Shown here: positions 1 to 64,000 of the stretch, piece after piece
How the letters are laid out: each line of letters opens with the position of its first letter
Position numbering within the stretch: the stretch's first letter is position 1
From: Roseomonas indoligenes
GTDB taxonomy: Bacteria; Pseudomonadota; Alphaproteobacteria; Acetobacterales; Acetobacteraceae
Length of the DNA stretch: 64,000 nt
Direction of reading: 5' to 3'
NCBI RefSeq assembly: GCF_017813365.1
Contig: NZ_JAGIZA010000006.1
Coordinates: 124,001 to 188,000 of the forward strand
Notes under the pieces: generated by a model
Databases searched by the model: none
Seen by the model: the letters and a program-made list of their open reading frames with translations, nothing else
What the model was told of the DNA's origin: nothing
Translations under genes and position numbers: made by a program

Positions 1-892
1 GCGGCAGGTGCAGCACCTCCCGCCGCCCGAAAAGGGTGATCTCCAGCTCCTGCCCGTCGGCCAGGGGCGTGTGGCGCAGCAAGCGCAGATCGGCGCCGGC
101 CTCGCCCACCGTCACCAGCCGCAGGTGCCGCGCGGCGGCGATGGAGCGGATGGCGGCCAGCGTCGCGCCGTCCATATCCGCGTTCGCCACCGCCGGCCGG
201 CCGGCCTCAAGCAGCGTGTCCAACAGCCGCAGCTTCGCCGCGCGGTAGTCCTCGATCGTGCCGTGGTAGTCCAGATGGTCGCGCGTCAGGTTGGAGAAGC
301 CGGCCCCCGCCAGCATCACCCCGTCCAGCCTGCGCTGCTCCAGCCCGTGGGAGGAGGCCTCCATCGCCGCGTGCGTCACCCCAGCGCGCGCGATGGCGGC
401 CAGGGTGGCGTGCAGCGAGACGGGATCCGGCGTGGTCAGCGAAGGCCCGGGCGGGAAGCCGTCCGCCACCAGCCCCAGCGTGCCCATGGAAGCGGCGCGC
501 GATCCCGCATCGGCCCAGATCTGGCGCAGGAAGTCGGCAGTGCTCGTCTTGCCGTTGGTCCCCGTGACGGCGACCACCGTGCGGGGCTGCGCGCCGTGGA
601 AGCGCGCGGCCATCAGCGCCAGTGCGCGCCGCGCATCGGCCGCCATGACCATCGGGCGCGGCGGCACGCCAGGCGGCCACTCCGTGCCTTCCGGCGCCAG
701 CACCGCCGCCGCACCGCGGCGCACCGCCTCCTCGATATGCGCGCGGCCATCCGTGCGGGCGCCTGGCAGCGCGGCGAAAAGCGCGCCCGGAACCACCTGC
801 CGGCTATCCGCCGTCAGCGCCGTCACTTCCGGCCGGGCCTCGTAGCGCATCGCGACGGAGTCCAGCCGGGCCATCAGCTCATCGAGCCTCAT
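1..892 (-). CDS. murE: UDP-N-acetylmuramoyl-tripeptide synthetase MurE, C-terminus cut off by window edge
   Basis: Cytoplasmic Mur ligase that adds the third residue (probably meso-diaminopimelate) to UDP-MurNAc-L-Ala-D-Glu in peptidoglycan precursor synthesis. The readable 297 residues start MRLDELMARLDS, carry the ATP-binding loop TGTNGKTST near residue 110, the substrate-loop region SLTTPDPVSLHA and the HAAMEASSHGL stretch typical of MurE. The ATG at 892 overlaps the ftsI stop by 14 bp, so the two are translationally coupled. The frame is open to the window edge; the DNPR motif that would confirm the amino acid added lies outside. Last visible gene of the dcw cluster here; murF and mraY would be expected next. 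Confidence 0.95.
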   Translation of the reverse strand, partial: MRLDELMARLDSVAMRYEARPEVTALTADSRQVVPGALFAALPGARTDGRAHIEEAVRRGAAAVLAPEGTEWPPGVPPRPMVMAADARRALALMAARFHGAQPRTVVAVTGTNGKTSTADFLRQIWADAGSRAASMGTLGLVADGFPPGPSLTTPDPVSLHATLAAIARAGVTHAAMEASSHGLEQRRLDGVMLAGAGFSNLTRDHLDYHGTIEDYRAAKLRLLDTLLEAGRPAVANADMDGATLAAIRSIAAARHLRLVTVGEAGADLRLLRHTPLADGQELEITLFGRREVLHLP

Positions 893-2960
893 GGCTCGTC
901 ATCAGGCCCGGCTCCTCGTCGGAGCCGGTGAGCGTCGCGGCTTCCGCGGCCATGGAGAAGCGGATGCGGCTCACCGCCTGCTGCCACATCGTCTCCACCT
1001 CCGTCACCCGCAGCGGCACGGGCGCCGGCAGGGTGGGGGAGGACGGCACGGGTTGCGGCGTCGCCGGGCGGGGCGCCATGGCCGGTGTCGTCATCGGGCG
1101 CCCCGGCACGGCCGGCGGCGCGACGGGCGCACCGGGCCGTGCGGTGGCCGCGGTCGCCGGGCGCTGCGACGGGCGTCCGGGCTGCAGCGGGATGGTGATG
1201 GCCTGCACGATGGCCGGGTCCTGTGGATTCTCGGGAATCAGTCCCAGCACCGGCGCGATGCGGGAGATCACCGTGCCCGCTGCCGGCGCCGCCACCCAGC
1301 CCGCCGTCGCGTAGCCGTGCGATCGCGCGTTCGGGTTCGGCTCGTCGACCATCACGTAAATCGCGTAGCGCGGCGCGTTCATCGGAAAGGCGCCGACGAA
1401 GGCCGCGATGCGCTTGTTCGGCAGGTAGCCGCCACGGGGCCCCGTCTTCTGCGCCGTGCCCGTTTTGCCGCCGACGAAATAGCCCGGCACATCCGCGCCC
1501 TTGCCGGAGCCGTCCGTCACGACCAGCCGCATCAGCCGCCGCATCGTCTCCGATGTGCGCTCGCTGATCACGCGCGTTCCCTCGCGCGGCACGTTCGGCG
1601 GCTGCGCCAGCAGCGTCGGCTGGCGGAGGATGCCGCCATTCGCCACCGCCGAGATGCCGGTGACGACGTGCAGCGGCGTCACCGCGATGCCGTGGCCGTA
1701 GGAGATCGTGAACATGTTGATCTCCTTCCAGCCACTGGCCGGCGGGACCATCGGCAGCGCCGTCTCCGTCAGCTCGATCCCCTGGCGGGAGAGCATGCCC
1801 ATGCGGCCCAGGAACTCGCGCTGTCGCTGCGGCCCGAAGGTCTGCGCCATGTGCGCTGCGCCGAGGTTGGAGGAATAGGCCAGCACCTCGGGGAAGGTGA
1901 TGATCCGGTTCTTGCCCTTGTAGTCCGTGATCGTGAAGCGCCCGAAGCGGATCGGGTGCGCCGCGTCGAAGGTGCTCGTGTTCACGTTCGCCGTGCCGAA
2001 CTCCAGCGCGGCGGAGGCGGTGAGAAGCTTGAAGGTCGATCCCGGTTCGTAGGTGCCGACGGTGACGCGGTTGAAGCGCTGGTCCTGCGTCGCCTCGCCG
2101 ATGTCGCCCGCGTCGTAATCGGGCAGGGACACCATGGCCAGCACCTCGGCCGTGTTGATGTCCAGCACCACCCCCGCACCGCCGATGCCGGAGAAGTCCT
2201 CGATAGCCTTCGCCACGCCGTCGCGCAGCGCCAGCTGCACGCGGATGTCGATGGCGGTCCGCAGCGGGTCGTTCGGCCGCGCCCGCAGCCGCTCGTCGTG
2301 GTAGCGCTCCATGCCGGAAAGGCCGGCGCCGTCCACGTCCACGTTGCCCAGCACATGCACCGCCGCCCGGCCCTGCGGGTAGTAGCGGCGCTCGCCCTCC
2401 TCGAAGTGCAGCCCGGCCACGCCGAGGTCGTTCACCGCCTGCTTCTCGCGCGGTGTCAGAGCGCGGGCGAGGTAGGAGAACTGCCGCTCGCCGGAGAGGC
2501 GGCCAACCAGCCTCTCCCGGTCCAGCTGCGGCAGCACGCGGGCGAGCCGCGGGGCCACCTCGGCCGGGTTATCGATCTGCCGGGGATTGGCATAGAGCGC
2601 GGTGACAGGCAGCGAGACCGCGAGGATCTCCCCATTGCGGTCCGTGATCGGCGCGCGGCCCGTCACCGGATCGGGCCGGGGGACGGAAGCCGCCTCGCGC
2701 TCGGCCATGCGGCGCGGTTCGCGCGGATCGATCACCGTCGCGATCGTCGCCTTCAGCGCCACGGCGCCATAGATCAGGCCGAAGCCGGCGGCGGCCATCA
2801 CCAGCCGCCCGCGGCTCTTCTCCAGCACAGCCCGGCGCGCCAGGTCCGGCTGGCCGAGGCGCGCGGCTCCGCGGCCGTCCGTCACCCGCGCGGCCTGCAC
2901 GGGCTCGCGCAGCTGGTAGGCGATGGCGGCGTTCGGGTCGGGGGCTGCGGGGTCGTTCAC
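879..2960 (-). CDS. ftsI: Peptidoglycan D,D-transpeptidase FtsI (PBP3)
   Basis: Septal class B penicillin-binding protein that cross-links peptidoglycan during division. 693 residues: cytoplasmic N-terminus, one membrane segment at about 54-75, a PBP dimerisation domain, then the transpeptidase domain with the catalytic motif STFK (Ser about 308), SSN (about 363) and KTGT (Lys about 499). The C-terminal 110 residues are a Pro/Ala/Thr-rich extension not usual in FtsI. The start is GTG at 2960, overlapping the upstream ftsL-like stop as GTGA, which fixes it. Part of the mraZ-rsmH-ftsL-ftsI-murE operon with every junction overlapping. Confidence 0.96.
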   Translation of the reverse strand: MNDPAAPDPNAAIAYQLREPVQAARVTDGRGAARLGQPDLARRAVLEKSRGRLVMAAAGFGLIYGAVALKATIATVIDPREPRRMAEREAASVPRPDPVTGRAPITDRNGEILAVSLPVTALYANPRQIDNPAEVAPRLARVLPQLDRERLVGRLSGERQFSYLARALTPREKQAVNDLGVAGLHFEEGERRYYPQGRAAVHVLGNVDVDGAGLSGMERYHDERLRARPNDPLRTAIDIRVQLALRDGVAKAIEDFSGIGGAGVVLDINTAEVLAMVSLPDYDAGDIGEATQDQRFNRVTVGTYEPGSTFKLLTASAALEFGTANVNTSTFDAAHPIRFGRFTITDYKGKNRIITFPEVLAYSSNLGAAHMAQTFGPQRQREFLGRMGMLSRQGIELTETALPMVPPASGWKEINMFTISYGHGIAVTPLHVVTGISAVANGGILRQPTLLAQPPNVPREGTRVISERTSETMRRLMRLVVTDGSGKGADVPGYFVGGKTGTAQKTGPRGGYLPNKRIAAFVGAFPMNAPRYAIYVMVDEPNPNARSHGYATAGWVAAPAAGTVISRIAPVLGLIPENPQDPAIVQAITIPLQPGRPSQRPATAATARPGAPVAPPAVPGRPMTTPAMAPRPATPQPVPSSPTLPAPVPLRVTEVETMWQQAVSRIRFSMAAEAATLTGSDEEPGLMTSHEAR

Positions 2961-3931
2961 CGCAGCGTGCCCGCGCTTGCGCTGGCCACCGGCACCGGCG
3001 GCGCGAGCATGGGCCGGGACGCAGCCCCGAGCATCGAACCCATCTGGGCGGCGAGCGGGGAGGGCGACACCGGGGCGGGCGGCGGCGGCGCGCTCGGGCG
3101 CATGTGCAGCGCCGTGCGCAGCAGGGCCGCCGGCTGCGGCGGGGCCGCCAGGTTCATGCCGCGATCCACCTCACGCTCGGCCAGTCGGGGTTCCGCCACG
3201 CGGGGGCGGGGCGCGCGTGGCGCCTCCGCTCGGGCCATCTCGGCGCGGCCGGCATCGGACCGTGCAATCTCGGCCGGGCGGGGCGCCGGCTCACGCGGCT
3301 CGGGAAGGCGCATCGTGGCCACCTGCGGCAGGTGCGGCGGCGCCACGCGCGCGGGCCGCTCCACGACGGCGCGCTCGATCTGGGCCGGCGGGGAAGGTGC
3401 CCGCTCGGCGGAGGCGACAGCAACTGGCGCGGGTCGGGCCGGGGCGGCAGGCGGCGGCGGCGGCGCGTCGGGCGGCAGCGGCAGGGCGGCAAATAGGTTT
3501 GGATCCGCGGCGCCGGCGGTCGCCGGCAGGGACGGGCCGGGGATGCCCGTGACGGAGGCGGCCGCCGCCACGGCCACGCTGCTGGCGGACCCGCCCCGCT
3601 CGCCGGGTATGGGGGCGAAGAGGCTCGGCGCGCCGGCGAAGGACACCGCTGCCGGCAGGCGCCGGTCCAGCTCGGCCGGCCGCACGAACTGCGCGGTCTG
3701 CATCACCTCGAGCGGCAGAACCCGGTTGGCGGCGGCGCGCAGGCGCTCCGGCTCGTTCAGCATCGCCCATTCGGCGCGCAGCACCGCCGTGCGCTCCCGC
3801 GCCGCCTCGGTCTGCTTCACCGTGTCGCGCAGCACCTTCTCCAGCTGCGAGACGTCGTGCTTCACCGAGTAGAGGTGCAGCCCCGCCCCCGCGGCCGCGA
3901 CCAGCGAGAGAAAGGTGAGGGGTCGAATCAT
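2957..3931 (-). CDS. ftsL: FtsL-like division protein with long Pro/Ala-rich C-terminal tail
   Basis: Placed between rsmH and ftsI, where FtsL sits in dcw clusters, and overlapping both by 4 bp. FtsL is a bitopic division protein that works with FtsB/FtsQ to activate FtsWI. The N-terminus has a membrane segment (about residues 4-20), then a coiled coil (about 24-60) with the [14 protein letters not shown] stretch that resembles the FtsL conserved segment around 60-73. The protein is 324 residues, against roughly 90-130 for most FtsL; residues from about 100 on are low-complexity Pro, Ala and Arg rich. The identity of the first 100 residues is well supported by position and shape; the function of the tail is unknown. 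Confidence 0.85.
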
Positions 3932-4905
3932 GCGGCCAGCCTCTCGATGGCGCGGAGCCTTGCGGACCGCGCGCGGGGGTTCGTGTCTGTCTCTGCGGTT
4001 GATGGCCGCAGGGCGGTGTTGGTGAGCAGGCGGAATTCCGCCGACTTCTGGGCATGCACGAGGGATGCCGGATCGAAGCGGGAGGCGCCGGGCGCCTTCC
4101 CCGCCGCGTCGCGCATGAAGCGCTTCACGATTCGGTCCTCGAGCGAGTGGAAGGAGACGACGACGAGGCGCCCGCCGGGGGCCAGCAGCCGCACGGCCGC
4201 TTCCAGCCCGCGCTCCACCTCGCCCAGCTCGTCGTTCACGCGCAGGCGCAGCGCCTGGAAGGAACGGGTCGCGCTGTCCATGCCGGAGGGGTCGCGCGGC
4301 ATCACCATGTGGATGGCCTCGGCCAGCTGCAGCGTCGTCTCAAAGGGGGCGTCGCCGCGGGCGGCGATGATCTTGCGGGCGATCCGGCGGGAATGGCGCT
4401 CCTCGCCCAGTTCCCACAGCATGTCGGCCAGCTCGCGCTCCGGCAGGGTGTTCACCAGGTCCGCCGCGCTGGGGCCGGACTTCTCCATCCGCATGTCCAG
4501 CGGCCCGTCGGTGCGGAAGGAGAAGCCGCGATCCGCCTCGTCGATCTGGTAGGAGGAGACGCCGAGGTCGAGCACCACCCCGTCCAGCGCCGTGATCCCG
4601 CGATCCGCCATCAGGGCGGCCATGTCGCCGAACCGTCCCTCCACCAGGTGCAGCCGCCCGGGGAAGCGGTCCACGAGGGAGGCGCCGCGGGCGATCGCGT
4701 CGGGGTCGCGATCCACGGCGTAGAGGGTGCAGGCGGCGGAGGAGAGGATGGCGGCGCTGTAGCCGCCGCCGCCGAAGGTGCCGTCGAGAAAGGTGGCGCC
4801 GTCGCGAGGGGCGAGCGTCGCCAGCACCTCGGCCAGCATGACAGGCACGTGGCCGCCGCCGGTGGGGTCCGGCGCGACCAGGGAAAGGAAGGGAGCCTCG
4901 CTCAT
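3928..4905 (-). CDS. rsmH: 16S rRNA (cytosine1402-N4)-methyltransferase RsmH (MraW)
   Basis: SAM-dependent methyltransferase that modifies C1402 in the 16S rRNA decoding region. The 325-residue protein has the conserved [10 protein letters not shown] start, the SAM loop [17 protein letters not shown], the [12 protein letters not shown] segment and the late [14 protein letters not shown] motif, all diagnostic of RsmH. The ATG at 4905 overlaps the mraZ stop as ATGA; the open frame runs further upstream but that part is only mraZ read out of frame. The stop overlaps the ftsL-like ATG in the same way. Confidence 0.97.
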
Positions 4906-5363
4906 GCGCGGCCTCCCGCGGTCGCCGGCACGGTCAGCCCGCGCTCGCGCGCCCGCTGGCGCGCGGCCTCGACCCGCCTGCGGGCCGCCTCGGGCTCCCA
5001 GAGCTGGAAGGAGCGCCCGGTGCCGAGGAAGGTCACCGCCTCCGTCAGCCCGGCATGGGCGATCAGGTCTTCCGGCAGCACCACCCGCCCCTCGCCATCG
5101 GGCTTGAGCGGATAGGCATCGGCGAAGAGGCTGAGGGAAAGGTCGTCGAGGTTGTCGGAGAAGACATCCAGCTGCTCCAGCCCCGCGGCCATGGTCTCGA
5201 AGACCGGCTGCGGCCAGGCCTCCACGCAGGCATCGCGGTGGGAAAGGCGAAGGATGATGTCCTGCGTGCCCAGGCGCTCCAGGGCCGCGCGGAAGGCGGC
5301 AGGGACGGAAACCCGGCCCTTCCGATCCAGCTTGCCCGTGAAGGTGCCCATGAAATGGGTCAT
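4902..5363 (-). CDS. mraZ: Transcriptional regulator MraZ
   Basis: First gene of the dcw operon. MraZ is a ring-forming AbrB-fold DNA-binding protein that represses its own operon in characterised bacteria. The 153 residues contain the two SpoVT-AbrB half motifs: [15 protein letters not shown] near 11-25 and [14 protein letters not shown] near 88-101. The ATG at 5363 opens [11 protein letters not shown]; an alternative ATG four codons later would match many family starts. A leader of about 145 nt separates it from a promoter carrying TGGGN boxes at 5511-5535. Confidence 0.96.
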
Positions 5364-5510
5364 CCGCTGGACGTCCGCCCCCTCGCGGCCGCACTGGGCG
5401 ACTGGTGTGATCCCCTCAGATGGCCGGCGAGGCCCCCCGACCCCGCCGGCTCACCCGACCATCCCGCCAGCCCCTCGCCCCCCTCAGGTCCGGGCCCTTG
5501 CGGGATGCCT

Positions 5511-5541
5511 TGGGATAACATGGGCCGTGATGGGTCAACAA
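5511..5541 (-). promoter_or_regulatory. Candidate mraZ/dcw promoter overlapped by three MraZ-type TGGGN boxes
   Basis: Read on the minus strand, TTGTTG (5536-5541) and TTATCC (5513-5518) are separated by 17 bp, a reasonable sigma-70-type promoter. On the plus strand the same DNA holds TGGGA (5511), TGGGC (5521) and TGGGT (5531), exactly 10 bp apart, with a degenerate CGGGA at 5501. MraZ is known to bind TGGGN repeats separated by 5 nt. The boxes lie in the promoter itself and run opposite to mraZ, so binding should occlude polymerase. Box spacing is seen directly; promoter and MraZ binding are inferred. Confidence 0.65.
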
Positions 5542-5648
5542 GCGCGATTGCGTGTGCGCGACAAACTGTTGCTGGCAGGCAACGCTACTGAAAGCCGAGC
5601 AATTCAATCGGTTATGCGGGTGAACTGAAAGTCTTGTTTAGGAGAGGA

Positions 5649-6059
5649 AATGCCAGACGGCCTGTAAGCCGGGTTCTGTCAGCCCCCGGCTCTCGCCGGG
5701 AACAGGACGACCATTCCTCTGGAACCCCTGTTGCCAGGGGCTTCTCGCGGCCAACCCGGATGGCGGGGCGGGAAGCCCCTGGCGGCGAGTCCCGAAGGAA
5801 TCCCGCCGGCCATCCCTATTCGGCCTTGCTCCCGGTGGGGTTTGCCGTGCCGCCCCTGTCGCCAGGGGCGCGGTGGGCTCTTACCCCACCGTTTCACCCT
5901 TGCCTGGAAGGCCTTTCGGCCGTCCCGGCGGTCTCTTCTCTGTGGCACTGTCCCTGGGGTCGCCCCCGCCGGCCGTTAGCCGGCACCGTTTTCCCATGGA
6001 GCCCGGACTTTCCTCCACCGCCCCTTTCGGTGCTGGCAGCGGTCGTCCGGCCGTCTGGC
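5649..6059 (-). ncRNA. rnpB: RNase P RNA, catalytic subunit
   Basis: RNA component of RNase P, which matures tRNA 5' ends. Read on the minus strand the 5' strand of helix P1, CCAGACGGCC (6049-6058), pairs perfectly with GGCCGTCTGG near the 3' end (5653-5662). Conserved blocks are present in order: GGAGGAAAGTCCGGGCTCC, AGAGACCGCC, GGGTAAGAGCCCACCG and the 3' signature ACAGAACCCGGCTTACAGGC. Length is about 410 nt, normal for a type A alphaproteobacterial RNA. Ends are estimated from P1 and the upstream promoter and may be off by a few nt. Confidence 0.95.
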
Positions 6060-6065
6060 GCGCGG

Positions 6066-6094
6066 GGTATGCGACTCGGTCGAACGGGGGTCAA
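6066..6094 (-). promoter_or_regulatory. rnpB promoter
   Basis: On the minus strand TTGACC (6089-6094) and CATACC (6066-6071) are separated by exactly 17 bp and lie 7-8 bp before the RNase P RNA P1 helix, as expected for a strong constitutive promoter. It sits in the 45-bp gap after the amidase stop codon. Confidence 0.75.
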
Positions 6095-6103
6095 CCCGCC
6101 CGC

Positions 6104-6922
6104 TCAGCGCCTCGCCGCCTCCTCCGACTCGGCTGCGGCCAGCGCCGCCACCGCCTCCAGCCGGGCCAGGGTGCCGGCATCGGCCCGGCCGCCCCACTCC
6201 TCCTGTCGCCAGTGCCGCTGGAAGGCTACCAGGGCCACGTCCGGCCGCGCGGGGTCCACCGGGTAGCCGATCCGCCGCAGCAGTTCGGATGCCCGTGCCA
6301 TGCCGCCCGGCACGGTGGAGAGGTCGCCGCCCTCCACACCTTCCGGCCACAATCCGATGCCGAGGGAGGCCAGGCCCTGCCAGTCGAACAGTTCCCCCGG
6401 GTCCCGCTTGCGGTCCGGCGCCACGTCGCTGTGCGCCACCACGTTCCGCGCGGGGATGGGATGGCGCGAGAGGATCTCCAGGCAGAGATCGGCCAGAGCC
6501 GCCATCTGCAGGGCGGGGAAGGGCCGGTAGCCGCAGGAATGGCCGGGGTTCACCACCTCGATCCCAATGCTGCGGGCGTTTAGCCCCTCATGGCCCCGCC
6601 AGTGGGAGATGCCGGCATGGGCGGCCCGCCGCGCCTCCGGCACCAGCCGGAACACCCTCCCGTCCTCCTCCACCACGTAATGGGCAGAGACCTTCGCCAC
6701 CGGGTCGCGCAGCCGCTCGATGGCCGCCGCACCGCTCTCCATGTCCGTGTAGTGCAGGATCAGCGTGTCGATCGGCACGCCCGGCGGCCGGTCGTCCTGG
6801 TTCGGGCTCGGCAACTCCTTCACCGCCAGCCCGCCCTCGATGGGCACCCGCGGCAGCCCGGCCGCCCGGCCCTTGCGGGCACCGGGCCGGGGGCCGGGAA
6901 GGGGGCCGCGCCGGGCGGTCAC
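6104..6922 (-). CDS. N-acetylmuramoyl-L-alanine amidase (AmpD/AmiD family) with C-terminal peptidoglycan-binding domain
   Basis: Zn-dependent amidase cutting the MurNAc-L-Ala bond in muropeptides. 272 residues: an Amidase_2 domain at about 50-175 with the first Zn ligand in LILHYTD, the central HWRGHEGLNARSIGIEVVN block, and the second His plus Asp in VVAHSDVAPDRKRDPG; then a helical peptidoglycan-binding type domain from about 205. No signal peptide is obvious, so it may act in the cytoplasm in recycling like AmpD, although the C-terminal domain is more like periplasmic AmiD. The start is GTG at 6922, preceded by GAGG 8 nt upstream, which overlaps the stop region of the djlA-like gene. Confidence 0.88.
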   Translation of the reverse strand: MTARRGPLPGPRPGARKGRAAGLPRVPIEGGLAVKELPSPNQDDRPPGVPIDTLILHYTDMESGAAAIERLRDPVAKVSAHYVVEEDGRVFRLVPEARRAAHAGISHWRGHEGLNARSIGIEVVNPGHSCGYRPFPALQMAALADLCLEILSRHPIPARNVVAHSDVAPDRKRDPGELFDWQGLASLGIGLWPEGVEGGDLSTVPGGMARASELLRRIGYPVDPARPDVALVAFQRHWRQEEWGGRADAGTLARLEAVAALAAAESEEAARR

Positions 6923-6932
6923 GGGGGGATCC

Positions 6933-7718
6933 TCATAGGCCGCGCTCCCGCTTGATCCGGTCCCAGGCCGCGTTGATGTCCGCCACCTTCTCCGTCGCCC
7001 GCCGTGCCATCTCCACCGGCAGACCGCGTGCGGCGAGGCTGTCCGGATGGTGCTCCCGCATCAGCCGCTTCCAGGTGGCGCGGATCTGCTCGTCCGTTGC
7101 CCCGCGCGGCAGGCCCAGCACGGCGTAGGGGTCCGGGCCCTCGGGCGCGAGGGCGGGGGAGGAGGGGTTGGGCCGCCCCAGCCGCGCCCTTTCCCAGGAC
7201 GCCGCGTCCAGCCCGAAGCGGGCATGCACCCCGCCCAGAAAGGCCAGTTCAGTCCGGTTCGCCGCCCCGTCCGCCTCGGCGATGCGGAACAGCGCGCCCA
7301 GCACGTCCTCCAGCACCGGCCGCTCCTCCGCGAAGGCAGCGCCCAGGCGCTCGGCGTAGGGCTCCGCGCCCTCGGCGCTGTCCCGTGCCCGGTCGAAGAG
7401 CTGCGCCACCTCCCGCATGTTCTCCGGCGGCACGTGGAAGACGCGCTTGAAGGCGTCGATCTCCTCGCGCTTCACGGGGCCATCGGCCTTGGCGAGCTTC
7501 GCCGAGAGCACGACAACGGAAACCGCGAAAAGGCTTTCCCGCGAGCCGAGCATCGCCGCGATCCGCGCGCCGTCCAGGCCGGGCAGACCCATGTTCAGGC
7601 CGCGCCCGAGCGTGCCCTCGTCCGCCGCGTGCCCCAGCGCGCTGCCGAGCATGGCGCCCACCGGCCCGCCCATGGCGAAGCCGACCGCCCCGCCGATGAT
7701 CTTACCCCAGAACCCCAT
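6933..7718 (-). CDS. djlA: DjlA-like co-chaperone: TerB domain plus C-terminal J domain
   Basis: 261 residues with a glycine-rich N-terminal segment (about 5-35) that could be membrane-associated, a TerB-like acidic helical domain at about 55-170, and a J domain at about 193-260 with DPYAVLGLPRGATDEQIR and the HPD motif in REHHPDSL that stimulates DnaK. This order is that of DjlA, a membrane-anchored DnaK co-chaperone, though the N-terminal anchor here is less hydrophobic than in E. coli. Followed by the amidase after 10 bp, probably an operon. Confidence 0.85.
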   Translation of the reverse strand: MGFWGKIIGGAVGFAMGGPVGAMLGSALGHAADEGTLGRGLNMGLPGLDGARIAAMLGSRESLFAVSVVVLSAKLAKADGPVKREEIDAFKRVFHVPPENMREVAQLFDRARDSAEGAEPYAERLGAAFAEERPVLEDVLGALFRIAEADGAANRTELAFLGGVHARFGLDAASWERARLGRPNPSSPALAPEGPDPYAVLGLPRGATDEQIRATWKRLMREHHPDSLAARGLPVEMARRATEKVADINAAWDRIKRERGL

Positions 7719-7966
7719 GGGTCAGCCCGAGCGCGCTCCGTCCGCCGATCCGCCTAGCCTATGCCCGGAAACATGCCCGCGCGAAAGCGCACTTCCTTGT
7801 CCCCCGCCCCCGCCTCAAGCATGGTCCAGCCACGGGGAATCGTGGTCCCGGCAGGGCGGAGGCAGGGTGTCGACAAGGGCGGCCATGGGCGGGGCGGAAC
7901 CGGGCCATTCCCGGCCGGCCCCGGGCAGAACCTGGCCGGCCGCCGGCAGGGCCTGGCCGGACTAGG

Positions 7967-10837
7967 ATGCGTCGCTCCCTTCTGGCCGGCGTGGGCCTCG
8001 TCCTCCTTCTCGCCGCGGTTCTCGCCACCCTCTGGGTCGCCCCCCTTTTCACGGATTGGACCGCGCGTCGGGCCCAGCTGGCGGAGCTGGCCGCCGCCCG
8101 CATCGGCCGTCCCGTCACCCTGCACGGCCCCGTGCGCCTGCGCCTGCTGCCCTATCCCGTGGTGGAGGCGCAGGGCGTCACCCTCGGCGATGCCGGGGAC
8201 GGGTTGGGCTTCGCCGCCGCGTCCATGCGGCTGCGCGTGGATGGCGGCGCGCTCCTCCTCGGCCGGATCGCCCCGCGGGAGATCGCGATCGTCGGCGCGG
8301 AGCTGCGCCTCCCCTGGCCTCCCGCCGATGCCGCCAACCTGCCAGCCAGCCTCTCCACCCTCTCCGCCCGGCTCGTGGACAGCCGCGTCATCATCGGCGG
8401 CATGCGGCTGGAGAACGTGCAGGCCCGGCTGACGGCGGGCGACGCCACTCAGGGCACCCGCGCCGAGGGCCTTTTCGCCTGGGGCGGGCTGGAATGGCGC
8501 TTCGAGGCCGGGATCGGCCGTCCTGGCTACGATGGCTACACCCCGGTGGACCTCAGCCTCGCCATGGGCAACGCCGCGATCGCCGCGCGCGGCGTGCTGA
8601 CCCCGGAAGGCACGGTGGACGGCAGCGTGGAGGCCTCCGGCCCCGACCTCAGCGCCCTCGTCCCCGGCCCGCCCGGACCCTTCCGCGCCCGGGGCCGGCT
8701 GACGGTCGCCGCCGACCTGCTGGCGGCGGACGACCTCACCCTCGACATCGGCGGCAGCCCGGCGCGGGGCGCGATCACCCTCCGCCTCTCCCCGCAGCCC
8801 CGGCTCGACGCGGCGCTGCTGGCGGGGCGGCTGGATCTGGATCCCTGGCTGGCGGCGCTCCGCACCCGTCCCTCCACCCTGCCGCTGGGGCTCGACCTCT
8901 CGGCGGAGGCGGCGGGCTTCCGGGGCGTGGCGCTGCGCCGCCTCCGCGCCGCGGTCTTCCGGGAGGGTGGCGCGTCCGGCGGCCGGCTCACTCTCTCGGA
9001 CGTCTCCGCGATCCTCCCCGGCGGGACGAGCGTGGAGCTGAACGGCGCCACGGCTGGGGAGCGGCTGGAGGCCGCGCTGCGCTTCTCCGGTACCGACCTG
9101 CGCGGAACGATCGAGGCGGTCGCCCCCGCCATCGCCCCCTCCGGCGAGAACTGGACCGCCTGGCTAGCCCCTGGCCGTCTTCGGGAAGGGGAGGGACGGG
9201 CGCGGCTGGTCCTGGAACCCGGCTCCATCGCCGTGCCCGAGCTTTCCGCCACGCTGGACGGCATCCGCGTTTCCGGCGCCGGCGTGCTGCGCTTCGGCGC
9301 CCGCCCGGCGCTCGGCCTGGGTCTGACCCTGGACGCGCTGGACCTGGAGGGCTGGCTCCGCCCCGGCCTGGACTGGCCCACCGCCAGCCGCCTCCTCGGC
9401 GGCATCGACGCCAACCTGCGCCTGGCGACGGAGCGGGCGCGATGGCGCGGCGCGGTGCTGGAGCGCGCCTCCCTGGACGCCGCGCTGGAGAACGGCCGGC
9501 TCACCCTGCGCCGCTTGGCCGGGGCACTGGCCGGCGGCGACCTCTCCGCCTCCGGCACCGCCCTTCTGGGCGCCAGCCCGCGCCTTTCGGACGCCGTGCT
9601 GGACTTCTCCGCCCGCAGCGCGCGCGACCTGCTGGCCCTGCTCCCCGGCGGCTGGCCGGATGCCACGCGGCTGGCCGGGGAGTCCATTACCCTCCGCGTC
9701 GCCGGCGGCGGCCCGCCCGAGGCCCTGGCGGTTCAGGCCAGCGCCGAGCTGGGCGAGGCCCGGCTGGAAACGGCGGGCACGCTGGACCTGCCCGGCCGCC
9801 GCGCGACGGGGAACCTCACCTTTCGCCATCCCGGTGCCCCCCGCCTGCTGAATGACGCGCTGGGCCTGACAGGGGAGGGGGTGCTCCCCTGGATCGGGGA
9901 GGGCTCCTTCTCCCTCGTCGCCTCCGGCGCGGCAGGGGCGGGAGGTGCCGCGGCGGAGCGCTTCGACCTCGTGGCCGGGGCGCTGCGGGCCGGCGGCGCC
10001 CTGGCCCTGTCCCTTGAGGGACCCCGCCCGCGCCTGACCGGCCGCATCGCCGCCGAGACCCTTTCCCCGCCCGCTTCCCCCTGGCACGGCAGCGATCCCA
10101 TTCCCTTCGCCGCCCTGCGGGCCGCGGATGCCGAGCTGGCCCTCTCCGTCGCACGCCTGGAACCGCTCGACCTGCCATCCGTGCGTGACCTGCGTGCCCG
10201 CTTGCGCCTGAAGGACGGCGCCCTGGCGCTGGAGGACGCCGAGGCGGCGCTGGACCCCGGTACGCTGCGCGGAAGCGCCGCCCTCGACACCAATGGCGAC
10301 GCGCCGCGCCTTTCCGCGCAGGTCGCGCTGCGCAGTGCCGGCATCACCGGCCCGCTCCTCGGCCTTCCGCTCGACATCACGGCGGGGCAGGCGGAAGCGG
10401 ATATTCGCCTCTCCGCCACCGGCAGCAGCCCGGCCGCTCTCATTGCGACCCTGGCCGGGGAAGCATCCCTGGCCGTCCGGGAGGGAAGGCTGGCGGGCCT
10501 GGATGCCGCCGCCGCCGGCCGCGCCGCCGCGGCGGGGGACGAGGCCATGCTCCGCGCTGCGCTGCAATCCGGCGAGACGGGGTTCGCCACCCTTTCCCTC
10601 CGCGCCGCGCTGGGGACAGGGCGCGCCACCCTGTCCGAAGGCACCGCCTCCGGCGATGGCGTGGCCCTCACCCTCCGCGGGGAAGTGGACCTGGCCCGTG
10701 CCGCCCTCGACCTCACCGCGGCCGAGAAGCCGGCCGACCCGGTGCCGGAAGTCGGCATCCGCCTCACCGGCCCCGCCGCGGCGCCCCGCCGCGTGCCGGA
10801 ACTGGCGGCCTGGCTGCGGTGGCGGGCAGAGCGCTGA
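7967..10837 (+). CDS. AsmA-family protein
   Basis: 956-residue envelope protein with one N-terminal membrane segment (about 4-26), an AsmA N-terminal block (RIGRPVTLHGPVRLRLLP around residue 45-62) and long stretches of alternating beta-strand sequence, ending in an AsmA C-terminal region with repeated LSLRAALGTGRATLSEG-type motifs. AsmA proteins are bridge-like proteins thought to move phospholipids between inner and outer membranes. ATG at 7967, preceded by TAGG. The 248 bp before it hold repeated GGCCGGCC/CCTGGCCGG palindromic stretches but no gene. Convergent with the oxygenase gene. Confidence 0.85.
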   Translation: MRRSLLAGVGLVLLLAAVLATLWVAPLFTDWTARRAQLAELAAARIGRPVTLHGPVRLRLLPYPVVEAQGVTLGDAGDGLGFAAASMRLRVDGGALLLGRIAPREIAIVGAELRLPWPPADAANLPASLSTLSARLVDSRVIIGGMRLENVQARLTAGDATQGTRAEGLFAWGGLEWRFEAGIGRPGYDGYTPVDLSLAMGNAAIAARGVLTPEGTVDGSVEASGPDLSALVPGPPGPFRARGRLTVAADLLAADDLTLDIGGSPARGAITLRLSPQPRLDAALLAGRLDLDPWLAALRTRPSTLPLGLDLSAEAAGFRGVALRRLRAAVFREGGASGGRLTLSDVSAILPGGTSVELNGATAGERLEAALRFSGTDLRGTIEAVAPAIAPSGENWTAWLAPGRLREGEGRARLVLEPGSIAVPELSATLDGIRVSGAGVLRFGARPALGLGLTLDALDLEGWLRPGLDWPTASRLLGGIDANLRLATERARWRGAVLERASLDAALENGRLTLRRLAGALAGGDLSASGTALLGASPRLSDAVLDFSARSARDLLALLPGGWPDATRLAGESITLRVAGGGPPEALAVQASAELGEARLETAGTLDLPGRRATGNLTFRHPGAPRLLNDALGLTGEGVLPWIGEGSFSLVASGAAGAGGAAAERFDLVAGALRAGGALALSLEGPRPRLTGRIAAETLSPPASPWHGSDPIPFAALRAADAELALSVARLEPLDLPSVRDLRARLRLKDGALALEDAEAALDPGTLRGSAALDTNGDAPRLSAQVALRSAGITGPLLGLPLDITAGQAEADIRLSATGSSPAALIATLAGEASLAVREGRLAGLDAAAAGRAAAAGDEAMLRAALQSGETGFATLSLRAALGTGRATLSEGTASGDGVALTLRGEVDLARAALDLTAAEKPADPVPEVGIRLTGPAAAPRRVPELAAWLRWRAER

Positions 10838-10841
10838 CCTG

Positions 10842-10878
10842 AACGAGAAAGGGCCGGAGGGGATGTTCCCTCCGGCCC
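10842..10878 (-). terminator. Intrinsic terminator of the oxygenase gene, probably bidirectional
   Basis: Perfect 11-bp stem GGGCCGGAGGG / CCCTCCGGCCC with a 6-nt loop (10851-10878). On the minus strand it is followed by TTTCTCGTT, so it works best for the oxygenase; the stem also lies 13 bp after the AsmA stop. Confidence 0.8.
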
Positions 10879-10903
10879 CCCAGCTCACCCGAAGGCCGCC
10901 GCG

Positions 10904-11896
10904 CTACATCCCGATCTTCGCAAAATTCGCGGCGATCCGCATGTCCAGGAAGTCCTTCGCCGTGATCGGCGGCTCGGACCCCGTCGGCGCCTGGATGAGC
11001 GCGTCGCGGTTGGCCTGGCAGAAGAAGGGCAGGGAGTAGCGCGGGCCGAGATATTCGTCCGCGCGCGGCATCCGCACGCGGTGCAGGTTGGACTGCAGCT
11101 TCCCGTCGCTCCAGCGCGACAGCATGTCGCCGATGTTGCAGGTGATGAGGCCGGTCACCGGCGGCACGTCCGTCCAGGCCAGCTCGCCGCCATCGGCTTC
11201 CTTGCCCGGGCAGAGCTGCAGCCCCCCCTGGCCGGTGCGCTGATGCAGCAGCGTCAGGCAGTCATAGTCGGTGTGCGCGCCGGCGCGCCAGCCCGTGAAG
11301 TCCTCCGGCTTCGCGTCCACCATCGGCAGGTAATGAATCATGCGCTGCGTGGATTGGTACTCGGGCGAGGTCGGATCGTGCGCCTCGGTAAAGAAGTCCG
11401 CGGGAAAGCCGAGCTTGTCGGCGAAGCAGGACAGCACCTTCATCCCCACCGCCCAGTTCGCGCGCTCGAAGGCCAGCATGCAGGCCTTGAAGCCCGGCAG
11501 TTCCTCGCCGCTGGGCCAGAGGCCGGCCATCTTCGGCACGGTGATCTGGAAGGACTCCTTATTGTCCGCCGTGCCGGTGGAGGGGCGGACCTGGGCCTTG
11601 TACTCCCAGCCGTAGTTGGTTCCCTTCGCCATCGGGTACTTCGCCTTCACCTCCTGCGGCAGGGCGAAGAAGCGGGCCGTCATCTCGAAGGCCTCGTCGA
11701 TCTGCTCCAGCGGGATGCCGTGGTCGGAGAGCTGGAAAAAGCCGATCTCGGTGGAGGCCTTCCACAGCTGATCCGCGATCTCCGCCTTGCGGGCCTCGAA
11801 ATTGGCGAGGCTGATGACGGGAACCTCGCGGTCCTTGGTGATGCCCATGCCGCCGAAGCCGGTCTCCCGGTTCAGCTCCTTCAGCGCGTAAGACAT
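10904..11896 (-). CDS. Isopenicillin N synthase-like 2OG-Fe(II) oxygenase
   Basis: 330-residue non-haem iron dioxygenase. The N-terminal DIOX_N domain (about 25-135) begins with VPVISLANF and includes IGFFQLSDHGIP. The C-terminal jelly roll holds the Fe ligands HTD (in GAHTDYDCLTLL, about residue 207) and a distal His in SNLHRVRMP, with the 2OG-anchoring Arg-x-Ser in RYSLPFF. Bacterial relatives oxidise small molecules of unknown identity; beta-lactam synthesis is not implied, and no NRPS genes are nearby. ATG preceded by TAGGAG. Monocistronic with its own terminator. Confidence 0.88.
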   Translation of the reverse strand: MSYALKELNRETGFGGMGITKDREVPVISLANFEARKAEIADQLWKASTEIGFFQLSDHGIPLEQIDEAFEMTARFFALPQEVKAKYPMAKGTNYGWEYKAQVRPSTGTADNKESFQITVPKMAGLWPSGEELPGFKACMLAFERANWAVGMKVLSCFADKLGFPADFFTEAHDPTSPEYQSTQRMIHYLPMVDAKPEDFTGWRAGAHTDYDCLTLLHQRTGQGGLQLCPGKEADGGELAWTDVPPVTGLITCNIGDMLSRWSDGKLQSNLHRVRMPRADEYLGPRYSLPFFCQANRDALIQAPTGSEPPITAKDFLDMRIAANFAKIGM

Positions 11897-12242
11897 GTCA
11901 TTCTCCTATCGGGCGGCGCGGGTGCCGCCGGGGTGATGGAGCAATGTCAGGCGCCCAGGAGGGCGGCCGCCGCTTCTACTCCGTGAACCGCCTGCCGGGA
12001 TGGCGGGCGGGAAACGTGTGTCAGGCGCCCTGTCCTCCGTGGCCATGCAAGGGCCGCGGTGCCGGATGGGATCCGGCCCGGTCGTTCATGGGAGGATGAG
12101 GAAGGAGAGTGAGCACCGGGCACCTCGACAGGATGGTCTGTCGGAGCAATGCCCCAGGTCCAAAAGAACCTTGGCCGCTTCTACTCGCGGAGTGAGGATT
12201 AGAACGCTGCACGCCGGCCCCGCAAGCAAAAACGGAGCCAGA
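11897..12242. other. Gene-free stretch of 346 bp
   Basis: No convincing coding frame. It holds two short direct repeats: TGTCAGGCGCCC at 11945 and 12019, and CCGCTTCTACTC at 11970 and 12175. The near side must contain the promoter of the oxygenase gene (minus). Nothing RNA-like could be recognised by eye. Confidence 0.5.
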
Positions 12243-12464
12243 TCAGCCCCGCTGCGCGATCCGCAACGCCAGCACCCGGAGAGCCGAGGCAAGGGGCAGC
12301 CCGGGATCGTCCCGCGCCGCATCGGCGGCCAGGACGAGGCGCAGCAGGTTCTCCCCCCGCCGCGCGGCCTCCGCCTCCAGCGCCGCCCAGAACTCGGGCT
12401 CCAGCGCGATCGAGGTCCGGTGCCCGGCGAGGGTGAAGGACCGCTTGACGAGATGCCCGGCCAT
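12243..12464 (-). CDS. Small ribbon-helix-helix protein
   Basis: 73 residues beginning MAGHLVKRSFTLAGHRTSIALEP. The VKRSFTLAGHRTSI strand followed by EPEFWAALEAEAARRG matches the RHH_4 family of small ribbon-helix-helix DNA-binding proteins common in Rhodospirillales and Rhizobiales. Its target is unknown. It ends 13 nt of coding logic short of no neighbour; the LysE gene lies 28 bp upstream on the same strand, so the two may be co-transcribed. Family assignment is by motif only. Confidence 0.75.
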   Translation of the reverse strand: MAGHLVKRSFTLAGHRTSIALEPEFWAALEAEAARRGENLLRLVLAADAARDDPGLPLASALRVLALRIAQRG

Positions 12465-12491
12465 CGGGGGCAGCCCTGCCCCGGCCTGCCG

Positions 12492-13142
12492 CTAGGCCGC
12501 GGAAACCGGGCGACGCGTCAACGCGAGGCCGACACCGAGCGCGACCATGGCGACCCCGGACGCCTCGCGAAGCCGGCGGACGAGGCCCGGGCGCCCCAGC
12601 GCCCCCCTGCGGACACGGGCGGCCAGCACCGCCACCGCTACATCGACGAGCGTGTTGAGCGCCACGGAGACAAGCCCGAGCACGGCGAACTGCATCGCCA
12701 CGCCCCCGGCGGCCGGGTCCACGAACTGCGGCACGAAGGCGAGGAAGAAAGCAGCCGTCTTCGGGTTCAGCGCCTCCACCAGGGCCCCCTCGCGGAAGGC
12801 GCGGCGGGTTCCGACGGGCGAGCCGCCACCCCCCAGCGCCGCCTGGGCATCGCGGCGCGCGGTCCAGATGGTGCGCAGGCCGATCCAGATCAGATAGGCG
12901 GCACCGAGCATCTTCAGCGCCGTGAACAGCTCCGCGCTCGCCAGCACGACCGCGGAGACGCCGAGACCGCCGGCCAGCACATGCACCATGCCGCCGATCC
13001 CCGTGCCGAGGCTGGAGGCAATGCCCTCGCCACGGCCGCCGGAGAGCGTACGGGCGGCGACGTAGAAGATCCCCGGCCCCGGCGTCAGGGCGAGGACAAG
13101 GGCGGCTGCGGCGAAGAGAGCGAGCTGGCTGAAATCGGGCAT
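12492..13142 (-). CDS. LysE/RhtB-family amino acid exporter
   Basis: 216-residue inner-membrane protein with six hydrophobic segments. The N-terminal ALVLALTPGPGIFYVAARTL contains the family signature (TPGP), followed by the glycine-rich GIASSLGTGIGG and LKMLGAAYLIWIGLRTIW blocks seen in LysE/RhtB exporters. Substrate cannot be told from sequence. The ATG at 13142 (MPDFSQ) is chosen over a TTG three codons upstream. Confidence 0.88.
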   Translation of the reverse strand: MPDFSQLALFAAAALVLALTPGPGIFYVAARTLSGGRGEGIASSLGTGIGGMVHVLAGGLGVSAVVLASAELFTALKMLGAAYLIWIGLRTIWTARRDAQAALGGGGSPVGTRRAFREGALVEALNPKTAAFFLAFVPQFVDPAAGGVAMQFAVLGLVSVALNTLVDVAVAVLAARVRRGALGRPGLVRRLREASGVAMVALGVGLALTRRPVSAA

Positions 13143-13195
13143 GCCCGGCAACCTACCAGCCCGCGTCCGCCGTTCCAGCCCCCGGGAAGGGGCGG

Positions 13196-14608
13196 CTAGC
13201 CGCCGGCCAGCGTGGCGCCCGGCCGGGTCATCTCCTCCGGCCGCACCCAGCGATCGAAATCCTCCGGCGACACGAAGCCCAGCTTCTCGGCGGCGTCGCG
13301 CAGCGTCAGGTTCTCCGCCAGCGCCGTCTTGCCGATCTTCACGGCCTTGTCGTAGCCGATCCGCGGGTTCAGCGCCGTCACCAGCATCAGGGACTTCGCC
13401 ACGTTCTCCGCAATGCGGTCCCGGTTCGGCTCAAGCTTCTCCACCATGTTGTGGGCGAAACTCTCCGCCGCATCCGCCAGCAGGGTGGCGGATTGCAGCA
13501 CGGCCTGGATGATCACGGGCTTGAAGACGTTCAGCTCCAGGTGCCCCTGCGTGCCCGCGACCGTCACGGTGGTGGTGTTCCCCATCACCTGCGCGCAGAC
13601 CATCGTCAGTGCCTCGCTCTGCGTCGGATTCGTCTTCCCCGGCATGATGGAGGAGGAGAGGCCGTCCGCCGGGATCACCAGCTCGGAGAAGCCGGAGCGC
13701 GGCCCCGAGCCCAGCAGCCGGACGTCATTGGCGATCTTGTTCAGCGAGACGGCCACGCTGTTCATCGCCCCCTGCAGCGCGACGAAGGCGTCGTGCGCCC
13801 CCATGCCGACGAAGGGGTTGGGATGGGCTGTAAAGGGAAGCCCGGTCAGCGCCGCCATCCGCTCCGCGAAGCCTCGCGCGAAATCGGGGTGGGTGTTCAG
13901 CCCGGTCCCCGCGGCCGTGCCGCCCTGGGGCAGGGCGAGAAGGTCGGGCAGCGCCGCCTGCACGCGCGCGATCCCGGCCTCCACCATCATCGCCCAGGCC
14001 CGGAACTCCTGGCCGAGCGTGACGGGCACCGCATCCATCAGGTGCGTGCGGCCGAGCTTGACGATCCCGTCCCATTCCTCGCCGCGCTTGGCCAGGGCCG
14101 CGCGCAGCACCTCCAGCCCGGGCACCAGCCGCTTCGTCACCGCCTCCGCGGCAGCCACGTGCATCACCGTGGGGAAGCTGTCGTTGGAGGACTGGCCACG
14201 GTTCACGTGGTCGTTGGGGTGCACCGGCTTCCGGCTGCCCAGCTCCTGGCCGAGCATCTGGTTCGCGCGGTTGGAGATGACCTCGTTCGCGTTCATGTTC
14301 GTCTGGGTGCCGGACCCGGTCTGCCAGACATGCAGGGGGAAATCGGCGTCGCGCTGATTCCCCGCCACTTCCTTCGCCGCAGCGATCACCGGCTCCGCGA
14401 TATCGGCCGGCAACTCGCCCAGCGCCAGGTTGGCCTCAGCCGCGGCCTGCTTCTGCAGCCCCACGGCCCGGATCAGCGTCGGCGGGAAGACCTCCGAGCC
14501 GATGCGGAACAATCGCCGGGCGCGCTCCGTCTGGGGCCCCCAAAGACGGTCGGCTGCGATCTCGATCGTGCCGAGGGAATCGGTTTCGGTGCGGGTGTTT
14601 TCAGGCAT
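13196..14608 (-). CDS. fumC: Class II fumarate hydratase FumC
   Basis: Oxygen-stable, iron-free fumarase of the TCA cycle. 470 residues from the ATG at 14608 (MPENTRTETDSLG); the frame opens eight codons earlier but this start fits the family. Signatures are WGPQTERARR, the SGTQTNMNANEVI block, HPNDHVNRGQSSND, and the superfamily loop GSSIMPGKTNP read here as SSSIMPGKTNP with the catalytic Ser. A class I iron-sulfur fumarase lies 4 kb away, so the cell has both types. Confidence 0.97.
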   Translation of the reverse strand: MPENTRTETDSLGTIEIAADRLWGPQTERARRLFRIGSEVFPPTLIRAVGLQKQAAAEANLALGELPADIAEPVIAAAKEVAGNQRDADFPLHVWQTGSGTQTNMNANEVISNRANQMLGQELGSRKPVHPNDHVNRGQSSNDSFPTVMHVAAAEAVTKRLVPGLEVLRAALAKRGEEWDGIVKLGRTHLMDAVPVTLGQEFRAWAMMVEAGIARVQAALPDLLALPQGGTAAGTGLNTHPDFARGFAERMAALTGLPFTAHPNPFVGMGAHDAFVALQGAMNSVAVSLNKIANDVRLLGSGPRSGFSELVIPADGLSSSIMPGKTNPTQSEALTMVCAQVMGNTTTVTVAGTQGHLELNVFKPVIIQAVLQSATLLADAAESFAHNMVEKLEPNRDRIAENVAKSLMLVTALNPRIGYDKAVKIGKTALAENLTLRDAAEKLGFVSPEDFDRWVRPEEMTRPGATLAGG

Positions 14609-14647
14609 GGCCGGCACTTGGGCAGCCGCCACCCGCGCGTCGAGCCC

Positions 14648-15760
14648 CTAGTGCCAACCGTCGATACGCGGCCAGCGCGCAATGGCGTTACCCGTTCCGT
14701 CCAGCACCTCGTAGGCGCCGTAGCCCCCCGCCGCCGTCAGGCAGGCATGGTTGGGATAAACCCGCACCAGGGCCCCGACAGGGAGCCGTTCGAACCAGGA
14801 TTCATAGGGCACCGGCACCATCCCATGCTCCTGGTAGGCGTGCAGGACGTGCAGCGGCAGCGCCGCCCCCGTCTCCGCATCCCCCAGCGTGCCGTAGGCG
14901 GTCCCGGGCGCGAAGGCATTGGCCGTCACGTCCTTGGAGAGTGCCAGCGCCCCCGCATCCAGCACCAGGGACATGGAAGCCCGGTTGTGCCCGATCACGG
15001 TGGACAGCACGGACAGCGCCAGGTCGTCCCAGCCACACTGCCCACGCGACATTTGGGCAAGGTCCCAGAACAGCCCCACCCCGGCCCGGATCTCCGTCAC
15101 CCCATCCAGGTGCCGCGCATGCAGCAGGGTGGGGGAGGAGCCGACAGAGACGATCGGCGTCTCCATCCCCGCGCCCCGGATGGCGCCGGCGGCCGAGGCC
15201 GTGGCCACCCGCTCCTGCTCCGCGACGTCGGCGATGGAGGCATTGTCGGCCGAGCCGTAGGAATGGCCGCCATGGGTCATCACCCCCGCCAGCCGCAGGT
15301 TCCGCGAGCCATGGATCGCCCGCGCCACGGCCAGAGCCTTCTCGGGCGGCACGCCGGCCCGGTGCTCGCCGGAATCCACCTCCACCAGCACCTCGTGCGT
15401 GGCCCCGGCGGCGGCGTCCAGCAACCCCGCCATCTCCGGGCTGTCCACCACCAGGATCAGCCGCGTCCCGTGATGCCGCGCCAGCGCCTCCGCCCGGGGA
15501 AGCCGGGCCGGGATTGCTGTGGCCGCCAGCAGGATGTCCGTCGCCTGGCCGGAGGCCGCCAACACCTCCGCCTCCTTCATCGTGGAGACGGTGGCGGGCC
15601 CGGTGCCGCCCCCATGGGCGACGCGATGCACCTCCACGGACTTGGCGGTCTTGAAATGCGGCCGGAAGGAAACCCCCAGGGCCTCGGCCCGCGACCGCAT
15701 CCGCGCCGCGTTCGCCTCCAGCCGCGCGAGGTCCAGCAGCAGCCGGGGCGTGTCCGCCAC
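14648..15760 (-). CDS. D-serine dehydratase-like / D-threonine aldolase-like PLP enzyme (DSD1 family)
   Basis: Fold-type III PLP enzyme. The N-terminal alanine-racemase-like barrel opens ADTPRLLLDLARLEAN and has the PLP lysine in RPHFKTAKSVEV. Near the C-terminus PNHACLTA supplies a His-x-Cys zinc pair, which is the D-serine dehydratase pattern; D-threonine aldolases usually have His-x-Asp. D-serine dehydratase makes pyruvate and ammonia from D-serine. Start is uncertain: GTG at 15760 (used here, 370 aa) or TTG at 15787, which overlaps the preceding stop as TTGA and has GGGGA at a good distance. First partner of the VOC and RidA genes upstream in the same operon. Confidence 0.85.
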   Translation of the reverse strand: MADTPRLLLDLARLEANAARMRSRAEALGVSFRPHFKTAKSVEVHRVAHGGGTGPATVSTMKEAEVLAASGQATDILLAATAIPARLPRAEALARHHGTRLILVVDSPEMAGLLDAAAGATHEVLVEVDSGEHRAGVPPEKALAVARAIHGSRNLRLAGVMTHGGHSYGSADNASIADVAEQERVATASAAGAIRGAGMETPIVSVGSSPTLLHARHLDGVTEIRAGVGLFWDLAQMSRGQCGWDDLALSVLSTVIGHNRASMSLVLDAGALALSKDVTANAFAPGTAYGTLGDAETGAALPLHVLHAYQEHGMVPVPYESWFERLPVGALVRVYPNHACLTAAGGYGAYEVLDGTGNAIARWPRIDGWH

Positions 15761-15783
15761 GCCGCCGCCCGACCAGGGGCCGC

Positions 15784-16188
15784 TCAAGGCATGTCCCCGT
15801 AGGAGGAGATCTCGATCAGGTTCCCGTCCGGGTCGCGGCAGTAGACGGAGGTGATCGCGCCCAGCGCGCCCGCCTTCTCCACCGGCCCCAGCTCGATCGT
15901 CACGCCGCAATCCCGAAGGTGGGAGGCCACGTCCTCGGCCATGACCGTCACGATGAAGCACAGGTCCTGGCCGCCGGGCAGGGCGGATTCCCCCGTGAAC
16001 CATTCCTCCTGGGACACGTCCTGGGGGCGCAGGTTGATCTTCTGGCCGCCGAAGCGCAGCGAGGTGCGGTTGTGCGGGCCGAAGCTCTCCAGCTCCATGC
16101 CCAGCACGCGCTGGTACCAACTCGCCATCGTCTCCACGTCGCGGCAGGTGATGACCAGGTGGTCCAGGCGGTCCACGGCGAAGCGCAT
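15784..16188 (-). CDS. VOC-family (glyoxalase/dioxygenase fold) protein
   Basis: 134 residues, a single vicinal-oxygen-chelate unit pair. It begins RLDHLVITCRDVETMASWYQ, typical of the fold, has GQKINLRP in the middle, and ends with SVYCRDPDGNLIEISSY, where the Glu is the usual second metal ligand and the His in DHLV the first. Substrate unknown. It sits between the RidA-family and D-serine-dehydratase-like genes and its stop is next to the start of the latter, so a role in the same small catabolic operon is likely. Confidence 0.85.
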   Translation of the reverse strand: MRFAVDRLDHLVITCRDVETMASWYQRVLGMELESFGPHNRTSLRFGGQKINLRPQDVSQEEWFTGESALPGGQDLCFIVTVMAEDVASHLRDCGVTIELGPVEKAGALGAITSVYCRDPDGNLIEISSYGDMP

Positions 16189-16227
16189 CGTTCTCGTCCT
16201 TCTCGGCCCCCGGATCGGGGTCTGGAA

Positions 16228-16629
16228 TCAAGGGGCAGGGGTGCGGAAGCGCGGGCGCAGCCGCGCCGTGGCCTCGATCTCGATCTTCATCTCGGGCGTT
16301 TGCAGCCCGGCATGGATGAGGGTGGAGGCGGGGCGGATCTCCCCGAGATACAGGCGCAGGACGGGCCAGCAGGGTTCCCAGTCCGCCCGGTCCGGCACGA
16401 TGAACATCAGGCGGACCACATCCTCCAGAGATGCCCCGGCCTGGGCGAGCGCGGCGGCGATGTTCTTCAGCGCCCGCTCGCACTGCACCTGCACGTCGTC
16501 CGAGATCGTCATGGTGTCGTAGTCGTAGCCCGTGGTACCGGAGACGAAGACAAGGTCCCCGTCCACCACGGCGCGGGAATAGCCGATCTCCCGCTCGAAG
16601 CGGGAGCCGGAGGAGATCAGGCGTCGCAT
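16228..16629 (-). CDS. RidA-family (YjgF/YER057c) protein lacking the catalytic arginine
   Basis: 133 residues from the ATG at 16629 (MRRLISSGSRFE). The fold is clear from DLVFVSGTTGYD, QCERALKNIAAALAQAGASLEDVVR and the end motif KIEIEATARL. In RidA the carboxylate-binding Arg lies in PARS, 13 residues before the final KIEIEA; here the aligned residues are PAST, so the Arg is a Ser. This argues against 2-aminoacrylate deaminase activity of the classic type and for one of the Rid subgroups of unknown function. First gene of the operon with the VOC and D-serine-dehydratase-like genes. Confidence 0.85.
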   Translation of the reverse strand: MRRLISSGSRFEREIGYSRAVVDGDLVFVSGTTGYDYDTMTISDDVQVQCERALKNIAAALAQAGASLEDVVRLMFIVPDRADWEPCWPVLRLYLGEIRPASTLIHAGLQTPEMKIEIEATARLRPRFRTPAP

Positions 16630-17011
16630 GTCGCCATCCCCTGGCGATGGCCCGGCAGGGATGCCAGGCAGGTGGGAGATGCCAGGGCAGATGACAGGGC
16701 GGAACGGGCGGGTCAATGGCCGGCATGGCAGCCCGCCCGCCGCCCGGCCAGGGTACCACGATCTGCACGGGTTCCCGGCCTCTTGCGTGGCGAACGGATC
16801 GACCGTTCCCCGCGGTCCCGCCCTGCGGCGACCTGCCCTGGGAGCTGTCGTCGGCCAGCGCCCCCTCCGCCCCCGTCTTCAGACGTGCCCGGCAAGGATC
16901 ACGGTTCGGCCGGCGCTGCCTCCGGAATCGAAGCGGGACGACGTTCCGGGCAGGTGCGCAACGAGGCCGGCGCGCCTTGCCAAACCTCGGCTGAGGACAT
17001 GACATGGCGTC
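16630..17011. other. Gene-free stretch of 382 bp
   Basis: Divergent intergenic region between the RidA-family operon (minus) and an orphan exported protein (plus). No coding frame with recognisable content and no RNA signature were found. Promoters for both sides are expected but no convincing -35/-10 pair stood out. Confidence 0.4.
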
Positions 17012-17596
17012 ATGAGAGCGCTCCATCCCGCACGACACGCTTCACCGCAACGACCGGGGTGCGGCAACCGGGCTCGGGCCGTTGCCGCGATGGTTGCCCT
17101 GGCGCTGCCATTCGGTCCTGGAGGCTGCTCAACCGCGACCACGGCCCCGACCTTCCCGGCAGACTACAGGGAGGTGTTCGCCGTCAATCTCGCAGCGGAA
17201 TACGAAGCCTCCAACGGGAGGTCGCCCGAGATCACGAGAGAGCCGCGATCCGTGGCGAACGCCTTGTTCGCCACGACGACCGTATGGGTCCGCTACCGCG
17301 TTCGCGGTACCCTCTCATACGACCGGCTCTTCTCGGCCGATGGAGACGGGACCGTCTGGCGCTGCATCGGTATCAGCGCGGACGCCAATCACCCTGAGCG
17401 GGGCATCAGAGCTGCGAGGACCGTCATGGATCGGGGCGACCGCTGCCCGCAACTCGTCGAGTTCACACCGTTCACCGAACTGGAGAGGGTGGCTGATCGG
17501 CTTCGCGGGTGTCGGGCGACAGGGAAGCAGTTCTGCGTCGTTTCTGAACCAGGCACTCGTCCGGAACGCGCCATCCGTTTGCGGCCCCCGAGTTAA
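17012..17596 (+). CDS. Hypothetical exported protein, possible lipoprotein
   Basis: 194 residues; not recognised. The N-terminus has an Arg-rich stretch, then VAAMVALALPFGPGGCS, a short hydrophobic core ending in GGC that could be a weak lipobox. The mature part has NALFATTTVWVRYRVRG and a central DGDGTVWRCIGISAD segment with paired cysteines later. No Shine-Dalgarno sequence is visible at 17012; an internal ATG at 17090 would still keep the hydrophobic core. Base use is plainer and less GC-skewed in third positions than the neighbours, which may mean recent acquisition. Carbonic anhydrase follows after 43 bp. Confidence 0.55.
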   Translation: MRALHPARHASPQRPGCGNRARAVAAMVALALPFGPGGCSTATTAPTFPADYREVFAVNLAAEYEASNGRSPEITREPRSVANALFATTTVWVRYRVRGTLSYDRLFSADGDGTVWRCIGISADANHPERGIRAARTVMDRGDRCPQLVEFTPFTELERVADRLRGCRATGKQFCVVSEPGTRPERAIRLRPPS

Positions 17597-17639
17597 AGAA
17601 TCGTGCGGACGGCACTGCAGACCATGGAAGACCTGAACG

Positions 17640-18389
17640 ATGCCGGATGACTCTTGCGGCTGCTGCGCCAAGGCCGCCCTGCGCGGCCGGGCCGGCGGCC
17701 GGCGCGGCCTTCTCTGCGCCGGCCTCGGCGCGCTGACCGCGCCCGCAGCCCTTGCCCCGGCCCGGGCGGCTGACCCGGTGCCCCACACCCGCCTGACCCC
17801 GGACGAGGCCCTGACCCTGCTGAAGCGGGGCAACGACGAGTTCCGGCACGAGGAGCCCTTCAGCTTCCCCCATGGCCACAAGACCCTGGCCGACCTCTCC
17901 CGCGGGCAGGCGCCCTTCGTGGTCCTGGTCGGCTGCTCGGACAGCCGCGTGCCGCCGGAACTGCTCTTCGGGCGCGGCCTGGGCGAGATGTTCATCGTCC
18001 GCAACGCCGGCAACACGGTGGATACCGCGGCGCTGGGCAGCATCGAGTACGGGGTGGGCGTGCTGGGCTGCCCGCTGGTGGTGGTAATGGGCCACCAGAG
18101 CTGCGGCGCCGTGGCGGCCTCGCTGGAGATGGTGGAGCACAACACGGCCTTCCCCGGCGTGATCGGGGAGATGGTGCAACCCATCCTGCCCGCCGTGCTC
18201 TCTGCCCGCCGCCCGGACGGGACGATCGCGCTGGACGATGCCGTGGTGGCCAATGCGCGCCGAGTGGCCGCACGGATCAAGACCCAGAGCGTGGTGCTGC
18301 AGGACGCGATCCGCGCCGGGCGCCTGAAGGTGGTCGCCGCCCGCTACGAACTCGAGACGGGCGATGTCCGCTGGCTTGAGGAGGGGTGA
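17640..18389 (+). CDS. Beta-class carbonic anhydrase with export signal
   Basis: 249 residues. Zinc enzyme interconverting CO2 and bicarbonate. Zn ligands are Cys99 (in GCSDSR), His152 and Cys155 (in GHQSCG), with the Asp/Arg pair of SDSR present, so the site is intact. The N-terminus has RRGLLCAGLGALTAPAALAPARA, a twin-arginine-like signal ending in an AxA cleavage site near residue 44, implying folding in the cytoplasm and periplasmic location. Cys7-9 (CGCC) ahead of the signal are odd. Convergent with the class I fumarase. Confidence 0.92.
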   Translation: MPDDSCGCCAKAALRGRAGGRRGLLCAGLGALTAPAALAPARAADPVPHTRLTPDEALTLLKRGNDEFRHEEPFSFPHGHKTLADLSRGQAPFVVLVGCSDSRVPPELLFGRGLGEMFIVRNAGNTVDTAALGSIEYGVGVLGCPLVVVMGHQSCGAVAASLEMVEHNTAFPGVIGEMVQPILPAVLSARRPDGTIALDDAVVANARRVAARIKTQSVVLQDAIRAGRLKVVAARYELETGDVRWLEEG

Positions 18390-18434
18390 AATTCCGGCCC
18401 GCGGCGCCCCGGAAGGGACGCCTCGAGCGGTCGC

Positions 18435-20204
18435 TCACTCCAGCCCGTCGTAGAAGTCGTTGCCCTTGTCGTCGACGATGATGAAGGCGGGGAAGTCCTC
18501 CACCTCGATCCGCCACACGGCCTCCATGCCGAGCTCGGGGTATTCCAGCACCTCCACCTTGCGGATACAGTCCTGCGCCAGCCGCGCCGCCGGACCGCCG
18601 ACGGAGCCGAGGTAGAAGCCGCCGAACTGCTTGCAGGCATTGGTGACGGCCTTGGAGCGGTTGCCCTTGGCAAGCATCACCAGCGACCCGCCGGCGGCCT
18701 GGAACTCCGCCACGTAGCTGTCCATCCGCCCCGCGGTGGTCGGGCCGAAGGAACCGGTGGGCATCCCCTCCGGCGTCTTGGCCGGGCCGGCGTAGTAGAC
18801 CGGGTGGTTCTTGATGTAGTCCGGCAGGCCCTGGCCGGAATCCAGCCGCTCCTTCAGCTTGGCATGCGCGATGTCGCGCGCCACCACGATGGTGCCGGTC
18901 AGCGAGACGCGGGTCTTCACGGGGTGCCTGGAAAGCTCCGCCCGGATCGCCTCCATCGGCTGGTTCAGGTCGATTTTCACGACCTCCCCGGCCTCCTCCA
19001 GCCCCTCGGTCTGGTCGGGCAGGAAGCGGGCGGGGTCGTGCTCCAGCTCCTCCAGGAACACGCCCTCCGGCGTGACCTTTGCCTTGATCTGCCGGTCCGC
19101 GGAGCAGGAGACGCCGATGCCGATGGGCAAGCTGGCACCGTGCCGGGGCAGGCGGATCACCCGCACGTCGTGGCAGAAATACTTGCCGCCGAACTGCGCG
19201 CCGATGCCGATGTTCTGCGTCAGCTTGTGGATCTCGGCCTCCAGCTCCCGGTCGCGGAAGGCGTGGCCCGCCTTGCTGCCCTTGTCCGGCAGTGTGTCGT
19301 AGTAGCGGGTGGAGCCCATCTTCACCGTCTTCAGGTTCGTCTCGGCGGAGGTGCCGCCGATGACGATGGAGAGGTGGTAGGGCGGGCAGGCGCTGGTCCC
19401 CAGCGTCTTGATCTTCTCCTCCAGGAAGGCGAGCAGCTTCGGCTTGTTCAGCACGGCGCGCGTCTGCTGGTACAGGAAGGTCTTGTTGGCGCTGCCACCG
19501 CCCTTGAGGATGAACTGCAGGAAGAACTCGTCCGCGTGGTAGTCACCCGGGGAGGCGTAGATGTCGAACTGCACCGGCAGGTTGTTGCCGGTGTTCACCT
19601 CGTCGTACATCGTCAGCGGCGCCATCTGGGAATAGCGCAGGTTCGTCTCGGTGTAGGTGCGGTGCACGCCGTAGGAGAGGGCCTCCTCCTCGTCGCCCTC
19701 AACCCAGACGCGCTGGCCCTTCTTGCCGAAGACGATCGCCGTGCCCGTGTCCTGGCACATCGGCAGCTTGCCGCCCGCCGCGATGCTCGCGTTCTTCAGC
19801 AGGTCCAGCGCCACGAAGCGGTCGTTCGCGCTCGCCTCGGGGTCCTTCAGGATGTTGGCCAGCTGCTGCAGGTGCCCGGGGCGCAGCAGGTGCGACACGT
19901 CCTTGCAGGCCTGGAAGGCCAGCTGCTCCAGCGTCTCTGGCTTGATCTTCAGGATCGTCTTGCCATCCACCTCGACCGTGGAGACGCCGCCGATCTCCAG
20001 CTTGCGGTAGGGGGTGGTGTCCTCGGCAAGCGGGAACATCGGGCTGAACAGGAAGCCGGCGCTGCGCTGGGAAACAGGCATGCCGGAATCCGCCTCGGCG
20101 CCGTCATGGGTGGCCACCGGCGTGGCCGCGCTGCTCGGGCCGGGAGGCACCGGCACGTTGGCGTCGAGCGTCTGGTCAGATGAGGAGGTGATGGGGGAGG
20201 TCAC
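18435..20204 (-). CDS. Class I (4Fe-4S) fumarate hydratase
   Basis: Oxygen-sensitive fumarase of the FumA/FumB type. It starts the conserved part with [18 protein letters not shown] and has the three cluster cysteines in [16 protein letters not shown] and GVSCSADRQ, with the C-terminal beta domain [13 protein letters not shown]. The GTG at 20204 with GGAG 8 nt upstream gives 589 aa including a 41-residue Ser/Pro/Ala-rich leader; an ATG at 20081 ([10 protein letters not shown]) would give the usual family length and cannot be excluded. Duplicates the activity of fumC at 13196-14608. Confidence 0.92.
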
Positions 20205-20426
20205 GAAGCGCGCTCCAAGATCATGGTCCCCCAGATCAGAAGCCCTGGGGTCGGCGGGAGAGGCCCGGCGGCCGCCCACCGGAGAGGCAAACGGCCGCGC
20301 GCGGCCAGGCGGTCGCGCGGCGGGAGGACGTTCGGGTGTTAGCGCGGCCCTGTCGGGGGCGCCAGCAGGTAGAACGTAAATGGAAACGGGGTGCGGCCCG
20401 GGGAAGGGGCCGGGCGCCCTTATTCC

Positions 20427-20951
20427 TTATTCCTTCGTCGGGCGGCGCCGGAAGGCGTCTAGGCTCACCACCTGGGCCGGCGCGTCGCCCCGCGCTGGGG
20501 CCTCCTCCGGCGCGGGCGGGCTCTCGGGCTCCACCGGCTCCGGCACCTGCTCGGCCTCCGCCTCCGGGATCACGGCATCGCCGAAGCGCAGTCCCACCCG
20601 GACATGCGGGTCCCAGAAGGCCACCAGCGCCGCGAAGGGGATCACCAGCGTCGCCGCCACCCCGCCGAAGGAAAGCCCGACCGAGACCTTCTGCTCCCCC
20701 CGGTCCACCGTCAGGTCCCAGAACTGGTGCTGCAGGACGATCGTCATCTCCTGCGGGTAGCGGGCCTTCAGGTGGCCCGGCACCTTCGTGTCCCGGTGGT
20801 CGGTGCGGAAGGTCAGATAGAAGTGGTGCTCACCCGGCAGCCCGTTCTTCGCCGCGAACTCCAGCGCCCGGAGCGCCACGTTCCGCATGGCCTCCTCGGT
20901 CCAGCGATCGTAGGGCAGCAGGCTTTCGGGAGGTGGCGCGGAATCGCTCAT
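20427..20951 (-). CDS. sspB: ClpXP adaptor SspB family protein
   Basis: 174 residues. SspB delivers ssrA-tagged proteins to ClpXP. The core (about 10-125) has LPYDRWTEEAMRNVALRAL, GEHHFYLTFRT and the MTIVLQHQFWDLTV / VSVGLSFGGVAATLVIPF pair of strands typical of the alphaproteobacterial family. The tail is acidic and Pro-rich and ends SLDAFRRRPTKE, like the C-terminal ClpX-binding peptide of other SspBs. It lies just downstream of the tmRNA gene, whose product it would recognise, on the same strand. Confidence 0.92.
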   Translation of the reverse strand: MSDSAPPPESLLPYDRWTEEAMRNVALRALEFAAKNGLPGEHHFYLTFRTDHRDTKVPGHLKARYPQEMTIVLQHQFWDLTVDRGEQKVSVGLSFGGVAATLVIPFAALVAFWDPHVRVGLRFGDAVIPEAEAEQVPEPVEPESPPAPEEAPARGDAPAQVVSLDAFRRRPTKE

Positions 20952-21074
20952 GCGCTGGTCGTGTCCAAGGCTGGTCCGGTCATCATCGGTCGGTCAGACG
21001 CAACATACGGCAACGCGGCCCCGCGGCCTAGTTGCGCGGCGCGCAGGCGCAAGAGGCAATGGGATGGCAGCAGG

Positions 21075-21109
21075 AAAAGGTGGGGGGATTCTGTTGCCCC
21101 GTTCCCCCC
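21075..21109 (-). terminator. Intrinsic terminator after ssrA
   Basis: On the minus strand GGGGGGA (21103-21109) pairs with TCCCCCC (21082-21088) around a 14-nt loop and is followed by ACCTTTTCC. It lies about 20 nt after the tag stop codon and marks the 3' end of the permuted tmRNA transcript. Confidence 0.7.
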
Positions 21110-21111
21110 GG

Positions 21112-21500
21112 ACGGCGCTTACCTATCTCTAGGCAGCGAGCGCCATGGTCTCGCGACCATTATCGTTGGCACTTGTGATTTAGCCCGATAACGGCGGTAC
21201 AATGCCGGGCAAAGGACACGTCTTTACCGCGCGCGTCGAGCCTGTTTCGCCCCCATGACCCGCTTCCCGTGCCGGGAAGGCCCCTCTCAGGGTCCGGGCC
21301 GATAAGCCCGGTTCAGGATGGTGGAGGCGCCGGGCACTGCCCCCGGGTCCACAACGCTTATTCCACGTGCCGTTTATCACCATAGTCGCCCGAAGGCGGC
21401 ACCACGGATATAGGCGCCCGTGCAGGCTTTGACCAGGGGCAAGCCGTCCCTTCCACCACCCCCGGCGGTATCGCCGCCCGAGGAACTCGTCCGAAGCTGT
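21112..21500 (-). ncRNA. ssrA: tmRNA, circularly permuted two-piece form
   Basis: Rescues stalled ribosomes. Read on the minus strand the acceptor piece comes first and ends CGCCTCCACCA (CCA at 21319-21321), after a T arm CCGGG-GGCAGTG-CCCGG. After about 65 nt of spacer the coding piece starts at 21254 with GGGGGCGAAACAGG; its GGGGGCG pairs with CGCCTCC to form the acceptor stem. GGCACGT (acceptor piece) and ACGTGTC (coding piece) pair as helix P2. The tag frame, 21129-21170, encodes ANDNGRETMALAA and stop. This layout is that of alphaproteobacterial tmRNAs. The outer 5' end (about 21500) is an estimate. An apparent open frame across it is not a gene. Confidence 0.93.
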
Positions 21501-21599
21501 TGCAAGCAAAACCGATTGATCAGTGACTTATGGCACCGCGTCCCGCAGCAGATCGGACGTAACGTTCTGAACTAGCAACGTACTAGGGACGGGTCTGCG

Positions 21600-22769
21600 A
21601 TGGGAACCACGCACCCACCTCTCCGCAAGGTCATCGACGCCATCTACGCCGCGGCGGCGAGCCCGGAGGGATGGTCGGATGCCCTGACCGTCCTGGCCGA
21701 CCATGTCGGCGGGACCGGTGCCATGCTCGTCTTCAACGCCCCGGCGGAGAAGCGGGCGGCGATGGTCACGGGGCGGCTGCGGCCGGACCTCACCCAACTC
21801 TATATGCGGGACCCCAGCTACGCCGATAATCCCTGGACCACACGGCTCACCGCGGTGCCCATGGGGCGCCCCGGCATCGCCAGCCGCTACGTGGACCCCG
21901 CGCTGCTGCGCCGGACGCCGACCTATGCCGATCTTCTCCTGCCCCAGAAGATCGAGGACCTGGTCGTGCTCACCCACCCCGCGATGTCGCGCGGCCGGGC
22001 CTCGGGCGGCTTCGGGATCACCCTCTGCCAACGCGGGGCGGAGCGGGCGGATGACGCTGCACGCCGCCTCGGGCGTCTCGCGCCCCATCTCTATCGCTGC
22101 CTGGAGATCTCGCTTCGCATGGCGCCCTATGCAGATGGCCGGGCGCAGCTGGACGCGGTGCTGCAGGCGATGCCCGGCGCCGCCCTGCTGCTGGACGGGG
22201 CAGGCCGCCTGCTTCTCGCCAACCCACCGGCGGAAGCCGTGCTGCGCGCCGCGGACGGGCTGACCGCCGGGGCCGATGGCGGGCTGCGCCTCGTGGCCTC
22301 GCTGCCGGCGGAGACGCGCCTCCTCTCCCGCCGGGTCGCGGAGGCCCTGGCCTGCTCGGCGGATGCGGAGGAGGCGCTGTCCGGCCCCTTCCTCCTCTCC
22401 CGTCCCTCCGGCCGGCCGCCGCTCCTCCTGACCGTCCTTCCCCTTCCGCCATCGGCCTTCCCGATCTGGCACATGGGCAGCAGCCCCCGCGCCCTGGTCC
22501 TGGTGACGGACCCGAACGCCCTGCGCATGGTGGAGGCCGCGGGGCTCTGCGCGGTGCTGGGCCTGACTCCCGCCGAGGCGCGGGTGGCCACCCTGATCGC
22601 CGCCGGCGCCAGCGTGCCGCAGGCCGCCTCGGCACTCTGCGTCTCGCCCACCACCGTCAAGACGCAGCTCTCGAGCTGCTTCGAGAAGACCGGGCTGCGG
22701 TCCCAGATGGCGTTGGCCCGGCTCATCAACGGCTTCCCGGGCGCCCCAGAAGGGGATGCAGAAAGCTGA
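21600..22769 (+). CDS. LuxR-type regulator with N-terminal sensor domains (paralogue 1)
   Basis: 389 residues. The C-terminal helix-turn-helix (about 315-380) reads LTPAEARVATLIAAGASVPQAASALCVSPTTVKTQL in pieces, a GerE/LuxR DNA-binding domain. The middle (about 185-260) has a PAS-like AVLQAMPGAALLLDGAGRLLLAN segment. No receiver domain or autoinducer-binding signature is seen. Same general architecture as the genes at 27630 and 53222. It diverges from ssrA, and its last 44 bp overlap the 3' end of the convergent hydrolase gene. Confidence 0.85.
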   Translation: MGTTHPPLRKVIDAIYAAAASPEGWSDALTVLADHVGGTGAMLVFNAPAEKRAAMVTGRLRPDLTQLYMRDPSYADNPWTTRLTAVPMGRPGIASRYVDPALLRRTPTYADLLLPQKIEDLVVLTHPAMSRGRASGGFGITLCQRGAERADDAARRLGRLAPHLYRCLEISLRMAPYADGRAQLDAVLQAMPGAALLLDGAGRLLLANPPAEAVLRAADGLTAGADGGLRLVASLPAETRLLSRRVAEALACSADAEEALSGPFLLSRPSGRPPLLLTVLPLPPSAFPIWHMGSSPRALVLVTDPNALRMVEAAGLCAVLGLTPAEARVATLIAAGASVPQAASALCVSPTTVKTQLSSCFEKTGLRSQMALARLINGFPGAPEGDAES

Positions 22770-23625
22770 CCAGCCGCTCGGCCGCATCCACCGCAACCCC
22801 CGCATCGGCCTCCGTCCGGATGCGCCCGCCGCCGGGAAGCGGGAGGAGAACCGTCCGGGTGCCGTAGGCCGCGCCGATGTCCCAGCCGTAGCTCGCCGTC
22901 GGGTAATCGTGCCAGCGGGCGGCGGGCCGCCCGGCGACGGTTAGTTCCCGCCGCAGCGCCTCGCAGCGGCCGGGCGGCTCGCGCGTGTCCTGGCCGGGGA
23001 CGAAGAGGGCCGCCGGGGCCGAAGTCCAGGGCTGCGGCCTGGCATACCCGTCGTCCAGCAGCGCCGCGCAGCCGGGATAGAGGGCGGCATGGGCGACGAA
23101 GCGCGGGCCGTAGGGCCCGAGCACCGGGTAGGCGACCTCATCCGCACCGGCCAGGAGCGCGAGGCGGCCGCCGGAGCCCAGACCCACCACCGCCACACGC
23201 CTGGCGTCGATCTCCCGCCGCTCGGCCAGATGCGCCAGCACGTCCGTCAGCTGCTGCGCGCCGGCCCAGGCGTCGTCCGCCGCCATGGCGATCTCGGTGC
23301 CGGAGGCGAGGTGGCCGTCGGGCGAGTTGGCGTCGAGGTCGATCTGGAGGGTAGCCCACCCCTCCTCCACCAGGATCTCCGAGAGTTCGGCAACCCGGCC
23401 ATCCATCTCGTAGGCGTCGGCCACGAGGATCACGGCAGGGAAGGGCGGCCCGTCCGCCTTTTGGGAGGGGAGGGTGAGCAGGGCGGGCACCAGCCGCGGC
23501 GGCTCCACGGCCTGCGCGAGGCTGAGCACCAGGACGGACTGGCTGTCCTCCGCGCGCGCCTGCGGCCCAGCGGCGAGACTGACGGCGAGGAGGGTGAGGG
23601 CGAGGTGGCGACGATGGCTTGGCAT
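22726..23625 (-). CDS. Exported alpha/beta-hydrolase-like protein with altered nucleophile motif
   Basis: 299 residues from the ATG at 23625. A signal peptide (about 1-25, LALTLLAVSLAAGPQARA) precedes a dienelactone-hydrolase-like fold: FPAVILVADAYEMDG, RVAVVGLGSGGRLALLAG and ALFVPGQDTREPPGR. The nucleophile elbow is LGSGG rather than GxSxG, and the loop Asp is in GQD; a His is in RWHDYP. Catalysis is plausible but unproven. A 20-bp palindrome lies 88 bp upstream of its start. Confidence 0.7.
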   Translation of the reverse strand: MPSHRRHLALTLLAVSLAAGPQARAEDSQSVLVLSLAQAVEPPRLVPALLTLPSQKADGPPFPAVILVADAYEMDGRVAELSEILVEEGWATLQIDLDANSPDGHLASGTEIAMAADDAWAGAQQLTDVLAHLAERREIDARRVAVVGLGSGGRLALLAGADEVAYPVLGPYGPRFVAHAALYPGCAALLDDGYARPQPWTSAPAALFVPGQDTREPPGRCEALRRELTVAGRPAARWHDYPTASYGWDIGAAYGTRTVLLPLPGGGRIRTEADAGVAVDAAERLVSFLHPLLGRPGSR

Positions 23626-23712
23626 GCGCGGATCTCCGGCCGATGCGCCTGCCCGGGAGGTGCCTCCGCGGGGTGGAAGGGCCATGACCCTCGGCCCTTG
23701 GGCAACCGCCGC

Positions 23713-23732
23713 GCATCCTCCGATCGGAGGAG
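23713..23732. promoter_or_regulatory. 20-bp palindrome, copy 1 (candidate operator)
   Basis: GCATCCTCCGATCGGAGGAG, containing the perfect palindrome CTCCGATCGGAG with further matched flanks. It lies about 90 bp upstream of the hydrolase start. A copy with 19 of 20 bases identical is at 24138-24157. Could be a regulator site or a short stem in RNA. Confidence 0.5.
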
Positions 23733-23754
23733 CGCGGCGGGCGGTTGGCGCGGA

Positions 23755-24063
23755 CTACCGCGCGCTGTCGCCGGGGCTGCAGGGCCGCTCGCCCTGGACC
23801 AGGAAGCCGAAGGTGTCGCGCTCCGGAAGGCCGGTCACCTCGCCCACCACCTGCGGCGTGGGCGACAGCACCGGGCGGGGCGAGCAGGCCTGGCCGGCGA
23901 GGTAGCCGATGGTGTCGCGCTCCGGCTGGCCGGTCACGGTGCCGACGGGAACGGGGGTGGCCGGCGCGGTGGCGGAAGGCGCCTGCGCCCAGCCCGGCGC
24001 CGCGAGAAGGAGCACGAGGGCTGCGCTCCGCAAGGCGGGGCCGGCCTTGAGGATGTGGTTCAT
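23755..24063 (-). CDS. Small exported protein made of two internal repeats
   Basis: 102 residues, family not recognised. Signal peptide at about 1-26 ending GWAQA. The mature part is a duplication: VGTVTGQPERDTIGYLAGQ and VGEVTGLPERDTFGFLVQG, each followed by a Cys in ACSPRP or PCSPG. The shared pattern is VGxVTGxPERDTxGaL, then Cys-Ser-Pro, suggesting either a disulfide between units or a repeated binding loop. The coding DNA also keeps a 33-bp repeat (23806-23838 and 23905-23937, 30 of 33 identical). Good ribosome site GGGAGAGA before the ATG. Confidence 0.7.
   Translation of the reverse strand: MNHILKAGPALRSAALVLLLAAPGWAQAPSATAPATPVPVGTVTGQPERDTIGYLAGQACSPRPVLSPTPQVVGEVTGLPERDTFGFLVQGERPCSPGDSAR
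23806..23937 (-). repeat. 33-bp direct repeat inside the small exported protein gene
   Basis: Positions 23806-23838 and 23905-23937 share 30 of 33 bases. The near identity at the DNA level indicates a fairly recent duplication or selection on both the codons and protein. Confidence 0.8.
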
Positions 24064-24137
24064 AAGATCTCTCCCGGAACGGCCGGCATCGTCTCGCCTG
24101 GCCTGTGGCCAGCCTGCCGCGGCAGGCTGACCGCCCG

Positions 24138-24157
24138 CATCCTCCGACCGGAGGAGA
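24138..24157. promoter_or_regulatory. 20-bp palindrome, copy 2 (candidate operator)
   Basis: GCATCCTCCGACCGGAGGAG, one base different from the copy at 23713. It lies 75 bp upstream of the duplicated exported protein (minus) and 120 bp upstream of the small lipoprotein (plus). An 18-bp perfect palindrome AGCCTGCCGCGGCAGGCT is just beside it at about 24111-24128. Confidence 0.5.
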
Positions 24158-24276
24158 GGGGCGGCCCGCCCTCAGCCCGGCGCCGGCCCGAACCGGTCGA
24201 ACCTTCGCTGCTTTGCGGCGTTCCAGGGACCAGCGCCACAGACCCCTTGGCCGCCCGACCGCCAGCGAGGACCCCG

Positions 24277-24498
24277 ATGACCGCCACCCTCTCCCTGCCG
24301 CGCGCCGCCTCGGCCGTAATTCTTCTCGGCCTGCTGGCCGCATGCTCAAACGATGCCGCGCCGGGCCGTGCCTCTGCGCCACCTCCGCCCGGCCTGACCA
24401 ATTCGGGCATGAACACGCCGCAACCGGCGGAGCAGCGGGCGGGAACGCTGCCCTCGGGCAACAGCACCAACCCCGGGACCTCGGCCAACACCCGCTAA
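24277..24498 (+). CDS. Small lipoprotein
   Basis: 73 residues from the ATG at 24277. The signal [17 protein letters not shown] ends in a textbook lipobox (LLAAC), so Cys24 would be acylated. The mature part is about 50 residues of Pro, Gly, Ser and Asn-rich sequence with no fold suggested ([16 protein letters not shown]). Function unknown. Divergent from the duplicated exported protein. Confidence 0.7.
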
Positions 24499-24577
24499 GC
24501 CTCCGGACCGCCTCGGCACGGCTGGTGGTCGGCTCCGCGCCCCGTTAAACCCCCTGCCCTGGGCGAGGGGGGCGAGG

Positions 24578-25516
24578 ATGGAACTGACCGAGACGCAGCG
24601 ACAGGAGCTGGCCGAGGCCGAGGCCCAGCGCCACGAGACCCGCCGCCCCGTCTCCCCGGGGCTGGAGGCGATGCTCTTCCGCCCGGTTCCGCTGCTGGAC
24701 CACGGCTTCGTCCGGGTGGTGGACTACATGGGCGATGATACCGCCGTGGTGCAGGCCGCCCGCGTCTCCTACGGGCGCGGCACGAAGGCGGCGAACGAGG
24801 ATCGCGGGCTGATCCGCTACCTCATGCGCCATCGCCACTCCACGCCCTTCGAGATGTGCGAGATCAAGTACCATGTGAAGCTGCCGATCTTCGTGGCGCG
24901 TCAGTGGATCCGCCACCGCATGGCGAACGTGAACGAGTACTCCGCCCGCTACTCTATCCTGGACCGCGAATTCTACCTGCCCGCCCCGGACCAGCTCGCC
25001 GCCCAGTCCGCCGTGAACCGCCAGGGACGCGGTAGCGTCCTCCAGGGCGACGAGGCCGCGCGCGTGCTGGACCTGCTGCGGGAGGATGCTACCCGCAACT
25101 ACGACCACTACCTGGAGATGCTGAACGAGGACCCGGACGGCCGCGTGATCGATGAGGGCCGCCGCGGCCTTGCGCGTGAGCTGGCGCGCATGAACCTCAC
25201 GCTGAATGCCTATACCCAGTGGTACTGGAAGACCGACCTCCACAACCTCCTCAACTTCCTGTCCCTGCGCGCCGACGCCCATGCGCAGTACGAGATTCGC
25301 GTCTATGCGGACGCGATGCTGGACACGGTGCGCGCCTGGGTGCCGCTGACCTATGAGGCCTTCCGCGACTACCGCCAGGGCGCCGTCACCTTCTCCGCCC
25401 AGATGCTCGCCGCGGTGCGGGGCATGCTGGACGGGCAGAACCCGCTGCAGGAGGGCAGCGGCCTGTCCAAGCGCGAGTGGCGCGAGCTGATGTCGATGCT
25501 TGGCCGCGAGGCCTGA
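24578..25516 (+). CDS. thyX: Flavin-dependent thymidylate synthase ThyX
   Basis: Makes dTMP from dUMP with FAD, NADPH and methylene-tetrahydrofolate. 312 residues with the signature [11 protein letters not shown] (RHR-x7-S) at about 112-122 and supporting blocks [11 protein letters not shown] and LRYLMRH-like [15 protein letters not shown]. An FAD/dUMP-binding segment [19 protein letters not shown] is intact. The first 35 residues are an extra leader. GGCGAGG precedes the ATG. Confidence 0.96.
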
Positions 25517-25535
25517 TCCCGCCCCGGCACGCGCC

Positions 25536-25859
25536 ATGGGCAAGCCCCCCGCCCGCGCCGGCGGCGTGCCGGCCAAAGCCCCCGTGGGCAAGGCCCCTGG
25601 CGGCCCAAAGCCCGCGCGCCCCCGCTCCCCCGCGAAGGCGAAATCGGCCGCGAAGCCCCGGGCCGCCGCCTTCCCCGTGGCACGCGGCGGCTGGCTGTCG
25701 CGGCTCTTTGGTGGGGCCTCCTGGCTCGGCGTCGCCGTGATCGTGCTTTCCGTCCTCGTCCTCCTGCCCATCGCCGCCGCCGTGCTGGGCGATATCTGGG
25801 CCGTCATCATCGGCGCCCTGATCGGCGGCTTCGCGCTTGGCCGCGCCACCGCGGGATGA
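25536..25859 (+). CDS. Small membrane protein with Lys/Pro/Ala-rich basic N-terminus
   Basis: 107 residues, family not recognised. Residues 1-55 are low-complexity and basic (KAPVGKAPGGPKPARPRSPAKAK), resembling histone-H1-like tails. Residues about 65-103 form two hydrophobic segments, the second ending GGFALGRAT. The ATG at 25536 is chosen over one 36 bp upstream that overlaps the thyX stop. Follows thyX by 19 bp; likely co-transcribed. Confidence 0.6.
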   Translation: MGKPPARAGGVPAKAPVGKAPGGPKPARPRSPAKAKSAAKPRAAAFPVARGGWLSRLFGGASWLGVAVIVLSVLVLLPIAAAVLGDIWAVIIGALIGGFALGRATAG

Positions 25860-25944
25860 CACCGGCGCAGGCGGCCGCTCACAAGGCACGCCACCCGTGC
25901 CGCCCTCGCGCGTTGTGCATCGGCAGCGCTCAGAGGAGGCGGCG

Positions 25945-26700
25945 ATGGCGGACAAGGTTGTTCTGGTAACGGGGGCCGGCTCCGGCATCGGCGAGGCGAC
26001 CGCCCGTCGCTTCTCGCTGGACGGCTACGCGGTGGTGCTGGCCGGCCGCACGAGGGCGAAGCTGGAACGGGTGGCGGCAGACCTGCCGGCGGACCGCGCC
26101 CTGGTAGTGGAGGCCGACGTGTCGGACGAGGAGGCCTGCATCTTCCTCATCAACCGCACGCTGGAGCGCTTCGGCCGGCTCGACGTGCTGGTGAACAATG
26201 CCGGCGTCCATGCCAGCGGCCCGGTGGCGGAGGCGAAGACCGCGGACTGGCGCAAGGTGATGGGCACGGACCTGGACGGCGTCTTCTTCCTCACCCGCGC
26301 CGCCGTGCCGCAGCTCGTCTCGACGCAGGGCAGCATCGTCAACGTCTCCTCCGTCTCCGGCCTCGGCGGGGACTGGGACATGAGCATCTACAACGCCGCC
26401 AAGGGCGCCGTGACGAACTTCACCCGCGCCCTGGCCATGGAGCTCGGCCCCAAGGGCGTGCGCGTGAACGCCGTGAACCCCGCCCTGACCCTCACCGACA
26501 TGACGAAGGACATGAAGAACGACGAGACCCTGATGGCGAAGATCCGGGAGCGCACGCCGCTGCGCCGCCCCGCCGACCCGGACGACATCGCCGACGTCAT
26601 CGCCTTCCTGGCGAGTCACGACGCCCGCTACGTCACCGGCGTGAACCTGCCGGTGGATGGCGGCCTCTCTGCCTCCAACGGCCAGCCGCCCCAGGCCTAG
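25945..26700 (+). CDS. Short-chain dehydrogenase/reductase (SDR)
   Basis: 251-residue classical SDR: NAD(P) loop TGAGSGIGEA at 8-17, NNAGV near 86, catalytic Ser in NVSSVSG and the Tyr-x3-Lys in YNAAKG near 155. The GR at the end of the second strand (LAGRTRAKLE) favours NADP. Substrate unknown. The RBS GGAGGCGG precedes the ATG. The ribokinase gene follows after 43 bp on the same strand. Confidence 0.92.
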   Translation: MADKVVLVTGAGSGIGEATARRFSLDGYAVVLAGRTRAKLERVAADLPADRALVVEADVSDEEACIFLINRTLERFGRLDVLVNNAGVHASGPVAEAKTADWRKVMGTDLDGVFFLTRAAVPQLVSTQGSIVNVSSVSGLGGDWDMSIYNAAKGAVTNFTRALAMELGPKGVRVNAVNPALTLTDMTKDMKNDETLMAKIRERTPLRRPADPDDIADVIAFLASHDARYVTGVNLPVDGGLSASNGQPPQA

Positions 26701-26743
26701 CGGCCCGGCTTGCGGGCGGCACTCCGCCGCCCGACAAGCGCGC

Positions 26744-27628
26744 ATGCCTGTCACCGTCTTCGGCTCCGCCAACGCCGACCTCGTCTTCCCCGTGGAGAGT
26801 CTTCCAGCCCCAGGCCACACGGTGCTGGGCGGCGCTTGGCGGGCGCTTCCCGGTGGCAAGGGTGCGAACCAGGCGGTGGCGGCGGCACGGGACGGGGCGG
26901 CGGTGCGTTTCGTGGGGGCCGTGGGCCGGGACCCCATGGCCGCCATCGCCCTCTCCGCCCTGCGCGAGGCCGGGGCCGACCTCTCGGCCGTGGCGAAGAC
27001 GGAGGAGCCCACGGGCGCGGCCTGCATCTGCGTGGATGCCGCAGGCCGCAACCAGATCGCCGTCTCCCTCGGCGCCAATGCCCTGGCCCGCGCTGCCGGT
27101 GTGCCGCCCCTGGCACCGGGCGAGGTCCTGCTGATGCAGATGGAAGTCCCGCCGGACGAGAACGCCGCCCTGATCCGCCGTGCCCGGGCCGAAGGGGCGC
27201 TGTCCGTCCTCAACCTCGCCCCGGCCGCGCCGATGGAGCCGGACGCGCTCCGCGCCCTGCACCTCCTGGTGGCGAACGAGCACGAGGCGGCTTGGCTGGC
27301 GGCGCATCTCGGCTGCGCCAGTTCCGCCGCCGGGCTGCACGCGGCGCTCGGCATCACCGTGGCCGTCACCCTCGGGGAAGCCGGCGCGGAGGCGGCGGGG
27401 AAGGGAGGGCGCTGGCATATCCCGGCCTTCCCGGTTCATGCCGTGGATACGTCCGGCGCCGGGGATGCCTGGTGCGGCGTCCTCGCCGCCGCCCTCGGGC
27501 GCGGTGTGCCCCTGGAGCCCGCCATGCGCCGGGCCGCGGCCGCGGCCGCCCTTGCCTGCACCCGTCCCGGGGCGGCCGGGGGGATGCCGCTGGCGGCCGA
27601 GACGGAGGCATTGCTCGGGGCCGGCTGA
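26744..27628 (+). CDS. Ribokinase (PfkB family)
   Basis: 294-residue sugar kinase. The N-terminal VFGSANADLVFPVESLPAPG and PGGKGANQAVAAARDGA are PfkB signature 1; DTSGAGDAWCG near residue 235 is signature 2, with the catalytic Asp. The family pattern is closest to ribokinase, phosphorylating D-ribose, but a related sugar is possible. No rbs transporter is nearby. The stop is 1 bp from the stop of the convergent LuxR-type gene. Confidence 0.88.
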   Translation: MPVTVFGSANADLVFPVESLPAPGHTVLGGAWRALPGGKGANQAVAAARDGAAVRFVGAVGRDPMAAIALSALREAGADLSAVAKTEEPTGAACICVDAAGRNQIAVSLGANALARAAGVPPLAPGEVLLMQMEVPPDENAALIRRARAEGALSVLNLAPAAPMEPDALRALHLLVANEHEAAWLAAHLGCASSAAGLHAALGITVAVTLGEAGAEAAGKGGRWHIPAFPVHAVDTSGAGDAWCGVLAAALGRGVPLEPAMRRAAAAAALACTRPGAAGGMPLAAETEALLGAG

Positions 27629-27629
27629 G

Positions 27630-28760
27630 TCAGCCTCGCAAAAGGGTCAGCCGGATCGCCAGGGCCCGCAGGTCGCCCGCCTCCGCCTTGTCCTGCGCGC
27701 TCACCAACTGGCTGCGGATGGTGGAGATCCGCACGCCGCGCGCCTCGGCGATCTCCGCGGGGGATTGCCCGGCTGCCAGGGCCAGCGCGACCTCCGCCTC
27801 CGTGCGGGTGAAGCCGAAGAGGCGTTGCGCGCGCTGGAGGGTCGTCTCGTCGGCCGTCAGCGCCTCCGGCGTGATCAGCACCAGCGTCCAGCCCACCCCC
27901 CCGGCGACCTTCCGGAGCAGCGGCGAGACGGTGATGCGGCACGGCCCCGCCACGCCAAGGGAAAACAGGCATTCCAGCCCGGGCCCGCCGCGTGCCGCGT
28001 CGGCGATGGCAACGAGAAGGCGGTGCGTGTCCGCCTCCCGCTCCAGACGCAAAACCCGGTCGGGCGGCGCCCCGCGCAGGATCAGGCCTCCGGCGCCATC
28101 GAGTCTCTCGGCGGCGCTGTTGGCCAGCCTGACCCGCCCATGGCCGTCCGTGACCACCGCCGCCGTCCTGATGCCTTCCATCATCGCCGCGACGCCGAGA
28201 TCCCAGTTCAGCGATGCTGCGGGCCCGCCCGGGGCGGCCAGTTGGATCGCGACCTGCCAGGCGCGCTGAAGGTGAGGGAGCAGGCGCTGCAAGCGCGCCG
28301 CCTGTCCGGCCGAGAAGGCGTCCTGCTCCTTGGGCCGCAGGACCGACAGCGCCCCGAAGGCCGCGGCCGGATCGGCGCGCAAGGTCATGCGGGAGCCGAT
28401 CACATGGAAGGTCCCGATGCGGCAGCCGAAATCATTGTAGTACTCGGACCGGGCCAGTTCCGCGTCCGGGATCAGCTCCGCCCCGTGCATCACCGCGTTC
28501 CACGTCATCCGGCCGCTCTGGGCCAGCCAGGGATCGAGCCGGTGGTAGTACTGGTGGTAGAGGGTCGCCCCCTCCTGCGGGAGGTTGGTCAGCAACTCCG
28601 AGACGGGATGGCCGGTCCGTGGGTCCACCATCCAGAGGGCTGCCGAAACGCCGCCGACCGCCCGGGCCAGGGCAGCCGGCACTCGCGCCCTTGCCGCCAG
28701 ATCCGTGGCTGACAGGTAGATATCGGCAATCAGGGCTTCCCACGCTGCATCATCGCTCAT
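27630..28760 (-). CDS. LuxR-type regulator (paralogue 2)
   Basis: 376 residues. N-terminal sensor region (about 5-185), then a PAS-like segment AAVVTDGHGRVRLANSAAERL, and a C-terminal HTH (about 310-370) with FGFTRTEAEVALALAAGQSPAEIAE and VRISTIRSQL. It is closely similar to the gene at 53222 in the stretches ALWMVDPRTGHP, HRLDPWL and RGAELIPDAEL. Signal unknown. Probably acts as a stand-alone regulator; no cognate kinase or synthase is nearby. Confidence 0.85.
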   Translation of the reverse strand: MSDDAAWEALIADIYLSATDLAARARVPAALARAVGGVSAALWMVDPRTGHPVSELLTNLPQEGATLYHQYYHRLDPWLAQSGRMTWNAVMHGAELIPDAELARSEYYNDFGCRIGTFHVIGSRMTLRADPAAAFGALSVLRPKEQDAFSAGQAARLQRLLPHLQRAWQVAIQLAAPGGPAASLNWDLGVAAMMEGIRTAAVVTDGHGRVRLANSAAERLDGAGGLILRGAPPDRVLRLEREADTHRLLVAIADAARGGPGLECLFSLGVAGPCRITVSPLLRKVAGGVGWTLVLITPEALTADETTLQRAQRLFGFTRTEAEVALALAAGQSPAEIAEARGVRISTIRSQLVSAQDKAEAGDLRALAIRLTLLRG

Positions 28761-28814
28761 GCAGCGCGCAGGATAGACATGTCTTGACAGCGCAACAATC
28801 TCGGGCGCGTCTCC

Positions 28815-29951
28815 TCAGTCCACCACGATCCGCGGCCCGCTCCCCGCCTTCGCACCGCCCGCCTTGGCCCAGACCCGCTCCGCGATGGCGCGGTAGAGCG
28901 AGGCCTCGTGGCTCTCCGGCGCCGCGAGCACCACCGGCCGTCCGGCATCCGCGTGCTCCCGGATGGAGAGAGTCAGCGGAAGCTCGCCGAGGAACTCCAC
29001 CCCCAGCCGCTCCGCCTCCGCCCGCGCCCCGCCATGGCCGAAGACATCGCTGCGGTGATTGCAGTTCGGGCAGCAGAAATAGCTCATGTTCTCCACGAGC
29101 CCGAGCACCGGCACGCTCACCTTCTCGAACATGCGGATTCCCCGCCGGGCGTCCAACAGCGCCACGTCCTGCGGGGTGGAGACGATCACGGCCCCCCGCA
29201 GCGCCACGCGCTGGGAAAGGGTGAGCTGCGCGTCCCCCGTGCCCGGCGGCATGTCGATAATCATGCAGTCCAGCGCGCCCCATTCCACCTGGGACATCAT
29301 CTGCTCCAGCGCGCCCATCACCATGGGGCCGCGCCAGATCATCGGCTGCTCCTGGTCCACCAGGAAGCCGATGGACATGGCCTTCAGCCCCCAGGCCTCC
29401 ACGGGCATGATCCGGTTCCCGTCGGTCCGCGGGCGCTCGTTCGCACCCAGCATCATCGGGAGGGACGGGCCGTAGATGTCGGCGTCCAGCAGCCCCACCC
29501 GAAGACCCTTCTGGGCCAGGGAGACGGCCAAGTTCACCGCCGTCGTGCTCTTCCCCACTCCGCCCTTGCCGGAGGCGACCGCGATCACCGCCCCGGCCTC
29601 CTGCAGCAGCATGCCCCCGCGCGGCCCGGGGCTGACCCCGGGGCCCGGCCCATGGGAATGCGGGCCGGGGGAGGGCGCCTGAGCCGGAGCCGGACCACTG
29701 GCCCGGTGCGCCGTCAGCACCGCCGCGGCGGCCCTGACGCCCGGCACCGCGCGCGCCGCGGCCTCCGCCGCCGCCCGCACGGGCTCGTACTCCCGCGCCC
29801 GCTCGCGCGGCACGGCGATCTCCACCTGCACCATGCCGTCCCGCACGGCGACCCCGCCCAGGAGCCCCGCCGAGACGATGTCCCGCCCCGACGCCGGGTC
29901 ACGCACCCCTGCCATCGCGGACCGCACCGCCGCCTCCAGCCCGCTCACCAT
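28815..29951 (-). CDS. mrp: Mrp/ApbC-family iron-sulfur cluster carrier ATPase
   Basis: Loads or transfers Fe-S clusters to apo-proteins. 378 residues: an MIP18-like (DUF59) domain at about 1-85, a His/Gly/Pro linker (PHSHGPGPG), and a P-loop ATPase with the deviant Walker A SGKGGVGKSTTAVN, switch DADIYGPSLP and DMPPGTGDAQLT. The cluster-binding CPNC is in YFCCPNCNHR. ATG at 29951. Could support class I fumarase and the ferredoxin oxidoreductase encoded in the window. Confidence 0.94.
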   Translation of the reverse strand: MVSGLEAAVRSAMAGVRDPASGRDIVSAGLLGGVAVRDGMVQVEIAVPRERAREYEPVRAAAEAAARAVPGVRAAAAVLTAHRASGPAPAQAPSPGPHSHGPGPGVSPGPRGGMLLQEAGAVIAVASGKGGVGKSTTAVNLAVSLAQKGLRVGLLDADIYGPSLPMMLGANERPRTDGNRIMPVEAWGLKAMSIGFLVDQEQPMIWRGPMVMGALEQMMSQVEWGALDCMIIDMPPGTGDAQLTLSQRVALRGAVIVSTPQDVALLDARRGIRMFEKVSVPVLGLVENMSYFCCPNCNHRSDVFGHGGARAEAERLGVEFLGELPLTLSIREHADAGRPVVLAAPESHEASLYRAIAERVWAKAGGAKAGSGPRIVVD

Positions 29952-30133
29952 CGCTTGAAAACCCCCGCATCCCCGCCAACATGGCGACCTGCCCGGCCTG
30001 CCCCCGGATCAAGGGGGAGTGGGCCGCGAATGCCATATGGGCGGCCCCCATCCCGTTCAACCCACCATGGGGCTTCCCATGACGGGCCAAGCGGGCGGGG
30101 CCGCCTCGTTATCCAGGGGAGAGTGACCACCAG

Positions 30134-31378
30134 ATGCCGTGGAACAACAGCGGCGGACCGAATCCCTGGGGATCCCCTGGCGGCGGCAACAACCGCCCGC
30201 AGGGTCCCTGGGGCAGCCCGCCGCCGAATGGCGGGAGCAATGGGGGCCAGGGGGGCCGTGGTCCCGACCTGGACGATGCCATCCGCCAGGCGCAGGACGC
30301 GGTGCGCCGCTGGATGCCGCGCCGCTTCCCCGGCGGGGGCGGTGCCTCCGGCGGCAAGGGAATCGCGATCCTCGCGGTGCTGGCGCTCGCCGCCTGGGGC
30401 GCCTCCGGCGTCTACCGGGTGCAGCCGGACGAGCAGGGCATCGTCATGCGCTTCGGCGCCTATAACCGCTGGACCGGGCCGGGCCTGAACTACCGCATCC
30501 CCTGGCCGGTGGAGAGCGTCACCACGCCCCGCGTCACGCGCATCAATCGTGTCGATGTCGGCTTCCGCAGCGCCGTGGATCCTGGCGCCATGGCCCAGCG
30601 CCCCACCCCCAGCCGCGACGTGCTGGAGGAAAGCATGATGCTCACCGGGGACGAGAACATCATCGACATCGACTTCGCCGTGTTCTGGCGCATCCGCAAC
30701 GCCGGCGAATACCTTTTCAACACGCGCAATCCCGACGTGACCGTGAAGTCCGCCGCCGAGAGCATGATGCGCGAGGTGATCGGCCGCACGCCGATCCAGC
30801 CCGCGCTGACCGAGGCGCGCGCGCAGATCGAGCAGCAGGTCCGCCAGGGCACCCAGGCCATCCTCGACCAGTACGGCGCCGGCGTGGAGATCACCCAGGT
30901 GCAGCTGCAGAAGGTGGACCCGCCCCCGGCCGTGATCGAGGCCTTCCGCGACGTGCAGCGCGCCGCCGCCGACCGCGAGCGCGCCCGCAACGAGGCTGAG
31001 GCCTATCGCAACGACATCATCCCCCGCGCCCGAGGCGAGGCGGAGCGGATGGTGCAGGAGGCGCAGGGCCAGAAGGACAGCCAGATCGCCCGCGCGAAGG
31101 GCGAGGCGCAGCGCTTTATCTCCGTCCTCTCCTCCTATCAGGCGTCGCGGGACGTCACGATGCGCCGCATCTACCTGGAGACGATGGAGGAGATCCTCCG
31201 CAAGAACCCGAAGATTATCGTGGACGACCGTTTGCAGGGCCTCGTGCCCTTGCTGAACCTCGATGGCGGCCGCGCGCCGTCGCCGGCCCGCGGCGCCGTG
31301 CCGCAGCAGCCGCCCCGGGCCCCGAACGCCGCGCCCGCCGCGCCGCAAGGGTCCAACCTCCAGGGGGCCGCCCGATGA
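30134..31378 (+). CDS. hflK: HflK, FtsH protease modulator
   Basis: 414-residue SPFH-domain inner-membrane protein that with HflC forms a large cage around FtsH. A Gly/Pro/Asn-rich cytosolic N-terminus precedes one membrane segment (about 77-95), then the SPFH domain from VQPDEQGIVMRFGAYNR and a coiled coil ending with RRIYLETMEEILRKNPKIIVD. The C-terminus is a Pro/Ala-rich tail. Its stop overlaps the hflC ATG by 4 bp. Confidence 0.95.
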   Translation: MPWNNSGGPNPWGSPGGGNNRPQGPWGSPPPNGGSNGGQGGRGPDLDDAIRQAQDAVRRWMPRRFPGGGGASGGKGIAILAVLALAAWGASGVYRVQPDEQGIVMRFGAYNRWTGPGLNYRIPWPVESVTTPRVTRINRVDVGFRSAVDPGAMAQRPTPSRDVLEESMMLTGDENIIDIDFAVFWRIRNAGEYLFNTRNPDVTVKSAAESMMREVIGRTPIQPALTEARAQIEQQVRQGTQAILDQYGAGVEITQVQLQKVDPPPAVIEAFRDVQRAAADRERARNEAEAYRNDIIPRARGEAERMVQEAQGQKDSQIARAKGEAQRFISVLSSYQASRDVTMRRIYLETMEEILRKNPKIIVDDRLQGLVPLLNLDGGRAPSPARGAVPQQPPRAPNAAPAAPQGSNLQGAAR

Positions 31379-32250
31379 ACCGCCTGACCATCGCCCTCGT
31401 GGCGGCCGTGCTGGTGGTGCTGACCGCCGCCTCCAGCCTTTTCACGGTGCAGCAGACGCAGCAGGTGCTGATCACGCAGTTCGGCGAGCCGCGCCGCGTG
31501 ATCCAGGAGCCGGGCCTCCACGTGAAGGTGCCCTTCATCCAGAGCGTGATCGCGCTGGACCGCCGCCTGCTGGATTATGAGGCGCAGGGCGAGGAACTGA
31601 TCCTGAACGACCAGCGCCGGCTGATCGTGGACAGCTTCACCCGCTTCCGCATCACCGACCCGCTGCTGTTCTTCCAGACGGTGGGCGTGCAGGAGAACGG
31701 CATCCGTGGCCGCCTCGCCTCCATCGTCTCCTCCTCACTCCGCCGCGTGCTTGGCAGCGAGACCCTGCTCAACGTCCTCTCGGCGGGGCGCCTGCGGATC
31801 ATGAACGAGATCCGGAACCAGGTGAACCGCGAGGCCAAGAGCTTCGGGATTGAGGTGGCCGATGTCCGCATCCGCCGCGCCGACCTGCCGGAGGAGAACA
31901 CCCAGGCCATCCTGTCCCGCATGCAGTCCGAGCGCGAGCGCGTGGCCCGCGAGGCGCGTGCGGAAGGCGAGGAGCAGCGCGCCCGCATCCGCGCCCTGGC
32001 GGACCGCGACCGCACCGTGCTGCTGGCCGAGGCGACGGCCCAGGCCGACGTGCTGCGCGGCCAGGGCGAGCAGGAGAGCATCCGCACCTTCGCGGACGCC
32101 TTCCAGCGCGACCCTGAGTTCTTCAACTTCTGGCGGAGCATGCAGGCCTATCGCGAGGCCTTCGCCGAGGGCGGGGAGACGCGCCTCCTCCTCTCCCCGG
32201 ACAATGAGTTCTTCCGCTTCTTCCGGGAGCTGCCGGGCGTCCCGCGGTAA
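31375..32250 (+). CDS. hflC: HflC, FtsH protease modulator
   Basis: 291 residues. One N-terminal membrane segment (about 5-22), then the SPFH domain with QQTQQVLITQFGEPRRVIQEPGLHVKVP, a coiled coil rich in Glu/Ala/Arg (SERERVAREARAEGEEQRARIR) and the end LLLSPDNEFFRFF, all characteristic of HflC. Partner of HflK in a two-gene operon closed by a strong hairpin at 32287. Confidence 0.95.
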   Translation: MNRLTIALVAAVLVVLTAASSLFTVQQTQQVLITQFGEPRRVIQEPGLHVKVPFIQSVIALDRRLLDYEAQGEELILNDQRRLIVDSFTRFRITDPLLFFQTVGVQENGIRGRLASIVSSSLRRVLGSETLLNVLSAGRLRIMNEIRNQVNREAKSFGIEVADVRIRRADLPEENTQAILSRMQSERERVAREARAEGEEQRARIRALADRDRTVLLAEATAQADVLRGQGEQESIRTFADAFQRDPEFFNFWRSMQAYREAFAEGGETRLLLSPDNEFFRFFRELPGVPR

Positions 32251-32286
32251 TCCACCGCTGGGGCTTGGCCCGGACACACGGCCAGG

Positions 32287-32328
32287 ACGGCCCGCCCCCA
32301 CCTCCGGGGGCGGGCCGTTCTGCTGTTT
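32287..32328 (+). terminator. Intrinsic terminator of hflKC
   Basis: Perfect 13-bp stem ACGGCCCGCCCCC / GGGGGCGGGCCGT with loop ACCTCC, followed by TCTGCTGTTT. It separates hflC from the protease gene. Confidence 0.85.
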
Positions 32329-32458
32329 GCACCAGGAGGTGATCGATCCCGTCGCCCTTTGTAACCGACGGGCCCTTTCGCCCGGGCCGGATTGGTCCAA
32401 TCTGCGACCGAGACGCTCCCCGGCCCCTCATGGCCGCCGGGCGCCGCGTCCCGATGCC

Positions 32459-34021
<1,563 letters not shown>

Positions 34022-34263
34022 ACCGGCCTACCGGTAACCCAGGGGGCGCTGCCCCCTGGACCCCCGGGCAAGCGTGAAGTGTTTGTCACGAGCCAGGAGG
34101 CCGAGCCTTCTGGACCTGCATCGGGCTGCCGCGAAACGGACTTCAGATCGCGGCGCCCGACGATCGGGATCGGGCATGTGCTTGCAGTCGCCTCGGGTCA
34201 CGGACCCGAGGCTACCGTCAGCGCCGTCAGATCAAGGTCTGTAAGAGGATGATGGCGAGGAGT
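34022..34263. other. Gene-free region with GC hairpins after degP
   Basis: No coding frame. It contains the 9-bp stem palindrome CCAGGGGGC-GCT-GCCCCCTGG at 34039-34059, a form that recurs in many alphaproteobacterial intergenic regions, and a perfect 10-bp stem GCCTCGGGTC-ACG-GACCCGAGGC at 34190-34212. Neither has a T tract on the plus strand. One or both may end degP. Confidence 0.5.
34190..34212 (+). terminator. Perfect hairpin downstream of degP, possible terminator
   Basis: GCCTCGGGTC pairs with GACCCGAGGC around a 3-nt loop. No U tract follows, so rho-independent function is uncertain. Confidence 0.45.
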
Positions 34264-34299
34264 CCGGGGGGAGGAAGAATTCTCTCGTCCTCCCCCGGG
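34264..34299 (-). terminator. Probable terminator of the serA gene
   Basis: On the minus strand CCGGGGGAGGA pairs with TCCTCCCCCCGG (one bulge) around a 12-nt loop, 20 bp after the serA stop. A smaller hairpin GAGCCT/AGGCTC overlaps the stop codon. No clear U tract. Confidence 0.5.
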
Positions 34300-34319
34300 A
34301 ACAGAGCCTCAGCGCAGGC

Positions 34320-35603
34320 TCAGCCCCGCTCATAGAGCAGCCGCGCCCGCACCGTCCCGGGAAGGGCGCGCAGTTCCTGCAGCACGGCATGCGCGTCGGC
34401 CAAGCCTTCCGCGTCCACCACCACGTAGCCGATTTCGGCATCGGTCTGCAGGTACTGGCCGGCGATGTTGGCGCCGTGGCGCGTGAACACCTCGTTGATG
34501 GCGGCCAGCGTGCCGGGGTGGTTGCCGTGCACGTGCAGGAAGCGGGCGCCCCGGGCGCGGGCCGGCAGGATCGCCTCGGGGAAGTTCACCGCCCCGAGCG
34601 TCGCGCCGGTATCGGAGTAATCGGCCAGCTTGCGCCCGGTCTCCTCGCCGATGCGGGACTGCGCCTCGACCGTGCTGCCACCGATATGCGGCGTCAGGAT
34701 CACGTTCTTCAGCCCCTGGAGCGGGGAGACGAAGGGGTCGTCGTTCTTCGCCGGCTCCTCGGGGAAGACGTCCACCGCCAGGCCGTGGATCTGGCCGGAT
34801 TCCACGCCCGCCTTCGCCGCATCCAGGTCCACGATCCGGCCGCGGGCGTTGTTGATGAGCACGGAGCCGGGCTTCATCAGCGCGATCTCCTCCGCCCCGA
34901 TCATGCCCTGCGTCTCATGCGTGTCCGGCACGTGCAGCGTCACCACGTCGGCGCCCGCCAGCAGCGCCCTAAGCGAGGGCATGGACTGCGCGTTGCCGTG
35001 CGGCAGCTTCGGGATCGGGTCGTAATAGGTCACGCGCATCCCGAAGGCCTCGGCCAGCACGGAGACCTGCGCGCCGATGTTGCCGTAGCCGACGATGCCG
35101 AGCGTCTTGCCCCGCACCTCCCGGCTGTCGGCCGCGGACTTGTCCCACACGCCCTGGTGGGCGGCGTTGGAGCGCACGGGGATGCCGCGCAGCAGCATCA
35201 CGATCTCGCCCATCACCAGTTCCGCGACGGAACGGGTGTTGGAGAAGGGGGCGTTGAAGACGGGGATGCCGCGGCGGCGCGCAGCGGCCAGGTTCACCTG
35301 GTCCGTGCCGATGCAGAAGCACCCGACCGCGATCAGCCGGTCCGCCGCCTCCAGCACCGCTTCCGTCACCTGGGTGCGGCTGCGGATGCCCAGCAGATGG
35401 ACGCCCTTGATGGCCTCCTTGAGCGATGCCTCGTCCAGCGCCTTCTTCTCGCGCCGGATGTTGGCATAGCCGGCCGCGTGCAAGGTCGCCACGGCGCTGT
35501 CGGAGATTCCCTCCAGCAGCAGAATGCGGATCTTGTCCTTGGCCAGGGACAGGGGGGCGTGGCCGGGCAGGGCGTCGGGCATGATGCCGCAGGATTGCCG
35601 CAT
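34320..35603 (-). CDS. serA: D-3-phosphoglycerate dehydrogenase SerA
   Basis: First enzyme of serine synthesis, oxidising 3-phosphoglycerate with NAD+. 427 residues of the E. coli type: substrate domain start KIRILLLEGISDSAV, NAD loop GIVGYGNIGAQVS near 168, the catalytic Arg in NNARGRIVD, Glu in PEEP and His in TPHIGGST, and a C-terminal ACT domain (about 350-427) with HGNHPGTLAAINEVF for serine feedback inhibition. The ATG at 35603 has GAGG 7 nt upstream; the ATG 21 bp downstream lacks a site. Confidence 0.95.
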   Translation of the reverse strand: MRQSCGIMPDALPGHAPLSLAKDKIRILLLEGISDSAVATLHAAGYANIRREKKALDEASLKEAIKGVHLLGIRSRTQVTEAVLEAADRLIAVGCFCIGTDQVNLAAARRRGIPVFNAPFSNTRSVAELVMGEIVMLLRGIPVRSNAAHQGVWDKSAADSREVRGKTLGIVGYGNIGAQVSVLAEAFGMRVTYYDPIPKLPHGNAQSMPSLRALLAGADVVTLHVPDTHETQGMIGAEEIALMKPGSVLINNARGRIVDLDAAKAGVESGQIHGLAVDVFPEEPAKNDDPFVSPLQGLKNVILTPHIGGSTVEAQSRIGEETGRKLADYSDTGATLGAVNFPEAILPARARGARFLHVHGNHPGTLAAINEVFTRHGANIAGQYLQTDAEIGYVVVDAEGLADAHAVLQELRALPGTVRARLLYERG

Positions 35604-35680
35604 TCCCGCACCTCGGCGCAACCGCGCTGGAAGCGGGGCAGGGCCGCCGCCCGCCGATGCCGGATTCCCGGGTCGGGAGA

Positions 35681-36334
35681 TCAGCCCAGCTGGGCCCGGA
35701 TGGCCGTGGCCATCTCCTCCGGGGTCGCCCCCGGGCGGAACAGGGTCCGGAGCGACCCGTCCCGACCCATCAGGTAGGTGAAGGCCGAATGGTCCATGAG
35801 GTAGTCCGAGGCGCCGGGCGGCGTGACCTTGGCGTAATAGACCCGCCAGGCCCTCGCTGCCGCCGAAACCTGGGCCGGCGTCCCCGTCAGCCCGAGGATC
35901 GAGGGGTGAAACAGGGCGACGTAGTCCTTGATCTTCGCCGGCGTGTCCCGCTCCGGGTCGATGGTCACGAAGACCGGGCGCACCTGATCCGCCTGCGGGC
36001 CCAGCAGGTCCATGGCCTGCGCCACGGCCTGCAGCTCCGTCGGGCAGACATCCGGGCAGAAGGTGTAGCCGAAGAAGACCAGGGCCAGCTTTCCGCGGAG
36101 GTTGGCCTCCGTCACCGTCTTCCCGTCCCCGTCCACCAGGGTAAAGGGGCCGCCCACGGAAACCCCGCCGGGCAGCGCCACCCCGCCCGCGCTCGGGGCC
36201 GGCGAGTCGCCGAGAAGCCGGGCGAAGGCGGTCCCCAGGGTTTCCCCGGGCTTCCTGACGAGGAACGTAGCCCCCCAGACGGCACCCAGGCCGAGAATGA
36301 GAAGGAGAACGGCGATGCGGACAGCGCGGGTCAT
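35681..36334 (-). CDS. SCO1/SenC family copper chaperone
   Basis: 217 residues. Membrane anchor at about 6-25, then a thioredoxin-like domain with the Cu-binding CxxxC in FFGYTFCPDVCPTEL and the distal His in LMDHSAFTYL, plus the ATPEEM end typical of Sco. Sco delivers copper to the CuA site of cytochrome c oxidase subunit II. The ATG at 36334 gives the expected N-terminal anchor (the frame opens further upstream without meaning). Confidence 0.93.
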   Translation of the reverse strand: MTRAVRIAVLLLILGLGAVWGATFLVRKPGETLGTAFARLLGDSPAPSAGGVALPGGVSVGGPFTLVDGDGKTVTEANLRGKLALVFFGYTFCPDVCPTELQAVAQAMDLLGPQADQVRPVFVTIDPERDTPAKIKDYVALFHPSILGLTGTPAQVSAAARAWRVYYAKVTPPGASDYLMDHSAFTYLMGRDGSLRTLFRPGATPEEMATAIRAQLG

Positions 36335-36457
36335 GGCCCGGCATATAGCGCAGCAACTGCAACGGGGGACGGGGTAGATGCGTTTATCGCCCTGTTGTTC
36401 CGCATTCCCCAATTCCCAGACGAACGGAATCCTCAGGCCAGAAAGGAATTTTGCACG

Positions 36458-36790
36458 ATGCCCGACCGGGACCCTGCCCTCGAGACTCTGGCGGAGATCG
36501 CCAACGACAACCTGGCCGAGCGGATCCGCCACGAAGCGGCCGCACGAATCCTGGTTGCCGCGCGCCGCATCCACGCCCTTCTCGACCGCCGCGGTGGGGA
36601 TCACCTGGTGGACAGCCTCGCCGCGGGTTGGGACCCTCACGCCGTGACCGCGCTGGAATACACGGAGACGATGCCCGTGCGCGTGCTGGACGGGCTTCTG
36701 GCCGCTGCCCCCCGCTGGGCCCGCGCCATGCGCGATCTCGTGGAGCCCTCCGCCTTCGAGAACCCGACCCCGGGCGCCGCGGCCGCCTGA
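36458..36790 (+). CDS. Small hypothetical protein
   Basis: 110 residues, not recognised. It looks soluble and helical: LETLAEIANDNLAERIR, AAARILVAARRIHALLDRR, then ALEYTETMPVRVLDGLL and ARAMRDLVEP. No signal or membrane segment. GGAATTTTGC precedes the ATG. Divergent from the sco gene and about 95 bp before the giant surface-type protein; the gap has no clear terminator. Confidence 0.6.
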   Translation: MPDRDPALETLAEIANDNLAERIRHEAAARILVAARRIHALLDRRGGDHLVDSLAAGWDPHAVTALEYTETMPVRVLDGLLAAAPRWARAMRDLVEPSAFENPTPGAAAA

Positions 36791-36885
36791 CGGCGCGCGG
36801 CCGCCCCCGCGGCGTCCGCTAATCCGGCCTTAACCCGGTTCGACGAAAACTCCGCCGCGTCAGAAAGACGCGAGCGGAGCGCAGC

Positions 36886-39800
36886 ATGCCCGTCGTGGCC
36901 ACGGGCACAATGCCCGCCACTATCCTTGAGACCGAGGACGCGGGCGATTGGTTCGCGACCTTTACCCTGTCGGGTGTTTCCGGCGTCAGGGACGTCGCGC
37001 TGACGGGAAGCGGCGCCTCCTTCTTCTCTGCATCGCTCGATTCGGGCGGCCGCGTCGTGGTGGCCCCCCTGGGGGCCATCGACCGCGAGGCTTTCGCCAG
37101 CGGCGCGGACCCTGTGCTGCGTCTCGGCCTTTCCATCCTTTCCGGCGGAACCTGGCTCAGCGCGACGGAAAGCTGGTCCGTCACCCTGCTCGGCGTCGAC
37201 GATACCGCGCCGTCCGGACTGCGCTTCAGCAGTGGCGGCGTGGTGCTGGAGAACGACCTGGGCGCCGAGATCGGCAACCTGCTGGCGGACGATCCCGATA
37301 GTCCGGCGGGGAGCCTGGAATACCGGGTTCTCTGGCCGGACTCGGCATGGTTCGAGATCGTTGGCACCACGCTGAAGCTGAAGGACGGCGTGGACCTCCT
37401 GCGGGAGGGCGGCACCTCGCGCGAAGTGATGATCGCCGTCTCCGACGGGCGGAACGAGGCCGCTTTCAGCATCGGCGTCGCCGTGCTGAACGTCACCGAC
37501 CAGGATGGGACTGCTCCCGTCTCGCCACCCGTCTCGGCGCCCGTGTCGCCGCCCGTGTCGCCGCCCGTGTCGCCGCCCGTATCGCCACCTGTGTCGCCGC
37601 CCGTATCGCCGCCGGTTTCTCCTCCGGTCTCGCCGCCCGTCTCTCCGCCGGCATCACCGCCCGCTTCGCCGCCGCCTCCCGCGGCGGACATCGTGATCAC
37701 CCATACCGGCAGCAACGCCGCCGTGGCCGAGGGCGGTGCGAACGACACCTTCACCGTCAGCCTCGCCACCATGCCCACGGCGGCGGTCACCGTCACCTTC
37801 ACCGTCGACAGCTCGCTGAATCTTCAGCGCAGCGCGAACGGCATCTTCGCCAAGACCGTCAGCTTCAGCATCGCGCCCGCTGACTGGGCGAGGCCTCGGA
37901 CCGTCATCGTCTCGGCGGTGGACGACTCGGCTTATGAGGGCACACAGACCGGGCGCATCGCGATCGGCGTCGCCAGCGCGGATTCCAGCTACTCGGCCCT
38001 GAGCGGTCTCGGCGTGAACGTGACGATCACCGACAACGACCTGCCGCCATCCCCACCCCCGCCACCACCGCCGCCACTATCCGCCCCGCTACCCGGCATC
38101 GTCATCGTCCAGACGGGCAGCAATACCGCGGTCGCCGAGCGCGGTGCGGGGGACAGCTTCACGGTCGCCCTCGCCACGCGGCCGGTCGCGCCGGTGACCG
38201 TGACCCTCCTGGCCGGGCCTGATCTCCTGCTCGCGACGAGTGGGGGTGGGGTGGGGGCCTCCGTCACCATCACCTTCACAACGGAGAACTGGGCCGCGGT
38301 CCGCGCGGTGATGGTGAGCGCCGTGGATGACGGCGTCGTGGAAGGGGCGGAGATCGCCGGGATCGCCTTCTCCCTCTCCAGCGCCGATCCCTCCTACAAC
38401 CGCATCTCCGTTCCGGCCCTGCCCGTGGCCGTGATCGACGCGCCAGTGACTGCCCCAGTCTCCCCGCCCCCCTCTCCCCCAGCTTCCCCGCCCGGCACCA
38501 CAGTCCTGGCCCCGGGCGGCAGCACCGGCACGGTGGCGATCTCGGGCTCGGGCCTGGCGGTCCTGTCGCACGCCGCTGGCGACACCGCGTCCATCGCCAG
38601 TCAGGAAGACGGCATCCTCGTCACCTGGCGCGACGGAACGACGACGCTGCTGACCGGCGTCACCAGCATGGCCTTCGCCGATGGCCATGTGGTCTTCGAC
38701 GGTGCCTCGGCCGGCGCCCGAGCCCTCCGCGCCTACCAGGCGATCCAGGGCACGGATCCGACGGCCGCGTCGCTCGGCTACACGGCCGAGCTGCTGGCGA
38801 AGGGCATCCCCATGCTCGCCGTCACCTCCTCGCTCCTGGGAACGGCGGACTGGGCGCAGCGCAGCGCCGGCCTCGACACCCAGGGGATGATCCGGCTGAT
38901 CTACCAGGACGTGATCGGCTATTCCCCACCGCCGGCCGCGCTGGACTACCTCGTGGGGGCTGCCGCCCGCGGGGCCAGCCTCGCCGAGATCGCGGCCATG
39001 CTCATCGACACGCCGGAGGCCGCCTCCTTCTCCGAAGCGCAGAATCCCGCGGGCATCTGGGTGGCGCAGATGACCGAGCGCGAGATCGTGCGCGCCTACG
39101 ATGCCGTTCTGGACCAGTTGCCGGACCCTGCCGTGCTGGCACGGTGGTCCTTCCTGCTGGACAACGGCTACGTCTTGCCCTGGCAACTCTACGTCTACCT
39201 GGCCTCGACGGATCTTTTCATCGCGCGCCACGGGGGCGAGTCCAACGCGGAGTTTGCGGTGGCTGCCTATGAGCAGGCACTGGAAAGGGCGCCGACCCTG
39301 CAGGAGCAGTTGGCGGCGCAGAAGGCGCTCGACACCGGCTTGCTCACCCGCATCAACCTGATGACGAACCTCGGCACGATGCAGTCGGAGATCGGCCTTG
39401 CGCCGGGCAATGGCCATGCCGAGCAGACCGCTTATCAGGAACGCCAGGCGGCCGGAGAGGTGCTGTGGCGCGGGCATTCGCTGGCGGACATCGCCAATTC
39501 CACGACCGGCCACGCCGTGAGCACGCGCAGCGCAGAGGAACTCTCGAAGATCGAGGTCGCGCCCGATGGTCTCGCCCTGCATTGGCAGGATGGAACGGAG
39601 GTGCGGCTCGGCGCCGTGCAGGAACTCTCCCTCGCCAATGGCAAGCTGGAGCTCGACGGCGCCCTGCCGGAAGCCGTCATGACCCGGCTTTACAAGGCGA
39701 CGATCGGCTGGGACCTGACGGGCGCCGGGGCCGCGGCCTTCGCGAACCTCCTTCACTCCGGCGCCACGCTGGCCCAGGTCGCGGACATGTTCCTCAGCAC

Positions 39801-40392
39801 GGATCCGGCGCGGGCGCGCATGGCCGGGCTGGACGCGGGGGGACAGATCGGTCTCGTCTATAAGGGTCTGATCGGTCAGGCTCCCGCCGCCGAGACGCTC
39901 GCCTACCTCAAGGGCTTCCTGCAGATCGGGTTCAATCTCCCGACGATCACCGCCTGGCTTGCCGAGCTGCCCGAAGCCGAAGGCGCCTTCGAGCGGAGTC
40001 ACCCGACGGGGATCTGGGTGCCGGACACCGCCGCCGCAGCCGTGGTGCGGGCCTACGACGCCACGCTCAACATCACGCCGGACCCTGCCAGCCTCCTGAT
40101 CTGGAAGGCGCTGATGCCGTCCCCGGCAAACCTCGTCACCCTCTACCAACAGCTGATGGATACCGACATGTACCATGCGCTCCATGACGGCCTGAGCGAC
40201 GCGGCCTGGGTCGCCGCCACCTACCGGGCCGCGCTCGAGGAGGACTTCCTCCCGGGCCAGCTGGCCCATTCCACAGGCCTCGTCGAGAGCGGCGCGGTTT
40301 CCCATCTCGGCATGGCGGTCGCGATCGGCGAGTTGCAGCCGCTGGTCGAGCCGCCCCGGTTCCTGACCGCGAGCAGCGTGGACCTGCTCTGA
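36886..40392 (+). CDS. Giant repeat protein: cadherin-like, two Calx-beta-like and duplicated DUF4214-like modules
   Basis: 1168 residues, no signal peptide. In order: an N-terminal beta region (about 1-100) ending SILSGGTWLSATESWSVTL; a cadherin-like unit (about 105-200, FSSGGVVLENDLGAEIGNLL, VMIAVSDGRNEAAFSI); a PVSP repeat linker (about 211-265); Calx-beta-like units at about 268-385 and 398-525 (AVAEGGANDTFTVSLATMP and AVAERGAGDSFTVALATRP, each with an ITDND or IDAP end); then two DUF4214-like halves at about 590-880 and 890-1155, with paired motifs GLDTQGMIRLIYQDVIG / GLDAGGQIGLVYKGLIG and NPAGIWVAQ / HPTGIWVPD. Such proteins are usually secreted by type I systems to the cell surface, but none is nearby. 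Ribosome site CGGAGCGCAGC. Confidence 0.7.
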   Translation: MPVVATGTMPATILETEDAGDWFATFTLSGVSGVRDVALTGSGASFFSASLDSGGRVVVAPLGAIDREAFASGADPVLRLGLSILSGGTWLSATESWSVTLLGVDDTAPSGLRFSSGGVVLENDLGAEIGNLLADDPDSPAGSLEYRVLWPDSAWFEIVGTTLKLKDGVDLLREGGTSREVMIAVSDGRNEAAFSIGVAVLNVTDQDGTAPVSPPVSAPVSPPVSPPVSPPVSPPVSPPVSPPVSPPVSPPVSPPASPPASPPPPAADIVITHTGSNAAVAEGGANDTFTVSLATMPTAAVTVTFTVDSSLNLQRSANGIFAKTVSFSIAPADWARPRTVIVSAVDDSAYEGTQTGRIAIGVASADSSYSALSGLGVNVTITDNDLPPSPPPPPPPPLSAPLPGIVIVQTGSNTAVAERGAGDSFTVALATRPVAPVTVTLLAGPDLLLATSGGGVGASVTITFTTENWAAVRAVMVSAVDDGVVEGAEIAGIAFSLSSADPSYNRISVPALPVAVIDAPVTAPVSPPPSPPASPPGTTVLAPGGSTGTVAISGSGLAVLSHAAGDTASIASQEDGILVTWRDGTTTLLTGVTSMAFADGHVVFDGASAGARALRAYQAIQGTDPTAASLGYTAELLAKGIPMLAVTSSLLGTADWAQRSAGLDTQGMIRLIYQDVIGYSPPPAALDYLVGAAARGASLAEIAAMLIDTPEAASFSEAQNPAGIWVAQMTEREIVRAYDAVLDQLPDPAVLARWSFLLDNGYVLPWQLYVYLASTDLFIARHGGESNAEFAVAAYEQALERAPTLQEQLAAQKALDTGLLTRINLMTNLGTMQSEIGLAPGNGHAEQTAYQERQAAGEVLWRGHSLADIANSTTGHAVSTRSAEELSKIEVAPDGLALHWQDGTEVRLGAVQELSLANGKLELDGALPEAVMTRLYKATIGWDLTGAGAAAFANLLHSGATLAQVADMFLSTDPARARMAGLDAGGQIGLVYKGLIGQAPAAETLAYLKGFLQIGFNLPTITAWLAELPEAEGAFERSHPTGIWVPDTAAAAVVRAYDATLNITPDPASLLIWKALMPSPANLVTLYQQLMDTDMYHALHDGLSDAAWVAATYRAALEEDFLPGQLAHSTGLVESGAVSHLGMAVAIGELQPLVEPPRFLTASSVDLL
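37516..37671 (+). repeat. 13 tandem 12-bp units encoding PVSP
   Basis: Thirteen in-frame units of the type CCCGTGTCGCCG, drifting to CCGGCATCACCG, encode Pro-Val/Ala-Ser-Pro/Ala. Third positions vary while the protein is kept, so the repeat is under coding constraint. It forms a rigid Pro/Ser linker between the cadherin-like and Calx-beta-like parts. Confidence 0.9.
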
Positions 40393-40399
40393 TCCGCCG

Positions 40400-40852
40400 T
40401 CACGGCACGGCCGAGACCTCCCGCTTCAGGCAGCGCAGCGTAAAGGCGCTGCGCGTGTGCCGCACGCCGGGTAGGCGATAGATCTTCTCCCGCAGCAGGG
40501 TCTCGTACCCCGCCGTGCCGCCCACCGCCGCTTTGATGATGTAGTCGTACTCGCCGGTGACGAGGTGGCACTCCAGGATCTCGGGAATGCCGTGCACTGC
40601 CTCCTCGAAGCGGCGGAGCGCGCTCTCGTCGTGCTTCTCCATCATCACCTCCAGGAACACCGTATCCGGCATCCCCAGCGCCGCCTGGTCCAGCAGGGCG
40701 GCGTAACCCTTGATGACGCCCGCGGCCTCCAGCCGCTTCACCCGCGTCCAGCAGGGGGAGGCGGAAAGCCCCACCTCCTCCGCCAGCTCCGCGTTGGAAA
40801 GGCGCCCCTGCCGGGCCAGGGCCCGGAGGATGCGGCGGTCGGTCGCGTCCAT
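40400..40852 (-). CDS. Lrp/AsnC-family transcriptional regulator
   Basis: 150 residues. N-terminal wHTH begins DATDRRILRALARQGRLSNAELAEEVGLSASPCWTRVKRLEAAGVIKGY, and the C-terminal RAM (ACT-like) ligand domain has HLVTGEYDYIIKAAV and LREKIYRLPGV. Lrp-type proteins sense amino acids. It is divergently transcribed from the indolepyruvate oxidoreductase gene, the common arrangement for a local regulator of amino acid catabolism. Confidence 0.93.
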   Translation of the reverse strand: MDATDRRILRALARQGRLSNAELAEEVGLSASPCWTRVKRLEAAGVIKGYAALLDQAALGMPDTVFLEVMMEKHDESALRRFEEAVHGIPEILECHLVTGEYDYIIKAAVGGTAGYETLLREKIYRLPGVRHTRSAFTLRCLKREVSAVP

Positions 40853-40867
40853 GTTTCCTCCATATCG

Positions 40868-40882
40868 CGGAATTTTCTTCCG
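40868..40882. promoter_or_regulatory. Candidate Lrp-type operator
   Basis: CGGAATTTTCTTCCG: inverted arms CGGAA and TTCCG around a 5-bp A/T-rich centre, 15 bp in all. This matches the general shape of Lrp/AsnC sites and lies 16 bp upstream of the regulator start, in the divergent promoter region. Inference only. Confidence 0.45.
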
Positions 40883-40999
40883 TCCCTTCGGCGGCGCACA
40901 ACGAAAAACGGGAGAGAACCGCCGGGATTTCCGGTCCATCCTCCCCCATATTCCCCAGGAGAACGAGCCCCCGCAGAGGGCTCGGCCGGAGTGACGTGT

Positions 41000-43900
41000 A
41001 TGGGAAGCGTGCAACGGGCCACGATGCGCCTGGACGATCGCTGGGAGTCCAGCGAGGAGCCGGTGCTGATGACCGGCATCCAGGCGCTTGTTCGCCTGCC
41101 CCTGGAGCAGCGCGCACTGGACCGCGCCGCCGGGCGCAATACGGCGGGCTTCGTCACCGGCTACCGCGGCAGCCCGTTGGGCGGCTACGACAAGGAACTG
41201 CAGAAGCAGGCGAAGCGCCTGGCCGAGGCCGGGGTCGTCTTCCAGCCTGGCCTGAACGAGGACCTCGCCGCCACGGCCGCCTGGGGCACGCAGCAGGCCA
41301 ACCTTTTCAACGACGGCACGAAGGACGGCGTCTTCGGCATCTGGTACGGCAAGGGGCCGGGCGTGGACCGCAGCGGGGACGCGCTGCGCCACGCCAACAT
41401 GGCCGGCACCTCTCCCTTGGGCGGCGTGCTGGCCCTGGCCGGAGACGATCCTTCCGCCAAGTCCTCCACCGTCGCCAATGCTTCCGACCACGCCTTCATG
41501 GACCTGGAGATCCCCTTCCTCGACCCGGCGGGGGTACATGAAGTCCTGGAGTTCGGGCTGAAGGGCATCGCCCTCTCGCGCTTCGCCGGCACCTGGGCCG
41601 CGATGAAATGCGTGGCGGACACGATGGACGCCAGCGCCAGCTTCCGCATTCGCCCCTGGGCCCCGATCATCCCGGAAGGCGACTTCGAGGGCGAGGACGG
41701 CCGCCACATCCGCCTGCGCGACCTCGTGCTGGCGCAGGAGCGCCGGCTGCGCCGCACGCGCCTGCCCGCCGCGATCGCCTTCGCCCGCGCCAACGGGCTG
41801 GACCAGGTGGTACTGGATTCCCCACGCGCCCGCTTCGGCATCGCGGCCCGCGGCAAGGCCTATGCCACGCTGCGCCAGGCCATGCTGGACCTCGGCATCG
41901 ACGACACCGCCGCGCGCCTGCTGGGCATGCGCATCTGGAAGGTCGGCCTTGCCTGGCCGCTGGACGACGCGGCCGCGCGTGCCTTCGCGGAAGGCCTGGA
42001 CGAGATCCTGGTCGTCGAGGACCGCCGCTCCTTCCTCGAGGCCCAGCTTCGGGATGCCCTCTATCGCGCACCGAACGCGCCCCGGATCACCGGCAAGCGC
42101 GACGAGGCGGGCGCACCGCTGCTGTCCGACCTCGCGGAACTCGACGCCGCCGCCATCGCCAGGGCCCTGGACGCCCGCCTGCCGCGCGAGCCGCGCCCGG
42201 AGTCCATGGCCGCCCGCCTCGCCGCGCTGACCGCGCTGGCCGAGGCCGCGCGCGCGCCCGTCGCGCTGCGCCAGCCCTGGTTCTGCCCGGGCTGCCCGCA
42301 CAACTCCTCCACGAAGGTGCCGGAAGGCTCCCGCGCCATGGCGGGCATCGGCTGCCACTACATGGTCACCTGGATGGACCGGGACACCGAGGTCTTCACC
42401 CATATGGGCGGGGAAGGGATGCCCTGGCTCGGCCAGAAGGACTTCGTGAAGACCGGCCATGTCTTCGCAAATCTCGGTGACGGCACCTACTCGCATTCCG
42501 GCAGCCTCGCCATCCGCGCCGCCATCGCGGCGAAGGCGAACATCACCTACAAGATCCTCGTCAACGGCGCCGTCGCCATGACCGGCGGCCAGACGCCGGA
42601 AGCCGAGATGACGGTGCCCCGCATCGCCGCCCAGATGGCCGCGGAGGGCGCTGCCCACATCGCCGTCGTCTCGGACGATCCGGAGCGCCATCGGGACGAC
42701 CCGACGATGCCGAAGGGCATCGCCTATCACCACCGCGACAGCCTGGATGCCGTGCAGAAGGATCTGCGCGAGCGCCAGGGCGTGACGATCCTGATCTACG
42801 ACCAGGAATGCGCGACCGAGCGCCGCCGCCACCGCAAGCGCGGCACCGCCGCCGCGGCCACGAAGCGCGTGGTCATCAACCCGCGCGTTTGCGAGGATTG
42901 CGGCGATTGCGGCGTGCAGTCCAACTGCCTTGCCGTGCAGCCCGTGCAGACGGAGTTCGGGCAGAAGCGACAGATCGACCAGTCCGCCTGCAACCAGGAC
43001 TTCTCCTGCCTGAAGGGCTTCTGCCCCTCCTTCGTCACGCTGGAGGGTGCGGAACCCGCCGCGCACCCGCAATCCGCCATGGCGCCCGAGAACCTTCCCG
43101 ACCCCGCGCAGCCCGCCCTGCGCGGCGAGGCCTGGAACGTCGTCCTCGCCGGGATCGGCGGCCAGGGCGTCACCGCGCTTGCCGCCATTCTCGCCACCGC
43201 CGCGCATATCGATGGCCGCCCGGTCCGCAGCATGGATCAGCTCGGCCTCGCCCAGAAAGGCGGCGGTGTGCAGGCGCAGATCCGCATCGGTGCGGAAGGC
43301 GCGGCCCCCGAGACCCTTGCCGGCCCGCGCATCGGCGCCGGACAGGCCGACCTGCTGATCGCCGCCGACGCCATCGGCGCGCACGGCGCCAATGTCCGCC
43401 CGCTTCTCTCCAGGGACCGAACGGCCGCCGTGGTGAATGCCGATGTCGCGGCCACCGCCGGCTATCTGCTCGGCACCCCGCGCGCCGACGCACCGGCCAT
43501 CCTGGACAACCTGCGCGCCACCTCGCGCGAGCTGCTCGCGCTGCCCGCCGCGCACCGCGTGGAGGAGACGCTGGGCGACGCCATCTTCCTCAACGTCTTC
43601 CTGCTCGGCACCGCCTTCCAGCGCGGCCTCCTGCCCCTCTCGCTCGGTGCGATCAATCGCGCGCTGGAACTGAACGGCACGGCGGTGGACCGGAACCGGA
43701 CCGCATTCGCCCTCGGCCGCGCCGCCGCCCTGGAAGCGCCCGCCACCGTGAAGACGCCGGAGACGCTGGACGAGCTCATCGCCCGCCGCGTCGGCGACCT
43801 CACAGCCTATCAGAGCGCCGCCTACGCGCGGGACTATGCCGGCTATGTGGCCCGCATCCGCACGGTGGATGAGGGCCTCGGCCGCGCGGTCGCCATCCAG

Positions 43901-44404
43901 CTTCACCGGCTCATGGCCTACAAGGATGAGTACGAGGTGGCCCGCCTGCACGCCGATGCCGCCTGGCAGGCCTCGCTGGATGCGGGCTTCACCGGCACGA
44001 AACGGAAGGTGCTGCACCTCGCGCCGCCCTTCCTCTCCCGCACCAATCCCGAGACGGGGCGCCCGGTGAAGCGCGACTTCGGCCCCTGGATGATCGGCGC
44101 CATGGGCCTGCTGCGCCACGGCAAGGTCCTGCGCGGCACGGTGCTGGATCCCTTCGGCCACACGGAGGAGCGCCGCACCGAGCGCGCCCTCATCGCCGAG
44201 TTCCGCGAAGGGCTGGAGGCGCTGCTGCCGCGCATGGATGCCGGCAACCGCGACACCATCCGCGAATGGGTGGAGGCCTGGGGTGGCATCAAGGGCTTCG
44301 GCCCGGTGAAGGCCGCGAAGATCGGCAAGGCCCGCGCGCGCCTTGCCGCCCTTGCCGCGCGGCTGGACACCTCCGCCGCCATCCCTGCCATGGCGGCGGA
44401 GTGA
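41000..44404 (+). CDS. Fused indolepyruvate ferredoxin oxidoreductase-family protein
   Basis: 1134-residue single chain carrying what IorA and IorB supply in archaea: oxidative decarboxylation of aryl or branched 2-oxoacids to acyl-CoA with TPP and ferredoxin. In order: pyrimidine/transketolase-like half (TGYRGSPLGGYDKELQ), TPP domain (QPWFCPGCPHNSS and GIGCHYMV), the Fe-S segment VCEDCGDCGVQSNCLA (about 633-648) with further cysteines in CNQDFSCLKGFC, the gamma domain (GIGGQGVTALAAILATAAH), and a long C-terminal part. The ATG at 41000 has CCGGAG 8 nt upstream. Divergent from its Lrp-like regulator. Confidence 0.93.
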   Translation: MGSVQRATMRLDDRWESSEEPVLMTGIQALVRLPLEQRALDRAAGRNTAGFVTGYRGSPLGGYDKELQKQAKRLAEAGVVFQPGLNEDLAATAAWGTQQANLFNDGTKDGVFGIWYGKGPGVDRSGDALRHANMAGTSPLGGVLALAGDDPSAKSSTVANASDHAFMDLEIPFLDPAGVHEVLEFGLKGIALSRFAGTWAAMKCVADTMDASASFRIRPWAPIIPEGDFEGEDGRHIRLRDLVLAQERRLRRTRLPAAIAFARANGLDQVVLDSPRARFGIAARGKAYATLRQAMLDLGIDDTAARLLGMRIWKVGLAWPLDDAAARAFAEGLDEILVVEDRRSFLEAQLRDALYRAPNAPRITGKRDEAGAPLLSDLAELDAAAIARALDARLPREPRPESMAARLAALTALAEAARAPVALRQPWFCPGCPHNSSTKVPEGSRAMAGIGCHYMVTWMDRDTEVFTHMGGEGMPWLGQKDFVKTGHVFANLGDGTYSHSGSLAIRAAIAAKANITYKILVNGAVAMTGGQTPEAEMTVPRIAAQMAAEGAAHIAVVSDDPERHRDDPTMPKGIAYHHRDSLDAVQKDLRERQGVTILIYDQECATERRRHRKRGTAAAATKRVVINPRVCEDCGDCGVQSNCLAVQPVQTEFGQKRQIDQSACNQDFSCLKGFCPSFVTLEGAEPAAHPQSAMAPENLPDPAQPALRGEAWNVVLAGIGGQGVTALAAILATAAHIDGRPVRSMDQLGLAQKGGGVQAQIRIGAEGAAPETLAGPRIGAGQADLLIAADAIGAHGANVRPLLSRDRTAAVVNADVAATAGYLLGTPRADAPAILDNLRATSRELLALPAAHRVEETLGDAIFLNVFLLGTAFQRGLLPLSLGAINRALELNGTAVDRNRTAFALGRAAALEAPATVKTPETLDELIARRVGDLTAYQSAAYARDYAGYVARIRTVDEGLGRAVAIQLHRLMAYKDEYEVARLHADAAWQASLDAGFTGTKRKVLHLAPPFLSRTNPETGRPVKRDFGPWMIGAMGLLRHGKVLRGTVLDPFGHTEERRTERALIAEFREGLEALLPRMDAGNRDTIREWVEAWGGIKGFGPVKAAKIGKARARLAALAARLDTSAAIPAMAAE

Positions 44405-44412
44405 GGCCGCGC

Positions 44413-46095
44413 TCAGAACCTCACGATCGCCGAGGCCTGGATGCGGTCGGACCGGCCGCCCCGCGCGCCGTTCACGTCGCGGTTCTCCAGGCTCCGCTCG
44501 GCATGGATGTACTCGATGCCGAGGTCGATCGGCTTCACGGGACTCCAGATCAGGTTCACCGCCGCGGCCCAGATGCTGCGGTTCACCGCGTCGCACACCG
44601 TGCCGCTGCCCGCCCCCGCGCAGCCGGCGAAGTTGCGGACATAGTCCGGATAGCTCAGCCTGACCCAGTGCAGCGAGGCGTTCGTGCGCAGCGTCTCCGT
44701 CCAGTGATACTGCAGCCCTACCATCGCCGCGGCCACGTCCACGGTATCGACCTGCTGCCCGCCACTGGCCACCGCCGGGAGCCCGAAGCTCGTCACGGCC
44801 CCGAAGCCGGCGGAGCTGGAATCCAGGTAGCGCCCCAGCCCCTGTCCGTAATGCGCGCTGCCCGCCAGGATCAGTCGCTTGTCAATGAGGTTCACCGCGC
44901 CCGTGGCGCCGATGCCGAAGCCCAGCGCGGAATCGCTGTAGCGCTGCGCGGGACTGGTCGCGCCCTCGTTGCTGATGCGGATCTGGCGCAGCATGCCGCG
45001 CAGCGCGGCGAAGCCCCAGCGGCCCTCCCAGATCGCCTGCGCCGTCAGGTCCGGCACCTGGTTGATGCCGAAGCCCGCCCCGCCATTCGCATCGGGATAG
45101 CTCGTGCCGCCGGTGGCGGTGATGTCGCTGTAGCTGTTCTCCAGCGCCACCTTCACCGTGATCCCGTCGCCCAGCCGGCGGGAATAGCGGAGCTGCGCCT
45201 GGCGCACCGCGTCCATGGCCAGCGGCGTCCAGTCGTTCAGCCATTGCAGCGGCACCAGGGGCGTGTCGGCGAAGAGCGAGAAGCTCTGCCCCACCAGCAC
45301 GGTCCCCCAGCCGCCGTCCTGGAACTGCCCGAACTCGGCGAAGGCCTGGCGCAGGCGCGGCGTATAGGCGTTGCTCGTGCCCTGCGTCGTCAGGTCGTTG
45401 GTCTGCCCGGCGAAGTCGATCTCGACCTGCGTCCGCACCTCGCCGAACTCCGCGCCGAAGGGGGTCCGCGTCTCGATGCCCAGGCGGGAGCGCCGGCCGC
45501 TCGCCTGGAAATCCCCGGGCTGCCTCGCGCCGTTCGCACCGTGGGACAGCGGGATGGACTGGCCGTTGATCGTGTCGGACCGGTTCCGCGGCCCGAGATC
45601 GCCGGACATGTTGAGCTTGGCGAAGCCATAGAGCCGCACGGATGTGTCCGTGCCCGGCACGCGGAAGGAGCCGGGGAAGGAGCCTCGCCACTGGTCACTG
45701 GAATCCGCCCGCTGCGCCTGGACGGGAATGGCCGAGGTCACCTGCGGCGGCGCCTGATCCGCCCCGCCCGCGGCGCTGGATCCGCCGCGCGCGAGAGCCG
45801 TAGGCGGGGCGCCCTGCGCCGGAGCGGAACCGGGGGCGGCCGGGGCCTGCGCCGGCGCGGCGCCCGTCACCGGGCGGGCGGCGCGCGTCAGTTCCGCATT
45901 CCGCTGGTCGGCGCGGCGCTGCGCCGTCTCCAGCTGGTCGATGCGCCGCTGCAAGGCGTTGAGCTGCGCCCGCAGCTCCTGCACCGTCTGCGCGGAGGCT
46001 GGAAGGGTGGCGCAGAGAAGCCCCGCGCCGGCCGCGGAGGCCAGAAGAAGCTTTCGGACTGCGGGCCCGCCCCTTGCGCTGCGCTCTGGTGTCAT
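44413..46095 (-). CDS. DcaP-like trimeric outer-membrane porin
   Basis: 560 residues. Signal peptide (about 15-36, ending LPASA), a coiled coil QTVQELRAQLNALQRRIDQLET (first 20 residues of it diagnostic) at about 37-60, an Ala/Pro linker, then a barrel starting FRVPGTDTSVRLYGFAKLNMSGD and ending in AIVRF with a terminal Phe, as needed for outer-membrane insertion. The pattern is DcaP, which takes up dicarboxylates and other small anions in Acinetobacter. Convergent with the oxidoreductase. Confidence 0.85.
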   Translation of the reverse strand: MTPERSARGGPAVRKLLLASAAGAGLLCATLPASAQTVQELRAQLNALQRRIDQLETAQRRADQRNAELTRAARPVTGAAPAQAPAAPGSAPAQGAPPTALARGGSSAAGGADQAPPQVTSAIPVQAQRADSSDQWRGSFPGSFRVPGTDTSVRLYGFAKLNMSGDLGPRNRSDTINGQSIPLSHGANGARQPGDFQASGRRSRLGIETRTPFGAEFGEVRTQVEIDFAGQTNDLTTQGTSNAYTPRLRQAFAEFGQFQDGGWGTVLVGQSFSLFADTPLVPLQWLNDWTPLAMDAVRQAQLRYSRRLGDGITVKVALENSYSDITATGGTSYPDANGGAGFGINQVPDLTAQAIWEGRWGFAALRGMLRQIRISNEGATSPAQRYSDSALGFGIGATGAVNLIDKRLILAGSAHYGQGLGRYLDSSSAGFGAVTSFGLPAVASGGQQVDTVDVAAAMVGLQYHWTETLRTNASLHWVRLSYPDYVRNFAGCAGAGSGTVCDAVNRSIWAAAVNLIWSPVKPIDLGIEYIHAERSLENRDVNGARGGRSDRIQASAIVRF

Positions 46096-46202
46096 GGAAC
46101 CCGCCCCGTCAGAAACTGGCCGGCAGGGTCCCGGTGCGGCACCGGGCGGGCAAGAACAGGTGTTATTCGCGCGTGCGGACGAGACGAATCGTCACACCGC
46201 CC

Positions 46203-46826
46203 TCAGGGCCGCCGGGGCGCGACCGTGCCGAATGTCAGCACGCCCTGCGTCCCCGCCCGCGGATCGGCATCCCCGGTGAAGGCCAGCGCCAGATCCGGCC
46301 GCCCGGCCTGGCCGGAGGAGAGGCGGTATGTGATCTGCCGCGCCGCCCTGGCGCCCGGCACGGGCACGCTGCCGTCAAAGGCGCGCGTCACCGTCAGCCC
46401 CGGCCGCGCCGTGCCTTCCGCGAGACGCACGAAGAGCGGTTCGGCCGTTTCCACGTCCATGCGCTGCAGCCGCAGGGAACAGGCCACGGGTCTCTGGCTG
46501 AGAATCAGCACCATCGTCCCCACCGAGGCCCCGCGCGCCACCATGACCTGCCCCTCGCCCCCGCGCAGGAGGGAGGCGGCCTTGTCCGCCGGGATCGCGG
46601 CGAACCCCGCCTCCCGCGCGGCGGCGGCGCTGTCCCCGCCCGCCAGCACCCGGGCGCAGATCTGCATGAAGCTGCCCATGGCCGCCGCCGTCTCCTCCGT
46701 GAGCGGCGCGGCGGCGTGGGAGGGGAGGGGGATGAGCGCCAGCAGCGCCAGCAGAACTGGACGCCGCCCCGCGCGCGCGGCCCAATGGGGAAAACCCCGA
46801 TGAGAGAAACGAGGAAACGGCACCAT
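46203..46826 (-). CDS. Hypothetical exported protein
   Basis: 207 residues from the ATG at 46826, which shares CATG with the acyl-CoA dehydrogenase ATG on the other strand (or GTG at 46823). N-terminal signal RRPVLLALLALIPLPSHAAA, then TEETAAAMGSFMQICARVLAGG with a Cys, GFAAIPADKAASLLRGG and VACSLRLQRM; the two cysteines could pair. No known family recognised. No good ribosome site: AGGGG is only 1-4 nt from the start codons. The frame is well formed and in the same strand as the porin. Confidence 0.5.
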   Translation of the reverse strand: MVPFPRFSHRGFPHWAARAGRRPVLLALLALIPLPSHAAAPLTEETAAAMGSFMQICARVLAGGDSAAAAREAGFAAIPADKAASLLRGGEGQVMVARGASVGTMVLILSQRPVACSLRLQRMDVETAEPLFVRLAEGTARPGLTVTRAFDGSVPVPGARAARQITYRLSSGQAGRPDLALAFTGDADPRAGTQGVLTFGTVAPRRP

Positions 46827-47988
46827 GCCCCTGGATAACGCCTTCGACCTGCCCGAGGACACCCGCGCCCTGCAGGAAGTCGCCCGGGACTTCGCCCGGG
46901 AGGTGCTGGCCCCGAAGGCCCTGGAATGGGACGCCGCCCGACACTTCCCGGTTGAGGAGATGCGCCAGGCCGCAGCGCTCGGCATGGCCGCCCTCTATGT
47001 GCGGGAGGAATCGGGCGGCTCCGGCCTGACCCGCCTGGACGCGGCCGTGGTGTTCGAGGCGCTGTCCACCGGCTGCCCCGTCACCGCCGCCTTCCTCTCC
47101 ATCCACAACATGGTCGCCTGGATGATCGACCGCTGGGGGAGCGAGGCCCAGCGCGCGGAGCACCTGCCCGCCCTCGTCACCATGGAGCGCATCGCCTCCT
47201 ACTGCCTGACGGAGCCGGGCTCGGGAAGCGACGCCGCCGCGCTGCGCACGAAGGCCGCCCGCGACAACAGCGGCTACGTCCTCAACGGCTCCAAGCAGTT
47301 CATCTCCGGCGCCGGCACCTCGGACCTCTACCTCACCATGGTCCGCACGGGCGGGGAGGGGCCGGACGGCGTCTCCGCCCTCCTGGTTCCGAAGGACACG
47401 GAAGGCCTCTCCTTCGGTGCCAACGAGAAGAAGATGGGCTGGAACGCCCAGCCCACGCGCATGATGACTTTCCAGGACGCGCGCGTCTCCGCCGACGCCC
47501 TGCTGGGCGAGGAAGGCCAGGGCTTCCGCATGGCCATGGCCGGGCTGGACGGCGGGCGCCTGAACATCGGCGCCTGCTCCATCGGCGGGGCCCAGCGCGC
47601 GCTGGACATCGCATTGGACTACGTGCGGGAACGCCGCGCCTTCGGGAAGGCCGTCTCCGACTTCCAGGCCACGCAGTTCCGCCTTGCCGACATGGCGACG
47701 GAACTGGAGGCCGCCCGCTCCCTCCTCTGGCGCGCCTGCGCGAAGCTGGACAGCAAGGCGCCGGATGCCGGGCCTTTCTGCGCGATGGCCAAGCGGTTCG
47801 CCTCCGACACCGGCCACCGCGTGGCGGATGAGGCGCTGCAACTCCTCGGCGGCTACGGCTACCTGCACGACTACGGGGTGGAGAAGCTGGTACGCGACCT
47901 GCGCGTCCACCGCATCCTCGAGGGCACGAACGAAATCATGCGCGTCATCATCGCGCGCCACCTCCTCGGGCGCCGGGACTCGCGTTGA
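46825..47988 (+). CDS. Acyl-CoA dehydrogenase
   Basis: 387-residue flavoenzyme of medium/branched-chain type (isobutyryl-CoA dehydrogenase-like). FAD and substrate blocks are present: YCLTEPGSGSDAAAL, GYVLNGSKQFISGAG, and the end RILEGTNEIMRVIIARHLLG with the catalytic Glu in EGTNE. RERRAFGKAVSDFQATQFRLADM and GGYGYLHDYGVEKL also match. It probably acts in valine or fatty acid catabolism. GAGG-AAACGGCACC precedes the ATG. Confidence 0.94.
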   Translation: MPLDNAFDLPEDTRALQEVARDFAREVLAPKALEWDAARHFPVEEMRQAAALGMAALYVREESGGSGLTRLDAAVVFEALSTGCPVTAAFLSIHNMVAWMIDRWGSEAQRAEHLPALVTMERIASYCLTEPGSGSDAAALRTKAARDNSGYVLNGSKQFISGAGTSDLYLTMVRTGGEGPDGVSALLVPKDTEGLSFGANEKKMGWNAQPTRMMTFQDARVSADALLGEEGQGFRMAMAGLDGGRLNIGACSIGGAQRALDIALDYVRERRAFGKAVSDFQATQFRLADMATELEAARSLLWRACAKLDSKAPDAGPFCAMAKRFASDTGHRVADEALQLLGGYGYLHDYGVEKLVRDLRVHRILEGTNEIMRVIIARHLLGRRDSR

Positions 47989-48070
47989 CTCACGCTGGCG
48001 TGAGTTGCCATCTTCCGCGCGGAACGGTTGCGCGGCGGCAACCCACGCCAGGATGGCGAGAGGAGAGCGT

Positions 48071-48436
48071 ATGTCCCAGGGCTCCATGATGCGGTCCGGC
48101 CTCGCCGCACCGCTCGCCCTGGCCCTCCTCCTCCCGCCCCTCGCCCCGGCGGCCCGCGCCCAGGGCGAGGTTCGCAGCGTCGTCGTTCCCGCCGAGGGTG
48201 CCGTGGTCATCCCGCCCCGCAGTGCCCCGCGGCTTGCGGCCCGCCCGGCCGGAACCGGCGTCGGCGTTCCCATTCCGCCCGGCGCCTCCCGCAGCCCCGT
48301 CTTCCTGCCGGATGCTGGCACCGGTCTCGCCGCTCCCGTCCTCGGCCTAGCCCTACCGGCCATCGCGGGCGCGCTTCTCGGCGGCAGCATCGCCGGTTCC
48401 AGGAGCGGCAGCTCCGCCCCGGCGCGCACGCGCTAG
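48071..48436 (+). CDS. Small exported Pro/Gly-rich protein
   Basis: 121 residues, unrecognised. A long signal (LAAPLALALLLPPLAPAARAQ) is followed by GEVRSVVVPAEGAVVIPPRSAPRL, then a Gly/Ala stretch (VLGLALPAIAGALLGGSIAGS) that looks like a weak membrane segment or glycine-zipper. Ribosome site GAGAGGAGAG before the ATG. Lies between the dehydrogenase and the Bug-type binding protein. Confidence 0.6.
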   Translation: MSQGSMMRSGLAAPLALALLLPPLAPAARAQGEVRSVVVPAEGAVVIPPRSAPRLAARPAGTGVGVPIPPGASRSPVFLPDAGTGLAAPVLGLALPAIAGALLGGSIAGSRSGSSAPARTR

Positions 48437-48525
48437 GAGTCCCACCGGGATCGCGGCTAGGAGCCGCTCCCGTTTCGCATTATGTCCGGGTCAGGCGATC
48501 CGAACGCCCGGAGGAGGCAACGATC

Positions 48526-49533
48526 ATGTCCAACAGCGATCACACGATCACGCGGCGCCTGGCGCTCGGGGCCGGCCTCGGCACCGTTGCCGCCGGCCTC
48601 GCGCCCGCCGCGCGCGCCCAGTCCCAGGGCGGGGCCTATCCAAACCGCCCGGTCACGATGATCGTCGGCTTCCCGCCCGGCGGGCAGACCGACTTCGCCG
48701 CACGGATCGTGCAGCCGGGCCTTGCCCAGAACCTCGGCCAGTCGGTCGTGATCGACAACCGCGGCGGCGCTGGCGGCAATATCGGCACGGAAGCCGTGCT
48801 GCGCGCGCGGCCGGATGGCTACACGCTGCTCGCGGGCAATTCCTCGCCGATGGCGATCAACCCGCACACCTTCCCGAACATGACGATCAACCCGCTCGAT
48901 CTGATGCCGATCGGGCTGACGCTGCAGAGCTCCATGGTCCTCTGCGTCCATCCCTCCGTACCCGCCAACAACGTCCGGGAGCTGGCCGCCTGGATCAAGG
49001 CGCAGCCCGGCGGCGTGAACTACGGATCCCCGACGGCCGGCAGCCTCTCCCACTGCGCGATGGAGCTGTTCCGTGACCGCATCGGCAAGCCGGAGATGGA
49101 GAGCGTGCCCTATCGCGGCTCCGGCCCGGCCATCCAGGACTTCGTGGCCAACCGCTTCTCCGCGATGTTCGACGCCGCCTCCGTCCTCTCGCCCTTCATC
49201 AAGTCCGGCCAGCTGAAGCCCATCCTCGTCAGCGGCGCCGCCCGCGCCCCCGCGCTGCCGGATGTGCCGACGGCCGCCGAGCAGGGCCTGCCGGACTTCG
49301 TCTTCACCGCCTGGATCGGCCTTTTCGCCCCGAAGGGCACGCCGGACGAGGTGATCCAGCGGGTCCACGCTGCGCAGGACGCCGCGCTGAAGGACCAGGC
49401 CGTGCGCGACAAGATCACCGGCCAGGGCGACGAGCCCGGCGGCGGCTCCATCGAGGACTTCGCCAACATGGTTCGCCGTGACCACGCGCGCTGGGGCAAG
49501 GTGGTGAAGGAGAACAACATCACCGCCGTCTGA
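48526..49533 (+). CDS. Tripartite tricarboxylate transporter solute-binding protein (Bug family)
   Basis: 335 residues. Twin-arginine-like signal (TITRRLALGAGLGTVAAGLAPAARA) then the Bug fold: YPNRPVTMIVGFPPGGQTD near 38-56, VVIDNRGGAGGNIGTE near 87, and ANRFSAMFDA, DVPTAAEQGLPDF, and LFAPKGTPDEV. Bug proteins bind carboxylates in the periplasm for TctAB permeases, but none is nearby; orphan Bug genes are usual in betaproteobacteria and Roseomonas-like genomes. A regular ribosome site GGAGGCAACGATC precedes it. Confidence 0.93.
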   Translation: MSNSDHTITRRLALGAGLGTVAAGLAPAARAQSQGGAYPNRPVTMIVGFPPGGQTDFAARIVQPGLAQNLGQSVVIDNRGGAGGNIGTEAVLRARPDGYTLLAGNSSPMAINPHTFPNMTINPLDLMPIGLTLQSSMVLCVHPSVPANNVRELAAWIKAQPGGVNYGSPTAGSLSHCAMELFRDRIGKPEMESVPYRGSGPAIQDFVANRFSAMFDAASVLSPFIKSGQLKPILVSGAARAPALPDVPTAAEQGLPDFVFTAWIGLFAPKGTPDEVIQRVHAAQDAALKDQAVRDKITGQGDEPGGGSIEDFANMVRRDHARWGKVVKENNITAV

Positions 49534-49539
49534 TCGGTC

Positions 49540-49568
49540 GGGGCGGCCGTGCCGGGCACGGCCGCCCC
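49540..49568. terminator. Bidirectional hairpin between convergent genes
   Basis: Perfect 13-bp stem GGGGCGGCCGTGC / GCACGGCCGCCCC with a 3-nt loop, sitting between the Bug-type gene and the convergent hydrolase. No U tract on either strand. Confidence 0.65.
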
Positions 49569-49573
49569 GCTCC

Positions 49574-50557
49574 TCAGCGCAGCAGCGTCTCCACCAGGAA
49601 GGCCCGCACGTTCCGGCGCACCGCCGCCGCATCCTCCGCCGCATAACCCGTATGGGCCCCGACGGCGACGCAGGACGAGGTCTTCTGCACGAAGGGCTCG
49701 TTCGTCCCGGCGAGGTTGATCACGCCGTTCGCGCCCTCCTGCATCCGGCAGTTCCGCGTGCTCTGCGCGGTCGGCACGGGAACCAGCGGCGGGATCATCG
49801 GGCTGTCGAAGCCGTGCTGGCCGTTCGGGTATTCCGTCAACGTCGCATCGGCCCCGGCCGCGCGCAGCCGCTCCACGTAGTCGCGGCAGGGCGCGACGGG
49901 CACGTAGTCGTCCACCACGCCGTGGTGCAGCCGGATCGGCACGGCCGCCACCCCCGCGTCGCCCTCGTAGCGGACATTGCAAGGCGTATAGAGCCCGATA
50001 TGCGCCGCGAAGCGGTTCCCCGAACTCCCGTGCAGCCGCCGGAACCGCTCGCTCGCGGAATAGACCGCGGCCACCGCCCCCTTCGAGAACCCCATCACCG
50101 CGATCCGGTCCGCCCGGATGCGAGGATGCGCCGCCAGCAGGTCCAGCGCGCGATAGGCGTCGACCATCATCGCCAGCGAATGCAGCAGGTCCTGGTCCGC
50201 CACCGTGCTGGTGATCCCGCGCCCCGCGAAGCTGTCGAGGATGAAGGCCGCGATCCCCGCCTCGTTGAGCTGCCGGGCCCAGAGCTCCGTCGAGCCGCTG
50301 ATGCCGCCCGACCCGTGCACGAGTACCACCGCGGGAACGCGGCTCGTCGCCGGCCCCTGCGGCAGGCGAAGCTCTCCCGCCAGCGTCACCTCTCCGCCCT
50401 TCTCACCGCGCAGGAAGGCGCCGCCATCCGGCGTCGTGCTCCGCAGCGGCAGCACCTCCGTGCGCCCGGGCAGGGTGGCGCGCATGTCCTGCGCCAGGGC
50501 GGGCAAGGCCGCCGTCAACCCCAGGGCCAGCAGGACGGCAAATCCGTGTGCTCTCAT
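49574..50557 (-). CDS. Exported dienelactone-hydrolase-family alpha/beta hydrolase
   Basis: 327 residues. Signal peptide at 1-23 (ALPALAQ), then the fold PAVVLVHGSGGISGSTELW, nucleophile Ser in VMGFSKGAV (GxSxG), acid in DDYVPVA and His in PNGQHGFDS, so the triad looks complete. Extra cysteines near the C-terminus (NCRMQEG, SSCVAVG) may form a disulfide. Substrate unknown. GGAGGAG precedes the ATG. Confidence 0.87.
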   Translation of the reverse strand: MRAHGFAVLLALGLTAALPALAQDMRATLPGRTEVLPLRSTTPDGGAFLRGEKGGEVTLAGELRLPQGPATSRVPAVVLVHGSGGISGSTELWARQLNEAGIAAFILDSFAGRGITSTVADQDLLHSLAMMVDAYRALDLLAAHPRIRADRIAVMGFSKGAVAAVYSASERFRRLHGSSGNRFAAHIGLYTPCNVRYEGDAGVAAVPIRLHHGVVDDYVPVAPCRDYVERLRAAGADATLTEYPNGQHGFDSPMIPPLVPVPTAQSTRNCRMQEGANGVINLAGTNEPFVQKTSSCVAVGAHTGYAAEDAAAVRRNVRAFLVETLLR

Positions 50558-50699
50558 GGCATCTCCTCCGCGGGCGCGCTGCCGGCGCCTTCTCCCGGTA
50601 TTGCGGCACCCGCCCGGCGCGCCGTCAATCGCACCGCGCCACCTCCCGGCCCGGCCCGATCCGCACTATTCCCCTGATCACCATCGAGAGGAGGGCCCC

Positions 50700-52097
50700 A
50701 TGCCCAGCCGCGAAGCCGCCATCGCCCGTGCCCGCGCCGAATTCGACAGCGGCGCCTTCCGCGACCGCCTGGCCGCCCTGATCGCCATCCCCTCCACCTC
50801 GCAGGACCCTGCCGCGGCCGCGGAGTGCCGCCGCTACCTGGAGGAAGGGATCCAGCCCTGGGTCGCCCGCCTCGGCTTCACCTCCTCGATCCACCCCAAC
50901 CCCGAGCCGGGCTGCGGCCCCATCCTCATCGCCGAGCGCGTGGAGGACCCCTCCCGCCCCACCGTTCTCCTCTACGGCCATGGCGACACCGTGCGCGGGC
51001 TGGAGGACCAGTGGAGCGACGGCATCAAGCCCTGGGCCGTGACCGAGAAGGACGGCCTCTGGTACGGGCGCGGCACCGCCGACAACAAGGGCCAGCACAT
51101 CATCAACCTCGCGGCCCTTGAGGCCGTGCTGGCCGAGCGGGACGGCAAGCTCGGCGCTAACGTGAAGCTGGTGCTGGAGATGTCGGAGGAACTGGGCTCC
51201 AAGGGCCTTCGCCCCTTCGTCGAGGCCCATCGCGACGCGCTCGCCGCCGACGCCCTCATCGCCTCAGACGGCCCGCGCGTGGAACCTGCACTGCCCACCA
51301 TCGCCGCCGGCTCCCGCGGCAGCTTCATGTTCGACCTCGTGGTGAAGCTGCGGAACGGCGGCGTCCATTCCGGACATTGGGGTGGCCTGACGACCGACCC
51401 GGCCATCCTCCTCTCCCACGCCATCGCAAGCATCGCCGACCAGCACGGGAAAATCCTCGTCCGCGACTGGCTGCCCGGCGAGACCGTGCCCGCCAATATC
51501 CGCGCCGCGCTGGAGGGCTGCCCCGTTGGCGGAGGGGAGGGCGCCGCCACCATCGACGAGGGATGGGGCGAGCCCGGCCTGACCCCCGCTGAGAAGATCT
51601 ACGGCTGGGCCAGCTTCATCGTCCTCGCCATGCTCAGCGGCCGCCCCGAAGCCCCGGTGAACGCCGTGGCTCCGGACGCCCGCGCCGTCTGCCAGATCCG
51701 CTACACCGGCGATTCCGATCACGCGAAGTTCGAGCCCGCGCTGCGCGCCCACCTGGACGCCCACGGGTTCCAGAAGGTCGCGATCGAGAAGACCGGCATC
51801 CGCATGCCCGCCAGCCGCACCCCGCCCGACAATCCCTGGGTGCTCTGGACCAAGGCGAGCATGGAGACGTCGCTGAACACCCGCGTGCAGGTCACGCCCA
51901 ACGCCTCCGGCGGCCTGCCCGGTGACGTCTTCGTGGACCTGCTGGGCACGCCGCTCGTCTGGGTTCCCCATTCCTACAACGGCTGCAAGCAGCACGGCCC
52001 GGACGAGCACGTGATCCCCGCCATGATGCGGGAAGGGCTGGCGGCCTTTGCCGGCATTTGGTGGGACCTGGGCGAGCCCGGCACGCCGGCCCGCTGA
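50700..52097 (+). CDS. M20-family metallopeptidase
   Basis: 465 residues, cytoplasmic. Di-zinc amidohydrolase with the first ligand in LLYGHGDTV, Asp in GRGTADNKGQ, the acid pair in MSEELGSKG, the lid-domain His in GGVHSGHWGG and the late His in KQHGPDEHV. The family includes dipeptidases and N-acyl amino acid hydrolases (ArgE/DapE type, cytosolic non-specific dipeptidase type); the exact substrate is not readable. Ribosome site GAGAGGAGGGCC. Confidence 0.92.
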   Translation: MPSREAAIARARAEFDSGAFRDRLAALIAIPSTSQDPAAAAECRRYLEEGIQPWVARLGFTSSIHPNPEPGCGPILIAERVEDPSRPTVLLYGHGDTVRGLEDQWSDGIKPWAVTEKDGLWYGRGTADNKGQHIINLAALEAVLAERDGKLGANVKLVLEMSEELGSKGLRPFVEAHRDALAADALIASDGPRVEPALPTIAAGSRGSFMFDLVVKLRNGGVHSGHWGGLTTDPAILLSHAIASIADQHGKILVRDWLPGETVPANIRAALEGCPVGGGEGAATIDEGWGEPGLTPAEKIYGWASFIVLAMLSGRPEAPVNAVAPDARAVCQIRYTGDSDHAKFEPALRAHLDAHGFQKVAIEKTGIRMPASRTPPDNPWVLWTKASMETSLNTRVQVTPNASGGLPGDVFVDLLGTPLVWVPHSYNGCKQHGPDEHVIPAMMREGLAAFAGIWWDLGEPGTPAR

Positions 52098-52107
52098 ACC
52101 CGGGCGC

Positions 52108-52131
52108 GCGCGGGGCGGCTAGGCCCCGCGC
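52108..52131. terminator. GC hairpin between convergent genes
   Basis: GCGCGGGGC pairs with GCCCCGCGC around a 6-nt loop; it overlaps the stop codon of the next hydrolase (minus) and follows the M20 peptidase stop by 10 bp. No U tract. Confidence 0.5.
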
Positions 52132-53126
52132 AGTGCGGGGAGCGTGAGGAACTCCTCCATCACGTGCCAGATCCGGTGCCGGTTCGTGCCGAGCACCGCG
52201 ACATGCGCGATCCCCCGCATCATCGCGAACTGCTTGTCCCGGTTCGGCAGCTGCCCGAAGAAGTCCAGCAGCTCCGCATCTGTCGCGTTCCCGTCCGTCT
52301 CCGCCCGGCACATCAGCACGGGGCAGGCGATGCGCTTCGGATCCACCATCGGCATGTTCACGGCCATGTCGAGATAGGTGCCGCTTGGCGCGCGGTCCGT
52401 CAGCGCCAACTCGTAGTCGGCCAGCGCCTGCGGCACCGCCGGCTCGAAGGTCGAGGGATCGTCGCGGCTGAAGATCCCCACGAAGGCCTCGCGGTTCATC
52501 ATCCGGAAGTTCCGCGCGCGGTAGCTCGCCACCTGCTCGCGCCGCCGCATGATCTCCGGCGCGCCCTCGCCGGTATAGGTGAAGGCGTCCAGCACCAGCC
52601 GCTCCACCCGGTCCGGGTTCTCGTTCGTGAAGCGCCCGGCGCGGATGGCGCCGGAGGACTGGCCGTAGACCATCAGCGTGCGCTGGCCCGTCACCTCCTC
52701 CACCTTCGCGAAGCCGGCCTTCAGGTCCTCCACGCCGGATCGGATGTCGGAATTGCTCCCGGTGCGGGACGATTTTCCGTAGTTCTCGTGGTCCAGCGCC
52801 CAGACGTCGAAGCCCAGCCCGGCGAAGTGCTCCATCATCGAGTAGCCGGGATGGCCGGGCACCTGCAGGTCGAACCCGCCGCGGCCGGAGAAGGACGATC
52901 CGTGCACGAGGAAGAGCACGGGCCGCCGCTCCGACCCGGCCGCGCGGCGGCGCCAGAGATAGAGGTTCACGTCGCCCTTCTTCGCCCAGTGCTCCTCCGC
53001 CTCGATCGAGGTGCCGGAAGGACGGGGCGCCTCACCCGCCGCGAGGGCGGGGGTTCCTGCCGCGAGGGCCGCGAGCGCCGCCACGCCGGCGAGCCCACGG
53101 CGTGGAAGGGCGGGATGATGGGCCAT
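52119..53126 (-). CDS. Exported alpha/beta hydrolase
   Basis: 335 residues from the ATG at 53126. Signal peptide about 1-30 (RRGLAGVAALAALAAGTPALA). The core has LFLVHGSSFSGRGGF, DVWALDHENYGKSS, nucleophile Ser in VYGQSSGAIRA (GxSxG), acid in CRAETDGNA and His in GIAHVAVLG. It is more like haloperoxidase/serine-aminopeptidase-type hydrolases than the dienelactone type at 49574. No known substrate. Signal with RR suggests Tat possibility. Confidence 0.85.
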   Translation of the reverse strand: MAHHPALPRRGLAGVAALAALAAGTPALAAGEAPRPSGTSIEAEEHWAKKGDVNLYLWRRRAAGSERRPVLFLVHGSSFSGRGGFDLQVPGHPGYSMMEHFAGLGFDVWALDHENYGKSSRTGSNSDIRSGVEDLKAGFAKVEEVTGQRTLMVYGQSSGAIRAGRFTNENPDRVERLVLDAFTYTGEGAPEIMRRREQVASYRARNFRMMNREAFVGIFSRDDPSTFEPAVPQALADYELALTDRAPSGTYLDMAVNMPMVDPKRIACPVLMCRAETDGNATDAELLDFFGQLPNRDKQFAMMRGIAHVAVLGTNRHRIWHVMEEFLTLPALRGA

Positions 53127-53221
53127 GGTCGCTCCTCGATCCTTCTGGTTTCGGAGGAGCTTGGTCCCCGGCAGGCCGTCTGCCAAGCACCGGCGAGAAG
53201 GCGCGCGGCGGGGCTCCGCCG

Positions 53222-54418
53222 TCACCTGAGGAGCAGGGTCAGGATACGGACGAGCTCGCGCAGGTTCTGCACGCCCGCCTTATCGCAGGCATTGCGCAGC
53301 AGCGTCCGAACCGTGCTGAGCCGCACCGCCCGGATGGTCGCGACCTCCTCGGGGCCTCGTCCGGACGCCAGCATCGCGGCCGCCTGTGCCTCGGCGGAGG
53401 TGAAGCCGAAGACGATGATGCCGAGCTGCGTCAGCCGCGCCTCGTCCGACCCCGGTGAGAGGCGGCGCAGCAGAAGCAGCGCCAGCCCCGGTGATCGGCC
53501 CCGGCCGTCCTGCCCCAGCATCTGGCGGGGCAGGGGGGTGACCAGCACGGCGTGCTGCGCGCCGCCGGCATCCGCCAGCCGCCGCGCGCCCCCCGCCCCG
53601 CCGCGGGCCGCGTCCGCCACCGCCCGGCGCAGCCAGGCCGTGTCCTCCGCCCCCGTCGCGGAGATCGGCGCTCCGCCGCCCCCGCGCAGCCGCAACGGCC
53701 CGCCCTCCCGGTCCAGCGCCTCGGCGGCGGCATTGGCCCGCAGCACCATGGCGGAGCCGTCCAGCACCGCCGCCGGTCCGGACAGTACCTCCAGCATCTC
53801 GCCCCCGGCCGTCCCGCCGGTGTCCTGCGCCTCCAGCTGCAGGCTGCGGCGGAGATGCGGCAGCAGGCGGTTCAGGCCCTGCACCGCGAAGTCCTCGAAG
53901 GCGCCCGCGCCGCGCGGCCGCTGGATGGAAACGGCCCCGGCCAGGCGCGGCGCGTCGTCCGCTCCCCACAGGGGAAGCGCCGTCCCCAGCACATGGAACT
54001 GCCCGTGAAGGATCCCGTGTTCCGCGTAGTAGGGGTTTCGGAGGAGGGCGTCGTCGGCGATCAGCTCCGCCCCGCGCACCACCCGTCCTGGAGTGGAGCG
54101 GAGGAGCGGCACCGTCCAGGGATCATGGGCGTGCCAGTGCGCGGCATAGCCGGCCAGCGCCTCCACGGTCATGTTGGTCAGGGCGCGGCCGGCCGGTGCG
54201 CCGGTCCGCGGGTCCAGCGTCCACACCGCCGCAGCCCCTCCGCCCAGCAGGATGTTGAGCGAGGGCGCCACGCGCGCCGCCGCCCGCGGGTCGAAGGCGG
54301 CGAGGTACAGGTCGCCCACCAGCTCGTCCCAGCGACGCTCCTCCTGCGTCAGAGCCGTTTGAATGGAGGGCGCTGACGGAATCCGTGCGGAACCGGTGGT
54401 TGTCCTAGGGCCTGTCAT
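53222..54418 (-). CDS. LuxR-type regulator (paralogue 3)
   Basis: 398 residues from the ATG at 54418 (MTGPRTTTG); the frame opens 27 codons earlier. Sensor region has VWTLDPRTGAP and RGAELIADDALL as in paralogue 2, a PAS-like AAVLDGSAMVLRANAAAEAL, and the C-terminal HTH FGFTSAEAQAAAMLASGRGPEEV then VRLSTVRTLL. Together with the genes at 21600 and 27630 this makes three related regulators in 33 kb. Confidence 0.85.
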   Translation of the reverse strand: MTGPRTTTGSARIPSAPSIQTALTQEERRWDELVGDLYLAAFDPRAAARVAPSLNILLGGGAAAVWTLDPRTGAPAGRALTNMTVEALAGYAAHWHAHDPWTVPLLRSTPGRVVRGAELIADDALLRNPYYAEHGILHGQFHVLGTALPLWGADDAPRLAGAVSIQRPRGAGAFEDFAVQGLNRLLPHLRRSLQLEAQDTGGTAGGEMLEVLSGPAAVLDGSAMVLRANAAAEALDREGGPLRLRGGGGAPISATGAEDTAWLRRAVADAARGGAGGARRLADAGGAQHAVLVTPLPRQMLGQDGRGRSPGLALLLLRRLSPGSDEARLTQLGIIVFGFTSAEAQAAAMLASGRGPEEVATIRAVRLSTVRTLLRNACDKAGVQNLRELVRILTLLLR

Positions 54419-54660
54419 CGACACGGCATCGTACGAAATTCGGCGGTAGTTAACACCCGGCGTTGCGGTCGATCCGGCGGGTTGGGTGTCCACGGGCATT
54501 CCTGCCCGAACTCCAAAGCCAGTTCGGCATCAGCATCGAGGTCCGCTCCCGGTCCGCCAGTCCGGCGATCGGCACGGTGGTCACGCTTCATCACCGAGGC
54601 CGGCTCGCGGCGTTACACGGCACGTCCCATCTTCGGGGCGGCCCCAAGGAGGACCAGCCA

Positions 54661-55230
54661 TTGAGCCGTGACCGCAAGACCACCTTCTCCGCCCTCGCCA
54701 TCGCCCTCGGGATCGGCGCCATGGCCCTGCCTGCCCTGGCCCAGCCCGCGACCCCCCAGCCCGCGACCCCCCAGCCTGCCGCGCCCGAGGCAGCCCCGAT
54801 GCGCCCCGCCGCCGGCCCGGCCCAGGTCATTCCCATGGGCCGGGGCGCCGAGCGCATGCTGCAGGGCGCCGATGCCAACCGCGACGGGCGCGTGACCGAG
54901 GCCGAGGCCTGGGACGCCCTGGCCGCCCGCTTCGCCGCCGCCGACACCAACAAGGATGGCGGCCTCACCTGGGATGAATTCCGGAGCTATGCCTTCGCCC
55001 AGGCCCCGCGCGGCGCGAACCCTGCACGGCAGGAGCGGGTCGAGCGGATGGAGGAGCGCGCACAGTCCATGTTCCGCGCCGTGGACGCCGACCGCGACGG
55101 CCGCGTGACGACGACGGAGCTGCGCCCATTCGCCGAGGCGCTGTTTCGCTCCCGCGACCTGAACGGGGACACCGCCCTGACCCGCGACGAGCTGCGGCCG
55201 GGCCGCGCCTCTCAGACCCGGGCCCAGTAG
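54661..55230 (+). CDS. Exported EF-hand protein
   Basis: 189 residues from a TTG at 54661, chosen because AGGAGG stands 8 nt upstream and because it puts the hydrophobic segment FSALAIALGIGAMALPALAQ in signal-peptide position; an ATG far upstream would bury it. Two ATPQP repeats follow. Four EF-hand-like loops: DANRDGRVTEAE, DTNKDGGLTWDE, DADRDGRVTTTE and DLNGDTALTRDE, of which the last is slightly off. It should bind Ca2+ in the periplasm. Confidence 0.85.
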   Translation: MSRDRKTTFSALAIALGIGAMALPALAQPATPQPATPQPAAPEAAPMRPAAGPAQVIPMGRGAERMLQGADANRDGRVTEAEAWDALAARFAAADTNKDGGLTWDEFRSYAFAQAPRGANPARQERVERMEERAQSMFRAVDADRDGRVTTTELRPFAEALFRSRDLNGDTALTRDELRPGRASQTRAQ

Positions 55231-55245
55231 GCGCGTTGCCCCCAG

Positions 55246-55268
55246 CCGCGCGCCGTCACGGCGCGCGG
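55246..55268 (+). terminator. Perfect hairpin after the EF-hand gene
   Basis: CCGCGCGCCG pairs with CGGCGCGCGG around TCA, 15 bp after the stop. No U tract. Confidence 0.5.
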
Positions 55269-55348
55269 CCTGGGAGGGCCGCGGACCCCAATGGAGCCGT
55301 TGCCAGGACCTGTCGGATTGTCGTCGATGTCCCCACGGGAAGGGGAAG

Positions 55349-55423
55349 TGGTGGGCGCGACAGGGATTGAACCTGTGACCCTTCGCGTGTGAAGCGAATG
55401 CTCTCCCGCTGAGCTACGCGCCC
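55349..55423 (-). tRNA. tRNA-Val (CAC anticodon)
   Basis: On the minus strand, acceptor stem GGGCGCG/CGCGCCC, D arm GCTCAGCGGGAGAGC, anticodon loop TTCACAC with anticodon CAC (reads GUG), T arm with GGTTCAATCCC, discriminator A and encoded CCA at 55349-55351. Length 75 nt with CCA. Confidence 0.96.
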
Positions 55424-55515
55424 GGAGTGGCGGGGCATATCCTCCACCCGCGCCGGCCTGTCAAGCGGCTGGGAATGGCCTTGTCCCGGCCCCGGCGCCC
55501 GCCCAATCTCGCCCT

Positions 55516-55998
55516 GTGACGCAGCCCTTCCGCATCGCGCCCGCGACCTCCGCCCCGGACCTGGACGAGGTGGCGCGGCTCTTCCGCGGCTATGCGGAAG
55601 CCCTCGGCCTGGACCTCTCCTTCCAGGGCTTCGAGGCCGAGCTGACCTCTCTGCCCGGTCGCTACGCCCCGCCCGAGGGTGCCCTCCTCCTCGCCCGCGC
55701 CGGCGATGGCGCACCGCTCGGCTGCGCCGCCCTCCGGCCACTGGGGGCGGGTTCGTGCGAGATGAAGCGCCTCTACGTCCTTCCCTCGGCGCGCGGACTG
55801 GGCCTCGGCCGCGCCCTGGTGGAGGCTGTCCTCGCCGCCGCCCGCGCCGCCGGGCATCGGGAGATCAGGCTGGATACGCTGCCCGGCATGGCGGAAGCCA
55901 TCGCCCTCTACCGGCGTGCGGGGTTCCGCCCCATCCCGCCCTATTACGAGACGCCCGTGCCCGGCACGATCTTCCTGGCCCGCCCGCTGGAGCCCTGA
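55516..55998 (+). CDS. GNAT-family N-acetyltransferase
   Basis: 160 residues from GTG at 55516. The acetyl-CoA binding motif A is in MKRLYVLPSARGLGLGRALVEAVLAAARAAG-like order (RGLGLGRAL), preceded by CAALRPL and followed by ALYRRAGFRPI. A helical start LDEVARLFRGYAEALG lies ahead. Substrate unknown; many relatives acetylate small amines or protein N-termini. The gene stands alone between the tRNA and the DUF3108 gene. Confidence 0.88.
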   Translation: MTQPFRIAPATSAPDLDEVARLFRGYAEALGLDLSFQGFEAELTSLPGRYAPPEGALLLARAGDGAPLGCAALRPLGAGSCEMKRLYVLPSARGLGLGRALVEAVLAAARAAGHREIRLDTLPGMAEAIALYRRAGFRPIPPYYETPVPGTIFLARPLEP

Positions 55999-56072
55999 CC
56001 GCGCTGGTCACCGCCCCCCTGTTCAAGATGCCGGTCCATCACGATCTATAAAGGATCATCGAAGGACATCGC

Positions 56073-56894
56073 ATGAACCCGGTCCGGCCAGCTCGCCTCG
56101 CCCTGCTTGCCGTTCCGGCCCTGCTGTTCCTCACGGGCGCTCCCTCCGCCCAGGCCCAGCCCATCGCGGCCACCTATACGGTCCAGGCCGTCGGCATGAC
56201 GGTGATGGAGGTGAACGCCACTCTCGACATTACCGAGGCCGGCTACACCGTTGAGTTCCGCACCCGAACCCGTGGCGTGGTCGCGGCCTTCTCCGGCGGC
56301 ACCCTCGTCACCCGTGTGGAAGGCGTGTGGGAAGGCGACCGGGCCCGCCCGCGCCGCTACGTCTCCGAGGGCGTCTGGCGCGGCGAGAACCGGCGCACCG
56401 TGATCGAGTGGCCGGGCAATCAGCCAGCGATCCGCGCCATGGTCCCGCCGAACGACGAGGAGCGGGAAACGGTGCCGGAGGATGCGCGGCGCAACACCGT
56501 GGACAACCTCTCCGCCATCGCCCAGCTCGTCCGCCAGGCCCGCCGGACCGGCAATTGCGACGGCAGCCTGCGCGCCTTCGACGGCCGCCGCCTGAGCGAG
56601 ACCACCGCCCGGTCCCGGGGCCGGGAGCAGTTCGCGCCCGCCCGCGACGAGTGGTCCGGCACCGCCCTGCGCTGCGACTTCGAGGGCCGGTTCCTCGCCG
56701 GCTTCCGAAAGGACGAGGACCGGGAGGCCGCGCGCCGCCCCCAGACCGGCACGGCCTGGCTGGGCGAGGCCGCGCCGGGCCGGCCGTTGATCCCTGTCCG
56801 CATCGATTCCGTGAACCGCTGGTTCGGCACCATCTCCGCCCGCCTCGCCAGCTTCGGCCCGCCCGGCGAGGCCCAGGCGCGGGCGGGGAACTGA
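56073..56894 (+). CDS. DUF3108-family periplasmic protein
   Basis: 273 residues. Signal peptide about 1-28 (LLFLTGAPSAQAQ). The mature part is mostly beta-strand: TYTVQAVGMTVMEVNATLDI, YTVEFRTRTRGVVAAF, and VRIDSVNRWFGTISARL, a layout like DUF3108 proteins that resemble lipoprotein carriers. Pair of cysteines in NCDGS and LRCDF. Function unknown. A good ribosome site GAAGGACATCGC precedes the ATG. Confidence 0.75.
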   Translation: MNPVRPARLALLAVPALLFLTGAPSAQAQPIAATYTVQAVGMTVMEVNATLDITEAGYTVEFRTRTRGVVAAFSGGTLVTRVEGVWEGDRARPRRYVSEGVWRGENRRTVIEWPGNQPAIRAMVPPNDEERETVPEDARRNTVDNLSAIAQLVRQARRTGNCDGSLRAFDGRRLSETTARSRGREQFAPARDEWSGTALRCDFEGRFLAGFRKDEDREAARRPQTGTAWLGEAAPGRPLIPVRIDSVNRWFGTISARLASFGPPGEAQARAGN

Positions 56895-56975
56895 CCTCCG
56901 ATCTGTCCCGGGCCGGGGAGAGGAACCTCCTCTTCGCCTCGGACAGGTCAGAACGAGGGCAGGTCTCGATCGCCG

Positions 56976-57746
56976 CTACTCCGCCGGCACTTCCATCCCC
57001 TTGGCCCGCAGCACCGCCCGTCCTGCCGGCCCCGCCAGATGGGCCAGGAAGCCCCGCGCCGCCTCTCCACCCGCGGTGGGGGAGGGGGAAAGGCCGCCGG
57101 AATAGCTCGTCCAGGACTGGATTTCCGCCGGCAGGGGCCCAACCAGCACCACCCCGGCGACCGGCAGGATCTCGCTGATCTGGTGTATGGCGAGATCGGC
57201 CGACCCGTCCGCCACGCGCTCCGCCACAAGCCCGCCCCGCACCAGCACGCGCCGGTCCCGCATCTGGTCCGCGACCCCCAGGCGCTGCAGCAGCCCCTCC
57301 ACATAGGCGCCGCTCGATCCGCCGGAGGCCGGGTCGATATAGGCGATGCGCGGCGCGGCCAGCACGGCCGCGCGGAACGCCTCGACGCTGGCGACGTCCG
57401 GACGCGGCGCATCCGCCCGCACCCCGACCCCCACGCCCACCCGCGCCAGCGGCACCGCGCCGGGCGCCACCCGGCCGGCACGGGCCAGCGCCTCCATCTG
57501 CGCGGGCGGCACGATCAGCAGGTCGAAACCCTCGCCCTCCGTCACGCGCCGGGCCAGGGCGCCGGCCGTGTCGTTCGCCACGACCAGATGGTGCCCGGTC
57601 TCGCGTTCCCAGGCCGGCGCGGCGGCCAGCACCACGGCCTTGAAGGCTCCGGCTGTCAGCACCCGCACATCCGCCGCGGCGGCAGGAGAGCAGGCCAGCA
57701 CCGTCGCGGCCACCGCAAACCAGCGCACCACGCGTATCATCCTCAT
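56976..57746 (-). CDS. Molybdate-binding-like periplasmic protein (ModA family)
   Basis: 256 residues from the ATG at 57746 (MRMIRVVRW). Signal peptide about 3-25. The start VRVLTAGAFKAVVLAAAPAWERETGH, the hinge FDLLIVPPAQMEALARAG and IAYIDPASGGSSGAYVEGLLQRLGV follow ModA. Anion binding at the SGA(FY)K position seems altered (TAGAFKAV), so molybdate itself is not certain. No modBC permease is nearby. G-rich AGGGCGGGGG precedes the ATG. Confidence 0.8.
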   Translation of the reverse strand: MRMIRVVRWFAVAATVLACSPAAAADVRVLTAGAFKAVVLAAAPAWERETGHHLVVANDTAGALARRVTEGEGFDLLIVPPAQMEALARAGRVAPGAVPLARVGVGVGVRADAPRPDVASVEAFRAAVLAAPRIAYIDPASGGSSGAYVEGLLQRLGVADQMRDRRVLVRGGLVAERVADGSADLAIHQISEILPVAGVVLVGPLPAEIQSWTSYSGGLSPSPTAGGEAARGFLAHLAGPAGRAVLRAKGMEVPAE

Positions 57747-57800
57747 CCCCCGCCCTTGCGCCGTGATGCTGCGGCCCGGCGCCGGCCGCCGCAATGGCCC

Positions 57801-58451
57801 TCAGCCCGGCAGGACGGAGGCCAGCAGCCCGACCAGCTCGGCCGGCGCGCCTGCGACCGGCGCCCCCTCCGCCATTTCGGGTGTGCCGTAACCCCAGGCC
57901 GCGAAGACCGGGGCGATCCCCGCCGCCTTCGCCGCGCGGGTGTCGTTCTGATGGTCCCCGATCAGCACGGCGCGCCCCGGCTCCGCCCCCATCCGCGCCA
58001 GCAGCGCGAGGGGATGGCCGGGATGGGGCTTCCTGACGGGGAAGCTGTCGCCCCCGCCGATATCGTCCAGCACGGAGGTCAGCCCGAGGTCACCCAGGAC
58101 GATCCGCGCCGCCTTCTCCGGCTTGTTGGTGCAGACCGCCAGCCGCCACCCGCCCGCCTTCAGGGCGGCCAGCGCCTCGGGGATGCCGGGGAAGGGCCGG
58201 GTCTCGTCCGCCGCATGGGCCTCGTAATCGGCCAGGAACTCCGCCACCAGCAGCGGGGTGCTCTCCAGGCTCCGGGCGGCGCAGGCCCGCTGAACCAGCA
58301 CCGCCACCCCGTCCCCGATCATCCGCCAAACCTCCTCCCGGGTGAATCCCGGGCGGTCATGGGCGGCCATCAACCGATCCAGCGCGGCATGGATGTCCGG
58401 CGCGCTGTCCAGCAGCGTGCCGTCGAGGTCGAAAAGGGCGATGCGATCCAT
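57801..58451 (-). CDS. gph: Phosphoglycolate phosphatase-like HAD hydrolase
   Basis: 216 residues. HAD motif I is in ALFDLDGTLLDS with nucleophile Asp, motif II in VCTNKPEKAA, motif III/IV in VRKPHPGHP and IGDHQNDTRAAKAAG. The four-helix cap starts with DIHAALDRLMAAH. The pattern is that of Gph/phosphoglycolate phosphatase, which clears 2-phosphoglycolate; other small phosphates are possible. Two further in-frame ATGs lie 12-24 bp upstream. Divergent from glmU with 94 bp between. Confidence 0.86.
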   Translation of the reverse strand: MDRIALFDLDGTLLDSAPDIHAALDRLMAAHDRPGFTREEVWRMIGDGVAVLVQRACAARSLESTPLLVAEFLADYEAHAADETRPFPGIPEALAALKAGGWRLAVCTNKPEKAARIVLGDLGLTSVLDDIGGGDSFPVRKPHPGHPLALLARMGAEPGRAVLIGDHQNDTRAAKAAGIAPVFAAWGYGTPEMAEGAPVAGAPAELVGLLASVLPG

Positions 58452-58545
58452 GCCGGACCCCATGCCATCCCGCATTACGGCCCGCAATGAAGGTTGAGCC
58501 GTCTTCGCCCTTGCGGAAGCTGCCGGCACAGGGCTTATCCACCCC

Positions 58546-59865
58546 ATGCAAAGGGCTGCCATCCTCCTCGCCGCCGGGCTCGGCACCCGCATGCGCTCGG
58601 CCCTGCCGAAGGCGATGCACCCCGTGGCCGGGCGGCCGATGCTCAACCACCTCATCGCCGCCTGCGAGGAGGTGTTCGACCGCATCGTCGTCGTCACCGG
58701 TCCGGACATGCCGGCGCTGGAGAAGGCGGCTGCCCCCCATGCCACGGTGGTGCAGCGGGAACGCCTGGGCACCGGCCACGCCGCCCTGCAGGCCGCCCCC
58801 CTGCTGGAGGGATTCGAGGGCGACGTCGCCGTCCTCTATGCCGATAACCCGCTGATCACGGCCGAGACGCTGCGCCGCCTCCTCCTCGCCCGCGTCTCCT
58901 CCGACCTCGCCCTGCTCGCCATGCGCCCCGCCGATCCCGGCCGCTACGGCCGCGTCGTGCCGCACGGGGATGGCGGCATCGCCGGCGTGGTGGAGTGGAA
59001 GGACGCGACGGAGGAGCAGCGCGCCATCACCCTCTGCAATGTCGGCGTGATCTGCGCCGCCGCCCCGCGCCTGTTCCACTGGCTTCGCGAACTGAAGAAC
59101 GACAACGCCGCCGGCGAGTACTACCTGACCGACGTGGTCGCCGCCGCCCGGACCGAGGGCTTCCGCGCCGTCGCCGTGGAGGCTGCAGAGGCCGAGTGCC
59201 GGGGCATCAACTCCCGCCTGGAACTGGCGGAGGCCGAGGCCGCCGTGCAGGCCGCCCTGCGCCGGAAGGCGATGGAGGGCGGCGCCACCCTGACCCGCCC
59301 GGAGAGCGTCACCCTCTCCTTCGACACGCGGATCGGCCAGGACGTCACGGTCGGCCCGGACGTGGTCTTCGCGCCCGGCGTCACCATCGAGGACGGCGTG
59401 GATATCCGCGCCTTCTCCCACCTGGAAGCCTGCACCGTGCGTTCGGGCGCCGTGATCGGCCCCTTCGCCCGGCTGCGCCCGGGCACGGAAGTGGGCGCCA
59501 ACGCTCATGTCGGGAACTTCGTGGAGCTGAAGGCGGCGGTGCTGGGGGAGGGAGCGAAGGCGAATCACCTCTCCTACATCGGCGACGCCACGGTGGGCGC
59601 GCGCACCAACATCGGCGCCGGCACCATCACCTGCAACTACGACGGTTACGCTAAGCACAAAACCAATATCGGGGCGGGTGTCTTTATTGGCTCAAACGCG
59701 ACATTGGTGGCGCCCGTCTCACTGGGTGATGGCGCCTTCGTCGCGGCCGGCTCTACTATCACCGAAACGGTCGTGCCGGATGCCATGGCCTTCGGCCGCG
59801 CCCGCCAGGAGCAGAAGGAAGGCCGCGCCGCGGCGTTCCGCGCCTCCCGCCGTAAGGAGAAGTAA
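58546..59865 (+). CDS. glmU: Bifunctional GlmU (GlcNAc-1-P uridyltransferase / GlcN-1-P acetyltransferase)
   Basis: Last two steps of UDP-GlcNAc synthesis. 439 residues: pyrophosphorylase domain 1-225 with LLAAGLGTRMRSALPKAMH at the N-terminus, ERLGTGHAA and NVGVICAAA; left-handed beta-helix acetyltransferase domain from about 245 with TRPESVTLSFDTRIG, GPFARLRPGT, HVGNFVELK and NIGAGTITCNYDGYAKHKT. No Shine-Dalgarno is visible before the ATG. A little shorter than most GlmU. glmS follows after 3 bp. Confidence 0.96.
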   Translation: MQRAAILLAAGLGTRMRSALPKAMHPVAGRPMLNHLIAACEEVFDRIVVVTGPDMPALEKAAAPHATVVQRERLGTGHAALQAAPLLEGFEGDVAVLYADNPLITAETLRRLLLARVSSDLALLAMRPADPGRYGRVVPHGDGGIAGVVEWKDATEEQRAITLCNVGVICAAAPRLFHWLRELKNDNAAGEYYLTDVVAAARTEGFRAVAVEAAEAECRGINSRLELAEAEAAVQAALRRKAMEGGATLTRPESVTLSFDTRIGQDVTVGPDVVFAPGVTIEDGVDIRAFSHLEACTVRSGAVIGPFARLRPGTEVGANAHVGNFVELKAAVLGEGAKANHLSYIGDATVGARTNIGAGTITCNYDGYAKHKTNIGAGVFIGSNATLVAPVSLGDGAFVAAGSTITETVVPDAMAFGRARQEQKEGRAAAFRASRRKEK

Positions 59866-59868
59866 GCG

Positions 59869-61692
<1,824 letters not shown>

Positions 61693-61790
61693 CCCCGGCC
61701 GGGGCGACGACGGCCCGGCCCCTGCGTTCCACCGGTCAGGAATGATGGAGACGCCGTTGTGTACCGCTCCGCCCGGGCGTAACGGGCCCC

Positions 61791-61814
61791 GGGCGGGCCA
61801 CGCCGGGCCCGCCC
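61791..61814 (+). terminator. Hairpin after glmS
   Basis: GGGCGGGCC pairs with GGCCCGCCC around a 6-nt loop, 100 bp after the glmS stop and 30 bp before the MFS start. Followed by AAGGTTTCCTT, so a weak T tract. Confidence 0.5.
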
Positions 61815-61842
61815 AAGGTTTCCTTGAGAGGACCGGGCCCGC

Positions 61843-63150
61843 ATGAGCCAGACCGCGCTCGACCCCCAGACCCGGCCGGAGCCCATGACCGGCTCCGTCC
61901 CTCCGCCGGAACAGGGTGGGGCAGGGAGTGGCCCGACGGGCGGCTCGGAAGGGACCGCCTTCGCTGTCCTCCTGTCGCTCAGCTTGTGCCACCTGCTGAA
62001 CGACATGATGCAGTCGCTCGTCCCGGCCCTCTATCCCATCCTCAAGGCCAACTACGCGCTGGATTTCGGGCAGATCGGCCTGATCACCCTGGCCTTCCAG
62101 TTCACTGCCTCGCTCCTGCAGCCCCTGGTCGGCGCTTACACCGACCGCCATCCCATGCCCTATTCCCTCACCATCGGCATGGGCTCCACCCTCGTCGGGC
62201 TCCTCGTGCTCTCACAGGCCTCAAGCTACCCCGTGATCCTGCTCGCGGCGGCCCTCATCGGCATGGGATCCTCGGTTTTCCACCCGGAATCCTCGCGGGT
62301 CGCGCGCCTCGCCTCGGGCGGGCGCTACGGGCTCGCCCAGTCGCTGTTCCAGATGGGCGGGAATTTCGGCCAGGCGATCGGCCCGCTCCTCGCCGCCTTC
62401 ATCGTGGCCCCCCGCGGCCAGGGCAGCATCGCCTGGTTCTCCGGGGCGGCGCTCCTTGGCATGCTCGTCCTGTTCCGGATCGGTGCCTGGTACGTGCGGA
62501 ACCGGCAGAGGGCCATGCCGCGCGGGCGGCGCTCCGGCGGCAATGCGCCGGCCGCCCTCGGGCGCAACCGCGTGCTCTTCGCCATCGGCGTGCTGGTGAT
62601 GCTGCTCTTCTCAAAGAACGTCTACACGGCCAGCCTCAGCTCCTACTACACCTTCTACCTGATCCACCGCTTCGATCTCTCGGTGCAGACGGCGCAGGTG
62701 CTCCTCTTCGTCTACCTGGCCTCGGTCGTGGTCGGCGGGCTGGCCGGCGGCGCCATTGGGGACCGGATCGGTCGCTTGCCGGTGATCTGGTTCTCCATCC
62801 TCGGCGCGCTGCCCTTCACCCTCGCGCTCCCCTATGTCGGGCTGGTGCCGACGGTGGTGCTGACGGTGCTGATCGGCCTGATCATGTCCTCCTCCTTCTC
62901 GGCCATCCTCGTCTACGCGCAGGACCTGATGCCGGGGAAGGTTGGCCTCGTGGCCGGGCTGTTCTTCGGCCTGTCCTTCGGCCTGGGCGGGCTCGGGGCG
63001 GCCGGGCTGGGGGAACTGGCCGACATGGTCGGCATCGACGCGGTCTACCGCATCTGTTCCTTCCTGCCCTTCCTGGGCCTGCTCACCGCCCTTCTTCCCA
63101 ACATTGAGGGCGGGCGGCTTCCCGGCTGGCTCCTGCGGCGGCGGGCGTAG
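61843..63150 (+). CDS. MFS exporter, fosmidomycin resistance (Fsr)-like
   Basis: 435 residues, about 12 hydrophobic segments. The N-terminal half after a 40-residue hydrophilic leader has LCHLLNDMMQSLVPALYPILK, the conserved start of Fsr-type transporters, LQPLVGAYTDRHPMPYSL and GSSVFHPESSRVAR. Fsr exports fosmidomycin; the natural substrate is unknown. Ribosome site GAGAGGA. Downstream of glmUS with a hairpin between. Confidence 0.88.
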   Translation: MSQTALDPQTRPEPMTGSVPPPEQGGAGSGPTGGSEGTAFAVLLSLSLCHLLNDMMQSLVPALYPILKANYALDFGQIGLITLAFQFTASLLQPLVGAYTDRHPMPYSLTIGMGSTLVGLLVLSQASSYPVILLAAALIGMGSSVFHPESSRVARLASGGRYGLAQSLFQMGGNFGQAIGPLLAAFIVAPRGQGSIAWFSGAALLGMLVLFRIGAWYVRNRQRAMPRGRRSGGNAPAALGRNRVLFAIGVLVMLLFSKNVYTASLSSYYTFYLIHRFDLSVQTAQVLLFVYLASVVVGGLAGGAIGDRIGRLPVIWFSILGALPFTLALPYVGLVPTVVLTVLIGLIMSSSFSAILVYAQDLMPGKVGLVAGLFFGLSFGLGGLGAAGLGELADMVGIDAVYRICSFLPFLGLLTALLPNIEGGRLPGWLLRRRA

Positions 63151-63195
63151 CGGGCGCCCGCCGCAACGCCCCTCCGTTCCGCCCGTTCAAACAGG

Positions 63196-64000
63196 ATGCC
63201 CCCCGCCACCAGTCCCGCCCATCCGCTGAAGCAGGCCATCGCCGCCCAAGTCACTGCCTTGTTCAACGACCGCGCGCGGGGCGAAAAGCCCGTGCAGCGC
63301 CGCCCGGACGGGCTTTTCGGCCCGCGTGCCGTGGCCTGGCGCGTGCACGGGGACGTGGCATCCATGATGGTTGGCGGCATCGCCGGCCTGCTGCTGCAGA
63401 TGCTCCACCCCGCCGTTCTTGCAGGGGTCTGGGACCATTCGAACTTCCGCAGCGACATGCGCGGCCGCCTGCGCCGCACGGCCCGCTTCATCGCCCTGAC
63501 CACCTATGGCGGGCGGGAGGAGGCGGAAGCCGCCATGGCCCGCGTGCGGGGTATCCACGACCGGCTGGGCGGCACCCTGCCGGACGGCACGCCTTATGCG
63601 GTGAGTGACCCCGCCCTGCTCGCCTGGGTGCATGTCACGGAGACAACCAGCTTTCTGGATGCCTGGATCCGCTACGCCGAGCCGCGCATGTCCATGGCCG
63701 ACCAGGACCGCTACTTCGCGGAGATGGTGCAGATCGGCACCGCCCTGGGGGCCGATCCCGTGCCCCGCAGCCGTGCCGAAGCGCAAGCGCTGATCCGCGC
63801 CACCCGCCCGCAGCTTCGGGTGAACGCCCGCACGCGGGAGGTGGCGCAGCTTGTCCTCACCCAGCCCGCCCCGCATCGGCTGGCCGAGCCGGTGCAGCGC
63901 CTGACGATGGGGGCGGCCGTGGACCTGCTGCCAGGCTGGGCCCGCGCCATGCACGGCCTGCCCGCCCCCGTCCTCGCCCGCCCACTGGTCCGCGCCGGCA
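63196..64000 (+). CDS. MpaB/DUF2236-family oxygenase-like protein, C-terminus cut off by window edge
   Basis: 268 residues readable, open to the window edge. It has the family landmarks GPRAVAWRVHGD, GGIAGLLLQMLHPAVLAGVWDHSNF, RRTARFIALTTYG and LAWVHVTETTSFLDAWIRY, where conserved His residues bind haem in characterised relatives such as the rubber oxygenase Lcp and MpaB. ATG at 63196 with CAGG upstream. Substrate unknown. Confidence 0.85.
   Translation, partial: MPPATSPAHPLKQAIAAQVTALFNDRARGEKPVQRRPDGLFGPRAVAWRVHGDVASMMVGGIAGLLLQMLHPAVLAGVWDHSNFRSDMRGRLRRTARFIALTTYGGREEAEAAMARVRGIHDRLGGTLPDGTPYAVSDPALLAWVHVTETTSFLDAWIRYAEPRMSMADQDRYFAEMVQIGTALGADPVPRSRAEAQALIRATRPQLRVNARTREVAQLVLTQPAPHRLAEPVQRLTMGAAVDLLPGWARAMHGLPAPVLARPLVRAG

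Follow-up and report, generated by a model that had tools for sequence, protein, structure and literature searches.

A cadherin- and DUF4214-bearing protein of Roseomonas indoligenes, a likely type I secretion substrate and candidate calcium-dependent surface or matrix protein

The window analysed here, a stretch of 64,000 nucleotides from Roseomonas indoligenes, carries at positions 36886-40392 of the forward strand an open reading frame (ORF) of 1168 amino acids with an ATG start (ORF scan), the product of which is referred to as P0001. No ATG, GTG or TTG lies between the preceding stop and this ATG, and full-length relatives with 58-73% identity are present in five other genomes. Because of this conservation the ORF, as delimited in a preliminary description of the locus, is on sequence grounds a real, coding gene; a chance ORF of GC-rich DNA is ruled out by the same relatives. 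The features of the gene, with the evidence for each, are as follows.

36886..37506, + strand: two cadherin-like EC domains, residues 1-207 (EC1 ~1-105, EC2 ~106-207); AF2 model, VIA, profile against PDB cadherins, conservation over 29 sequences
37507..37686, + strand: PVSP/PPxSP proline linker with 12-bp repeats, residues 208-267; TRF, 47% proline, low pLDDT
37687..38043, + strand: Calx-beta-like beta-sandwich 1, residues 268-386; AF2 model, 47% identical to repeat 2
38044..38088, + strand: polyproline linker, residues 387-401; 73% proline
38089..38445, + strand: Calx-beta-like beta-sandwich 2, residues 402-520; AF2 model, repeat comparison
38446..38499, + strand: proline-rich linker, residues 521-538; 44% proline
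38500..38709, + strand: module 1 beta element, residues 539-608; strands in the model, VIA against 2zvd
38710..39441, + strand: module 1, four helical DUF4214 repeats, residues 609-852; PF13946, model, alignment with relatives
39460..39660, + strand: module 2 beta element, residues 859-925; model, alignment with module 2 of a relative
39661..40341, + strand: module 2, four degenerate DUF4214 repeats, residues 926-1152; model, alignment, PF13946 below cut-off
40342..40392, + strand: C-terminal tail (last residues SSVDLL) and stop codon, putative type I secretion signal of the uncleaved kind; tail statistics, aligned sequences

A single chromosomal slot, compared by using in-frame translations of its neighbours (SCO1, a small ORF and an oxidoreductase) as queries, holds a gene of the P0001 family in 14 of the 15 genus genomes examined and is empty in G014. 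The products of the slot genes range from 322 to about 1190 amino acids, with strongly variable architecture among same-slot relatives. Since the DUF4214 half is missing in G001, G010 and G011, and nearly everything except this half is missing in G005, neither half of the protein is, on this comparison, indispensable. A search of a plasmid collection with two queries yielded no place covering 80% of either.

Residues 1-207 were modelled as two tandem EC domains (AF2, mean pLDDT 74.6), and VIA aligned the model with EC1-2 of cadherin-23 (2wd0) at Z 12.0 (rmsd 3.4, 190 residues aligned); the matches listed for the N-half model fall within residues 1-205 and barely cover the Calx-like part. The family profile of this domain also matches PDB cadherins. 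The cadherin assignment of the preliminary description is therefore borne out by model, fold comparison and profile, but as two EC domains and with Pfam silent on P0001 itself, the Cadherin family giving no match in the Pfam scan and reaching 21.4 bits against a gathering score of 28.8 in the relative L078. Acidic positions are conserved throughout the pair (E15, D66-R67-E68, D105-D106, D136 and D187), with E15, D66, E68, D105 and D106 kept at 90% or more in 29 sequences and D136 and D187 invariant in the same set. The DRE, DDTxP, DPD and SDG motifs of P0001 sit opposite cadherin motifs in an alignment with CELSR1 (E15 lies outside the displayed alignments), and the cadherin motifs, namely the N-terminal Glu, DRE, the interdomain Asp motif, DxD and the late Asp, are taken by us to be calcium ligands. 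The EC pair keeps calcium-ligand-like acidic positions. Within the same taxonomic family, the domain pair is present in 25 of 150 sampled genomes, while among 289 genomes sampled across the class (in most of which 10 candidates were scored) the N-domain profile matches in at least 16 besides its own. The class-wide matches listed start at profile position 62 or beyond, except one in G372 (positions 13-184), and represent mostly the second EC domain within large cadherin-array proteins.

The PVSP linker noted earlier was confirmed by TRF as 13.2 copies of a 12-bp unit (37516-37673). The two middle repeats, residues 268-386 and 402-520, are related (47% identity) and both were modelled as beta-sandwiches (AF2); to this extent the proposed pair of Calx-beta-like domains stands, but the Calx-beta identity itself is weak, with no match to PF03160 in P0001 (Pfam scan) and a weak profile comparison between its repeat domain and the Calx-beta domain of relatives (probability 50%, E 1.6e-4). 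PF03160 matches three of the nine aligned relatives (best E 4.9e-12), taken to be the R. mucosa-type ones, with one such domain each at the same place.

Two DUF4214-like modules had been recognised at the C-terminus, correctly but with understatement, as each consists of a beta element and four helical DUF4214 repeats, giving about eight units in all. One unit passes the PF13946 (DUF4214) cut-off of 23.2 bits (34.0 bits, residues 774-828), and the others are recognised by alignment and model: module 1 aligns with relatives bearing four Pfam DUF4214 stretches, module 2 reaches 14.7 bits, below the cut-off, and module 2 of a relative aligns with residues 539-833 of P0001, beta element included, at 34% identity. 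Compared with other DUF4214 proteins, the repeats are strongly degenerate, are grouped into two four-repeat modules and are led in each module by the beta element. Against 2zvd, the C-half model gave Z 6.1 in VIA (rmsd 2.6, 65 residues aligned, within model residues 1-189), and the module 1 beta element is probably the part resembling the beta segment of T1SS lipases.

In VIA the helical repeats match a phycobilisome linker best (3nph, Z 8.0). Below it stands the N-terminal domain (NTD) of RsaA bound to LPS (6t72; Z 7.0, rmsd 4.1, 130 residues aligned), a score which between helical repeats may reflect only a common arrangement; the matches listed for the C-half cover mainly model residues 53-304, with module 2 barely covered. 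At the sequence level, the phycobilisome linker domain (PF00427) matches 8 of 13 family modules at E<=1, and the family-module profile finds this domain in Gloeobacter Glr2806 at E 2.2e-18. Pfam RsaA_NTD matches one of the 13 family DUF4214 modules (E 2e-4) and one of nine aligned sequences (E 0.019), but neither P0001 module in the Pfam scan, and RsaA was not recovered by the module profiles among PDB sequences. The modules are like phycobilisome linkers; their likeness to the RsaA N-terminal domain is less certain. Unlike the phycobilisome linkers, P0001 has no photosynthetic context and is expected to be extracellular. No paper joining DUF4214 to the phycobilisome linker was found in the literature searched.

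P0001 contains no cysteine and has a pI of 4.3. By hydropathy no signal-peptide-like or transmembrane-like stretch is present, in keeping with the earlier reading that a signal peptide is absent; over the first 40 residues the most hydrophobic 12-residue stretch scores 1.51, while two proteins of the window that were interpreted as exported or anchored in the membrane score 2.20 and 2.92. The protein contains no strict RTX nonapeptide (GGxGxDxUx) and no match to PF00353. Two relatives join the same N-domain to RTX repeats: L084, with PF00353 at E 2.9e-98 and 23 strict nonapeptides, and L079, a marginal case with PF00353 at 23.7 against 23.0 bits and 9 strict nonapeptides. The preliminary description saw no secretion system, which holds for the window as far as the listed PrtD-type ABC matches (none; 96 of 150 candidates scored) and TolC matches (none; 15 of 15 candidates scored) are concerned, but fails for the genome. 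A PrtD-type ABC gene (TIGR01842, 637.8 bits, over cut-off) on contig C34 is directly followed by HlyD (TIGR01843, 360 bits, over cut-off), and TolC (TIGR01844, 291.1 bits, over cut-off) is encoded elsewhere. The PrtD-HlyD pair, the kind of orphan type I exporter for which a genome search had been suggested, is unlinked to the P0001 gene, which lies on C56. In the composition-filtered ORF list for the 20 kb around the PrtD gene no adjoining substrate gene was seen, and other ORFs of the genome give 61 RTX-repeat matches, possible clients of the exporter.

Given the exporter genes in the genome, the RTX fusions in relatives, the lack of signal peptide, transmembrane stretch and cysteine, and the acidic pI, type I export of P0001 is likely. 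Adjoining exporter genes are common for type I substrates, though not required. Their absence beside the P0001 gene poses no real puzzle, because the PrtD-HlyD pair and TolC are encoded elsewhere and PrsDE, in the portion of the source available, is described as a type I system with substrate genes scattered over the genome (PMC9298526). Co-occurrence of exporter and slot gene does not discriminate as a link: a PrtD-type ABC is present in 14 of the 15 genus genomes, including G014 with its empty slot, while G001, with a short form of the slot gene, has no PrtD match at E<=1e-130. As regards a candidate signal, the last residue is V, I, L, M, F or W in 27 of 34 family proteins as against 12 of 100 composition-filtered ORFs, and an acidic-plus-hydrophobic tail pattern occurs in 20 of the 34 (which are mutually related) as against 6 of 100 ORFs; the tail [VI][DE]LL is shared by six of nine aligned sequences, P0001 itself ending in SSVDLL. 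Work on Erwinia proteases is said to place the uncleaved C-terminal signal in a hydrophobic end preceded by an acidic residue. The literature search on type I secretion in Roseomonas returned nothing beyond a review on cancer-associated microbiota.

The P0001 family is little described, whereas its component parts are of known kinds. In the available text on Rhizobium leguminosarum, RapA2 and RapD are cadherin-like, polysaccharide-binding substrates of PrsDE with calcium-dependent structure (PMC9298526). As compared through these descriptions of Rap proteins rather than through Ra/CHDL sequence, P0001 shares cadherin-like domains (two in RapA2), dispersed substrate genes and one type I system; it differs in being far larger and in adding proline linkers, Calx-like domains and DUF4214 modules. 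The C-terminal domain of RsaA is of the RTX type. Excerpts on this Caulobacter S-layer protein describe an NTD anchored to LPS and a C-terminal domain that forms the lattice (PMC8828063); the P0001 helical module may resemble this LPS-binding domain in fold, but is C-terminal and duplicated, in a protein devoid of RTX repeats. With the large adhesins LapA, SiiE, CabC/CabD and BapP, which carry cadherin-like or Calx-beta repeats according to the sections seen of PMC12153261, P0001 shares the logic of calcium-dependent Ig-fold extenders, but it is a short protein that has only a pair of each domain kind, EC and Calx-like, and terminates in DUF4214 modules.

The reading that fits best is a surface or matrix protein of Rap-like kind that depends on calcium and binds glycans, and we hold it somewhat probable, by a modest degree of confidence, that P0001 is type I secreted and calcium-stabilised and belongs to a family found mainly in one bacterial taxonomic family. 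The suggestion of a lineage-specific adhesin or matrix protein thus survives as a lineage-restricted, type I exported protein, of which we infer the export and the adhesion. On this mechanism, the C-terminal tail would be recognised, and the unfolded, cysteine-free, acidic chain would be threaded through three components whose genes lie in other parts of the genome: the PrtD-type ABC exporter, the HlyD that goes with it and a channel of the TolC type. Outside the cell, calcium would fold and stiffen the two N-terminal cadherin domains, while the C-terminal DUF4214 modules may bind LPS O-antigen or exopolysaccharide on or near the producer, in the manner of the RsaA N-terminal domain. In this putative orientation, proline linkers and beta-sandwiches would keep the cadherin pair distant from the surface, where it could bind matrix polysaccharide or a partner protein, an adhesive role akin to that of Rap proteins.

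A soluble Rap-type matrix lectin, type I exported but released and unanchored, with DUF4214 serving oligomerisation or matrix packing, is a less probable reading that deserves serious weight. RapD is released and oligomerises in calcium, as stated in the accessible part of PMC9298526, and the phycobilisome linkers, to which the modules are similar in both fold and sequence, join proteins and not glycans; against this, the LPS anchor of RsaA lies in the same structural neighbourhood, and for segmented filamentous bacteria PMC12780176 names DUF4214 as a domain that probably anchors proteins to the surface. A role for P0001 as a building block of an S-layer, or of a coat resembling one, seems quite improbable: RsaA NTD-like modules and a rank 6 Foldseek match of the N-half model to SbsB (a general Ig-fold likeness) speak for it, but the RTX repeats are lacking, whereas the RsaA lattice forms through its C-terminal domain, and the size and architecture of same-slot proteins vary in a manner unlike that of a lattice protein. 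Harder still to credit is an intracellular scaffold in which the beta domains and DUF4214 modules act as cytoplasmic protein linkers. The want of a Sec-type signal by hydropathy and of a linked exporter, together with the phycobilisome-linker likeness, would suit such a scaffold, but RTX repeats occur in relatives that share the N-domain, the composition is acidic and cysteine-free, and cadherin-type calcium sites suit the extracellular side. A plain cytoplasmic enzyme can be dismissed, with no convincing enzyme family or fold found beyond a clostripain-related chain (E 0.34) and some low-probability enzymes.

If the preferred reading of a secreted surface or matrix protein is true, DUF4214, mentioned in only four papers of the literature searched, gains a testable function in polysaccharide anchoring, and Roseomonas-type bacteria possess a conserved surface family with an EC1-EC2-like head bearing calcium motif positions of the animal-cadherin type. 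More speculatively, and at rather long odds, DUF4214 might be a widespread module of which the RsaA N-terminal fold is one version, clamping type I secreted proteins onto surface polysaccharide and remotely kin to phycobilisome linkers; in Roseomonas-type bacteria it would be paired with the EC1-EC2-like head as a two-ended, calcium-dependent, RTX-free tether (C-terminal anchor, N-terminal adhesive head), with each half lost or retained independently of the other at the single chromosomal slot.

A scan for promoters and terminators was uninformative, with no promoter-like site (0.2 expected) and three terminator-like sites (1.5 expected). Several long ORFs run antisense to the gene and look like high-GC shadows.

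The ORF at window 36886-40392 (+) begins with an ATG and encodes the 1168-residue protein P0001; upstream, no ATG, GTG or TTG occurs back to the preceding stop. On our reading, the protein is exported and acts as a calcium-dependent adhesin or matrix protein that binds glycans, its cadherin domains forming the head and DUF4214 the anchor. We infer its export, calcium binding, glycan binding and orientation, and the reading combines precedents from Rap proteins, RsaA and DUF4214 proteins. RapA2 (two cadherin-like domains) and RapD are described as binding polysaccharide and responding to calcium (PMC9298526), RsaA as a type I secretion substrate that its N-terminal domain anchors to LPS (PMC8828063), and DUF4214 in segmented filamentous bacteria as a likely surface-anchoring domain (PMC12780176). 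A 1,038-aa Halomonas DUF4214 protein, which acquired mutations in 7 of 8 populations during evolution in rich medium, is considered by its authors a possible anchored extracellular enzyme (PMC11970703).

The predicted N-terminal half (mean pLDDT 74.6) comprises a pair of beta-sandwiches within residues 1-207, together with proline linkers modelled at low confidence and another two beta-sandwiches; owing to a pTM of 0.33, the relative placement of these domains is unreliable. VIA-align matched this half to EC1-2 of cadherin-23 (2wd0; Z 12.0, rmsd 3.4, 190 residues aligned) and of E-cadherin (1edh; Z 10.9), while a Pfam scan of P0001 reported no cadherin. When a profile of 29 family N-domains was compared with PDB sequences, whole chains of CELSR1 (E 2.3e-11), protocadherin-15 (1.2e-8) and cadherin-2 (2.6e-7) were retrieved, these values accumulating in part from multiple weak hits on the repeated EC domains; the best single CELSR1 stretch reached E 0.022. 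Across the 29 N-domains, D136 and D187 are invariant, and conservation is 90% or higher at E15, D66, E68, D105 and D106. The CELSR1 alignment pairs the family motifs DRE, DDTxP, DPD and SDG with LDRE, DVNDNDP, DRD and SDG, which bind calcium in cadherins; E15 lies outside the printed alignments. The two Calx-like repeats that follow share 47% identity and are not recognised by Pfam.

The model of the C-terminal half (mean pLDDT 80.9, pTM 0.46) contains two modules, and in each of them four helical repeats follow a short beta element. One DUF4214 repeat of P0001 exceeds the Pfam cut-off (34.0 versus 23.2 bits), with module 2 alone remaining under it at 14.7 bits. Relatives sharing the N-domain (e.g. 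L048, L078, L080 and L089) carry four Pfam DUF4214 stretches, and both modules can be aligned to such relatives over most of their length (28% and 26% identity to L078). In the family module alignment, all 13 modules match DUF4214 at E<=1. Eight of them also hit the phycobilisome linker family (best 2.5e-9), and one, not from P0001, matches RsaA_NTD (E 2e-4). Phycobilisome linker domains are also the top structural matches (3nph, Z 8.0), and a profile comparison of the family modules (window 38710-40341; alignments A2 and A5) with Gloeobacter Glr2806 gave E 2.2e-18. By profile and predicted fold, remote homology between DUF4214 repeats and phycobilisome linker domains is likely; a literature search found no paper naming the two together. 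The LPS-bound RsaA N-terminal domain (6t72) ranks after these linkers (Z 7.0, rmsd 4.1; 130 residues aligned over model residues 53-300, i.e. P0001 591-838). Since helical repeats with Z below about 13 may reflect a common arrangement alone in VIA-align, the RsaA link serves as a lead; a possible equivalence of DUF4214 to the RsaA anchor fold is the most interesting aspect of P0001. A beta segment of this half aligns with T1SS lipases (2zvd; Z 6.1, rmsd 2.6, 65 residues aligned within model residues 1-189).

P0001 is free of cysteine and acidic (pI 4.3; 117 acidic residues versus 51 Lys/Arg), and its hydropathy reveals no stretch resembling a signal or transmembrane segment. The preliminary description had seen no secretion system in the window. 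All listed ABC and TolC matches lie outside it (96 of 150 ABC candidates scored), and candidate components of the type I exporter that it proposed to seek are encoded elsewhere in the genome (5.8 Mb, 61 contigs). Contig C34 carries the one PrtD-type ABC above cut-off among the candidates scored (637.8 bits), directly followed by an HlyD-type adaptor (360 bits, cut-off 208.65), and a TolC elsewhere (291.1 versus 225.15 bits). Of the 15 genus genomes, 14 have a PrtD-type ABC; G001 shows none at E<=1e-130. The family is further tied to type I export by two of the ten relatives scanned, in which the same N-domain is fused to a long RTX array (L084; PF00353 E 2.9e-98, 23 strict nonapeptides) or a weaker one (L079; 23.7 versus 23.0 bits, 9 strict nonapeptides), both frames extending past the stretch examined. 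Of 34 family proteins, 27 end in V, I, L, M, F or W, as against 12 of 100 control ORFs; the controls were chosen by length and codon composition and may include spurious frames, the family sequences are related, and the count leaves out stop-less frames as well as L076, L077 and L082, which are duplicates or frames at contig ends. Counting against type I export, no RTX repeat was found in P0001. The genome has 61 RTX-repeat matches, all outside the P0001 locus, among which other clients of the exporter are likely. Ten of 12 other genus DUF4214 proteins (L019-L022, L024-L030, L032) share a GI(L/A/V)F(A/L) tail, which differs from the [VI][DE]LL of the P0001 group.

SerA- and SCO1-like genes lie to one side of the gene; to the other are an Lrp-type regulator and a large gene resembling indolepyruvate oxidoreductase (labels from reading translations). 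With the C-terminal half as query, matches were obtained in 14 of 26 genomes (14 of 15 in the genus, own included; 0 of 11 others). Full-length orthologues (58-73% identity) occur in G013, G006, G008, G009 and G002, and seven related loci derive from Roseomonas, Pararoseomonas and Pseudoroseomonas records. By in-frame tblastn with these neighbours, the slot is occupied by a family gene in a further 13 genomes of the genus. Synteny covers the SerA/SCO1 side only in the three R. mucosa-type genomes (L041-L043) and the Lrp/oxidoreductase side only in G007 (L039), where a contig end cuts the slot and the N-half lies on a different contig. In L041-L043, a homologue of window 50205-52097 replaces the Lrp-type regulator as neighbour, which is a local rearrangement. 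The slot is empty in G014 (L074), with all four neighbours present and a SCO1-Lrp gap of about 180 bp. SerA was the sole slot neighbour found in G015 (another genus), and none was found within the stretch examined for the Pseudoroseomonas relatives L048 and L050.

The slot gene varies in form: a long form of roughly 1160-1190 aa, to which the window gene belongs; a 964-aa R. mucosa-type form with a single Calx-beta domain; products that lack the DUF4214 half and retain the cadherin pair, the linker and both Calx-like domains (G011, 547 aa; G001, 556 aa; G010, 588 aa); and, in G005, a 322-aa protein joining the first 24 residues directly to the last DUF4214 module and tail. The two halves are retained or lost independently of each other.

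L071:8557-10200, slot gene without the DUF4214 half (this and the next two, 547-588 aa)
L072:5690-7360, slot gene without the DUF4214 half
L073:4650-6416, slot gene without the DUF4214 half
L040:5788-6756, natural in-frame short form in the same slot (G005)

Beyond the genus, the N-domain was detected in 25 of 150 genomes sampled within the taxonomic family, representing 17 of 102 genera. Class-wide, at least 17 of 289 genomes (own included) match its profile at E<=1e-10, mostly with 10 candidates scored per genome; outside the own genome, the matches listed start no earlier than profile position 62 and mostly lie in large cadherin-array frames, G372 (positions 13-184) being the one exception.

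A small ORF directly upstream is a possible partner of the P0001 gene.

36458-36790, + strand, 110-aa ORF, same strand as the P0001 gene

It is conserved (59-89% identity) in 9 of 10 other genus loci of the long type examined, the tenth being G007, cut by the contig end. It is missing together with the P0001 gene in G014, was not found in the three R. mucosa-type loci and gives no Pfam match.

The window also contains a xanthine riboswitch (NMT1) match at 12139-12191 (-), whose 47.3 bits exceed the gathering score of 36, and the following RNA genes.

5649-6058, - strand, RNase P RNA class A
21079-21439, - strand, alphaproteobacterial (permuted) tmRNA
55352-55423, - strand, tRNA
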